From Opitutia bacterium (GTDB taxonomy: Bacteria > Verrucomicrobiota > Verrucomicrobiia > Opitutales > UBA953): DNA of 43,723 nucleotides. Location: positions 1 to 43,723 of the forward strand of contig CANCHK010000015.1 in assembly GCA_947377865.1 (NCBI GenBank). Reading direction: 5' to 3'. Below, piece by piece: positions 1 through 43,723 of the stretch. The position numbers and the translations under genes were made by a program. The stretch's first letter is position 1. Every line of letters begins with the position of its first letter. The notes under the pieces are model-generated. The model was not told where the DNA came from. It made no database searches and saw only the letters and a list, made by a program, of their open reading frames with translations.

Positions 1-78
1 GTGCTCGCCCGCGGGTTGCGCGCCGTCGTCGAGGACCGCGTTCTCTTAGCTGGCAATAAGACCGTTATCTTCCGTTAA
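1..78 (+). CDS. 3' end of an unidentified gene (partial)
   Basis: Frame 1 is open from the window edge to a TAA at 76-78, giving 25 residues that end in a short hydrophobic and basic stretch (NKTVIFR). The other two forward frames hit stops earlier. A C-rich/G-rich inverted repeat follows at once, which fits a gene end. Too little remains to name a product, and a chance open frame of this length cannot be excluded. Confidence 0.3.
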   Translation: MLARGLRAVVEDRVLLAGNKTVIFR

Positions 79-83
79 AAACA

Positions 84-102
84 GCCCCCTTGGAGGGGTT
101 TG
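84..102 (+). terminator. Weak candidate terminator
   Basis: A short stem of CCCC (86-89 region) against GGGG (95-98) follows the stop at 78 and is trailed by only three T residues. It would end the partial upstream gene. The stem is short and the T run poor, so this is tentative. Confidence 0.25.
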
Positions 103-114
103 GCGTTGGCGAGG

Positions 115-1584
115 ATGAGCAGGAAAGGCAAGGTGAGCACACCCCTCGCTATGCGACCCCTCTGCGCCTTCCTCTTCGCGACCTCCGTCGCGTTCGCCGC
201 CATTTCACCGGAGGAGATCACACCGACCAAGAAGGCCCCCTTCGTCCCGCCCGCCGAAGCGGCCCGTGGCGAACTCAATGATTCCATCAAGGCCTACATG
301 GCCAAGGAACCTGGTACGTTCGGAGCCCACGCTTCGGCCCAGGATTTCCCCGGCACGGTAACGGCCAAGGAGCGCGTCACCCGCACGGTCGCCTACGACT
401 CCAATCTCATCCACCGCTGGGACACCACCGCAGGCAACGCGCCTAATCTCGCGACGAGCCCCGATGTCTGGCAGGAGACCGGCCTCTACGCCGCCCCGGG
501 AGAAGTCGTGGTCGTCAAAGTCGCATCGATACCGGAGAACCGCGTGGTCAAGATCATCGTGGGCTGCCACCGCGACAGCCTGCTCAAGCTAGACAAGTGG
601 ACCCGCTTCCCGGTGATCAATCGCACGTTCGAACTCAAGGTCGGTGAAAACAAGATCGCCAACGCGTTCGGCGGCCAGCTCTTCATCCAGAGCACCCACA
701 AGGATTGGCGTAAGCCGGTGAAGGCCTCCCCCTCCACCCCGCTTCAGTTCAGCAACGCCGTCGCGATACCGACCTACGTACTCGGCAAGGATAGCCCCGA
801 AACCTGGCTGAAGGCCAAGCAGTTGCCCGCCCCGTGGGTCACGCTCGTCGGCAAGCAGGTCATCCTCCACGTCCAGGCCTCCGAGGTGAAGAGGCTCAGC
901 GATCCGAAAGGCCTGCTGGAGTGGTGGGACAAGGCGATGGCACTCGAAGACGACCTCATCGGACTTACCCGCCTTGCGCCGGAGCGCGTCGTCCCCGATC
1001 GCCAGATCTCCGCGGGCTTCATGCACTCGGGCTACCCCTTCATGTGCTGGATCGATCCCTCGCAGAAAGACAGCATCGACCTCCCCAAACTGACCAAGGA
1101 AGGCAACTGGGGTTTCTTCCACGAACTCGGGCACAACCACCAAAGCAAGACCTGGACCTTCGACGGCCAGACGGAAGTGACCTGCAATCTTTTCTCGCTC
1201 TACGTGATGGAGAAACTCGTCGGCAAGCCACAGGGCCGCGGCCATCCAGCGATGGAAAAGCTCGACGAGATGCTGGCGAAGCGCTTCGCCGCTGAGCCGA
1301 ACAAGGGCCCGTTCGAACAGCTCGCGACGTTCGTTGTCCTGATTCGCGCCCATGGCTGGGCACCCCTGCGTGAGACGCTCCGCTCCTACGCCTCGGTCGC
1401 TACCCCCAAGGGCGCGACCAAAGAACAATTGCAGAGCATCTTCGCCGAACGCTACGGCAAGGCCGCCAAGGCCGATGTAAGCGAGTATTTCGAGAAGATG
1501 GGCTACCACGTCGAGTCGGCCGCTAAAGCAGCGCTCAAAGGATTCCCGGCCTTCAAGCCTACCCTGCCCACGCCGGCTAAGTGA
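115..1584 (+). CDS. Secreted M60-like (enhancin-type) zinc metallopeptidase
   Basis: The protein (489 aa from ATG 115) starts with a basic stretch and a hydrophobic signal peptide, so it is exported. A middle region of beta-rich sequence with the motif TGLYAAPG resembles the accessory part of peptidase M60 proteins. The catalytic HELGH lies near residues 336-340, followed 14 residues after the second His by a Glu (in GQTEV), the gluzincin pattern HExxH...E expected for M60. Known M60 enzymes cut glycoproteins such as mucins; the substrate here is unknown. An in-frame TTG at 100 and an ATG at 151 are alternative starts; 115 gives the best signal peptide n-region, while 151 has the shorter classical signal. 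It stands alone, followed by pta on the same strand about 100 bases later. Confidence 0.8.
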   Translation: MSRKGKVSTPLAMRPLCAFLFATSVAFAAISPEEITPTKKAPFVPPAEAARGELNDSIKAYMAKEPGTFGAHASAQDFPGTVTAKERVTRTVAYDSNLIHRWDTTAGNAPNLATSPDVWQETGLYAAPGEVVVVKVASIPENRVVKIIVGCHRDSLLKLDKWTRFPVINRTFELKVGENKIANAFGGQLFIQSTHKDWRKPVKASPSTPLQFSNAVAIPTYVLGKDSPETWLKAKQLPAPWVTLVGKQVILHVQASEVKRLSDPKGLLEWWDKAMALEDDLIGLTRLAPERVVPDRQISAGFMHSGYPFMCWIDPSQKDSIDLPKLTKEGNWGFFHELGHNHQSKTWTFDGQTEVTCNLFSLYVMEKLVGKPQGRGHPAMEKLDEMLAKRFAAEPNKGPFEQLATFVVLIRAHGWAPLRETLRSYASVATPKGATKEQLQSIFAERYGKAAKADVSEYFEKMGYHVESAAKAALKGFPAFKPTLPTPAK

Positions 1585-1656
1585 CACTGCGGCAACGGTT
1601 CGCAGGGTGATGCCTTCTGCCTCGCACTGCGGGCCGTTTTAAACTTAATACGCCTG

Positions 1657-1678
1657 CGTCGGCCCTCACCGACGTTTT
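1657..1678 (+). terminator. Hairpin with T run between M60 gene and pta
   Basis: CGTCGG (1657-1662) pairs with CCGACG (1669-1674) over a six-base loop, followed by TTTT. It could end transcription of the peptidase gene. It ends only 10 bases before the pta ATG, so it could equally be a structured pta leader. An AT-rich stretch at about 1637-1650 just upstream may hold the pta promoter. Confidence 0.4.
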
Positions 1679-1684
1679 CCGACC

Positions 1685-2740
1685 ATGTCCCTCATTTCCC
1701 GCCTTTCCGCCCGCCTCCAAAATCACCCAAAGCGCATCGTCTTCCCCGAAGGCACCGATGCTCGCGTCATTCAGGCCGCCCGCCAGTTCGTCGTGAAGAA
1801 GCTCGGCGTACCAATCCTGATCGGCGACCGGCAGCGCATCAAGGTCAACGCCGCCCGCCTCAATATCAGCCTCGAAGGTATCCGTATCGTCGAACCGGAA
1901 CGCAGCGACGAGCTGAAGAGCTTCGCGGAGAAGCTCGAATCCATCCAGCGCTACGGCAACACGAACCTACAGGGCAACCCGGCCGAACTGGCCCTTAACC
2001 CGAACTACTTCGCCTGCCTGATGGTCGCCACCGGCGGCGCCGATGCCTTGATCTCAGGTGCTACGCTACACGCATCCTCCGGCCTGCGTGCCATCCTCCA
2101 GGTGATGCCCCGCCAGGCTGGCGTCGAGACGGTCTCCTCGATGCAAATCCTCGAATCTGAAGAAGGTAAGTTCGGCATCGATGGCGTCCTCTTCCTCGCG
2201 GATTGTGGCGTCATCCCGGACCCGACCGCCGAACAGCTCGCCGACATCGCAGTCACCACCGCCGGCCTCGCCGGTCACCTGACAAACACGACGCCGAAAG
2301 TCGCGATGCTCGCCTACTCGACCCACGCCTCCAACCCTCGCCTCGCCTCGGTCAAGAAAGTCCAGGTCGCCACCGACCTCGCCCGCCGCAAGGCCCGCGA
2401 ACTGGGCATCACCTGCGACATCGACGGAGAGATGCAGGCCGATGCGGCGATCAATCCGTTTGCGGCCCAATCCAAAGAAGTCGAAGGTGCCGTCGCCGGC
2501 CGCGCCAGCGTGCTGATCTTCCCGGACCTCAACTCGGGCAACATCGCCTCAAAGTTGGCCCAGCATATCGCCGACATCCCGGCCTATGGCCAGATCCTCA
2601 CGGGCCTCGAACGTCCGGCGGCCGAGATTTCCCGCGGCGCCAGCGCCCATGACATCTTCGGCACGGCGGTCATCGTCGCCGCCCAAGCGGTCGATAAGTC
2701 CTACCTCTTCCCGAAGCTCAAAGACGGCCCCGCCGCCTGA
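1685..2740 (+). CDS. pta: Phosphate acetyltransferase, catalytic domain only
   Basis: This 351-residue protein is the PTA_PTB-type phosphotransacetylase: it interconverts acetyl-CoA plus phosphate with acetyl phosphate plus CoA in the cytosol. The start (RIVFPEGTDARV) and the conserved SGATLHASSGLRA and GIDGVLFLADCGVIPDPTAEQLADIA regions are typical, as is the C-terminal DLNSGNIASKLAQ. Length matches the short, single-domain form (about 330 residues), not the 700-residue enterobacterial form with N-terminal P-loop and DRTGG domains. Those domains are encoded by the next gene, two bases downstream, so the two are cotranscribed. No acetate kinase gene is visible in this window. Confidence 0.93.
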   Translation: MSLISRLSARLQNHPKRIVFPEGTDARVIQAARQFVVKKLGVPILIGDRQRIKVNAARLNISLEGIRIVEPERSDELKSFAEKLESIQRYGNTNLQGNPAELALNPNYFACLMVATGGADALISGATLHASSGLRAILQVMPRQAGVETVSSMQILESEEGKFGIDGVLFLADCGVIPDPTAEQLADIAVTTAGLAGHLTNTTPKVAMLAYSTHASNPRLASVKKVQVATDLARRKARELGITCDIDGEMQADAAINPFAAQSKEVEGAVAGRASVLIFPDLNSGNIASKLAQHIADIPAYGQILTGLERPAAEISRGASAHDIFGTAVIVAAQAVDKSYLFPKLKDGPAA

Positions 2741-2742
2741 CC

Positions 2743-3888
2743 ATGGCCGTCCGCAAACGTTTCGCCGAGAATGTCCCCGGGCTGCTGCTGCGCCCGATGA
2801 ACCTCGATACGCGACGGATCTTCGTCGCGGCGACGCGCATGAACGACGGCAAGACGACCACCTGCCTCGGCCTCACGGCCGCCCTGCAGGCGATGGGTCT
2901 CCATGTCGGCTACATCAAGCCGATTGCCCAGCGCGTGGTGATGTCGGGCGAAGACCAAGTCGATGAAGACACGCTCCTCATCGACGGGCTCTTCGATCTC
3001 GATATTCCGATCGCAGCAATGTCTCCTGTGGCCATCGGCCCGGACTTCACGAAGCAATACCTCGAGAACCCCGACGAGATTGGCCCGCAGCTCAAGGACC
3101 GTATCTGCCGTGCGTTCGACCGTACGGCCTACGGCAAGGACATCGTGGTCGTCGAAGGCTCCGGCCACGCGGGAGTGGGTTCGGTCTTCGGCGCCTCCAA
3201 CGCCGACAACGCCCGCGTGCTGGGCTCGAAGGCTATCATCGTCGCCGCTGGTGGCATCGGCAAACCCATCGATGAAATTGCCCTCAACAAGGCCCTCTTC
3301 GACAAGGCGGGTGTCGAGGTGGTCGGTGCGATTTTGAATAAAGTCATGCCGGACAAACTGGAGTTCATCCGCGATTTCGCCGGCCGCGGCCTGCGCAAAC
3401 TCGGCGTACCTCTGCTGGGTGTCGTCCCACTGCAGGAGATGCTGGTCTACCCGAACCTCGACCAAGTAGCCGACGAGACCAAGGCCCGCTGGATCCATCA
3501 GCCCGAAGGCCTCCGTCGCGTGCGCCGCGTGGTTATCGGTGCGATGTCCGCCCGCCGCTGCGCCGAGTACCTCCGGACACCCGGCACCCTCGTCATCGTC
3601 CCGGGCGACCGCGAAGATCTACTCGAAGCCTTCCTCGCCGCCGCCGGTGCCAAGTCCCTCACGGGTGTGATTTTCTCCAATGGCCTACTTCCCAACGACG
3701 ACATCGTGCGCCGCATGAAGGAAGCCGGCATCCCCATGGCGGCCGTCGAGGCCGAATCCTTCGCGGTCACGGCGCGCATCAATAACATGTCGGTGAAGAC
3801 GATGCGTCAGGACGCCGATAAAATCCCGGTCATCCAGAAGATGATCTCGGAATCGGTCGACATCTCTGGCCTGCTCCGCTCGCTCTGA
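2743..3888 (+). CDS. Phosphotransacetylase-associated P-loop/DRTGG protein
   Basis: The 381-residue product has a BioD-like P-loop domain (about residues 25-220; Walker A at residues 29-40 with NDGKTTT) followed by a DRTGG domain (about 230-345), ending in a short tail. In long-form Pta proteins these two domains form the N-terminal regulatory half. Here they are a separate gene placed after the catalytic gene, with a 2-base gap that indicates tight coupling. A role in regulating Pta or forming a complex with it is inferred. ATG 2743 gives an 18-residue N-terminal extension; an internal ATG at 2797 just before LDTRRIFVAA is also possible. Confidence 0.82.
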   Translation: MAVRKRFAENVPGLLLRPMNLDTRRIFVAATRMNDGKTTTCLGLTAALQAMGLHVGYIKPIAQRVVMSGEDQVDEDTLLIDGLFDLDIPIAAMSPVAIGPDFTKQYLENPDEIGPQLKDRICRAFDRTAYGKDIVVVEGSGHAGVGSVFGASNADNARVLGSKAIIVAAGGIGKPIDEIALNKALFDKAGVEVVGAILNKVMPDKLEFIRDFAGRGLRKLGVPLLGVVPLQEMLVYPNLDQVADETKARWIHQPEGLRRVRRVVIGAMSARRCAEYLRTPGTLVIVPGDREDLLEAFLAAAGAKSLTGVIFSNGLLPNDDIVRRMKEAGIPMAAVEAESFAVTARINNMSVKTMRQDADKIPVIQKMISESVDISGLLRSL

Positions 3889-3903
3889 GGCGAGCCGGCC
3901 GAC

Positions 3904-6345
3904 TCAGGCGTCCCGCTTATCGGCGGTGATCCGACCATACAACCAGGCGACGCCAAAGAAGGCGACCGCCACGGCGGCGCAGGCCGCGACACGTCCGAGC
4001 ATGTCGGTGATGTCATGGGAGAGCACGCGAAGCGTCGCGACACCGAGGCCGACCAGTCCGATCATGCGCAGCGAGCGGGTCGCCTGCAGATGGCCGACCA
4101 CGAAGGCGAGTACGGATGCCAAGGCCCAGAACAGCGAGACGCCCGCACCGGGCAGATGGGCCAGCATGAAGAAGGTCGAACCGAACAGCATCGCCGAACC
4201 GAGCGAGGCACGCTGGAACGTCCCCCAGCCGCCTTGGCCTCGGGTATGGATCGCCAGGACGTAAAGGAGGCAGGCCAGACCCAGCAGGACGAAGGGCGCC
4301 TGAATCAGGCCCAGTTCCCGGACACCCTGCAGCTTGATCAACAAAGCCAGGAGAACATGACCGACGAAGGCGCCGGCGGCGAAGAGCGAGAGGTCGGCGG
4401 GTTCGGTGCCGAGCCTACGTAACGACGAAGTCAGCCCGACCAGGAGCAGACCGCCGCACGCCCAGGTGAACGCCGCCATCGCGGCCGAAGGGCGCACGGG
4501 CTGCAATCCCTGCGGGAAACAGTGATACGAGACATAGTGGACAAAGGCGTAGAGGGTGACCGCGGTCGCGAACGAAAGCACGTGCCGCAGCGCCCTCGCT
4601 CCCGCACCTTCCTGCCCGATGAGCCGCCAAAGCGCGACCGCATTGATCAGCACGAACAGGCCGGCCCAGAAGATCGACCAATCCTTCGATTGCGTAAGGT
4701 CAAACACGACAAGGAATGCGGAGAAGACATAACCCGGCGCGGCGGCCCAGAGAAGCGCAGGACGGAAGCGGCCAGCGGCGACAAGCAACAGCACGAGCCA
4801 CGGCCAACCGGTATCGGACTTAGGCAACTGCTCCTGCACGGCCAGAACGACGGCAGCTAGGCCAAGGATACCGAGCACGCGGCGGAATTTGCGCCAACCG
4901 GAGACGCGCTCCCAATCTTCGCGAAAAGCCAGCATGAGCCCCAAAGCCGCAACACCAGCCAACGAGACCCAAGGCTTCGCGGGAGGATGATCGATAAACG
5001 CGAATGTAGCGACGCCAGCGAGGGCCTCGGAAGACCAGCGGACGAGTTCCGAACGCGTGCGCGTCCCGACGACCAAGGTGGCGGCGGAGGCAAGCGCCCA
5101 GATCAGCCAGACGAGGTGCGGCTCAGCCAACCATGCGAGGCCGGCGGCGACGAAGCCGACAGCGGCCAGCAGCAGCACTTCGAAGACTAGCTGGCTGCGA
5201 CCACGCTCCAACAACCCGGCAAGCGCCGCGACGGAAGCGATAAGGAACGAGACCGTGGCACGGTCGGTTTCGCCGCCAGTTGCCAAGAAGAGGGCGATCA
5301 ACGAAGGAGCGAAGAAGCTCGCGAGCTGGAAAGCGGAACGGGCGTCGCGGCCGAGCAGGACGCCGTTGTCCTTCACCAAGCGCTCGCCGACCCAAAGCAC
5401 GAGAAACGAACCCAGCGCGGCCAGTTGTAAGGGGAGATAATTCGCCTCCTTCGTCGGGATGGCCGCGTAGAGCAGCAGCAGGCAGGCCTGCGAACCAATC
5501 AACCCGAGCACGCCAGCGGAACCCCAGAGACCGCGCACCATCAGGATGACCCCGAGCAAGGCGACCAAGCCAGCACCCGTAGCCGTCGGCCAAGGGGCAG
5601 CACCGGTACCGACGGAGAAATAGACCGCGACCGCGGCGAAGATGACGGCGAGCTGACCAAACAGCTTACTACCCTTCCAAAGCGAGATGGCGCCAACCAG
5701 AAGGGCGACGAGGAACTGGACCAGCGCGGCGGAGGCGGCGCTTTCACAGACCCGCATCTTATCTAGGCCATACGTTGCCCATGCGGCGAACTGCCAGACG
5801 GCAAGACCTGACGCCGCCAGCACCTCTCCCAGATCGGCCCGCTTAGCCGACAAGCGGAGGCCGCCCCAGAAAAGGCCGGCCCCGACCAAAGCGACTTCCA
5901 GCACGCGTACGATAGGCGGGATAGCGGAACGAAGATTGAGCCAGATGCCGAGGAAGACGACCGCAGCCACGGCCAACACGCCGCCAACCCGCACCGCCCA
6001 CCATGAGCCGAGTGCATATTCACCCTTAAGGCCTGAGGGAGGTAATAGCCCAAGGTCGCGAAGCCGCTCGAAGAAAGGGTCGGGTTGAGTGACGACAGGG
6101 ATGCTAGGCGAGGGCTTGGGCGACGCCGGAGTCACAGCCTGGATCGGCGTCACCGGCAAAGGTGGAGCTACGGCCGGCGTAGACGCCTCCCGAGGGCTTT
6201 CGCCTGAGGTCAAGATGCGGACGGTCTTCTCCAGCTCCTTGACCTGTCCGATTAACATGAAGAAACGCACCGGAAGGTAGAGCGAAATTACCAAGCAGAA
6301 ACAGCCGGCGACCACGCCGAATAACTCTTCGAAGGGCATAGGCAC
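3904..6345 (-). CDS. DUF2339 multi-spanning membrane protein
   Basis: The 813-residue protein begins with one membrane helix, a short charged helix (QVKELEKTVRIL) and a Pro/Thr/Ala-rich linker (about residues 50-90). It then becomes almost continuous hydrophobic segments, twenty or more, to the C terminus. This layout is that of the DUF2339 predicted membrane proteins, whose function is not established. The start is GTG at 6345 or ATG at 6339, two codons apart. It is convergent with the pta operon (15-base gap) and lies downstream of nagA on the same strand, with an inverted repeat in between that may belong to its own promoter. Confidence 0.75.
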   Translation of the reverse strand: MPMPFEELFGVVAGCFCLVISLYLPVRFFMLIGQVKELEKTVRILTSGESPREASTPAVAPPLPVTPIQAVTPASPKPSPSIPVVTQPDPFFERLRDLGLLPPSGLKGEYALGSWWAVRVGGVLAVAAVVFLGIWLNLRSAIPPIVRVLEVALVGAGLFWGGLRLSAKRADLGEVLAASGLAVWQFAAWATYGLDKMRVCESAASAALVQFLVALLVGAISLWKGSKLFGQLAVIFAAVAVYFSVGTGAAPWPTATGAGLVALLGVILMVRGLWGSAGVLGLIGSQACLLLLYAAIPTKEANYLPLQLAALGSFLVLWVGERLVKDNGVLLGRDARSAFQLASFFAPSLIALFLATGGETDRATVSFLIASVAALAGLLERGRSQLVFEVLLLAAVGFVAAGLAWLAEPHLVWLIWALASAATLVVGTRTRSELVRWSSEALAGVATFAFIDHPPAKPWVSLAGVAALGLMLAFREDWERVSGWRKFRRVLGILGLAAVVLAVQEQLPKSDTGWPWLVLLLVAAGRFRPALLWAAAPGYVFSAFLVVFDLTQSKDWSIFWAGLFVLINAVALWRLIGQEGAGARALRHVLSFATAVTLYAFVHYVSYHCFPQGLQPVRPSAAMAAFTWACGGLLLVGLTSSLRRLGTEPADLSLFAAGAFVGHVLLALLIKLQGVRELGLIQAPFVLLGLACLLYVLAIHTRGQGGWGTFQRASLGSAMLFGSTFFMLAHLPGAGVSLFWALASVLAFVVGHLQATRSLRMIGLVGLGVATLRVLSHDITDMLGRVAACAAVAVAFFGVAWLYGRITADKRDA

Positions 6346-6394
6346 GAGATTGCCCTCAAATTAAGGGGAGGCGAGGCTTAGCTTTCCTAAATAA

Positions 6395-6411
6395 CATCGA
6401 TGTAATCGATG
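6395..6411. promoter_or_regulatory. Perfect 7-bp inverted repeat upstream of the DUF2339 gene
   Basis: CATCGAT, three bases, then ATCGATG. It lies about 50 bases before the DUF2339 start and just after the nagA stop, in an AT-richer gap. It could be an operator or a small hairpin; there is no T run typical of a terminator on the minus strand. Confidence 0.3.
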
Positions 6412-6425
6412 AATCCGAACCGGGC

Positions 6426-7583
6426 TCAGCTGACGGAGTGACCACGCAGCCAGACGCTGACGATTTCCGGCTGGGCCGAGGACCCATCCCAGCGGAAAGC
6501 GACCAAGTCAGCAGGCTGGCCGACTGACAGCACTCCCCTGCCCCCGACGATTCGACCGGGAGCAGAGGTCAGCAGCCCGATAGCTTCGCCTAACATCAGC
6601 CCCACCTGGTTCACGAGCACAGGAATCGCGGCTGTCAAAGGCAGTGCCGCGCCGGCGAGGTAATTGCCGGTGCCATCGTCGATCGCCAGGAAACCATCAG
6701 CCCGCAGTTCGACCTTGCCGCCAATGGGGGTCTGGTACTTGCCCGCCGGTAGGCCGCCGAGCGTGACGGTATCGGAGACGACCAATGAGCGCTCGAGACC
6801 TTTAGCCCGGAGCATCGTCTTCAATTGGGCCGGGGTGAGGTGATGTCCGTCAGCAATGAACATGGCGATCAAGCGATCGTCCGCCAGCTGCGGCCAAAGA
6901 TGGTTGTGACGGCGGTTCAGCATCGCATGTGAACCATTGCCGAGATGCGTCGAAAGGGTCGCGCCAGCATCGACCGCGGCGGCGATCTGCGCGGCATCAG
7001 CGGAAGTATGGCCAAGCGAGACGGTGACGCCGGCCTTCACAAGGTGGCGGATATACAAAGGAGCCTCAGGCCAGTGCGGCGAAAGCGTGACGAGCTTCAC
7101 CAGTCCACCGGCGGCCTGCTGCCAGCGGTCGAATTCAGCGACGTCAGGCGAACGGACGTCCAACGCGGGGTGTGCCCCTCGCGGGCCATCCTCGGGGGCG
7201 ATGTGCGGGCCTTCGACATGAATGCCGGCGACCATCGCGGCAACGTCAGGATGCTGAGCGCACGCCTCACGAATCGTCCGCAATGCCGCGACGATACGGG
7301 CTTCAGGCGCGGTGACGAGCGTCGGCAGGAAAGTCGTCACGCCGACCTTGAGCATCGCTTGGCAAAGGGCCTGCACGGTCACGACGTCGAGCGTGAGCCC
7401 ATTAAGATCATGCCCGGCATAGCCATTAACCTGCAAGTCGACGAATCCGGCACTGAGCCACTGCTTCTCACCATGCTCCACAAAATCAATCGCCTTGATC
7501 ACGCCGCCTTCGGTCGTGACCGCGACACCCCTGCCCGTCAAAGGATCGCGGCCAAGGATACGCTGGAAAGAGGCGGCGGACAC
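6426..7583 (-). CDS. nagA: N-acetylglucosamine-6-phosphate deacetylase
   Basis: NagA removes acetate from GlcNAc-6-phosphate to give glucosamine-6-phosphate in the cytosol. The 385-residue amidohydrolase shows the metal-binding HVEGPH motif, the His-bearing GHTSADAAQ and STHLGNGSHAM motifs, FIADGHHL, and the catalytic Asp in VVSDTVTLGG. The LGNGSH version of the central loop differs from enterobacterial LFNAM and matches the sub-branch I associate with Bacteroidetes and Planctomycetes-type relatives. The start is GTG at 7583, three bases after the nagB stop, so the pair forms a nagB-nagA operon. Confidence 0.9.
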   Translation of the reverse strand: MSAASFQRILGRDPLTGRGVAVTTEGGVIKAIDFVEHGEKQWLSAGFVDLQVNGYAGHDLNGLTLDVVTVQALCQAMLKVGVTTFLPTLVTAPEARIVAALRTIREACAQHPDVAAMVAGIHVEGPHIAPEDGPRGAHPALDVRSPDVAEFDRWQQAAGGLVKLVTLSPHWPEAPLYIRHLVKAGVTVSLGHTSADAAQIAAAVDAGATLSTHLGNGSHAMLNRRHNHLWPQLADDRLIAMFIADGHHLTPAQLKTMLRAKGLERSLVVSDTVTLGGLPAGKYQTPIGGKVELRADGFLAIDDGTGNYLAGAALPLTAAIPVLVNQVGLMLGEAIGLLTSAPGRIVGGRGVLSVGQPADLVAFRWDGSSAQPEIVSVWLRGHSVS

Positions 7584-7586
7584 GGG

Positions 7587-8327
7587 TCAGCGGGAAAGCT
7601 CCGAAGCAGCCGCCTCGTCAACATACAGCGTACAATCGGTATGCTGCTGGACAATCGAGGCGGGACACGCTGGGGTCACCGGACCTTCGACCGTGCCCTT
7701 GACGGCGGCGGCCTTGCGCTTGTCCGGCACGGAAAGGATGAGGCACGCGCTCTTCATGATCTGACGGATGGACATCGAGACGGCCTGCTTCGGCACGTCG
7801 TCGAAGGTCGGGAACCAGCCTTCGCCGAACTGCTGCTGGCGACAGGCGTGATCGAGGTTCACCACGATGTACGGGACTTCGGTCGCGAAGTCGGCGGGCG
7901 GGTCGTTAAAGGCGAGATGGGAATTCTCGCCAATGCCAGCGAAACAGAGATCAATCGGACAGGCCGTGATGCGGTCGTTTAGGCGCTTCAGCTCGGCGCC
8001 CAAGTCCTTAGCATCGCCGTCTACCGGAACGAACTCGGGCTTGGCCGGAAGCTGGCTGATAAAACGTTCGCGCAGGTATTTGCGGAAGCTGGCGCCATGC
8101 GACTCCGGTAGGCCGACATATTCGTCGAGATGGAAGACCGTGACCTTGGACCAGTCGATGCCTGGCTCCTTGACGAGACACTTCAGCGTCTCGAACTGGC
8201 TGGCACCGGTGGCGACGATGATGTTCGCTCGGTCCTTCTTGGCCAGGACGTCGCGGAGCACCTTGGCGCCCTGCGCGGAAGCGACCTGGCCCATGGCCAC
8301 AGCGTCTTTAAGTTTCTGAATCTTCAT
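7587..8327 (-). CDS. nagB: Glucosamine-6-phosphate deaminase
   Basis: NagB converts glucosamine-6-phosphate to fructose-6-phosphate and ammonia, feeding amino sugars into glycolysis. Diagnostic segments are [13 protein letters not shown] (sugar-phosphate binding), [10 protein letters not shown] with the catalytic Asp, and [17 protein letters not shown]. Length from ATG 8327 is 246 residues, usual for the family; an in-frame upstream extension to 8384 lacks similarity to the family start and was not used. It is the first gene of the nagB-nagA pair. DUF1552 ends 83 bases upstream on the same strand, so wider cotranscription is possible. Confidence 0.9.
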
Positions 8328-8409
8328 GGAGAGGGGATCCCAAGACACTGCCCTAAGCGCACCCTCGGGCAAGCGCCTATCCAAGCCCTATTCGGCAGGA
8401 AACCTCCGA

Positions 8410-9750
8410 TTAACCGACAAGGTTCACGCCGCGCATCGTGCCGTTCGACGACGCGAACTTATCCGCATCGATGCCCATTCGCTGAAGCATCGTGACGAAG
8501 AGGTTCGGCAGCGGATAATTGCGTTCGGTGTCGAAGACGTGGTGCTGTCCGTGATTGAAGCCGCCGCCCATCAATAGGGTCGGCATGTTGGTCGTCGTAT
8601 GGGCGTTCGCGTTGCCGAAATTGCTGCCGTAGAGGATCATCGTGCGGTCGAGCAGCGGTGCACCGTCCTCCTTCGAGGCTTTGAGGTCTTCCATGAGCTT
8701 CGCAAGCAGTCGCATGTGCATGCTGTCGATATCCTTGAGCTGGGAAAGCTTCTTGGCCGACTTGCCGTGGTGCGAGAGGCTGTGGTATCCGTCGGTCGTT
8801 GTATGGACGTGATCAATGTCGAGGGCCGGGGTGTTCACGCTATCCAGCATGAGCGTTACGGCGCGGGAGGAGTCAGTCTCGAAGCATAGGCGGGCCATGT
8901 CGTACATCAGGCGGACCTTATCCATGTACTCCTTGGGGCTGCTCGGATCGAGGGGTGCGGATGTCCGTGCCACCGGACGGGGCTTCTTTTCCCACTCCTT
9001 GGACATCTGCATGCGCTGCTCGAGCTCGCGGACGCTGGTGAAATACTGGTCGAGACGGTCGCGATCCTGCGCGCCCATCGTGCGGCGAAGCTCGCCGGCC
9101 TGACCGCCCACGGCGTCGAGGATACTCTGGCCAAGCTGAAGGCGGCGCTCCTGGGCCTGCACTTCGGTGGCGGAACCGCCCATGAACATCTTACGGAAGA
9201 CCTCCGAGGCTTTCTCCTCGGTCGGAATCATCACGCCGCCAGCCGTCCAGGAAAGGCTGCGCGAGCCGCGGGAACAGTTGACCCCGAGGGTCATCGCCGG
9301 GAAGCGCGTCAGATGGCCGATGCGCTCGGCCATGAACTGGTCGAGCGAGATCGTGTTGCGGAAACCGCCGCTGCTCGGATGCGGAGCCGCGGTCAGGAAG
9401 CAATTATCCGCCGGGTGGCCGCCGTCGACGTCGGGATGCGAGACCCCGGAGAAGACGCTGAAATCCTTGCGGTGCGCCTGCAGGAGTTCGAGGTACGGGG
9501 AGGCCTTGTAGTCCTTCCCTTTGCCCGTGGGGAAAAAGTAGTCGGGCACGAGACCCAGGTTATTGCAAATACCTAGCATGCGGCGGGGCTTCGCAGCGGA
9601 CGGGGCGGCGGCTGCGAAGGCCGGAGTCATCGCATCCAGCATCGGCAGTGCGAGCAGCACGCCAGTACCGGCTAGGAACCGACGACGGGAGACGGCGCGC
9701 TTGAAAGCGACGTAAGGCGTATTGGTCGGATTAAGGGACGAAGAGGACAT
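8410..9750 (-). CDS. DUF1552 protein with Tat-type signal
   Basis: The 446-residue product begins with a twin-arginine signal ([10 protein letters not shown] followed by a hydrophobic stretch), so it is probably exported folded. Motifs such as [42 protein letters not shown] and the C-terminal [14 protein letters not shown] are those of the DUF1552 family, which is distantly like DUF1501 and sulfatase/alkaline-phosphatase-fold proteins. It lies 11 bases downstream of the DUF1592 gene; the two families are nearly always encoded together in Planctomycetes, Verrucomicrobia and Myxobacteria. The activity is not established. Confidence 0.85.
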
Positions 9751-9761
9751 GGGGTATGAGA

Positions 9762-12326
9762 TTACTTATTAAGAAAAAGGTCGCTGGAGACAAGCCCGTG
9801 GACGAGATCGCGGACGCCATAACGGCCGCCCTTGGCCTGATCGAGGACGGCCTCGACCTTCGCACGATCGGAGAAGCCGACCGGCGCACCGGTCGCATAG
9901 ACGGCCAGCTGGCCGACGATATTGCGCGCAAGCTGACGCTCATCGGTGGCGACGATCTTCTTGAATTCGCGAATGTCCTTGAACTTCTTGCCATCGAGTT
10001 CGCCGTAGGTCTCGACCCCTAGGGCATTATGGAAGGCATACTTCTGTCCATTCTTGCCGATGCCGATCTCAGGGGTCTTGCCATCGAGCGCGCGGTAGCG
10101 GTCGCGGAAACCACCCATGACATCGAAACTCTCCAAGGCGAAGCCGGGCGGATCGATCTTGGTGTGGCAGGAAGAACAAGACTCCAACGTGCGGTGTTTA
10201 TCAAGCTGCTGGCGGATGGTGACGGCACCGCGGGTATCGGGTTCGACGGCTGGCACACTGGCAGGCGGGGGTGGCGGCTTGCGACCAAGGACGCGCTCCA
10301 TGATCCACGCGCCACGCGTGACCGGCGAGGTAGTCGTGCCGTTGGCGGTCACCTTGAGGACCGCAGCCTGTGTCATGAAGCCGCCACGCACGCTGTCCTT
10401 CGGCAGCGTGACCTTCTGGAGCTTCGCGCCAGCCACGGGCGGCAGCTGATAAAGCGTAGCGAGCCGCTCGTTCACGAACACGAAGTCGGCGTCCACGACA
10501 TTACGTACAGGATAATTGCCACGCAGCAGCTCAGCGAAGGTGGCATGACTTTCATCGCGGGCCGATTCGACGAGATGGTCATCGAGATAATAATCCGGAT
10601 AGAGGAGATTGTCTGGGTCGTTGGCGCCGGACTTGCGCAGATCGAGCCAGTAGTCGGTAAAGGTGTCCACAAAGCGGGCGGAGCGGGCGTCGGCGAGCAG
10701 GCGCTCAGTCTGCACACGCAAGGTCTTTGGGTCATGCAGCGTGCCGGCAGCGGCCAAGGCGCGGAGCTCGGCATCAGGCGGCGAGTTCCAGAGAAAGTAG
10801 GCCAGGCGGGCGGCCAAGGCATGGTCGTCCAATCGGCCGGGCTTTTCCTGGAGGTAGAGATAGGAAGGCGAGCAAAGCACGGCGGTGTAGCCAGTCAGCA
10901 TGGCCTCGGCGAACGTGCTACCCGACTTCATCGCACCCAAGATAACGGGCAGGAAGCGGACTTCTTCCTGTGCTGACACCGGCGAGCGGTAGGCCTGCTT
11001 AACGAAGCGGCGGAGGAGGCGTTCGGCCTCCTTCGGCGCGTCCTTCGTCTCGACGTCGTAGCGAAGGGGCGACCCCACGGCCCGCTTCGTCGGAAGATTG
11101 TCGAACAAGACGGCGTAGGGCGCAGCGGGCCACTTAGGGGCGAGCGGGCCTTCCACCTCAATCCAGCGCATCACCAAGCCCGGCTGGCCCTCAGGCGTCG
11201 CCAGAGGATTCTGCGCCCGACTGGCGCCAGGGCGGGAGCGGTAGAAACGGACGGCGTCAATCCGGATGGTCTCACCAGCCTTGAGGACGACATCGAGTTC
11301 GTTAACGGTCACCTCAGGATTGAAATCAACGTTGCCGATGCGGCGAAGGATGCGGGGATGCGTGAGTGCGTAGACCGTCACAGGCTCCGGTCGGTGGCCC
11401 TTGGAGATATCATCGAGATCGGGAATGTACCAGCGTGCCGTCCCCTTGGCCGTCGGCTTGCCCGGCCCGACCCAAACGGAGTGGCCACAGAGCTTCAGCT
11501 TATATCTTCCGTCGGCCGGAGCTTGGAACGTACTGAAACTCGGTTCTATCGGCTCGTAGGCACCGTGGACGACGCCAACCCCTTCCTCGTCACGGAGCTT
11601 AGGATCCGACTTTCCAACAGTCATCTTTGCGTCGCCACGACGCACGTCCGGCTGACCGGCGAAACCGAGCGTCGGGAAAGTGGCGCGCTCGGGGGAGGTG
11701 TTGAACTCGGAGAACTTCATCTTGCCGGTGTAGCTGCCCTGCTGACGGGCGTAGTATCGCTTGGGCGAAGCATCAGGCTTCTCGATAGAAGAGACAAAAG
11801 CGGAACGTAGGCCTTCTTCCGCGGCGGTGAGGTAGCGTTGCAACTGCACGTGCGAGACGTCGAGGGCCTGACCGGTCTTATTGAAGCGGAACGCCTCGGT
11901 ATCTTCAGGCAAAATCTCCTTCAGATCGAGCCAAGGCGCCTGCAGGAGATCGCGCACGGCGTTCTCGTATTCGAAACGGTTCATGCGACGCTCGACGGTT
12001 CGGCCTTGGGCGACGATGCGAGCGTCGTCCTGACGGACGAGGAAACCAGAAAGGTCGCCGAGGTAGGCCGTCTGTTGCGCCTTGTCTGGTCGCGGCTTCT
12101 TCTTGGGCGGCATCTCACCGCTGGCCGTCCGGTCGAAGACCTTGACCCAGGTCTCGAAAGTCTTGCGGTCGGTCAGGTCGGACTTGAGGGCCGTCAGGTC
12201 GAGACCGCCTTTCTTGGCGTCGGCGTCATGGCATTCGACGCAATTCTTCTCCAGGAAGGGAGCGACCGCCGCCGAGGAAGCCAGGGACGACAGGCAGGCG
12301 AGAAAGACGACGACGCGCGAAAGCAT
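9762..12326 (-). CDS. Planctomycete-type cytochrome protein (DUF1587/1595/1592/1588/1585)
   Basis: The 854-residue exported protein begins with a signal peptide (start ATG 12326) and a c-type haem motif CVECH near residue 30. In order follow a DUF1587-like segment ([15 protein letters not shown]), a region of roughly 200 residues rich in beta strands, DUF1595 ([13 protein letters not shown]), DUF1592 ([18 protein letters not shown]), DUF1588 with a second CxxCH (SCSSCH, then [13 protein letters not shown]) and DUF1585 at the end. Proteins of this architecture are common in Planctomycetes and Verrucomicrobia; a periplasmic redox role tied to polymer breakdown has been suggested but not proved. 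The upstream in-frame extension to 12443 precedes the signal peptide and was rejected. It forms an operon with the DUF1552 gene. Confidence 0.87.
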
Positions 12327-12461
12327 GGGAAGCAGCCATTGAGACAGCGGAACGGCGGTCGGGTTGCCAAGGCAAACCACCCAACAATAGGCACTTTTTC
12401 CTAGATTTAAGCCCCAAGCGTCAGTCGTTGTGCCGCACTTCACTCACGGGTGCCTTTGGGC

Positions 12462-13985
12462 ATGCTCTCCGTCATCCGTTCCGCGGCCTTGGTCGGTGTC
12501 GAAGCCGTTCCTGTCGAGATCGAGGTCAACACCGGGGAGCTCGGCGAAAATGGCCTCTGGCTGGTGGGACTACCGGATGCGGCGGTCAAAGAATCCGAGG
12601 AACGGGTGCAGTCGGCGCTGCAGAACAGCGGACTCCGGCTGCCAGAGACACGCACGACCATCAACCTGGCGCCAGGCGACCTGAAGAAGGAAGGCGCAAT
12701 CTACGACCTGCCCATCGCCCTCGGCATCGCGGCTTCGACCGGCCAGCTCGATCGATCATTCCTGAAGCACTACCTCATCGCGGGCGAACTCGGGCTGAGC
12801 GGGGCGACGCGTCCCGTCCGCGGCGGGGTGGCGATGGCGATCCTGGCCAGGAAATCCGCCCTTCGCGGCGTCATCCTGCCACGTGCCTCGGCCGAGGAAG
12901 CCTCTTTGGTCGGCGGCATCGAAGCCATCCCGGCCGACACGCTCGACGGAGCGCTCCGCTTCCTCACCGGCGAAGCCAAGGTCGAACCGCTCACGCCGAA
13001 GCACGCACCGGAGGCATCTTCGGCCGACGGGCAACCCGATTTCGCTGAGGTCAAAGGCCAGACAGCCATTCGCCGGGCGGTGGAAGTCGCCGCCGCGGGC
13101 GGACACAACCTACTCATGATTGGCCCGCCGGGCTCAGGGAAGTCGCTCATCGCGAAACGCATCCCGACAATCCTGCCGGCGCCCGATGCGGAGGAATTCC
13201 TCGAGATCCTCGGCGTGCATTCGGCCGCGGGCATGGGGCTCGCTGACGCCCGGCGCGGTTGGCAAAGGCCGTTTCGCTCACCGCACCACACCATCAGCGA
13301 TATCGGCCTCATCGGCGGCGGCAGTATCCCTGGGCCAGGCGAAGTCTCACTCGCGCACCTGGGCGTGCTCTTCCTCGACGAACTCCCGGAGTTCCGCCGT
13401 TCAGCGCTCGAGGTATTGCGCCAACCACTGGAAGACGGCCAGGTCACGGTGTCGCGCGCGGCGGCCAAAGTCACCCTTCCCTCGCGCCTGATGCTCGTGG
13501 CCGCCATGAACCCTTGCCCCTGCGGACACCTCGGCGACCGACGACGCGAATGCCGCTGCTCGCCGATGCAGGTGCGTAAATACCGCGGTAAGATTTCAGG
13601 ACCGCTACTCGATCGCATCGACATCCAAGTCGAAGCACCGGCCCTCACCTTAGAAGAGCTACGTGACGCCGCACCCAGCGAAGCCTCCGCCGCCATCCGC
13701 GCTCGCGTCGAAACGGCGCGAGTGAAACAACGCCTTCGCTTCGGCAACCGGACGGGCGGATGCAATGCGCTTCTCGGCGGGCGAGAATTGCGCGAGTATT
13801 GCGCGCTGGAAAAAGCCCAGGGCGACCTCCTCCAGCAGGCGATGGAGAAGCTGGGGCTGTCCGCTCGGGCCTACGACCGCATCCTTCGCGTCGCCCGCAC
13901 CATCGCCGACCTCGCAGGTGCCGAACGCATCGCCACGGCCCACCTATTGGAGGCCATCCACTATCGTTCGCTGGACCGAAACTGA
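12462..13985 (+). CDS. comM: YifB/ComM family Mg-chelatase-like AAA+ ATPase
   Basis: ComM is a hexameric helicase that promotes branch migration during natural transformation in several proteobacteria. The 507-residue product has the N-terminal ChlI/Lon-protease-like domain (residues 1-125), the AAA+ core with Walker A GPPGSGKS at 221-228, Walker B in LFLDELPEF, and the cysteine-bearing segment [17 protein letters not shown], then the Mg_chelatase C-terminal domain. ATG 12462 gives the usual family start; a GTG at 12450 is in frame. It is divergent from the DUF1592 gene with a 135-base shared promoter region. No other competence gene is in the window, so the role is by homology only. Confidence 0.92.
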
Positions 13986-14031
13986 AAACGCTCGCCCACC
14001 CTCGGAAAATGCCTCCAATGAGGCCCTCCCC

Positions 14032-15081
14032 ATGAAAACCCTGCATAAGCTCGGGCTCGTCTGCCTGCTCGGCCTTCTCGCCCTGCCGCTCAGCGCCGCC
14101 GAAAAGATCCGCGTCCTCATCCTCGACGGCCGCAACAACCATGACTGGGTCCGCACGACCGAGTCCTGTAAGGCCACCCTCGAAGCCTCCGGCCTCTTCT
14201 CCGTGACGGTCTCCACCGCCCCCGCCGCCTTCGCCAAGGCCAAGCCGGCCAAGCCCAAGCCCGGTGACGCCGCCGCTAAGAAGGCGTTCGACGCCGCGAT
14301 GAAGGAATGGAATGCCGAAGAAGCCGCCTTCACTCAGGCTCACGCAGCAGAATGGGAACAGTGGTCCCCGAAGTTCGCCGACTACCAGGTCATCGTGAAC
14401 AACTACAACGGCCCGGAATGGGGCACCGCAATGAAGGACTCCTTCACCGAGTTCGTCATGAACGGCGGCGGACTCGTCAACGTCCACGCGGCCAACAACG
14501 CTTTTATCGGCTGGGATAATTTCAATGAGATGATCTGTGCTGGCTGGCGCGACGCAAAGTTCGGTAGCCGCATCGCAGTCGACGACAAGACCGGCCACGC
14601 CGTCGCACTCGTCGACGCCGACGAGAAGATCACGACGAAGGGCTTCGGTTCTGGCCACGGCGCGAAGCATGTCTTCACGCTCAAGACCCGGGACGCGTCC
14701 CACCCGATCATGCAGGGACTTCCCGCCGAATGGCTCCATGCCACCGACGAACTCTACGGCCGCATGCGCGGTAGCGCCGACCACATGCACGTGCTCTCGA
14801 GCTCCTACTCCAAACCTGACGCCGGCGGCACCGACTTGCATGAACCGATGGTCTGGTTCGCTCCATTCAACAAAGGCCGGGTGGTGACCACCTCGATGGG
14901 CCACCTCTGGGTCGGCGATACGACCTTCGACGCCCTGCATTGCGTGGGCTTCCAGACGATCCTCGCCCGCTCCACCGAATGGGCCGCGACCGGCAAGGTC
15001 ACCCTGCCCGTCCCTGAAGGCTTCCCGACCCTCGACAAGACGAGTGTCATCGAGCCGTCCAAGGTCGTCTGGAAGAAGTAA
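14032..15081 (+). CDS. Exported ThuA-domain protein
   Basis: The 349-residue product has a clear signal peptide (start ATG 14032) and the ThuA fold, a glutamine-amidotransferase-like domain first named from trehalose utilisation. Recognisable parts are VLILDGRNNHDW at the start of the fold, GGGLVNVHAANNAF, HPIMQGLP and the C-terminal YGKGRV-like segment FNKGRVVTTSMGHLW. An Ala/Lys/Pro-rich insertion (about residues 65-90) separates the first strands. Secreted ThuA proteins are abundant in Planctomycetes and Verrucomicrobia next to sugar-oxidation genes; the substrate is unknown. It follows comM by 46 bases and ends at a strong terminator. Confidence 0.85.
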   Translation: MKTLHKLGLVCLLGLLALPLSAAEKIRVLILDGRNNHDWVRTTESCKATLEASGLFSVTVSTAPAAFAKAKPAKPKPGDAAAKKAFDAAMKEWNAEEAAFTQAHAAEWEQWSPKFADYQVIVNNYNGPEWGTAMKDSFTEFVMNGGGLVNVHAANNAFIGWDNFNEMICAGWRDAKFGSRIAVDDKTGHAVALVDADEKITTKGFGSGHGAKHVFTLKTRDASHPIMQGLPAEWLHATDELYGRMRGSADHMHVLSSSYSKPDAGGTDLHEPMVWFAPFNKGRVVTTSMGHLWVGDTTFDALHCVGFQTILARSTEWAATGKVTLPVPEGFPTLDKTSVIEPSKVVWKK

Positions 15082-15103
15082 GCTTCTCGCTGAGTTCCCG
15101 GAC

Positions 15104-15137
15104 GAAGGCCCGCCATCGTGCGGGCCTTCTGCTTTTT
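15104..15137. terminator. Strong intrinsic terminator after the ThuA gene
   Basis: A perfect 10-bp GC-rich stem (GAAGGCCCGC against GCGGGCCTTC) with a six-base loop is followed by TGCTTTTT on the plus strand. It sits between the convergent ThuA and gluconokinase genes and ends the ThuA transcript; it may also slow minus-strand readthrough. Confidence 0.85.
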
Positions 15138-15649
15138 CAGGCGAAGCGGCGCATCGCCACGCCGACGGTCGCACAGATTTGCTCGGGCGAAAGGCTGATG
15201 CTGACGTGTAGGCATTTCTCCGTGGCAAGATTCGGACGCTCCAATGTGGCGAGCTGGCTTCCGAGCAAGCCGGGCGGCATGAAGTGCCCTTTGCGTGCAT
15301 CAAGGCGCGCCTGCAGAAGCTCTTGGCTTCCGTCGAGGAAGATGAAGAAGAGTTCGGGGTCTCCTTCACGTAAGCGATCGCGGTAGGACTTCTTCAAAGC
15401 GGAGCAGGTGACGACCATCGCTTCGCCACGGGCTTTGCCTTCGGCAAGACGGGCGGCCATCACGGCCAACCACCCGGCGCGGTCGGCGTCGGTCAAAGGC
15501 ATGCCGGCGCTCATCTTAGCCACGTTCTCCGGTGGGTGAAAGCTATCGGCCTCGATGAGTGTAGCACCAGTACGCTGGGCATAGATCTCCGCCACGGTGC
15601 TCTTGCCGCAACCGCAGACACCCATGAAGACGAGATTAGGATGCGCCAT
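15137..15649 (-). CDS. gntK: Gluconokinase (GntK type)
   Basis: This 170-residue P-loop kinase phosphorylates gluconate to 6-phosphogluconate for the pentose phosphate or Entner-Doudoroff route. It shows the Walker A GVCGCGKST near the start, the GntK signature ADSFHPPENVAKMSAGMPLTDADR, and CSALKKSYRDRLR. Length is that of the family. It begins 6 bases after the stop of the Gfo/Idh/MocA gene on the same strand, so an oxidised sugar made by that dehydrogenase may feed the pathway; this link is inferred. Confidence 0.9.
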   Translation of the reverse strand: MAHPNLVFMGVCGCGKSTVAEIYAQRTGATLIEADSFHPPENVAKMSAGMPLTDADRAGWLAVMAARLAEGKARGEAMVVTCSALKKSYRDRLREGDPELFFIFLDGSQELLQARLDARKGHFMPPGLLGSQLATLERPNLATEKCLHVSISLSPEQICATVGVAMRRFA

Positions 15650-15655
15650 CGCTGC

Positions 15656-16735
15656 TCAGAGGCTAATCGTACGACCTTCGCGGAAAGACTGGTCCGCCGC
15701 AGCGACGATGCGCATCGAGTTCACGGCGTCACCCATGTGCGCGGTGAGGTCAAGGTCCTCACGAATGGCCTTTTCGAAATAAACCTGCTCGCGTTCGCAC
15801 AATCCGTCATGACCGGGATCGGCCTCGGTCGGCACAATCTCGTCGGGCTTGGTGAACTTACCGTCGGCGCCGAGCTGGGAAGAATGCACCTTCAGCGCCT
15901 GCGCAGCGGAGTGCGAATCGACGTCGGCGGAATTACCCGCCTGCGAAGCCTTACCGGCGACAATGGAGACGCAGCCCTTCGGGCCGATGACGTCCTTCAC
16001 GAAAAAGGCCTCCTCAGACATCATCGGACCCCAACCTGCTTCGTACCAACCCACTGAGCCGTCGGCGAAGGTGACCTGGAGCTGGCCGTAGTTAACCATG
16101 CCCGCCGGGAGTTCGTCGGAAAGGCGGGCGCCGATGCCCGAGACGCGCACGGGCCGGCTGCCGGTCATCAGGCACATCACGTCGACGTAATGGACGCCGC
16201 AGTCGACGATGGGGCTGCAGGTCTGCATGAGCGACTTGTGGGTCTTCCACATGTCGCCGAAACTCTGCTGGTTGAGGTTCATGCGCATGACGAGCGGCTT
16301 ACCAAGCGTCTGCACGGTCTTGATGAACTGGGTCCAGGCTGGATGATGGCGGAGGATGTAACCGATGACGACCTTGCGCTTCACTTCCTTGGCCTTGGCG
16401 ACAATCTGCTCCGCCTCGGCGACGGTGACGGCGAGCGGCTTCTCGACGAAGACGTGACAGCCGGCCGCGAGCGCGGCGACGGCGTATTCGGCATGGGTGT
16501 CAGGGTAGCTCGAGATCGAGACCGCATCGGGCTTCGTGGCCTTGAGCGCAGCATGAAAGTCGCCGAACTCCGCATAACCGCCGCCCAGCTCGGCGTTAAG
16601 CTTGGCCCGGGAATCGGCGGAGCGGGTGACAAGGCCGACAATCTGGAAGCCGGGAAGTTTATGGTAAGCGAGGGCATGCGAACGGCCCATGTGGCCGGCG
16701 CCGACGCAGAGAACACGGATGGGAGACTTGCTCAT
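15656..16735 (-). CDS. Gfo/Idh/MocA family oxidoreductase
   Basis: The 359-residue protein has an N-terminal Rossmann fold (VLCVGAGHMGRSHALAYHK), the family motif VFVEKPLAVT and the second domain with DCGVHYVDVMCLMTG carrying the usual Asp and His. Such NAD(P)-dependent enzymes oxidise or epimerise sugars, inositols and similar compounds. No signal peptide is present, so it is cytosolic. It is preceded on the same strand by a sulfatase (71-base gap) and followed by gluconokinase (6-base gap), which suggests a small sugar-catabolic cluster. The exact substrate cannot be read from the sequence. Confidence 0.87.
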   Translation of the reverse strand: MSKSPIRVLCVGAGHMGRSHALAYHKLPGFQIVGLVTRSADSRAKLNAELGGGYAEFGDFHAALKATKPDAVSISSYPDTHAEYAVAALAAGCHVFVEKPLAVTVAEAEQIVAKAKEVKRKVVIGYILRHHPAWTQFIKTVQTLGKPLVMRMNLNQQSFGDMWKTHKSLMQTCSPIVDCGVHYVDVMCLMTGSRPVRVSGIGARLSDELPAGMVNYGQLQVTFADGSVGWYEAGWGPMMSEEAFFVKDVIGPKGCVSIVAGKASQAGNSADVDSHSAAQALKVHSSQLGADGKFTKPDEIVPTEADPGHDGLCEREQVYFEKAIREDLDLTAHMGDAVNSMRIVAAADQSFREGRTISL

Positions 16736-16806
16736 GCGCCGAGCATCACCCTTCCTCTCTCCGCTTCAAGTCGGGAGAAGCCGCTGGCTCGAGATTAATC
16801 GACTGA

Positions 16807-18384
16807 TTAGTTCGGTAACGGCTGGCCGACACCCTTGGCCCTCTGCACCTCGAGCAAGGCCTTGAGCCGCTCGACGATCTCCGGGTGTTCCTTGGCGACA
16901 TTGCTGCGTTCGCCAGGATCGGTCTGCAGGTCGAACAGCCGCGGACCGGACTGGTCGCGACTATCGTTGTCCTGCTCGGATTCGGAACCCAGTAATGCGA
17001 CGATCGGGCCCTGTGCTTTCTTGCCCTTGGCTGGCGCGCCGACACCGGAGATAAACTTCCAGCGTGCGTCGCGAATCGAAAGCTGGTTACCCTGCGTGCT
17101 CGAAATTAGCGTCTCGCGACCGGCGCCACCGCTGAGGGCCGCGGTGGTGTCAACAGAGTCCAACTTAAGGAAGTCGGCGGGGTCGCCACCGGCGACCTTG
17201 GTAAAGACGGCAGGGAGATCGACCTGCGACATCAAGGCGTCGGAGACCTTACCGACAGGAGTATGGCCCGGCCAGCGGGCGATGAAGCCAACACGTGTTC
17301 CTCCTTCCAGGATGCTGTATTTGCCACCACGGAAGGGGCCAGCAGGCGTATGGCCGGCCTGCTTATTCAATTCGACAGCCTTATCCTTATAGCCGTCATC
17401 CAGCACCGGACCATTGTCGGAAGAATAGATGACGAGCGTGTTCTCGGCGAGGCCGTGCTTGTCCAGTTCGGCGAGGATGCGGCCGGCTTGGTCATCGAAA
17501 GCCACCACGGCATCGCCGCGCGGGCCGAGCGGCGTCTTCCCGGCATAGCGTGGATTGTGCACGCGGGGGACGTGGTTCTCGTGCGAAGCGTAGTACAGGA
17601 AGAAGGGCTTATCTTTGTTATGCGCGATGAAGCCGCAGGCCTTGTCGGCGAAGGTATCGCCCATCGTCTCGTCGTTCCAGAGCGCCGACTTGCCGCCCTT
17701 CATCCAGCCGATGCGGCCGACGCCGTTCACGAGCGCCATGTTATGACCATGCGACCAATCCATCTTCAACTTCGCGCGTTCGGCATCGGTGGTCAGATCA
17801 GGGTCGCCCGGGTAAGCCTGCTTGTAGCTGACTTCGATTGGATCTTTGGGGTCGAGGCCCACGACGGAGCCATCCTCGACGAATACTGTCGGCACGCGGT
17901 CGCCGGTGGCGGCCATGATGAAGGAGTAAGTGAAGCCGATCTGGTTGGGCGAAGGGTCGATCTTCTTGTTCCAATCGACGTCGCCGGAGCCGAGGCCGAG
18001 GTGCCACTTACCGACCACGCCCGTGGCATAACCCAGCTTAGCAAGGCTGGCTGCCATCGTCGGACGGCCTGGCTTGATGATGAGACGCGCGTCGCCGGGC
18101 AAGACGCCGGTTCCCTGACGTCGCCAGGCGTATTCCCCGGTCAGGAGGGAGTAGCGGGAAGGTGTGCACGTCGCGGAAGTGCAGTAGCCGGCGGTGAAGC
18201 GGGTGCCCTGTGTGGCCAACTTATCGAGGTTCGGCGTCGGGATGACCTTCGAACCATAGCAGCCGAGATCGCCCCAGCCGATGTCATCGGAGTAGAGCAG
18301 GACGATGTTGGGCGGGCGCTTGTCGGCCGCGAAGACGGAGAAGACGCAAGCAAGGGCAACCAGGGGCAAGAGGCGCATAGCCAT
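16807..18384 (-). CDS. Exported type I (formylglycine) sulfatase
   Basis: The 525-residue protein begins with a signal peptide and carries the sulfatase hallmarks: the metal-binding YSDDIGWGD (Asp33, Asp34), the CTPSR motif at residues 73-77 whose Cys is converted to formylglycine by a maturase, and YSSDNGPV further on. It hydrolyses sulfate esters, most plausibly on sulfated polysaccharides, outside the cytoplasm. Starts at ATG 18384 or 18378 differ by two codons. It heads a minus-strand run with the oxidoreductase and gluconokinase and is divergent from the DapF-family gene. No maturase gene is present in the window. Confidence 0.92.
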   Translation of the reverse strand: MAMRLLPLVALACVFSVFAADKRPPNIVLLYSDDIGWGDLGCYGSKVIPTPNLDKLATQGTRFTAGYCTSATCTPSRYSLLTGEYAWRRQGTGVLPGDARLIIKPGRPTMAASLAKLGYATGVVGKWHLGLGSGDVDWNKKIDPSPNQIGFTYSFIMAATGDRVPTVFVEDGSVVGLDPKDPIEVSYKQAYPGDPDLTTDAERAKLKMDWSHGHNMALVNGVGRIGWMKGGKSALWNDETMGDTFADKACGFIAHNKDKPFFLYYASHENHVPRVHNPRYAGKTPLGPRGDAVVAFDDQAGRILAELDKHGLAENTLVIYSSDNGPVLDDGYKDKAVELNKQAGHTPAGPFRGGKYSILEGGTRVGFIARWPGHTPVGKVSDALMSQVDLPAVFTKVAGGDPADFLKLDSVDTTAALSGGAGRETLISSTQGNQLSIRDARWKFISGVGAPAKGKKAQGPIVALLGSESEQDNDSRDQSGPRLFDLQTDPGERSNVAKEHPEIVERLKALLEVQRAKGVGQPLPN

Positions 18385-18481
18385 CTTCTAGGCCTAGGGC
18401 CGAAGGAAATAAAGCCATGAGATGGGGAGCGGCACCCCTTGCTTGCAAAACCTGCTCATAACGCCCAATCAGAAGGCGAAC

Positions 18482-19336
18482 ATGCGTTTCGCCAAATATC
18501 ACGCCCTCGGCAACGACTACCTCGTCCTCGAGCCCAAGGACTGTCCTACCCTCTTTTCGCCCGAAGCCATCCGCAAGGTCTGCCACCGTCACTTCGGCCT
18601 GGGCTCGGACGGCATCCTGTACGGACCGATTGAACGCACCGACGGCACCTTTGGCCTCCGCATCCTGAACCCGGACGGCTCCGAGGCCGAGAAATCCGGC
18701 AACGGAATCCGTATCTTCTGCCGTCACCTCCTCGAGACCAAGCGCATCAAGGAAGGCCAGGAGTTCCGCCTGCATACCATCGGTGGCATCGTCCGCTGCG
18801 AAGTCTTCGAAGGAGGCAACCGCATCCGCGTCGAGATGGGCAAGGTCTCCTTCCGCGCACCGGTCATCCCTCACGTCGGTGCTGACCGCGAAGTCCTGGG
18901 CGAAGAGATTACCGTCCTCGGCAAGACCTTCAAGTATTGGGCCGCCACCGTCGGCAACCCGCACTGCGTCATTCCGGTAGACGACCTCACGCCTGATCTC
19001 GCCAAGACCTACGGACCGCACCTTGAGGTGCATCCGAATTTCCCGAACCGCACCAATGTGCAGTTCATGAAAATCATCGACCGCAAGAACGTGCGGATTG
19101 AGATCTGGGAACGCGGCGCGGGCTACACGATGGCCTCCGGGTCCTCCTCTTCGGCTTCGGCTGCCGTGGCCCGTAAAATGGGCCTAGTTGACGCAGATTT
19201 GACGGTAAATATGCCTGGAGGTCAGATTATCATTGGCATCGGCGATGACTATTCCATCGTGATGACAGGCCCGACGACCCCCGTAGGCATCTTCGAGATG
19301 CACCCAGGAGTCCCGGTCCAAGACGTCGCCGTCTAA
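18482..19336 (+). CDS. dapF: DapF-family epimerase with Ser/Ser in place of the catalytic Cys pair
   Basis: The 284-residue product has the full diaminopimelate epimerase layout: YHALGNDYLVL at the start, GLGSDGIL, the NPDGSE motif, and the two active-site loops. In characterised DapF both loops carry a catalytic cysteine (CGNG and ACGTG in E. coli and Haemophilus). Here they read KSGNG with Ser at residue 72 (codon TCC, 18695-18697) and ASGSS with Ser at residue 219 (codon TCC, 19136-19138). A Cys four residues after the first loop (IFCRH) is not in the catalytic position. The fold call is firm; LL-to-meso-DAP epimerase activity is doubtful from these residues. The ATG at 18482 matches the family start better than the 20-residue extension upstream. 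Confidence 0.85.
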   Translation: MRFAKYHALGNDYLVLEPKDCPTLFSPEAIRKVCHRHFGLGSDGILYGPIERTDGTFGLRILNPDGSEAEKSGNGIRIFCRHLLETKRIKEGQEFRLHTIGGIVRCEVFEGGNRIRVEMGKVSFRAPVIPHVGADREVLGEEITVLGKTFKYWAATVGNPHCVIPVDDLTPDLAKTYGPHLEVHPNFPNRTNVQFMKIIDRKNVRIEIWERGAGYTMASGSSSSASAAVARKMGLVDADLTVNMPGGQIIIGIGDDYSIVMTGPTTPVGIFEMHPGVPVQDVAV

Positions 19337-19374
19337 GGCGAACCGTCTTCCCACTAGGTTTTCCCTCCTTTGGC

Positions 19375-19398
19375 GCGTCCTTTCGGACGACGCTTTTC
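19375..19398 (+). terminator. Candidate terminator after dapF
   Basis: CGTCC (19376-19380) pairs with GGACG (19385-19389) over TTTC, with outer GC-rich bases, and is followed by CGCTTTT. It lies between the dapF stop and the SNF2 start. The stem is short, so the call is moderate. Confidence 0.4.
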
Positions 19399-19414
19399 AC
19401 CGCACACCCTCACC

Positions 19415-22357
19415 ATGGCGCCGCGTCAGCCGTTGCCCAACATCTCCGAAGACGATCTCATCGATCTCGCTGGCGGGGCGACCGTGCTCCTCGCCAAGGA
19501 GCTGGTGGCCAAGGGCAAGGTGAAGAAGGCCCTTTGGACAGCCCCGGTCGCGGAAGCCCTTGTCGACGACGGCACGGAATCCCGTGAAGCCCGCTGGAAC
19601 CTCCGCTCGGTCACCTTCCAACGAAACGAATGTGGCTGCGAAGTCTCCGTCGGACGGAGAAAACTCTGCGTGCACTCGGTCGCCGCCTACCTCGTCCTCG
19701 CCACCAAGGAAGGCTATATAAAGCCTGAGTCAGCGGCACCCCCGAAGCCGCCTGCGCCGCCCGGCAAACCGGCGGCAGCAACCACGACGAAAGAAAAGAC
19801 GGCGGACACAAAGAAGGAAAAGTCAAAGGAAGCGGAAACGACCCCGGCAGGACCCCGGCTCAAATCCCTCACTCTCTCGGAAAAACGCGGCACGCCCATC
19901 GAGGTGCGCTTCATCATTCCGCCCAACATCGTCACGGCCGCCGCGCGCGACGAGATTATCTGCCGACTTGAACTCCGCGTCGACGGCGCCCAGGTCGCGC
20001 CGGAGAACCTCGACCGCAGCAAGGCCTGGACCATCGAGCCTGACACGGTCTTCTTCTTGGCGATCCTCGAGAACCTCTGCCACGGCAAGCTCCAGGGCAT
20101 CCTCCCCCTCACGCGCCGCCACCTGCGCCAGCTCCTCGCCATCGGCAAGGGATTGAAAATCTTCCGCATGGCCAACGCGCCCGAGACCCCGCTGGCGTGG
20201 GACGGCGACCACCTCGACAAGGTCCACGAACACCTCGACGAACCCGTTGCGACGCCGCAGACCAATGCCGCTGGTGAAACCCCCGACGACGGACCCGAGG
20301 AACAGGAAGTCCGCTCACAGGAACGTGGCCGCGACGACCGCCCGTGGGTCGACGGCTCGATGAAGTGGCTGCGCATTCGCCTGCCCCAGCAGTCTTCCGG
20401 CCCGGTCGCCGAACTCCGCGACGTGCTGCAGCGCAGCGGCTTCACGCTCGAGACCACCACCCGTGAGTGGTACCTCGCCGGCACGATTCAAGTGCTCAAC
20501 TTCCTCGCCCGCCATCACAAGCTGCTGATGACGGACAACGGTGCGTTCTTCACGCACAACCTTTCGCACTCGCTCCGCAACGTCGACCTCGCCAAGGCGA
20601 AGTGCGATGCGTCCGAAGAGAACGACGGCTTCCGCTTTGCCATCGGCATCGACCCGGAAGGCAAGTCCCCGAAGGTCATCCAAGAGGCCCTCTCCAGCGG
20701 CCGCATGTTCTTCTACACCGACCAAGGTCCGCGCCTCATCACGCCAGAGCTGATGGAGTCGATCCGCAACGCCCAACGTCGCATCACCGGCGAATCCAAG
20801 CGCGACGTCGACCTAGACCTCAACCTGAAGATCGGGTACGCCGACCTCGCCAGCGCCGACGCCATCGCCGAGGAACTGCAGGCCGCGTTCGCGCCGCCCG
20901 AGACCTGGAGCAAGCGCTCCTCGGCAATCCGTAACCTTTCGAAGCTGCAGCCTGCACCTATCCGCGAGGAGCTCAGCAAAATGCTGCGCATCTACCAGCA
21001 GGTCGGCGTGGCCTGGCTCTGGCATATTCATAATAATTCACTCGGCGGCCTCCTCGCCGACGAGATGGGCCTCGGCAAGACCGTGCAGGCTTTGGCATTC
21101 ATGGAAGCGCTACGCCAGCATCGCCCCGAAGACGGCCCCTGCCTGGTCGTCTGCCCCGCCTCGCTCGTCGAGAACTGGCGCCGCGAAGCCCGCCGCTTCA
21201 CCCCCTCGCTAAAGGTCCTCGCGCACCACGGCCAGAACCGCTTCACCGCGCAGGAGTACCTGCAACGTTTCGACCTCGTTATCACGTCCTACGGCACGCT
21301 CTCACGTGACATCGCCGCATTCTCACTTATCACCTGGGGCGCCGCAATCTGTGACGAAGGCCAGAATATCAAGAACGCCCGTGCCCAGGCCGCCAAGGCG
21401 GTCAAACAGCTGGTCGCGAAAGGCCGTTACATCCTCACCGGCACACCCGTGGAGAACTCGCTCGAAGACCTGCGCTCACTCTTCGGCTTCCTAATGCCGG
21501 GCTACCTGCCCAAGCCTGAAGAACGCATCCAGGCCGAAGAACGCAAATGGCACGACGACCGCCTGCTGCAAATGGCCGCGCCTTACATCCTGCGCCGCTC
21601 CAAAGTCGCGGTCGCGCCTGAGCTGCCTGCGAAAATCGAGCAGATCGTCTACTGCGACTTCGAGGACAACCAGAAAAAGATCTACGACGAGATTCTCGAA
21701 TCCACCCGCCAGGAGATTTTCGAGATGGAGATGGGGGGTGCCACGCAGGCCCGTATCCAGATGGCGGCATTCAACCAACTGCTCCGCCTCCGCCAGATTT
21801 GCGCGGACCCGCGCATCCTCGATCCAAAGATGGAAGAAGCCGACTCGGCGAAGCTCCAGGCGTTCCTCGAGCTCGTCGAAGAATCTAAGGATGCCGGCCA
21901 CCGCATGCTGGTCTTTTCGACTTTCGTCACTGCGCTGCAGCTACTCAAAAAAGCCCTCGAGGATCGCGACATCCCCTACTGCTACCTCGACGGCTCCACC
22001 AAGGACCGCCAAGGCGTCTGTGACACGTTCAATTCCACGCCCACCATCCCCGTTATGCTCATGTCACTCAAGGCGGGCGGCACGGGCCTGAATCTGACCG
22101 GAGCGGACACCGTTATTCACTTCGATCCGTGGTGGAACCCCGCCGCCGAAGCCCAGGCCACCGACCGCGCCCACCGTATCGGCCAGACCCGTACCGTCAC
22201 CAGCATTAAGCTGATTGCCGCCGGCACCATCGAAGAACGCGTCATGGAGCTCCAAAAGTCCAAGTCTGAGATGTTGCGTAAGCTCCTGACCGAATCAGAC
22301 TCCGTCTCGTCCGGACTCAGCCTTGACGTCATCAAGGACCTCCTCCGCAAGGACTAA
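19415..22357 (+). CDS. SNF2-family DNA translocase with N-terminal SWIM zinc finger
   Basis: The 980-residue protein is an SF2 ATPase of the SWI2/SNF2 class. Near the N terminus C73, C75, C85 and H87 make a SWIM-type CxC...CxH zinc finger, followed by a Pro/Lys-rich low-complexity linker (about residues 105-150) and a long bacterial SNF2-associated region. The ATPase core starts around residue 530: Walker A in DEMGLGKT (near 549-556), a DEGQ box in place of DEAH, then the C-terminal helicase half with STKDRQ, LKAGGTGLNLTGA and the AHRIGQ box. Such bacterial proteins act on DNA-protein complexes, but their task is poorly known. ATG 19415 was chosen over a TTG at 19370. The TatC gene begins 4 bases after its stop. 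Confidence 0.9.
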   Translation: MAPRQPLPNISEDDLIDLAGGATVLLAKELVAKGKVKKALWTAPVAEALVDDGTESREARWNLRSVTFQRNECGCEVSVGRRKLCVHSVAAYLVLATKEGYIKPESAAPPKPPAPPGKPAAATTTKEKTADTKKEKSKEAETTPAGPRLKSLTLSEKRGTPIEVRFIIPPNIVTAAARDEIICRLELRVDGAQVAPENLDRSKAWTIEPDTVFFLAILENLCHGKLQGILPLTRRHLRQLLAIGKGLKIFRMANAPETPLAWDGDHLDKVHEHLDEPVATPQTNAAGETPDDGPEEQEVRSQERGRDDRPWVDGSMKWLRIRLPQQSSGPVAELRDVLQRSGFTLETTTREWYLAGTIQVLNFLARHHKLLMTDNGAFFTHNLSHSLRNVDLAKAKCDASEENDGFRFAIGIDPEGKSPKVIQEALSSGRMFFYTDQGPRLITPELMESIRNAQRRITGESKRDVDLDLNLKIGYADLASADAIAEELQAAFAPPETWSKRSSAIRNLSKLQPAPIREELSKMLRIYQQVGVAWLWHIHNNSLGGLLADEMGLGKTVQALAFMEALRQHRPEDGPCLVVCPASLVENWRREARRFTPSLKVLAHHGQNRFTAQEYLQRFDLVITSYGTLSRDIAAFSLITWGAAICDEGQNIKNARAQAAKAVKQLVAKGRYILTGTPVENSLEDLRSLFGFLMPGYLPKPEERIQAEERKWHDDRLLQMAAPYILRRSKVAVAPELPAKIEQIVYCDFEDNQKKIYDEILESTRQEIFEMEMGGATQARIQMAAFNQLLRLRQICADPRILDPKMEEADSAKLQAFLELVEESKDAGHRMLVFSTFVTALQLLKKALEDRDIPYCYLDGSTKDRQGVCDTFNSTPTIPVMLMSLKAGGTGLNLTGADTVIHFDPWWNPAAEAQATDRAHRIGQTRTVTSIKLIAAGTIEERVMELQKSKSEMLRKLLTESDSVSSGLSLDVIKDLLRKD

Positions 22358-22361
22358 CCCC

Positions 22362-23402
22362 ATGCTTTCCACCCTCATTCGCCGCAACCGCCCCCGCAGC
22401 GAGATGTCCTTCCTCGAACACATCGAGGATCTCCGCATTTCCCTGATGCGCGTGCTCGGCGTCTTCGCCATCGGCGTGGCCATCGCACTGGTCTTTTACA
22501 AAGAGATCCCCCAGCTGCTACAGCTGCCCCTAGAATGGGCCAAGCAGATCGACCCCGAAGGTATGTCCCAGCCTTCCGTCCAGGGCGACCTTCTCTTTCT
22601 CGGAGTCCTTTCGATTCCTTCCTGGCTCGTCAGCGTACCAGCAATTTCAACCCAGCTTCAGGAAACCCAGTTTATGGGCGTCTGGTCCGTGCTGATGTAT
22701 GCGGCGATTGCCGCTGGCATTGCCATCGCCTCACCGGTTTTTCTCTACGAAGTCGTCCGCTTCGTCGGCCCAGCTCTCAATAAAAAGGAACGCCGCGGGC
22801 TCATCCCTTTCTGTGCCGCCGGCCTGATTCTGTTTCTGATCGGAGCAGCCCTCGCCTTCTTCTGGCTCACGCCGATGTCCATCGTGGTCGTGCACCACGT
22901 CGCCCACGGCATGGACATCCGGATTAACTGGCAGGCCTCCGACTACTACTCGCTGGTGGTGATGATGTCTTTACTCACAGGCCTTTGCTTCCAGTTCCCC
23001 CTCGCCCTCATCATCATCATGTGGCTCGAGATCGTCCGACCGATGACGCTCCTGAAAGCCTGGAGAGGCATGTTCGCAGGCATTACAATCGGGGCCATCC
23101 TGATCACACCGATCGGCGACTTCATCTCGCTTGCTATCCTAGTAGCGGCACTCTTCGGCCTCTACCTCATCGCGATTTTCGTCGGCTCGGTGATTGTCCG
23201 CCGTAAGCGCATCGCCCGCGGCGACAAGCCCAACCCCGAAGATGACGATCTCCCCGAAGACGATGATGACGAGGACGAGGATGAAGATGACTCCCGCCCG
23301 AAACGCCAGAAGCCGGTGGCTCCTTCCGACAGCAGCCCAGCTCCGGCCAAGCCTAAGTCCACGCCTCCGCCTGCCGAAGGCGACCTTTCCTCCCTCGACT
23401 AA
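22362..23402 (+). CDS. tatC: Sec-independent protein translocase TatC with long acidic tail
   Basis: TatC is the twin-arginine signal receptor of the Tat system in the inner membrane. The product begins with FLEHIEDLRISLMR, the typical N-terminal EHLxELR-like motif, and has six hydrophobic segments with the PVFLYEVVRFVGPALNKKERR region. At 346 residues it is about 90 longer than usual: after the sixth helix (near residue 285) comes a basic stretch, a run of Asp/Glu, and a Lys/Pro/Ser-rich end. A second distinctive point is an extra loop between helices 1 and 2. Several Tat-type signals occur in this window (DUF1552, the protein at the right end). No tatA or tatB gene is adjacent. Confidence 0.9.
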   Translation: MLSTLIRRNRPRSEMSFLEHIEDLRISLMRVLGVFAIGVAIALVFYKEIPQLLQLPLEWAKQIDPEGMSQPSVQGDLLFLGVLSIPSWLVSVPAISTQLQETQFMGVWSVLMYAAIAAGIAIASPVFLYEVVRFVGPALNKKERRGLIPFCAAGLILFLIGAALAFFWLTPMSIVVVHHVAHGMDIRINWQASDYYSLVVMMSLLTGLCFQFPLALIIIMWLEIVRPMTLLKAWRGMFAGITIGAILITPIGDFISLAILVAALFGLYLIAIFVGSVIVRRKRIARGDKPNPEDDDLPEDDDDEDEDEDDSRPKRQKPVAPSDSSPAPAKPKSTPPPAEGDLSSLD

Positions 23403-23406
23403 ATCC

Positions 23407-24267
23407 ATGACCATGCGACTGCTTTTCGCCCTCCTCGTCTCCACACTCTGGGCTTCGGCCCAGACGACCACCGTTGGCACGAAGCCCGCGGACCCTGCCG
23501 CAGCCACAGCCTCGCCTCCTGCGACCACCATCACCCAGACCATCCCGAAGGCGGCCGAGGCAGATGAAGATACCGGCGTCATCATCACGCCGTTCCGCTC
23601 CCTCACGCTGCCCGACGCCAAAGCCAACCGCACCTTCCAACTCTCCAAGGTGAACAAGCTCGGCTTCACCGAGACCTCCAAAGAACTGCAGCGCCTCTAC
23701 TCGGCCTTCGCGACTCAACGCATCATCGACGGCTCGCCCGCCGGATCCAGCAAGGCCACCGGCTACCTCACCACTATCAACTACGCCCTCGTCCAAGACC
23801 TCGGAGATAACCGGTTCCTCGCCAAGGCCGCCTGGCCTGCCTCCGGACCCAACGAAGTCCTCGCCGCCGGCGTCGACACAATGGCCGTCCTGCTCCTTGA
23901 TAAGCCCGCTAAGCTCGGTGATACGGGCAAAATCAGCGGCATGCACGTCGGCACAGTCGCCCTTCGCTTCACGGCGGACTACGCCCCGCTCGTCGGTAAA
24001 CGCCTGACCCTTCGCCGGGAGGCTTTCGTCGAGTGCGCCACGCTCGAAGACTCCCCCTCCGGACTCCAGAAGTTCGTGGATGCGATCAACGCTGGCGCAG
24101 AGATGAGCGCGACGACCAACGAACAGATTTCTTGCAAGAAGTGCGGCGGTCTCGGCTTCACGCGCGAGGCCCAGAAAGGCCAGCTGCTCGACAAACGCGT
24201 CCCGTGTGCCGAATGCGCGAGCAGCGGTAAGGCGATTATCTCAGTCGAGACGAAGTTCGTCCCGTAA
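23407..24267 (+). CDS. Exported protein with C-terminal DnaJ-like CxxC pair module
   Basis: I do not recognise this 286-residue protein. It has a signal peptide, an Ala/Thr/Pro-rich linker (about residues 20-55), an uncharacterised middle domain, and near the C terminus two motifs, CKKCGGLGF and CAECASSGK, separated by about 17 residues. They resemble half of the DnaJ zinc-binding repeat (CxxCxGxG). Four cysteines could bind one zinc ion or a redox centre. The gene starts 4 bases after tatC. There is no J domain, so it is not DnaJ. A role as a periplasmic zinc-ribbon protein is an inference; Opitutales-type relatives with the same tail probably exist as hypothetical proteins. Confidence 0.65.
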   Translation: MTMRLLFALLVSTLWASAQTTTVGTKPADPAAATASPPATTITQTIPKAAEADEDTGVIITPFRSLTLPDAKANRTFQLSKVNKLGFTETSKELQRLYSAFATQRIIDGSPAGSSKATGYLTTINYALVQDLGDNRFLAKAAWPASGPNEVLAAGVDTMAVLLLDKPAKLGDTGKISGMHVGTVALRFTADYAPLVGKRLTLRREAFVECATLEDSPSGLQKFVDAINAGAEMSATTNEQISCKKCGGLGFTREAQKGQLLDKRVPCAECASSGKAIISVETKFVP

Positions 24268-24294
24268 CCCCTCCTGGGGGGAGTTTCGCCACAT

Positions 24295-24318
24295 CCTGCG
24301 CTTGCGCACAGGCTTTTT
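24295..24318 (+). terminator. Candidate terminator before the polyprenyl synthase
   Basis: CCTG plus CGC pairs with GCG and CAGG across a short loop with a two-base bulge, followed by CTTTTT. It lies between the DnaJ-like-module gene and the GTG start at 24336. Confidence 0.4.
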
Positions 24319-24335
24319 CGTCCGCACATTGCGGC

Positions 24336-25286
24336 GTGTCCTCCCCGCTACACACCGGACTTGAAGCCCATTTCGCGGCGCTCGAGAAATTCCTCGCGGC
24401 GCAGGAACTCGCATTCGAACCCGAAGTCCGCCCGATGGTCCGCGACGCGCTCGCCCACCCGGGCAAACGCCTCCGCCCGCTCCTGGCCTTCGCATCGGGC
24501 GCCGGCGGCCCGCCGCCCGATGCGCTTGTCCGTGGCGCGGGCATCATCGAGCTAGTCCACCTCGCCACGCTCGTCCATGACGACGTCTTGGACGGAGCCG
24601 ACACGCGCCACGGTAGCGACACGCCCAATCACACCCACGGTGCGCATGCAGCCGTACTTTTCGGCGACGCCCTCTTCGCCCACGCACTCGTACTCGCCGC
24701 CGACCACCCTACACCCGAGCTCTGCCGTATTGTTGCCCGGGCCTCCCGAGAAGTCTGCTCCGGCGAAGTCTGCCAGACGTTCTCGCGAGGTCATGACGAC
24801 CTTTCCCTTGAAGATTATTACCGCCACATCCGCCTAAAGACGGCCGAACTCTTCGAAGGCGCCTGCCAGGCCGGGGCCCTACTCGCTGGATACCCATCGG
24901 AACACATCAAGTCATGCTCCCTCTTCGGGCGACACCTCGGCATCGCCTATCAGATTTACGACGACCTCGTGGACCTGCTGCAAGACGACACCAAGGCAGG
25001 CAAGACCCTCGGTACCGACGCAGCGAGCGGCAAGCTGACCCTACCGATGCTCCTCGAACGCGACCTCTCCGGAAAAGGCTTCCTGACCACACTCCGTGCC
25101 GGCGGCGACGCCCGTCAACTTATCTCGGCTCCGGCTTGGCGTGAATGCTTCCGGCGACTCGACGCCGAGATCGCCGCGGCCGAACAGGCCCTCGAACCGA
25201 TCGCCGGCTCGCCCTCGCCCTACTTCTTGCTGCGCCTCACCGCATTCCTACGCGAGGCGGCAGCCCGACTCGCCCCCAAGGGATGA
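24336..25286 (+). CDS. Polyprenyl diphosphate synthase
   Basis: This 316-residue trans-prenyltransferase condenses isopentenyl diphosphate with allylic diphosphates. It has the lysine/arginine motif GKRLRPLL, the first aspartate-rich motif DDVLD (residues 82-86) and the second DDLVD (209-213), both magnesium sites. Chain length cannot be fixed by eye, but the single-chain length and the small residues before the first motif suggest a longer isoprenoid such as a quinone side chain. The start is GTG. Its stop overlaps the ATG of a 34-residue membrane protein by ATGA. Confidence 0.88.
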   Translation: MSSPLHTGLEAHFAALEKFLAAQELAFEPEVRPMVRDALAHPGKRLRPLLAFASGAGGPPPDALVRGAGIIELVHLATLVHDDVLDGADTRHGSDTPNHTHGAHAAVLFGDALFAHALVLAADHPTPELCRIVARASREVCSGEVCQTFSRGHDDLSLEDYYRHIRLKTAELFEGACQAGALLAGYPSEHIKSCSLFGRHLGIAYQIYDDLVDLLQDDTKAGKTLGTDAASGKLTLPMLLERDLSGKGFLTTLRAGGDARQLISAPAWRECFRRLDAEIAAAEQALEPIAGSPSPYFLLRLTAFLREAAARLAPKG

Positions 25287-25387
25287 GGATTTTTCGCACG
25301 ACCGCGGCGGAACGCCTGGCCCTCGCCTTTGTGCTCGGCTGTCTCGCTCTCGCGGCAGGATTACTGCTTCTCTGGCGCTCCCTCTGA
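25283..25387 (+). CDS. Small single-pass membrane protein overlapping the prenyl synthase
   Basis: The ATG lies inside the stop of the polyprenyl synthase (ATGA), a typical translational coupling overlap. The 34-residue product has a short basic N terminus (MRIFRTTAAERL), one hydrophobic helix of about 20 residues and a short RSL end. It ends next to the convergent DUF192 gene. I do not recognise it. The overlap, membrane topology and positive-inside pattern make it more credible than a random small frame, but no homology supports it. Confidence 0.5.
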   Translation: MRIFRTTAAERLALAFVLGCLALAAGLLLLWRSL

Positions 25388-25891
25388 TTAGGGAACAAAA
25401 CGCTTCGGGTCGAAGCCACGGGCCTGCAAAGCGGCCCGCAGGTCGTCGACATTGACCTTGTCGCCAGGCTTCACGCCGAAGTGACCGAACCACCCTGCCC
25501 GCATCTCGATGGCGAAGCGCACCTGATCGCTGCCGGACGCCGTGGTCTCGGTGTCGCCGGCGGTCATGGTACGCACTTCGAGCACGGTGCCATCCCGAGC
25601 CACGAACGCGATGTCGAGGTCGAGCGGGGTATCCTTCATCCAGAAGCTCATCCTGGTCTCGGCGTCATACATGAACGCCATGCCCTCCTCGTCGGGCAGC
25701 TTGGTCACGCCCATCAGGCCGCGGGCCTTCTCGAGGTCGGTGGCGGCGATCCGCAGCTGGGAAAGCACGAAGCCCATGCGCACGGGGAAGCGCGTCTCGA
25801 GGCCGAGCTCGGCGGAGGGGGCGGCGGCGGGCTGATGGCCGTCGCAGGCGACGAGCAGGCAAGCAAGGGAGAGGAGCGACAACCGAATCAT
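25388..25891 (-). CDS. DUF192 lipoprotein
   Basis: From ATG 25891 the 167-residue product has a lipoprotein signal with the lipobox LVAC (Cys16). The DUF192 domain follows, with the family landmarks ARGLMGVTKLP, GMAFMYDAETRMSFWMKDTPLDLDIAFV and the C-terminal AIEMRAGWFGHFGVKPGD. DUF192 proteins are widespread, usually exported, and of unknown function. A longer frame up to 26074 runs into the opposite gene and lacks a signal, so was not used. It diverges from the methyltransferase gene with 54 bases between. Confidence 0.85.
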   Translation of the reverse strand: MIRLSLLSLACLLVACDGHQPAAAPSAELGLETRFPVRMGFVLSQLRIAATDLEKARGLMGVTKLPDEEGMAFMYDAETRMSFWMKDTPLDLDIAFVARDGTVLEVRTMTAGDTETTASGSDQVRFAIEMRAGWFGHFGVKPGDKVNVDDLRAALQARGFDPKRFVP

Positions 25892-25945
25892 GGCGGCCAG
25901 TGTTCCTGCGATTGCCTCGGTGGCAAGATTCGCTTGCTTCGTCCC

Positions 25946-26659
25946 ATGGAGCGAGACCCGCAAGCCCATTGGCTCGAGACCGAGACGGCGTTGCACTACG
26001 CCCGGGCGGCCGTGCGCGTCGGCGTCTGGGCCTCCGAACGCACGCTCATCGAACGGTATTTCACCAAGAACCACCGCATCCTCGAACTCGGGTGCGGCGG
26101 CGGACGCGTCGCCCTCGGATTGTTACGGTCCGGCTACTCCGACCTGGTCGCGTCGGATTTCTCCCCGATCATGGTCAGCCTGGCCCGCGCGGTGCTGGCC
26201 GATCATGACGCATCCTGGGAGAAGACCGTCGAGCAGCAGGATGCCACCGCCCTCTCCTACCCCGACGCCTCCTTCGACCGGGCGATCTTCGCCTTCAACG
26301 GGCTGATGTGCCTGCCAAGCCGAGCGCATCGCCTCGCCGCCTTGCGCTCGATCCATCGCGTCCTGAAGCCGGGCGGCATCTTCCTCTTCACGGCTTCCGA
26401 TCGCGAGAAAGGCGCGAACGCCGCCTACTGGGCGAAGGAAGCTCGGCCGGGCGATGTCATCCCGGGCGACCGCTGGCACGAGAGCGACACCTCGCCGGTC
26501 TTCATCCATAGCAGCACCGAGCAGGAGACCCGCGAAGAACTCTCGGCGACAGGCTTCGCCGTCATCGAATGCCCGCTGAGCACCGAAGTGGCGGCCGATG
26601 GCCCGTTGGTCCGCGAGTTCGCCGGCGAGACGCGCTTCTTCGTCGCCAGAAAGGCTTGA
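25946..26659 (+). CDS. Class I SAM-dependent methyltransferase
   Basis: The 237-residue protein shows the SAM-binding motif I ILELGCGGGRVALGL near residue 45, an acidic residue after the next strand (VASDFS), and motifs such as FDRAIFAFNGLMCLPS and LKPGGIFLFTASD. These belong to the Methyltransf_11/25 group. The substrate cannot be predicted. The ATG at 25946 is preceded by no obvious ribosome site but fits the conserved N terminus better than the long upstream frame. The beta-helix gene begins 35 bases downstream. Confidence 0.82.
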   Translation: MERDPQAHWLETETALHYARAAVRVGVWASERTLIERYFTKNHRILELGCGGGRVALGLLRSGYSDLVASDFSPIMVSLARAVLADHDASWEKTVEQQDATALSYPDASFDRAIFAFNGLMCLPSRAHRLAALRSIHRVLKPGGIFLFTASDREKGANAAYWAKEARPGDVIPGDRWHESDTSPVFIHSSTEQETREELSATGFAVIECPLSTEVAADGPLVREFAGETRFFVARKA

Positions 26660-26694
26660 GGGAACCGACCCGCGAGGGTCTTGTCGGGATAACC

Positions 26695-29415
26695 ATGCCT
26701 TTCTGTCGTGCGCTGCTGCTGACCTTCCTCCTGCCCTTCGCGGCGCCAGCCTTGGAACTGCACGTCTCCCCCAAGGGCGACGACCAAGCCAGCGGCCAGG
26801 CCGATGCACCGCTGGCTTCGCTCAACGGCGCCCGACTCGCGGTCCGCAGGCTGCCCCGCCCGCTGACCGAACCGATCCGCGTGCTCTTCGCCGAAGGCAC
26901 CTACCGCATCGACGTCGCCGTGGCCTTCGATGAAAAGGATTCCGGCGGAGAAGGCCGGCTCGTCTCCTACGAAGCGGCGCCGGGCGCCAAGGTCATCTTC
27001 TCCGGCGGCAAGGAACTGCCGCCCTTCCAGGTCGGCAAGGACGGCCGATGGACGCTCCAAGCCCCGGCCGGCACCGAGACCTTCGAACAGCTCTGGGTCG
27101 GGAATCTTCGCGCCACCCGCGCACGCACCAACAACCCCGGCAGCCACTACGTCCGCAGCCTCGAAAGCGAAGCCCCCATCCCGGGCGGAGCGGCTGGCTC
27201 CGGCTTCACGGAGCAGACCATCCGGGTCGACCCGAAGGAGCTCACCGCCTTCGGCGAGCTCAGCCCCGCCGAGGCCCAGGATGCGGTCGCGACCTTCTAC
27301 CACAAATGGGATACGACGCGCAGCCGCGTGGAATCGGCCGATGCTTCGTCCGGCACGCTCAGGGTCCGCGGCCCCGCCCAGAAGGGCAACACGGCCTTCG
27401 ACCACCTGACCGGGATGGTCATCGAGAACCTGCTCTCCCTGCTCGACGAGCCTGGCGAATGGTTCCTGAGCCGCGGCGGACAGCTCAGCTACCTTCCCCG
27501 CTCCGGCGAGTCCGTCGAACAAGCCCGGGCCACCTACCCCGTCGCCGAGAAGCTGCTGACCTTCGTCGGCAAGCCGGGCGACCCGGTTCGTCACCTGGCC
27601 TTCCGCGGGCTGCGCTTCAGCCATGCCAAAGGCCTCCCCTCGCTCGCCACGGCGAGCCCCAATCAGGCCGCGGTCCGCACGGTCGACGGCGTGATCACGC
27701 TCGAACACGCCCGACAGGTGTCCTTCGCGGGCTGCGAGCTCTCCCACGTCGGCAGCTATGGCTTCTCGCTCCGCCAAGGATGCCGCGAGGTGAGCATCGA
27801 GAAATGCCTGGTCACCGACCTGGGCGCCGGCGGCATCAAGATCGGCACGCTCAACGACGAGGCCAAGCCGGAGAACCATGCGAGCCATAATCGGGTTCAC
27901 AACAATATCATCCGCGACGGCGGCCTGATCTTCCCCTGCGCGGTCGGCGTCTGGATCGGCTCCTCCTCGGACAACGCGGTGACGCACAACGAGATCTCGG
28001 ACTTCTTCTATTCCGCGGTCTCCGTCGGCTGGCGCTGGGGCTACGCGCCCAGCAACGCCAAGCGCAACAAGGTCGAGCGGAACCACCTGCACCACCTGGG
28101 CAAAGGGCTGCTGAGCGACATGGGCGGCGTCTACACCCTGGGCCCTTCGGAAGGCACTTCGGTCAGCCATAATCACATCCACCACGTGACCTGCTTCGGC
28201 TATGGCGGCTGGGGCCTCTACACCGACGAGGGCAGCACCGGCATCACGATGGAGGGCAACGTGGTCCATGATACCACCGACGGCGGCTTCCATCAGCACT
28301 ACGGCCAGGACAACGTCATCCGGAACAACGTCTTCGCCTTCTCCGAAGATTATCAGGTCAAACGCTCCCGCGCCGAAGACCACCTGTCGTATGCCTTCGA
28401 AAAGAACATCATCGTCTATGACCGCGGCGACCTGCTCGGCGGCGTCTGGACCGGCACGACCGCGAATTTCCTGCATCAGGGCAATGTCTACTGGGATTAC
28501 TCCGCCCGCCCGGTGACGTTCACGGACAAGAAACTCTCGCTGGCCGGCTGGCAGCAGAAAGGTCAGGACGTCGGCTCGCTCGTGGCCGACCCCTTGTTCG
28601 TCGATCCCGCCAAGCGGGATTTCCGCCTCCAGCCCGGCTCGCCGGCCCTCGCCCTCGGCATCAAGCCCCTGGACATCTCCACGATGGGCGTGCTCCGCGA
28701 CGATCCGGCCTGGCGCAAGCTAGCCGACACCTTCGAACGGGGCCCTGAAGTCGACCGCCCGGCCCGCCCAGATGCCCCGCCTCTGAATATTCGCCAAAGC
28801 TTCGAAGGGCGCATCGTCGACCAGAAACGTCCGTTCCCTCACGGGACGCCCGCCCTGACGATCAACCACGCCCCGCCCGGCAAGCCCCGCACCAGCCTTG
28901 GCGACGCCTTACGCATCAGCACGGCCCAGCATATCGAGGGCAAACAGGCGTTGCTTTTCCAGGACGCGCCGGGACTTCCCGCCGCCTACTACCCGATGCT
29001 GTCGTTCAATCCGCACCACCGGACCGGCACGTCGACCGTGAGCTTCAACCTCTACCTCGAGCCCAAGGCGATCTTCATGCACGAGTGGCGCACGAAAGGA
29101 AATCCTTACCGCACCGGACCCGTGCTCCACGTCGAGAACGGGCGGCTCACCGGCGTCAAAGGACTCGACCTGGCCGTGCCGCTCCGGAAGTGGATCCGCT
29201 TCGAACTCTCGGCCGTCATCGGCGACGCCTGCACCGGCCGCTGGAACCTGAAGGTCACGCCCGCAGGCGAAGCCACCAAGGAATTCAAGGACCTCCCTTG
29301 CCGTCACCCCGACATGAAGACGCTCGATTGGGTCGGCTTCATCAGCAACGCGAACGAGAAGACCGAGTTCTACCTCGACGACCTTGCGATCCTGACCGAC
29401 GACCCGGCCCGCTGA
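26695..29415 (+). CDS. Exported right-handed parallel beta-helix protein, GH141-like
   Basis: The 906-residue product has a signal peptide (ATG 26695) and an N-terminal segment typical of beta-helix glycosidases (LHVSPKGDDQASGQ, then GRLVSYEAAPGAKVIFSGG). A long run of short Asn/His/Gly-rich turns follows (NNIIRDGG, SHNHIHHVT, MEGNVVHDTTDGGFHQHYG, RNNVFAF), the ladder of a parallel beta-helix. The segment GGVYTLGPSEGT and YGGWGLYTDEGS are reminiscent of family GH141, which includes fucosidase and xylanase activities. About 200 C-terminal residues look like a separate beta-sandwich (concanavalin-like) domain. It probably acts on plant or algal polysaccharides outside the cell. Family assignment is from memory of motifs and should be held loosely. 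Confidence 0.8.
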   Translation: MPFCRALLLTFLLPFAAPALELHVSPKGDDQASGQADAPLASLNGARLAVRRLPRPLTEPIRVLFAEGTYRIDVAVAFDEKDSGGEGRLVSYEAAPGAKVIFSGGKELPPFQVGKDGRWTLQAPAGTETFEQLWVGNLRATRARTNNPGSHYVRSLESEAPIPGGAAGSGFTEQTIRVDPKELTAFGELSPAEAQDAVATFYHKWDTTRSRVESADASSGTLRVRGPAQKGNTAFDHLTGMVIENLLSLLDEPGEWFLSRGGQLSYLPRSGESVEQARATYPVAEKLLTFVGKPGDPVRHLAFRGLRFSHAKGLPSLATASPNQAAVRTVDGVITLEHARQVSFAGCELSHVGSYGFSLRQGCREVSIEKCLVTDLGAGGIKIGTLNDEAKPENHASHNRVHNNIIRDGGLIFPCAVGVWIGSSSDNAVTHNEISDFFYSAVSVGWRWGYAPSNAKRNKVERNHLHHLGKGLLSDMGGVYTLGPSEGTSVSHNHIHHVTCFGYGGWGLYTDEGSTGITMEGNVVHDTTDGGFHQHYGQDNVIRNNVFAFSEDYQVKRSRAEDHLSYAFEKNIIVYDRGDLLGGVWTGTTANFLHQGNVYWDYSARPVTFTDKKLSLAGWQQKGQDVGSLVADPLFVDPAKRDFRLQPGSPALALGIKPLDISTMGVLRDDPAWRKLADTFERGPEVDRPARPDAPPLNIRQSFEGRIVDQKRPFPHGTPALTINHAPPGKPRTSLGDALRISTAQHIEGKQALLFQDAPGLPAAYYPMLSFNPHHRTGTSTVSFNLYLEPKAIFMHEWRTKGNPYRTGPVLHVENGRLTGVKGLDLAVPLRKWIRFELSAVIGDACTGRWNLKVTPAGEATKEFKDLPCRHPDMKTLDWVGFISNANEKTEFYLDDLAILTDDPAR

Positions 29416-30252
29416 TCACTTCGCCGGCTTAGGGTTCTCCTTGAAGAACCGGACGATCAGTTCGGTGGAGCCCTTGGCGTATTCGTGCCCGCCGCCGTGG
29501 ATCGCGGTCACGAGGGGGGCGCCCTTGGACGAGGCGAAGATCGTCGCGTCCAGCACGCCTTCCTTGGCCCAAGGCTTGCCCTCGTCGGAGCAGCCGTTGA
29601 AACGCTTCACCGCGGCGAAGGTGGCCTGCTGCCAGCTGAACTTGACGATCGGGTCCTTTTCGCCGGCGACATGGATCACCGGCATCGGAGCAGAGATCTT
29701 GGCGTCGGCCCGTAGGCCGCCCGCGACGGAACCGATCGCGGCGATGACCTCCGGACGCGCTTGCCAGAGGAGGTAGCTGAACGCCGCGCCGTTGGAATGA
29801 CCCATCGAGAAGACGCGACGGACATCGACCGGTTGCTGCTTCTTCAGGTCGGCGAGGATGGCGTCGAACAGATGGATATCCCGGTCGCCTTCGCCCCCGA
29901 CGGTCGTCTGCCAGCCCGGCATCCGTCCGGCCTTGTCGACGAGCGGCGAGACGGTCGGCAGCCCCTGCGGAAAGACGAGGATCGAGGTCGTGTCGGCCTT
30001 CTCGTACCCCCACTTGCCCGCGGCCTGCGTGGCGCGGCCGCCGTGGCCATGCCAGCAGAAGACGACGGCGACCTGACCCGCCACGCCGGCAGGGATACGC
30101 ACGAGGGCGGTTCGCTTGACCCCGTCGACGGTCCATTCGCGCTCCACGAAGCCCTCGGGCGCCTTCGCCGAGAACAGGTCGCGGAATTTGTCCTGCGCCG
30201 GCAGGGCGATGGCATAGAAGAGGAAGAACGCGACGATGACCAGTTGAGGCAT
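29416..30252 (-). CDS. Exported PHB-depolymerase-like alpha/beta hydrolase
   Basis: From ATG 30252 the 278-residue product carries a signal peptide and the esterase/LpqC fold: oxyanion segment VFCWHGHGGRA, the nucleophile elbow GHSNGA (Ser153), an Asp in AGEKDPIVKF and the catalytic His in HGGGHEY. It is likely a feruloyl/acetyl esterase or polyester hydrolase. Its stop codon directly abuts that of the convergent beta-helix gene. A 13-bp hairpin ends six bases before the start codon, so its ribosome site may be hidden in the folded leader. Confidence 0.82.
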   Translation of the reverse strand: MPQLVIVAFFLFYAIALPAQDKFRDLFSAKAPEGFVEREWTVDGVKRTALVRIPAGVAGQVAVVFCWHGHGGRATQAAGKWGYEKADTTSILVFPQGLPTVSPLVDKAGRMPGWQTTVGGEGDRDIHLFDAILADLKKQQPVDVRRVFSMGHSNGAAFSYLLWQARPEVIAAIGSVAGGLRADAKISAPMPVIHVAGEKDPIVKFSWQQATFAAVKRFNGCSDEGKPWAKEGVLDATIFASSKGAPLVTAIHGGGHEYAKGSTELIVRFFKENPKPAK

Positions 30253-30258
30253 AAACGA

Positions 30259-30293
30259 GAGGGGCTTCCCGATATAACACCGGGAAGCCCCTC
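30259..30293 (-). terminator. 13-bp perfect hairpin between BI-1 and hydrolase genes
   Basis: GAGGGGCTTCCCG (30259-30271) pairs perfectly with CGGGAAGCCCCTC (30281-30293) over nine bases. On the minus strand it follows the BI-1 gene and is trailed by TCGTTTATG, so it could terminate BI-1 transcription, with a short T run. It also forms the leader of the hydrolase gene, whose ATG lies immediately after. Confidence 0.65.
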
Positions 30294-30313
30294 GAGGTTG
30301 CCGCAAATCAGGC

Positions 30314-31051
30314 TTAGTCGCGACGACCGCCCGCGAAGAAGCGGATGACGTAGAAGAGCAGCGTGACGAAGGAGGAGAACAGGATGAAAGCCGCGGCGAC
30401 GTGCTGGTCGGTCTCGAGGGTGTTCTTGATCTCGTTGGTCTGGTAGAGGATCACCGTGGCCATCAGGACGATCATCGCGATGGAGAACCAGGCGCCGAGG
30501 CTCAGGCCGGCGATGGCGGCGACGAGGACGATGGCGAGGGCGGCGAAGCTACCCAGGATGATGGCCACCTTGAGGAAGGAGAAGTCGAGGTTCGTCATGA
30601 ACACCAAGGCGGTGAGGCCGGCGATCATGCCGCCGGTGACGATGCCGGCCGGGACCAGGACGGTGCTGGCGTTACCCTTGGTGGAAAGGATGACGTAACC
30701 GATGAGGGGGATGAAGATCAGGGCTTCGAGGACGACGTAGAGGCCGAGGCCCGCATACTGGGTTCCGCGGGAGGAACGGTTGAAGGCCAGCGACTGAGCC
30801 ACCGTGGTGGCGCCCCAGAAGGCGAGCATGACGAGCAGGATGCTCCAGCCGCCGAGGGACTTCATCATGGAGAAAAGTCCGGAGAAGAGCGCGAAGGCGA
30901 TGCCGCTCTGGCGGTCGAAACCGACGAAGAAGATCGCCAGCAAGGCCGCGAAGGCGGCGAAGCCGATGGCCACGAGGCCGTAGGTACGACGGAAGAAGGC
31001 GGCGCGATCGGCGGCCGGGGCGTCAGCGACGATGAAGGGATTGGATTCCAT
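30314..31051 (-). CDS. Bax inhibitor-1/YccA family membrane protein
   Basis: This 245-residue protein has a short N-terminal tail and about seven hydrophobic segments, with conserved BI-1 parts such as FFRRTYGLVAIGFAAFA, the paired FVGFDR region and LYQTNEIKNT toward the end. BI-1 family proteins form pH-sensitive cation channels; in bacteria the role is unclear, with some acting as chaperone-like factors or calcium leaks. It is followed by the 13-bp hairpin. A promoter-like pair lies just upstream of the ATG. Confidence 0.88.
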   Translation of the reverse strand: MESNPFIVADAPAADRAAFFRRTYGLVAIGFAAFAALLAIFFVGFDRQSGIAFALFSGLFSMMKSLGGWSILLVMLAFWGATTVAQSLAFNRSSRGTQYAGLGLYVVLEALIFIPLIGYVILSTKGNASTVLVPAGIVTGGMIAGLTALVFMTNLDFSFLKVAIILGSFAALAIVLVAAIAGLSLGAWFSIAMIVLMATVILYQTNEIKNTLETDQHVAAAFILFSSFVTLLFYVIRFFAGGRRD

Positions 31052-31058
31052 GCCTCTA

Positions 31059-31085
31059 ATCTTAGCCCTTTTGCGTATCAGTCAA
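31059..31085 (-). promoter_or_regulatory. Promoter candidate for the BI-1 gene, start-proximal
   Basis: On the minus strand TTGACT (31080-31085) and TAAGAT (31059-31064) are 15 bases apart. The -10 ends only 7 bases before the ATG at 31051, so the transcript would be leaderless or nearly so. The spacer is shorter than optimal. Confidence 0.4.
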
Positions 31086-31099
31086 GTCCACCCCGCCGT

Positions 31100-33616
31100 T
31101 CAACGGTGACGAAACCGCACCGAAATTATCCGCAGGCGTCTTCCGAATCGCGCGACGGGGTGTTCGTCGGCCACCCGCTGGACGATCAGCTCGCAGACAC
31201 AGCTGCCACCCTGCCCCTCCGCACGACCGACGACGCGGAACGTGTCGCCCCGCGTCGTCAGCAACGGAGCCCACGCCTCCAGCAGGTCTTCAGCCCGCAA
31301 CCGGACCGGTAACGCCGCCTCAAGGGAAGCAAAGGGCGCATCGATTTCCGCCGCCTCAAGGGCGTGCGCCAATATCCCCGATGCGGCGAAAGCCTTCAGC
31401 GAACCGTGCGGCCAGCCGTGCTCCGGATGAAGGTCGACGATCTTCCGGGCCAATCTGGCGAGCTTGCTTTCATCCACGCTCCTGACCGCTTGCTGCCCGG
31501 CCAACGCTTCGAAGACCGGCGGCAACAAGGTCGCCGCCGCACCGTCCGGGATATCCGTATCAGTCATCGCGCCCCACTTGGCCAAGGACGCACCGGAGGG
31601 ACGCGTAAAGAATAGCGCCCCTTGCAATTCCTGCGGCTCGAAAGGTCCTCCCGCATCCGCCGTCCATCTGCCTGTCGCTTCCCTCAGGAATGCCTCCCAC
31701 GCCTTGGGGTCACGGGAATTGACGTTGAACGGGCCGATGACCTGGAAGGCGCTCGCCCCCTCCTTCGCGCCGGACGGCAAGGCGACTCGGACGAGAAAGG
31801 GGTTATGCGAAACGACCCCGACCTCAGGCATCAGCAATGGCGCGCTGGAAAAACACCTGTCCAGATGATCCAGCCACGCCTTCGAGCCCGCAGGCTCGAG
31901 GTGCCGCAGCGTGCCGACGGAAAGCCATGGCCTGGCGGGAAAATCACGGAGCTTCACCGTCGCGAACGTTCCGGCCTCGGAAGCATCATGGCGGTTGGCA
32001 CGCAAGTCCCACAACGGACCGACAAGGGGAGACGCATCATGGTCCACGACCTCCAGCGCCGAGGCAAGCGGATGAGCCACGGTCCATTGAGCAGCGTCTT
32101 CCGGCAGGTCGAAATCCCATCGCGGCTTGGAAAGCTCCCCTGAGGCGGCGGCGGACCACAGTTCACCCGCGTCCCTTGGTCGCAACCGAACCCTCAGGCA
32201 GGCACGGCGTTCCTCGATGACATAACCAGAACTGTCTTCCCGCGAATAATCCTCGCCGGTCGTAGTCATGAGCACGTCAGGAAAAACCAGGTTCTCCAAG
32301 GCGATGGCCGGCTTCGCAGGGTAATCGGCGATGACGTCTTCGCGCGCAGGCTCGCCCGCATAAGGGCGGAGACGGATGCTGACCTTCCCCCTGAATCGTA
32401 AGGCGATCTCGATGCGATCGTCCGGAAGGAACGTCTCGGGACTGGGACGTTTCCAGCCAGGCCCATGGCTAGCCCGGTCCATCCTCCAGGTCACCTTCGT
32501 GAGGATGCGTGCCAAGCCCTGCGGCTGGGTGACCGGATCGGGCCCGACGAAGGCATACGCTTCCCCCGGCAAAAGACCTCGTCCTTCCATGCCGAAAGTG
32601 GACGCGTCCGCGACCTCCACCCAGAACCACAGCCCTCGCTCACGCTCGCCTTGCCGAATGATCCCAAAATCTTCCTGCGGGCAATCATCGAGATCCACCG
32701 TGAAACTGCTCTTGGTCTCCAGATTGGTCACGGCGACCTCAGGCGAGCCGACGACTTCCGCGAGGAAGATCTTGCCTCGAGGACCGGCGAGGACCGGAAC
32801 CGCCAAAGGATTCCAGAGAACCGCCGAACCATGGAACCTAAGACGATGCCGACCATCGCTGCGCGCATTGAAGAACCCCAGGCTGAGTCGAAAGTCCGAG
32901 AGGACCGGCAAGGTGTTGAGCGACCGCAAGCCGTCGTCGATGCGCGTCAGCGGATAACCCTTCGTCGGTGCCTGGCCGAAGGACGGTGCCCGCAACTTGT
33001 CCGCGATCGGCTGACCCACCAACGCGTTGAGCGAGGCCTCGGCGGACAGATCCTGCCGCCAACCGCCATGGAGGCTGTCGGTCAGCAGCCCGCGCACCTG
33101 CCAGGACGTGCCCGGCTCATCTGGCCTCCCGAAGAACTCCCGGCCGCCGGCCGCCAGCGCATGAGCCTGCCCTGCCGTGACCGACTCCGCCAAGGCATGC
33201 GGAAGCTTCGCCCGGCCCGCAGGGGTCTTGGCCCATGCGGAAGCGTGCTGGGCTGCCACATACCGGGCGCCGACATCGTGAGACAATGACAGATCGTCGA
33301 CCTCCCAGCGGGCGGAAAGGGAACCATCCGCCCAGACACCTGTCATCACTCCTTGGCCGGCGGCGCCGCGGACGCAAAGGAAGCCCGAAGGATCTTCCCA
33401 GGTGGAGGCGACATCCGGCCCAAGTCTTGACTGCAATTCTGCAAACCCCCGCAATGCGGCGTTTTCCGCGGCACGGCGAAGCACCCCACGGACTTGCGAC
33501 GCCTCTTGCTGCCTCAGCTCCACGACGGTCAGGGTCGCCAATGAGAATGCCAGCGCGACCAGACAGGCCAAGGTCATCAACGCGGCGAACAATGCTAATC
33601 CGTTTCTCTTATTCAT
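31100..33616 (-). CDS. Large exported pilin-like protein, Verru_Chthon cassette A-like
   Basis: The 838-residue product begins NKRNGLALFAALMTL with a following hydrophobic helix and a helical EL-rich stretch, like PilX/GspK-type minor pseudopilins lacking the +5 Glu. The long body has beta-rich, Trp- and Pro-rich segments and the phrase AVLWNPLAVPV, which recalls the ELWNPYNVP region of the Verru_Chthon cassette protein A family found in Verrucomicrobia. The other cassette members, small prepilin-type proteins, are absent next to it. It diverges from the first response regulator across 76 bases. Function is unknown; a surface or type II-like secretion role is inferred from the N terminus. The true start is ATG 33616; an antisense frame extends much further into the regulator gene. 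Confidence 0.6.
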   Translation of the reverse strand: MNKRNGLALFAALMTLACLVALAFSLATLTVVELRQQEASQVRGVLRRAAENAALRGFAELQSRLGPDVASTWEDPSGFLCVRGAAGQGVMTGVWADGSLSARWEVDDLSLSHDVGARYVAAQHASAWAKTPAGRAKLPHALAESVTAGQAHALAAGGREFFGRPDEPGTSWQVRGLLTDSLHGGWRQDLSAEASLNALVGQPIADKLRAPSFGQAPTKGYPLTRIDDGLRSLNTLPVLSDFRLSLGFFNARSDGRHRLRFHGSAVLWNPLAVPVLAGPRGKIFLAEVVGSPEVAVTNLETKSSFTVDLDDCPQEDFGIIRQGERERGLWFWVEVADASTFGMEGRGLLPGEAYAFVGPDPVTQPQGLARILTKVTWRMDRASHGPGWKRPSPETFLPDDRIEIALRFRGKVSIRLRPYAGEPAREDVIADYPAKPAIALENLVFPDVLMTTTGEDYSREDSSGYVIEERRACLRVRLRPRDAGELWSAAASGELSKPRWDFDLPEDAAQWTVAHPLASALEVVDHDASPLVGPLWDLRANRHDASEAGTFATVKLRDFPARPWLSVGTLRHLEPAGSKAWLDHLDRCFSSAPLLMPEVGVVSHNPFLVRVALPSGAKEGASAFQVIGPFNVNSRDPKAWEAFLREATGRWTADAGGPFEPQELQGALFFTRPSGASLAKWGAMTDTDIPDGAAATLLPPVFEALAGQQAVRSVDESKLARLARKIVDLHPEHGWPHGSLKAFAASGILAHALEAAEIDAPFASLEAALPVRLRAEDLLEAWAPLLTTRGDTFRVVGRAEGQGGSCVCELIVQRVADEHPVARFGRRLRIISVRFRHR

Positions 33617-33692
33617 CGATGAGGAATAAGCCCCATCGTCTTTCCGTTGATAATAAAGGGGCAAAACAGGATATCTCTCATGTATCAACTCC

Positions 33693-34433
33693 ATGAAGAC
33701 ATCATTGCGCAAGATCCGCGTCAGCCGTCCGAGTTTTCCGCTCGCGAAGAAACCCTTCTTCCCGACCACGTCTCCGGACGGCAAGAAACGCGTGCTGGTG
33801 ATCGAGGACCAGTCCGCGGTCTGCGACCTGGTCGCGGAGATGGTGCACGCCCACCCGCGCTGCGACCTCGCCGGCAAGGGCTCCGATGGCGAGAGCGCGG
33901 TCGAACTGGCCCTGCAGCTCCGCCCGGACATCCTGGTGCTCGACGTCATCATGCCCGGCGTCGGCGGCATCGAGGTCCTGCGCCGCCTCGGCGGCAGCCT
34001 GCCCGCGATGAAGGTGCTGATCTTCTCGGGCAAGCAGGAGCCGCACATCGTCCGTGCGCTCATGCAGGCGGGCATCCACGGCTTCGTGAACAAGAACGGC
34101 CCGCTCTCCGAGCTCCGCAAGGCGCTCGAAGCGATCGCCCTCGGCAACACCTGGTTCAACGAGGACTTCAGCCGCACGGTCCGCCAGGCCCTCGCCTCCC
34201 CCGCCCATCTCGGCGAAGGGATGATCGACCAGCTGACCCCGCGCGAACGGGAGATCGCGGTGCTCATCGCCCAGAGCCACAGCAGCAAGGAGGTCGCCGG
34301 CCGCCTGAACATCAGCATCAAGACCGCCGAGAACCACCGGGCCAACCTGATGCGCAAGCTCGGCGTCCGCGACGTGGCCGGCCTCGTCCGCTTCGTGGTC
34401 CGCCAAGGGCTGGTCGACCCGGCGGCGGAATAA
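33693..34433 (+). CDS. NarL/FixJ-type response regulator, first of a tandem pair
   Basis: The 246-residue protein has a basic N-terminal extension of 30 residues, a receiver domain (acidic pocket Glu38/Asp39, phosphoacceptor Asp84 in LVLDVIMPG, a switch Ser in LIFSG and Lys in FVNKNG) and a LuxR-type HTH (LTPREREIAVLIA, KEVAGRLNISIKTAENH). It is a phosphorylation-controlled transcription factor. No histidine kinase is in the window. It is a close paralogue of the next gene and lies before the copper genes. Alternative starts inside the extension are possible. Confidence 0.9.
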   Translation: MKTSLRKIRVSRPSFPLAKKPFFPTTSPDGKKRVLVIEDQSAVCDLVAEMVHAHPRCDLAGKGSDGESAVELALQLRPDILVLDVIMPGVGGIEVLRRLGGSLPAMKVLIFSGKQEPHIVRALMQAGIHGFVNKNGPLSELRKALEAIALGNTWFNEDFSRTVRQALASPAHLGEGMIDQLTPREREIAVLIAQSHSSKEVAGRLNISIKTAENHRANLMRKLGVRDVAGLVRFVVRQGLVDPAAE

Positions 34434-34505
34434 GATTCTTACTGACGGACGCCTTTTTGCGTTCGCCTGCGGTCGGGGGAAGGACAGAATCATCCTTACT
34501 CCCCC

Positions 34506-35177
34506 ATGAAGACAACTTCCCGGAAGGCGAAATCGGTCGTGGTCGTGGAAGACCAGACCGCCATCTGCGAACTGATCATCGAGATGCTCGAGGCCCGTGG
34601 CGCCTATCGCGTGCTGGGCTCGACGGCCGACGGCAACGAGGGCCTCGCCCTCGCGAAGCAGCTGAAGCCGGACATCCTCATCCTCGACATCCTCCTGCCA
34701 GGCATCAGCGGCCTCGAGGTCCTCCGCCAGCTCCACGAGACGCAACCGGAGCTGAAGGTGCTGGTCTTCTCCGCGAAGTCCGAGAAACAGCTCGCCCGCG
34801 GCCTCCTCAAGGTCGGCGTCCGTGGCTACGTGCCGAAGAGCGCCCGTCTCTCCGAACTGCGCCAAGCGGTCGACGCCGTCGCCGCCGGCGACACCTGGTT
34901 CAGCGAAGCCTTCCAGAAAGCGATGGCCGACGCCCTCACGGCACCGGAAAGCGACGTCGACGCGAAGGGCTCCACGCTCACGGACCGCGAGAAGGAGATC
35001 GCGATCCTGCTGGCGAAGAGCTTCTCAAGCAAGGAAGTCGCGGTGAAACTCGATATCAGCGCCAAGACGGTCGAGAACCACCGCACGAACCTGATGCGCA
35101 AGCTCGGCGTCCATGATGTCGCCGGCGTCATCCGCTTCGTCGTCCGCCAAGGCTTCTACGACCCTTCGGAGGGCTGA
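34506..35177 (+). CDS. NarL/FixJ-type response regulator, second of a tandem pair
   Basis: The 223-residue paralogue has a receiver domain (Glu15/Asp16 pocket, phosphoacceptor Asp61 in LILDILLPG, Lys in YVPKSA) and a LuxR-type HTH ending ENHRTNLMRKLGVHDVAG, nearly identical in the recognition helix region to the first regulator. Both probably bind similar DNA sites. A 72-base gap separates the two and 78 bases separate it from the multicopper oxidase gene, so it may control that gene. Orphan status and copper control are inferred from position. Confidence 0.92.
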   Translation: MKTTSRKAKSVVVVEDQTAICELIIEMLEARGAYRVLGSTADGNEGLALAKQLKPDILILDILLPGISGLEVLRQLHETQPELKVLVFSAKSEKQLARGLLKVGVRGYVPKSARLSELRQAVDAVAAGDTWFSEAFQKAMADALTAPESDVDAKGSTLTDREKEIAILLAKSFSSKEVAVKLDISAKTVENHRTNLMRKLGVHDVAGVIRFVVRQGFYDPSEG

Positions 35178-35206
35178 CCCTCTCCCCGATTGCCTGTTTT
35201 AAGGCT

Positions 35207-35235
35207 TTTCCCCGCATTCGTTTGCGAACGGGAAA
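35207..35235 (+). promoter_or_regulatory. Imperfect inverted repeat upstream of the multicopper oxidase
   Basis: TTTCCC (35207-35212) faces GGGAAA (35230-35235), with inner TTCG (35217-35220) facing CGAA (35225-35228) and a small bulge. It is followed by ATATTA, a -10-like element, about 20 bases before the ATG. This could be an operator for the oxidase gene. Confidence 0.3.
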
Positions 35236-35255
35236 TATTAGGCGATGATGTCCGC

Positions 35256-37364
35256 ATGTCCTCGCACCGGCTTCTCCGGTTGGCGCTGACGGCCTGGGCC
35301 TTTGCCTTCGCCGCCCAAAGCCATGCGTGCGAGTTCTGCCGGCAGGCTTACGTCACCGCGATGGAGACGGCCCCGAAAGCTTCGGCGCTCAACCCCTCCG
35401 CCCGCGTCGTCGAATACAAGCTGACGATCGCCGAGCAGACGATGAGCCCCGCCGGCAAGCCGGCCCAGGTGCTCACGATCAACGGCACCTCGCCGGGACC
35501 GACGCTCCGCTTCCGCGAGGGCGACGTGGCCCGCCTCACGGTCACCAACGGGCTCGCCGACGATACGACGTCCCTGCACTGGCACGGCTTGCTCGTCCCC
35601 AACCTCGAGGACGGCGTCCCGGTCGTGACGACGCCGATCATCGCGCCAGGCAGGTCGCGCACGTTCGAATTCCTCATCCGCCAGCACGGCACCTATTGGT
35701 ATCATAGCCACACGGGCCACCAGGAACAACGCGGCGTCTACGGCGCGATCGTCATCGAACCGAAGGCCCCCGCCCTCGCCGCCGACCACGATCAGGTCCT
35801 GGTGCTCAGCGATTGGACCGACGAACATCCCTCCGAAGTGCAGCGCTCGCTCCTTCGCGGCAGCGACTGGTATTCGTTCCGCAAAGGCACCGCCCAATCC
35901 CTCTTCGGCGCCTATCAGGCCGGCAAGCTGGGCGAATACCTCGACCGCGAGAAAGCCCTGGTGCCACCGATGGATCTTTCTGACGTGGCCTACGACGCGT
36001 TCCTGATGAACGGACAGCGCCGCTTCAAGCTTCCCGGCAAACCGGGCGAGACGGTCCGCGTCCGCCTCATCAACGCCGGCGCCGCGAGTTACTTCTACCT
36101 GGATGCGGCGGACGGCCCGCTGAAGGTCGTCGCGGCCGATGGCCAGGACGTCGTCCCTTTCGAACAGAAGCGCCTGCTGATCGGCCCCGCCGAGACCTAT
36201 GACCTCCTGTTGAAAGTCCCTGAAGGAGCCTCCTCCGAACTGCGTGCCACGGCTCAGGATGGAAGCGGCTCCGTCTCCGCCTGGCTCGGCGAAAGTTCCG
36301 CCCTCCAGCACGCCACCCCGCCGCCCGTGCCGGAACGCTACGGGATGAACGCCTATCTGACGTCGATCCTCGACCAACTTGACCCCGAACCGGGCGCCCA
36401 GGAATCCGCCCGCCCGCTCTCCCCTTACGCCAAGCTCCGCGCGGCCTCGCCGCACCCCGTCGCGACCGCGCATCGCGAGCTGACGCTCAAGCTGACGGGG
36501 GACATGATCCGCTACGAGTGGAGCTTCGACGGCCTCGACCCCCACGAAGCGGAAGCCATCAAGGTCAAGGAAGGGGAGACGCTTCGCCTGCGTCTGGTGA
36601 ACAACACGATGATGCACCACCCGATCCACTTCCACGGGCACTTCTTCCGGCTCGTCGACCCGGCCGACAAGGATCCGGCGACGTCTCCCCTCAAGCACAC
36701 GGTCGACGTACCGCCGATGAGCGTCCGGACGATCGAGTTCACGGCCAACGAAGGCCAAGGTGACTGGCTCATCCACTGCCACCTGCTCTACCACCACATC
36801 ACCGGGATGGTGCGGACCATCCGCGTGACGGCCGCCGACGGCGCCGAACCGCCCCACCCCGCCGCGACCCATGCGATGCCGACGACGTATGCTTGGGGCC
36901 AGGCTAGCTTCACGACCGCTGCCGCCACGGGCTACGCGACCATCCAATCGGGTCGCGACAACCTTAACCTCCGCTGGGAAGAAGGCATGCGCCATGATGA
37001 CGGGCATGAACGCGAACTCAGCTACTCCCGCTACCTCAGCACCCGCCTCTCGCTCGTGGCCGGCTACCGCTTCGACACCATGGACGGCGGACGTGACGGC
37101 CCCTTCGCCGGCGCCTCCGCTCGGCTCCCCTACTTCATCGACCTCGGCCTGACCCACCAGTCCGGTGGCGAGACCCGGGGCACGCTGATGAAGTCCCTCC
37201 AGCTGACCGACCGTCTTTCGCTCGACCTCGGTTATCGCTACGGCCGCCTGACCGGTGCTGCCACCTCCGCCGACCTCCGCTATCTCCTCACGAAGCAGCT
37301 CTCGCTTACCGGGGGCTACAGTTCAGACTTCGGAGCAGGCATCGGCCTCCTCACCCGCTTCTAA
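35256..37364 (+). CDS. copA: Multicopper oxidase fused to a CopB-like outer-membrane beta barrel
   Basis: The 702-residue exported protein has a signal peptide (ending before ACEFC), a CxxC-like CEFC near the mature N terminus, and a three-cupredoxin oxidase (about residues 45-535) with all four copper motifs: HWHG (108-111), HSHTGH (150-155), HPIHFHGH (455-462) and HCHLLYHHITGM (from 507). It oxidises Cu(I) and similar substrates in the periplasm. From about residue 550 the sequence switches to alternating polar and hydrophobic strands with many Tyr/Gly turns and ends in Leu-Leu-Thr-Arg-Phe, the C-terminal aromatic signal of an outer-membrane protein, resembling the CopB barrel. In most copper operons these are two genes, pcoA/copA and pcoB/copB. 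The start is ATG 35256; upstream frame residues were ignored. Confidence 0.88.
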   Translation: MSSHRLLRLALTAWAFAFAAQSHACEFCRQAYVTAMETAPKASALNPSARVVEYKLTIAEQTMSPAGKPAQVLTINGTSPGPTLRFREGDVARLTVTNGLADDTTSLHWHGLLVPNLEDGVPVVTTPIIAPGRSRTFEFLIRQHGTYWYHSHTGHQEQRGVYGAIVIEPKAPALAADHDQVLVLSDWTDEHPSEVQRSLLRGSDWYSFRKGTAQSLFGAYQAGKLGEYLDREKALVPPMDLSDVAYDAFLMNGQRRFKLPGKPGETVRVRLINAGAASYFYLDAADGPLKVVAADGQDVVPFEQKRLLIGPAETYDLLLKVPEGASSELRATAQDGSGSVSAWLGESSALQHATPPPVPERYGMNAYLTSILDQLDPEPGAQESARPLSPYAKLRAASPHPVATAHRELTLKLTGDMIRYEWSFDGLDPHEAEAIKVKEGETLRLRLVNNTMMHHPIHFHGHFFRLVDPADKDPATSPLKHTVDVPPMSVRTIEFTANEGQGDWLIHCHLLYHHITGMVRTIRVTAADGAEPPHPAATHAMPTTYAWGQASFTTAAATGYATIQSGRDNLNLRWEEGMRHDDGHERELSYSRYLSTRLSLVAGYRFDTMDGGRDGPFAGASARLPYFIDLGLTHQSGGETRGTLMKSLQLTDRLSLDLGYRYGRLTGAATSADLRYLLTKQLSLTGGYSSDFGAGIGLLTRF

Positions 37365-37375
37365 GCCTCCGCACC

Positions 37376-37684
37376 ATGAAATCCCTCCTCACCCTCGCCC
37401 TGCTCTCCTGCTGCCTCGCGACCAGCGCCGCCGATAAGCCTGCTGAAACCAAGCCCCACGAGCACGGCGCTCCGGCGGCGAAGCCGACCGAGACCACCAA
37501 GGACGCCCCCGCGAAGCCTTACCCGCTGAAGACCTGCATCGTCTCCGACAACGACCTGGACTCGATGGGCGAACAGGCCTCTTTCGTCTACCAAGGCCAG
37601 ACGATCAAGGTGTGCTGCAAGGCCTGCATCGCCAAGTTCGAGAAGAACCCGACGAAATACCTGAAGAAGCTCGAAGGTAAATAA
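37376..37684 (+). CDS. Small exported YHS/TRASH-like metal-binding protein
   Basis: The 102-residue product has a signal peptide, a His/Pro/Lys-rich linker and a C-terminal module with a Cys at the start (CIVSD), CCKAC and a KFEKNPTKYLKKL end. The pattern matches the YHS/TRASH fold in which cysteines bind copper or a related metal, and resembles the YHS domain of the ATPase encoded 90 bases downstream ([18 protein letters not shown]). It starts 11 bases after the oxidase stop, so it shares that operon. A periplasmic copper chaperone role is inferred. Confidence 0.75.
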   Translation: MKSLLTLALLSCCLATSAADKPAETKPHEHGAPAAKPTETTKDAPAKPYPLKTCIVSDNDLDSMGEQASFVYQGQTIKVCCKACIAKFEKNPTKYLKKLEGK

Positions 37685-37696
37685 GCCTCCCCAAGC

Positions 37697-37720
37697 CCCG
37701 CCAAAGCGGGTCTTTTTGTT
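37697..37720 (+). terminator. Intrinsic terminator after the small copper-binding gene
   Basis: CCCGC (37697-37701) pairs with GCGGG (37706-37710) over CAAA, followed by TCTTTTTGTT. The stem is short but GC-only with a good T run. It splits the oxidase unit from the ATPase gene. Confidence 0.6.
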
Positions 37721-37775
37721 GGACTAGTCCTCGACCTTTTCTCGCTTCCGGAACCAGGCCGCCTATCCTGAGTCC

Positions 37776-40085
37776 ATGAACGACGCTCCGACCTCCGAAC
37801 ACCGGGATCCGGTGTGCGGCATGTCGGTCCGCGCCGATTCCCCGCTGCGCCATACTCACGCCGGCACGACTTATTATTTCTGCAACCCGAGCTGCCTGCG
37901 GAAATTCTCGGCGCATCCGGACAAGTATCTGCGCGCCCCCGTCCCGGCCGACGGCGGCAATGCCTGTTGTACGGTCGAACCGACGGACGGGCTGAGCTAC
38001 TCCTGTCCGATGCACCCCGAAGTCACGCAACCGGGCCCGGGCAGCTGCCCGAAGTGCGGGATGGCGCTCGAGGCTTCCGTGCCCGACCCCGACCGACCCG
38101 ATCCGGAACTCGCGGACTTCCGTCGGCGCTTCTGGCTCACGCTGCCCTTCACGATCCTGCTCGCGACCATCGAGATGGCCCACCCGGTGCGTCACGCGAT
38201 TCCCGGCACCTGGCTCCCCTGGCTCGAACTGCTGCTCGCGGCGCCGGTCGTGTTCTGGGGCGGCCGGACGCTCTTCGCGCGCTGCGAGGCGTCGATCGAG
38301 CAACGGAGCTTCAACATGTGGACGCTTATCGGCCTAGGGGCCGGCGCGGCCTTCGGCTACAGCCTCGCGGCGACCTTCGTCCCCGGCGCGTTCCCTCCGT
38401 CGTTCATGGAAATGGGCCGGATCTCGGTCTACTACGAGGCCGCGGCCGAGATCATCAGCCTGACCTTGCTCGGCCAGATCCTCGAACTCCGCGCCCGGGC
38501 GAGCACGTCCGGAGCGCTCGCCGCCTTGCTCGGACTCGCCCCAAAGACGGCCTGTCGCGTCGACGCCGACGGCCTGGAAGAAATCATCCCCCTCGGCCAG
38601 ATCCGCGTCGGCGACCTCATCCGGGTCCGTCCCGGCGAAAAGATCCCGGTCGACGGTGTCGTGCTTAACGGCGGTAGCGCGGTCGACGAATCGATGCTGA
38701 CGGGCGAGCCCTTCCCGGTCGCCAAGCATCCGGGCGACAAGGTCACCGGGGCCACGCTGAACATCGACGGGAGCTTCGTCCTGCGTGCCGAAAAAGTCGG
38801 CGGCGACACGATGCTCGCCCAGATCGTCCAGATGGTCGTGGACGCGCGGCGCTCGAAAGCGCCGATGCAGAAGATGGCCGACGCGGTGGCCGGCGTCTTC
38901 GTGGTGGTCGTCGTGAGCATCGCGCTGGTGACGTTCTTCGCCTGGGGTCTCTTCGGCCCGGAACGGGGCTGGGTCTTGGGCCTCATCAACGGCGTCTCGG
39001 TCCTCATCATCGCCTGCCCCTGCGTGCTCGGGCTGGCCACCCCGATGTCCATCCTGATCGCGACCGGCCGAGGCGCCACGCAAGGCATCCTCTTCCGTGA
39101 CGCGGCGGCGATCGAGACGTTGGCCAAGGTCGATACGCTCGTCATCGACAAGACCGGCACGCTCACCGAAGGAAAGCCCCGCCTGACCCTGACCCTTCCG
39201 GCCGGAGGCTTCACGGCCGACGAAATCCTCCGGCTCGCCGCTTCGCTTGAGCAAGGCAGCGAACACCCGCTGGCCTCGGCCTTGGTCAACGCCGCCAAGG
39301 AACGCGGCCTGTCCCTCGGAGAGGCCACCGAGTTCCGAGCCGTGACCGGCCAAGGCATCCGCGGCCGCATCGACGGCCGGGAACTCGTGCTCGGCAACGC
39401 CACCCTCCTCCGCTCCGTCGGCGCAGATCCGTCCGCCCTGGAATCGCAGGCGAATACCCACCGCCGCACCGGAGCCAGCGTGCTCTTCCTCGCCGTCGAC
39501 GGCCAGACCGCCGGCGCGCTCGTCGCCGCCGACAACCTCAAAGCCACCACGGCCCAAGCCCTGAACGAGATCCGCGCGGCCGGCCTCCGCATCATCATGG
39601 CCACCGGCGACGCCGAGGCGACCGCCCAAGCCATCGGCCGCGAACTCGCCCTCGACGAAGTCCACGGCGACGCCACCCCGGCCGACAAACGACGCCTGGT
39701 CGAGCGCCTCCGCGCGGAAGGCCGCATCGTCGCCATGGCCGGCGATGGCATCAACGACGCCCCGGCCCTCGCCCAAGCGCATGTCGGTATCGCGATGGGC
39801 GACGGCACCGACGTCGCCATCCGCAACGCGCAGGTGACCTTGGTCAAAGGCGACCTCCGCGGCATCGCCCAAGCGTGCGCCCTCTCCCGCGAAACCGTCG
39901 CCAACATGCGCCAGAACCTCGGCTTCGCCCTCGGTTACAACGCCCTCGGCATCCCGCTAGCCGCGGGCGTGCTCACGCCGTTCACGGGCTGGACGCTTTC
40001 GCCGATGATCGCCGCCGCCGCGATGAGCCTCAGCTGCGTCTCCCTCATCACGAACGCCCTGCGCCTCCGCGGTCGCAAGGTCTGA
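37776..40085 (+). CDS. copA: Copper-exporting P1B-type ATPase with YHS and heavy-metal-binding N-terminal domains
   Basis: The 769-residue protein pumps Cu(I) out of the cytosol. It starts with a YHS domain (residues 10-50, DPVCGM...CNPSC), then a heavy-metal-binding domain (about 70-100, YSCPMHPE...CPKCGM), eight predicted membrane segments, the transport motif CPC (414-416), DKTGT with phosphorylated Asp458, SEHPLA with the P1B His-Pro pair, and [11 protein letters not shown]. The usual N-terminal CxxC ferredoxin-like domains are absent and replaced by the YHS/HMBD pair. A two-cysteine CC sits between them (ACCTV). The ATG is at 37776. Confidence 0.95.
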
Positions 40086-40090
40086 GCCGC

Positions 40091-40348
40091 TCAGTAGTGG
40101 TAACGGACCTGCAGGACGAAGATGACGCCCTTTTCGGCCCGGTAGACCAGGCGATGCTCGAGCGTGATCCGCCGAGACCACCAGCCCGACAGGTCACCCT
40201 TCAAGGGTTCGGGCTTACCCACGCCCTTGAAGGGTGTCTTGGCGATATCGGCCAGCAGTCGCTCGATCCTTTCATAGGTGCGCGGCTCCTCCTGCTGCCA
40301 GTGCGCCCGGTCTTCCAAGGCGGCAGACGACCAGCGAACCTCAGGCAC
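40091..40348 (-). CDS. yoeB: YoeB-type mRNA interferase toxin
   Basis: YoeB cuts mRNA in the ribosomal A site. The 85-residue product keeps the family hallmarks: TPFKGVGKPEPLKGDLSGWWSRRI, EHRLVY, and the C-terminal RYHY holding the catalytic His and Tyr; the Glu (KPEPL) and Arg (EHRLVY) equivalents are present. The start is GTG 40348, inside the end of the antitoxin gene (an 8-base overlap), which couples the two. It ends 5 bases from the convergent copper ATPase. Confidence 0.92.
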   Translation of the reverse strand: MPEVRWSSAALEDRAHWQQEEPRTYERIERLLADIAKTPFKGVGKPEPLKGDLSGWWSRRITLEHRLVYRAEKGVIFVLQVRYHY

Positions 40349-40589
40349 GGGGGGCCTTCTTGAATTTACCGGCCTTGAATTCGGCGAGCCCCTTGCGGAG
40401 GCGATCCGCGTTGCGAGGCGAGGAAAGCAGATGGAAGGTCTCGGCCATCGCGGCATATTCGGCGGCATCGACGAGCACGACGGAGGCGGCCCCGTTCCGG
40501 GTGATGGCCACGGGCTCGCGATCCGCGTTGGCCGCCTCCATGAGGCTGGCGAGCTGGTTACGCGCGTCGGTGTAAGATACGGTCTTCAT
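40341..40589 (-). CDS. yefM: YefM-type antitoxin
   Basis: The 82-residue product begins with KTVSYTDARNQLASLMEAA and contains REPVAITRNGAASVVLVDAAEYAAM, the Phd/YefM fold that binds DNA and neutralises YoeB through its C-terminal tail (KGLAEFKAGKFKKAPRA). ATG 40589 is used; an in-frame upstream extension is unlike the family. A palindrome containing TGTACA lies just upstream, fitting autoregulation of the pair. Confidence 0.9.
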   Translation of the reverse strand: MKTVSYTDARNQLASLMEAANADREPVAITRNGAASVVLVDAAEYAAMAETFHLLSSPRNADRLRKGLAEFKAGKFKKAPRA

Positions 40590-40606
40590 GGGGTCAGCGT
40601 GCCGTA

Positions 40607-40624
40607 TGTACAGAATTCTGTCAA
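40607..40624 (-). promoter_or_regulatory. Operator candidate for yefM-yoeB
   Basis: The 12-bp perfect palindrome ACAGAATTCTGT (40610-40621) overlaps TGTACA (40607-40612), the core hexamer recognised by E. coli YefM-YoeB, and a minus-strand TTGACA (40619-40624) that could be a -35 element. A matching -10 is not evident. It lies about 20 to 35 bases before yefM. Confidence 0.5.
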
Positions 40625-40664
40625 GCGGGTCTGGCATCATGGAAGCGAACGAAGTTAAACGCCT

Positions 40665-40711
40665 GCCTCATCCTACCCTTTCGCCCCTGCAGAAAGAAAT
40701 GAGGGTGAATC
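40665..40711. repeat. Degenerate REP-like inverted repeat
   Basis: The left arm GCCTCATCCTACCCTTTC and right arm GAAAGAAATGAGGGTGAATC face each other imperfectly over about nine bases. The style recalls dispersed hairpin repeats of the form CCTCACCCTACCC...GAGGGTGAGG seen in many bacterial genomes; a short frame through it reads LPHPTLSP, a phrase common in translated copies of such repeats. Copy number in this genome is unknown. Confidence 0.35.
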
Positions 40712-40759
40712 ATCAGGCCTGACCGGAGTCTCCTCCCCCGGCTTGCGTCCAAGGCCATT

Positions 40760-40779
40760 AGGCCTTCCAGTGAAGGCCT
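40760..40779. promoter_or_regulatory. 8-bp perfect hairpin just before the alcohol dehydrogenase start
   Basis: AGGCCTTC pairs with GAAGGCCT over CAGT, ending 7 bases before the ATG at 40787. It has no T run, so it is not a clear terminator. It could form a structured mRNA leader or an operator. Confidence 0.4.
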
Positions 40780-40786
40780 CCCTTCC

Positions 40787-41842
40787 ATGACCACCACCGC
40801 TCAGGCCTACGGTTCCGCCTCCCCTTCTTCGAAACTCGCCCCGCTGCAGATCTCGCGCCGCGAGCCGGGCCCGACCGACGTGCAGATGGAGATCCTCTAC
40901 TGCGGCGTCTGCCACTCCGACGTCCATACGGCCCGCGGCGAATGGCCAGGCACGAACTACGCCTGCGTCCCAGGCCACGAGATCGTCGGCCGCGTGACGG
41001 CCGTCGGCGCCAAGGTGACGAAGCTCAAGGTGGGCGACATCGGCGCCACGGGTTGCATGGTCGACTCCTGCCGCACCTGCCCGAGCTGCCAGAAGGGCCT
41101 CGAGCAGTTCTGCCTCACCGGCGCGACCTTCACCTACAACAGCCCGGACAAGCATCTCGGCGGCCACACCTTCGGCGGCTACTCGTCCGGCATCGTCGTC
41201 GACGAGGCCTTCACCCTGCGCGTCCCGCAGGGCATGGACCTCGCCGCCACCGCCCCGCTGCTCTGCGCCGGTATCACGACCTACTCCCCGCTCCGCCATT
41301 GGAAGGTCGGCCCCGGCCAGAAGGTCGGCATCGTCGGCCTCGGCGGCCTCGGCCACATGGGCGTGAAGCTCGCCCGCGCCTTCGGCGCCCACGTGGTGCT
41401 CTTCACCACCTCGCCTTCCAAGGTCGCCGACGGCCTCCGCCTCGGCGCCCATGAGGTCGTCGTCTCGACCGATGCCGCCGCGATGGCCAAGCACGCCTGC
41501 TCGCTCGACTTCATCCTGGACTGCGTCTCCGCCAAGCACGACCTCAACGCCTACCTCTCGCTCCTGCGCGTCGATGGCACCCTTTGCATCGTGGGCGTGC
41601 CCGAGCAACCGCTCGCGGTCCATGCCTTCAGCGTGATCATGCCGCGCCGCAACTTCAGCGGCTCCTGCATCGGCGGTATCGCCGAGACCCAGGAGATGCT
41701 CGAGTTCTGCGCCAAGCACGGCATCGTCTCCGACATCGAGCTCATCCCGATCCAGAAGATCAACGAAGCCTGGGACCGCATGATCAAGCAGGACGTTCGT
41801 TATCGCTTCGTGATCGACATGGCGTCGCTGAAGACGGCCTGA
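40787..41842 (+). CDS. Zinc-dependent NAD(P) alcohol dehydrogenase (YahK/CAD type)
   Basis: The 351-residue medium-chain dehydrogenase reduces aldehydes or oxidises alcohols in the cytosol. It has the catalytic zinc motif YCGVCHSDVH and GHEIVG, the structural zinc cysteines in DSCRTCPSCQKGLEQFC, and the coenzyme motif GLGGLGHMGVKLARAFG. The sequence sits closest to the YahK/cinnamyl-alcohol-dehydrogenase branch, broad aldehyde reductases that prefer NADPH. It stands alone, preceded by a hairpin and followed by a 113-base gap. Confidence 0.92.
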   Translation: MTTTAQAYGSASPSSKLAPLQISRREPGPTDVQMEILYCGVCHSDVHTARGEWPGTNYACVPGHEIVGRVTAVGAKVTKLKVGDIGATGCMVDSCRTCPSCQKGLEQFCLTGATFTYNSPDKHLGGHTFGGYSSGIVVDEAFTLRVPQGMDLAATAPLLCAGITTYSPLRHWKVGPGQKVGIVGLGGLGHMGVKLARAFGAHVVLFTTSPSKVADGLRLGAHEVVVSTDAAAMAKHACSLDFILDCVSAKHDLNAYLSLLRVDGTLCIVGVPEQPLAVHAFSVIMPRRNFSGSCIGGIAETQEMLEFCAKHGIVSDIELIPIQKINEAWDRMIKQDVRYRFVIDMASLKTA

Positions 41843-41955
41843 GCAGAAACCTCAGGCAAGTCGGCTTAATCCCGGACCCACCGCCCAAGGTGAGTCAGGT
41901 TAAGGTATTTTCGGCTTAGCCGAGGGCCTTTGACACTGCGTCTCTATAGGCGAAA

Positions 41956-42723
41956 ATGGCGGTCATGAAACCTGCCCCCGTCGTCCTCATCACCGGCGCC
42001 GCCGCCGGCATCGGCAAGGCCACCGCCCTCGCCTTCGCCCGCCTGGGCTATCGTCTGGTCGTCACGGATCTCAAAGCCGAAAGCGGCCCTGCCCTACTCG
42101 CCGAACTCAAGGCCGCCGGCGGTGACGCCCGCTACGTGGTCGCAGATCAGGCCAAGGAAGCCGACGCGGCCCTGGCGGTGAACACGGCGATGGAGACCTT
42201 CGGCCGACTCGACGTGGCGATCAATAACGCTGGCACGGAGGGCAACCAGACCTTGAGCCTCGAACATCAGACCGACGCCAACGTACGCCGGACCCTGAGC
42301 GTGAACACGGAAGGCGTCCTCTGGTGCCTGAAGCACGAGATCCCTGCCCTACGCCGTTCCGGCGGCGGCGCGATCGTCAACGTCAGTTCCGTCGCCGGAC
42401 ACGTGGGACTGGAGAGCTGCGCGGTCTACGTCGCCAGCAAGCACGCCGTCGAAGGACTCACCAAGGCCGCCGCCTTGGAGGTCGCCCGCCATGGTATCCG
42501 CGTGAACGCCGTCGCTCCAGGGGCCATCCAGACCGACATGATCGACCGTGCGGTCGGTGCAGGTGACACCGACGCTCGCCGGGCCATCGAGGGCATGCAC
42601 CCGCTCGGCCGTATGGGCACGCCGGAAGAAGTCGCCGCCGCCATCCTCTTCCTCGCCTCGGAACAAGCCTCCTTTATCACGGGCCAGAGCCTCGCCGTCG
42701 ACGGCGGCTGGCTCGCCCGCTGA
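41956..42723 (+). CDS. Short-chain dehydrogenase/reductase
   Basis: The 255-residue classical SDR has the cofactor motif TGAAAGIGKATA, the structural NNAG, the active-site Ser in NVSSVAGH and the YVASK catalytic pair (Tyr and Lys), and the end motif DGGWLAR. A negatively charged residue (VVTDLK) after the second strand suggests NAD(H) preference. The substrate is not evident. ATG 41956 or the in-frame ATG at 41965 can serve. It is convergent with the AraC-type regulator, 11 bases away. Confidence 0.9.
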   Translation: MAVMKPAPVVLITGAAAGIGKATALAFARLGYRLVVTDLKAESGPALLAELKAAGGDARYVVADQAKEADAALAVNTAMETFGRLDVAINNAGTEGNQTLSLEHQTDANVRRTLSVNTEGVLWCLKHEIPALRRSGGGAIVNVSSVAGHVGLESCAVYVASKHAVEGLTKAAALEVARHGIRVNAVAPGAIQTDMIDRAVGAGDTDARRAIEGMHPLGRMGTPEEVAAAILFLASEQASFITGQSLAVDGGWLAR

Positions 42724-42734
42724 GACATCACCCC

Positions 42735-43478
42735 TCAGCCGCCTTGGTGACGTATGCGGAAAGAACGGGGAGTCAGCCCCGTCCGCCGTCTGAATTGCTT
42801 GGTGAAGGCGCTCTGGTCGCAAAACCCGTGCTCGGCCGCGATGTCGGCGAGCGGGTCGGCGGAGTCGGCCAGCCGTCGTGCCGCAGCTTCCGTACGCTCC
42901 CGTAAAACGAGCTCATGCGGAGTGAACCCGAGCGCACCGACCAGTTTACGATGGAGGTTGCGCTCGGAAACGCCGACGGCCTTGGCAATTGTGCCTGTGG
43001 ATAGCGGTTCACGCAGGTGAGCCCGCACATAGGCGACCGCGGCGGCCGCGACCCCGGTGATCGGCGAAGACGGCCCTCCCTCCTGCCGACGGATGACCGC
43101 CATGACGCCGATGGCACGGCCGTCTCGACCGAAAACCGGGAGCTTGGACGTCAGGAACCACTGGAGTTGTCGTTGTTCGTCGAGCCACGATTCCAGTCGG
43201 TTGACGATCGGCCGCCCGCTGCGGAGAACCAAGGCGTCGTCGTCTTGGAAAGCACGGACGAGATGGTCAGGTACGAAGTCCGCATCCGTCTTCCCCAGGA
43301 AATCATCGGGGTCGGGCGCACCGAGGCGCTCACGTAAAGCGCGATTGCCGCCCATGAACCGGCCTTGGGCGTCTTTGACCAGAAAGAAAACGCCGGGTAG
43401 ATGCTCGAATAAGGCGAATATGTGAGATTTTTCTGAAATACTGGCGAGGAATTTCCGGCTGAGGGCTTGGCCTGACAT
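42735..43478 (-). CDS. PAS-AraC family transcriptional regulator
   Basis: The 247-residue protein has an N-terminal PAS domain (about residues 15-130, VFFLVKDAQGRFMGGNRAL...GKTDADFVPDHL) and a C-terminal AraC helix-turn-helix pair (about 145-245, ending AFTKQFRRRTGLTPRSFR). The PAS unit probably senses a small ligand or redox state. ATG 43478 is used; a TTG at 43514 would add 12 residues. It diverges from an exported-protein gene that runs off the window, a likely target. Confidence 0.88.
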   Translation of the reverse strand: MSGQALSRKFLASISEKSHIFALFEHLPGVFFLVKDAQGRFMGGNRALRERLGAPDPDDFLGKTDADFVPDHLVRAFQDDDALVLRSGRPIVNRLESWLDEQRQLQWFLTSKLPVFGRDGRAIGVMAVIRRQEGGPSSPITGVAAAAVAYVRAHLREPLSTGTIAKAVGVSERNLHRKLVGALGFTPHELVLRERTEAAARRLADSADPLADIAAEHGFCDQSAFTKQFRRRTGLTPRSFRIRHQGG

Positions 43479-43484
43479 GGCAGG

Positions 43485-43514
43485 ATTAAACCAAAAATTG
43501 ACGGGGGCAGACAA
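43485..43514 (-). promoter_or_regulatory. Promoter candidate for the PAS-AraC gene, start-proximal
   Basis: On the minus strand TTGTCT (43509-43514) and TTTAAT (43485-43490) are 18 bases apart. The -10 ends six bases before the ATG, again implying a leaderless or near-leaderless message. Confidence 0.4.
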
Positions 43515-43550
43515 GAAGATTGCCGGGAAATGAGGTAAGATATCCGCACC

Positions 43551-43723
43551 ATGAGATCCGCCTCCGACCTCCCTCGCTCCCTCTCCCGTCGCGACTGGCT
43601 CGCCACCGGCCTGTTCGGCTCCCTCGCCCTCGCCGCCGGCAGCCAGGCCAGCGCCGCCGCGAGCCCGGCGGAAAGTCCAGCCGAGCGCCCGATTTCCTCC
43701 GACCCGCTCACGCGAAAAAAGGA
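43551..43723 (+). CDS. N terminus of a Tat-exported protein (partial)
   Basis: An ATG at 43551 opens a frame that runs to the window edge (57 codons). The product begins with a Ser/Arg/Pro-rich stretch and a twin-arginine signal (SRRDWLATGLFGSLALAAG), then an Ala/Ser/Pro-rich mature start. The family cannot be told; Verrucomicrobial oxidoreductases and sugar-isomerase-like proteins often carry such signals. It lies 72 bases from the divergent PAS-AraC gene. Confidence 0.6.
   Translation, partial: MRSASDLPRSLSRRDWLATGLFGSLALAAGSQASAAASPAESPAERPISSDPLTRKK

Follow-up and report, generated by a model that had tools for sequence, protein, structure and literature searches.

A DapF-family gene in a 43,723-nucleotide stretch of DNA from an Opitutia bacterium (contig CANCHK010000015.1; this whole stretch is called the window) encodes serine at both positions where characterised DapF carries a catalytic cysteine. 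DapF is a standard example of an enzyme in which a weak thiolate deprotonates a very weak carbon acid. Judged from sequence and gene content, the Ser/Ser protein probably acts as an LL-/meso-diaminopimelate (DAP) epimerase in vivo, and we lean, less firmly, towards acid/base chemistry carried out by the serine pair itself.

A DapF-family gene with serine at both catalytic positions

The window protein was assigned to the DapF family on profile scores, predicted fold and DAP-contact residues. The counts at codons 72 and 219 below come from representatives clustered at 80% identity, 49 of them Ser/Ser and 58 Cys/Cys; the groups are themselves defined by these two residues.

18482..19336, + strand: Ser/Ser DapF-family gene, 284 aa (TIGR00652 and PF01678 scores; AF2 model; PDB match 9mro)
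18695..18697, + strand: codon 72, TCC, Ser replacing the first catalytic Cys (K-S-G-N-G); Ser in 49/49 versus Cys in 58/58 representatives
19136..19138, + strand: codon 219, TCC, Ser replacing the second catalytic Cys (A-S-G-S-S); Ser in 49/49 versus Cys in 58/58 representatives

An alternative in-frame ATG is located at 18422; homologue alignments begin at 18482. The protein scored 225.3 bits with the TIGR00652 DapF profile (cut-off 114.65) and 171.6 bits with PF01678 (cut-off 34.7), and TIGR00652 was matched by 29/29 rows of A1 (E<=0.001). A Pfam scan with E up to 1 returned PF01678 alone, and PF05544, which we take to be the proline racemase family, was not matched. With Ser72 and Ser219 the protein falls outside the two-cysteine DAP epimerases, which have Cys at both catalytic positions. 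Membership of the bifunctional DapF/MurI class was rejected as well, the score with the bifunctional DapF/glutamate racemase model NF038284 being 60.7 bits against a cut-off of 350.

The replacement of both catalytic cysteines by serine, each encoded by TCC, had been described in an earlier note on this DNA and was confirmed at residues 72 and 219. A sequencing error at these codons, which by the note would refute its reading, was excluded because the relatives' loci are also Ser/Ser: among 106 tabulated loci (L001-L003 represent the window gene, L106 is a stub of 96 bases and some loci are duplicates), 105 cover both sites and 105/105 are Ser/Ser. Serine was kept in all 50 close-relative loci, where four alternative Ser codons are in use at either site. 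In the Ser/Ser set, codon counts were AGC 30, TCC 11, TCG 5, AGT 2 and TCT 1 at site 72, and TCG 20, TCC 16, TCA 7 and AGC 6 at site 219, so that both Ser codon blocks are present at both sites. A decayed copy or pseudogene was rejected on the basis of the serines kept in relatives and a low dN/dS of 0.04-0.21 over 10 comparisons, 9 of them distinct (L004 and L065 encode identical proteins). The window gene is under strong purifying selection. An open frame of 249 codons runs antisense to dapF at window positions 18284-19033 (-) and is probably a by-product of high G+C.

Predicted structure and residues around the active site

The AF2 model of the window protein had a mean pLDDT of 94.7 and a pTM of 0.90. 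The closest solved structure found with Foldseek was 9mro, Anabaena DapF, at TM 0.90, and TM values against 9mro, 4ijz and 1gqz were 0.81-0.90 (normalised by query). The best 26 Foldseek matches were DapF entries, some of them RppH complexes, or O-ureidoserine racemase, and included the DapF mutants C73S (2q9h) and C217S (2q9j); the proline racemase superfamily structures 4lb0 and 4k7g were also among the matches. In the model, Ser72 is placed just ahead of helix 73-85 and Ser219 just ahead of helix 220-232, and in Anabaena DapF the catalytic cysteines are described as lying at the N-terminal ends of the corresponding helices (PMC12039745).

DAP contacts were taken from the account of Anabaena DapF in PMC12039745 and transferred by alignment. 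The equivalents of Anabaena N13, N66, N164, N197, E215 and R216 were present in 49/49 Ser/Ser representatives, E215 and R216 being reported to hold the far end of DAP (PMC12039745). G73, N74 and G220 were likewise kept in 49/49, and N159 was better kept in the Ser/Ser set than among the sampled Cys/Cys sequences (31/58). Residues kept in both groups and residues that differ between them are found at the following codons.

18692..18694, + strand: codon 71, Lys, adjoining Ser72, subfamily-specific; Lys 46/49 (Thr 2, Val 1) versus Met 57/58
19100..19102, + strand: codon 207, Glu, subfamily-specific; Glu 44/49 versus Arg 58/58
19109..19114, + strand: codons 210-211, Glu-Arg, equivalents of Anabaena E215/R216; 49/49 and 58/58
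19124..19126, + strand: codon 215, Tyr, subfamily-specific; Tyr 43/49 versus Glu 55/58
19145..19147, + strand: codon 222, Ser, at +3 from Ser219, subfamily-specific; Ser 48/49 versus Gly 58/58

Residue 78 is Ile in 49/49 Ser/Ser representatives versus Cys in 57/58 Cys/Cys representatives, and residue 221 is Ser in 47/49 versus Thr in 58/58. Position 75 is Gly in both groups, and Ser72 is thus without a +3 partner like Ser222. A set of residues around the DAP contacts has thus switched together in the Ser/Ser subfamily. The proposal in the earlier note of a different amino-acid substrate or a non-epimerase role was not borne out, as the DAP-contact side chains are kept in 49/49 and the gene content fits DAP epimerisation.

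Phylogeny and distribution of the Ser/Ser form

In a quick tree of 109 rows, a single branch (SH-aLRT 99) set the 49 Ser/Ser representatives apart from the other rows. A careful tree was computed from 100 of these rows (nine were dropped to suit the method) after removal of 13 subfamily-specific columns and gave the same split with bootstrap 100 and SH-aLRT 99, the split being present in 100% of 200 bootstrap trees. The trees are unrooted, and long branches lead to E. coli, L206 and L210. The Ser/Ser DapFs form one well-supported clade with Ser/Ser in every member read, and the separate subfamily suspected from the window gene alone stands even without the 13 columns.

Among 186 distinct DapF sequences (from 225 loci with a protein read, two short ones dropped), 114 were Ser/Ser, 71 Cys/Cys, one Gly/Cys (L208) and none Ser/Cys; because a Ser/Ser query was used to collect the sample by similarity, these counts are not natural frequencies. 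The tally was the same when limited to residues 15-255, and 21 Ser/Ser and 19 Cys/Cys loci were read in addition. L208 (G295 C70) is a second DapF homologue with Gly at 72 and Cys at 219, one catalytic residue being lost, and genome G295 also carries the Ser/Ser copy L207 beside it.

A draw of 286 genomes from the class gave a DapF match in 263. Sixty genomes were Ser/Ser, all of them read, and 47 others that were read were all Cys/Cys; low identity to the query implies that the remaining 156/263 are Cys/Cys too. No genome of this draw held two separate DapF genes (E<=0.001). Ser/Ser DapF of genus g15 (L221 and L222, in G108 and G198) gave two and three protein-search matches; the extra pieces are one gene in each genome, and the split matches may point to an insertion. 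The window's order contributed 52 genomes, of which 44 were Ser/Ser, five had no match and three were Cys/Cys. The latter belong to genus g26, include one single-contig genome and lie inside the window's own order, for which reason Ser/Ser and Cys/Cys appear to replace each other.

The earlier note had asked whether the Ser/Ser pair extends across phyla, and it does. Wider Ser/Ser loci are titled Desulfobacterales, Ignavibacteriae, Trueperaceae, Chitinivibrionia and one Microgenomates bin, and Opitutaceae-titled bins (L084, L085, L087, L102) are Ser/Ser as well. A phylum draw around a Desulfobacteraceae bin gave matches at >50% identity in 6/297 genomes and a draw around the Chitinivibrionia bin gave matches at at least 45% in 4/150; all six and all four are Ser/Ser (10/10 in the two outside draws). 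The Trueperaceae bins G293 and G294 (L099, L104, L105) both have a Ser/Ser DapF, with two copies in G293. Occurrence in other phyla is patchy, and we infer that this spread arose by horizontal transfer.

Gene content and gene neighbourhood

A PF01678 search of the window's genome (G000, 75.7% complete) returned only the window protein. Eight single-contig genomes had exactly one PF01678 protein, which was Ser/Ser (G024, G081, G085, G093, G117, G137, G226, G231). A second, Cys/Cys DapF that might cover for the Ser/Ser form was thus found neither in G000, at its 75.7% completeness, nor in the eight single-contig relatives, and this candidate was rejected. Plant-type DapL was over cut-off in 8/8 of these single-contig genomes, LysA in 7/8 (G085 reached 294.5 versus 297.9 bits), and MurE with a DNPR motif was found in 8/8. 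DNPR, presumably the signature of DAP-type MurE, was seen in 30/30 MurE loci examined, the window's genome included; MurE is also present in G293 and G294, outside these 30 loci, and no MurE over cut-off was found in G292. DNPR is not known to separate users of LL-DAP from users of meso-DAP, so that the lysine branch through LysA carries part of the argument. G000 has no DapL over cut-off, and two congeners at 99% completeness (G098, G251) have DapL. No DapL of either type was over cut-off in the Ser/Ser genomes G293, G294 and G295.

Ddh yields meso-DAP directly and is a known bypass of DapF. It was over cut-off in two of the eight single-contig genomes (G024, G093) and below cut-off or absent in six. 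As a general bypass in Ser/Ser genomes it was rejected, since only 3/60 Ser/Ser genomes of the class draw (G024, G069, G093) were over cut-off. The earlier note had reasoned that, if this were the only DapF, lysine and peptidoglycan precursors must be made by another route or by an unexpected chemistry. The premise held for G000 and the eight relatives; Ddh as an alternative route is below cut-off or absent in six of the eight, which makes unexpected chemistry the likelier branch.

Eight genomes of a 33-genome panel lack DapF. Six of them (G150, G183, G256, G281, G087, G105) have Ddh, with both DapL types below cut-off; G150, G183 and G256 are a second, DapF-less genus of the window's own family. 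The other two (G236 and G030, 97% and 95% complete) have DapL and neither DapF nor Ddh over cut-off, which reflects either a gap in the assembly or a third way of making meso-DAP and leaves room for another epimerase. Among 247 class genomes (>=90% complete, <=5% contaminated), Ddh was found in 6/10 DapF-less versus 18/237 DapF-bearing genomes (Fisher p 7e-5, kinship ignored; three of the six are one genus, and the PF01678 recheck covered all of the ten but G016 and G209). Both DapL types were below cut-off in these six. It appears that Ser/Ser DapF, Cys/Cys DapF and Ddh can take each other's place. Both DapF forms occur in G286, where the Cys/Cys copy is on a contig with lysA and dapL and the Ser/Ser copy is elsewhere, and in G291 and G292; in these three genomes the Ser/Ser copy could therefore do something else.

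In the Ignavibacteria loci L095 and L096, dapL ends 25 bases upstream of the Ser/Ser ORF, and 67 and 64 bases, respectively, before the aligned start of the Ser/Ser gene; these dapL genes scored 646.5 and 645.5 bits with NF004937 (cut-off 585). Except in L095/L096, no lysine genes were recognised among the scanned neighbours, Opitutales and Desulfobacterales included. Neighbours in the window include a sulfatase, a GFO/IDH/MocA oxidoreductase, an SNF2-type helicase and TatC, and in the Desulfobacteraceae locus L090 the Ser/Ser gene is followed by two MoeA-like genes.

Proposed function and mechanism

In Cys-type DapF one thiolate is described to take the alpha proton and the second thiol to deliver a proton to the other face, and a lowered thiol pKa is attributed to helix N-termini and backbone amides (PMC12039745). 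In the Ser/Ser protein two serines, each just ahead of a helix N-terminus, would replace the thiol/thiolate pair as two-face acid and base. The helix N-termini would help Ser72 and Ser219 to move the proton, and Ser222 at +3 could assist Ser219, comparable to the catalytic Ser90 that is held by Asn93 at +3 in a natural Ser-type enzyme of the proline racemase superfamily (PMC4113996). Lys71, Glu207 and Tyr215 would then be a swapped tuning set around the serine pair. Conversion of LL-DAP to meso-DAP by the Ser/Ser protein in the cell is thus our reading of the data, and Ser72 and Ser219 are taken, with less assurance, as the proton-moving groups.

The epimerase role is argued for by the retention of every DAP-contacting residue, by the low dN/dS, by dapL adjoining the gene in L095/L096 and by its position as sole DapF in eight genomes that carry DAP-type MurE, DapL and a LysA-like protein, of which six lack Ddh over cut-off. 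Epimerisation by a native Ser/Cys pair is known from the proline racemase superfamily, where one such enzyme acts on 4-hydroxyproline (PMC4113996). The detection of DAP in Opitutus terrae and Lacunisphaera also supports this role: Opitutae were once described as being without DAP, and GC/MS data reported in PMC5303756 gave 3-7 nmol per mg in O. terrae and three Lacunisphaera strains versus 63 in E. coli. DapF was named by the same authors in one Lacunisphaera strain (PMC5303756; accession WP_069963382). Counting against the role are the DAP content, about ten times lower than in E. coli, and thin-layer chromatography in which no DL-DAP was reported for the three Lacunisphaera strains, a source in which DAP stereochemistry is not settled (PMC5303756). 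Cys-to-Ser mutants of HisR, a two-cysteine relative with a changed substrate, were greatly reduced (PMC11602996), and Chlamydia DapF Cys-to-Ala mutants lost complementation of a D-Glu auxotroph (PMC5885031). The genomes with both forms (G286, G291, G292), those with DapL only (G236, G030) or without DapL (G293-G295), Ddh beside Ser/Ser in G024, G069 and G093, and the restriction of lysine-gene neighbours to L095/L096 count in the same direction.

It is unlikely, although it survives best among the alternatives, that the reaction has changed, to another amino acid or to a one-base elimination, and that LL-DAP is epimerised by some unrecognised enzyme. Within the proline racemase superfamily, an enzyme with a Ser/Thr pair dehydrates 3-hydroxyproline (PMC4113996), the DapF-like HisR has switched substrate (PMC11602996), and G236 and G030 do without DapF and Ddh over cut-off. 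Supply of D-Glu by Ser/Ser DapF is thinkable, since DapF has been proposed as D-Glu source in relatives without MurI (PMC5885031) and no MurI match was found in nine panel Ser/Ser genomes (G098, G024, G085, G117, G231, G122, G226, G198, G300). This pattern is not clean: MurI is also missing from some DapF-less panel genomes, is over cut-off in the DapF-less G150, G183 and G256, and is represented in G000 and G251 by a MurI-like segment of a longer frame that stays below cut-off. A changed reaction is opposed by the fully kept DAP contacts, the dapL-dapF adjacency in Ignavibacteria, the apparent interchangeability of Ser/Ser, Cys/Cys and Ddh across the class, and the low score with the bifunctional model.

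Less probable still is a true DAP epimerase whose proton movers are not the two serines, with for example Lys71 or a bound water acting on one face. Lys71 stands beside Ser72 in 46/49 representatives where 57/58 sampled Cys enzymes have Met, and the Anabaena paper notes no basic residue near the catalytic cysteines (PMC12039745); however, both serines are fixed in every Ser/Ser row, whereas three representatives have Thr or Val in place of Lys71, and by homology and the helix boundaries of the model the serines are predicted to flank the substrate site. A catalytically dead protein kept for a structural or regulatory role is very improbable: both canonical catalytic residues are lost and RppH-DapF complexes are known from PDB titles (E. 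coli DapF binds RppH), but the whole DAP pocket is kept under strong purifying selection and the protein is the sole DapF of genomes whose gene content indicates that DAP and lysine are still made.

On balance, then, the Ser/Ser DapF would be a natural epimerase free of thiol and cofactor, in which two Ser hydroxyls, tuned by the co-fixed Lys71, Ser222, Glu207 and Tyr215, deprotonate an unactivated alpha-carbon, and most of a bacterial order would obtain its meso-DAP mainly from this enzyme. A Ser/Ser clade on which its bacteria apparently rely suggests that cysteine is not needed for this chemistry. If this is true, a clade that does the job of DapF with serines would show the thiol to be dispensable and would offer a natural comparison for active-site tuning. 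DapF is an antibacterial target that is attacked via its cysteines (PMC12039745), and enzymes beyond the reach of thiol-directed inhibitors and oxidants would be predicted. In Corynebacterium DapF the two Cys are reported to form a disulfide that inactivates the enzyme (PMC5296763), a shut-off to which a Ser/Ser enzyme would be immune. The result also bears on how peptidoglycan is made in Opitutae, given their earlier description (PMC5303756).

Comparison with known systems

No paper describing a natural Ser/Ser DapF was recognised among those listed in searches of open-access literature. With two-cysteine DapF (TIGR00652, PF01678; 9mro, 4ijz, 1gqz) the window protein shares the fold, profile score, DAP contacts and place in the pathway; compared to sampled Cys/Cys DapF, both catalytic Cys are Ser and the changes M71K, C78I, R207E, E215Y, T221S and G222S are added. 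The Ser members of the proline racemase superfamily have a related fold, use a native Ser as acid/base group on one face (PMC4113996) and have a +3 residue that positions their Ser, as Ser222 lies at +3 here. Unlike the window protein, they pair one Ser with Cys or Thr and act on prolines. Laboratory Cys-to-Ser mutants of DapF (2q9h, 2q9j) and HisR (9CR1, 9CR6) also have Ser at one catalytic position, but these are single, engineered changes, impaired in the case of HisR, whereas the Ser/Ser pair described here is double, natural and accompanied by further fixed changes.
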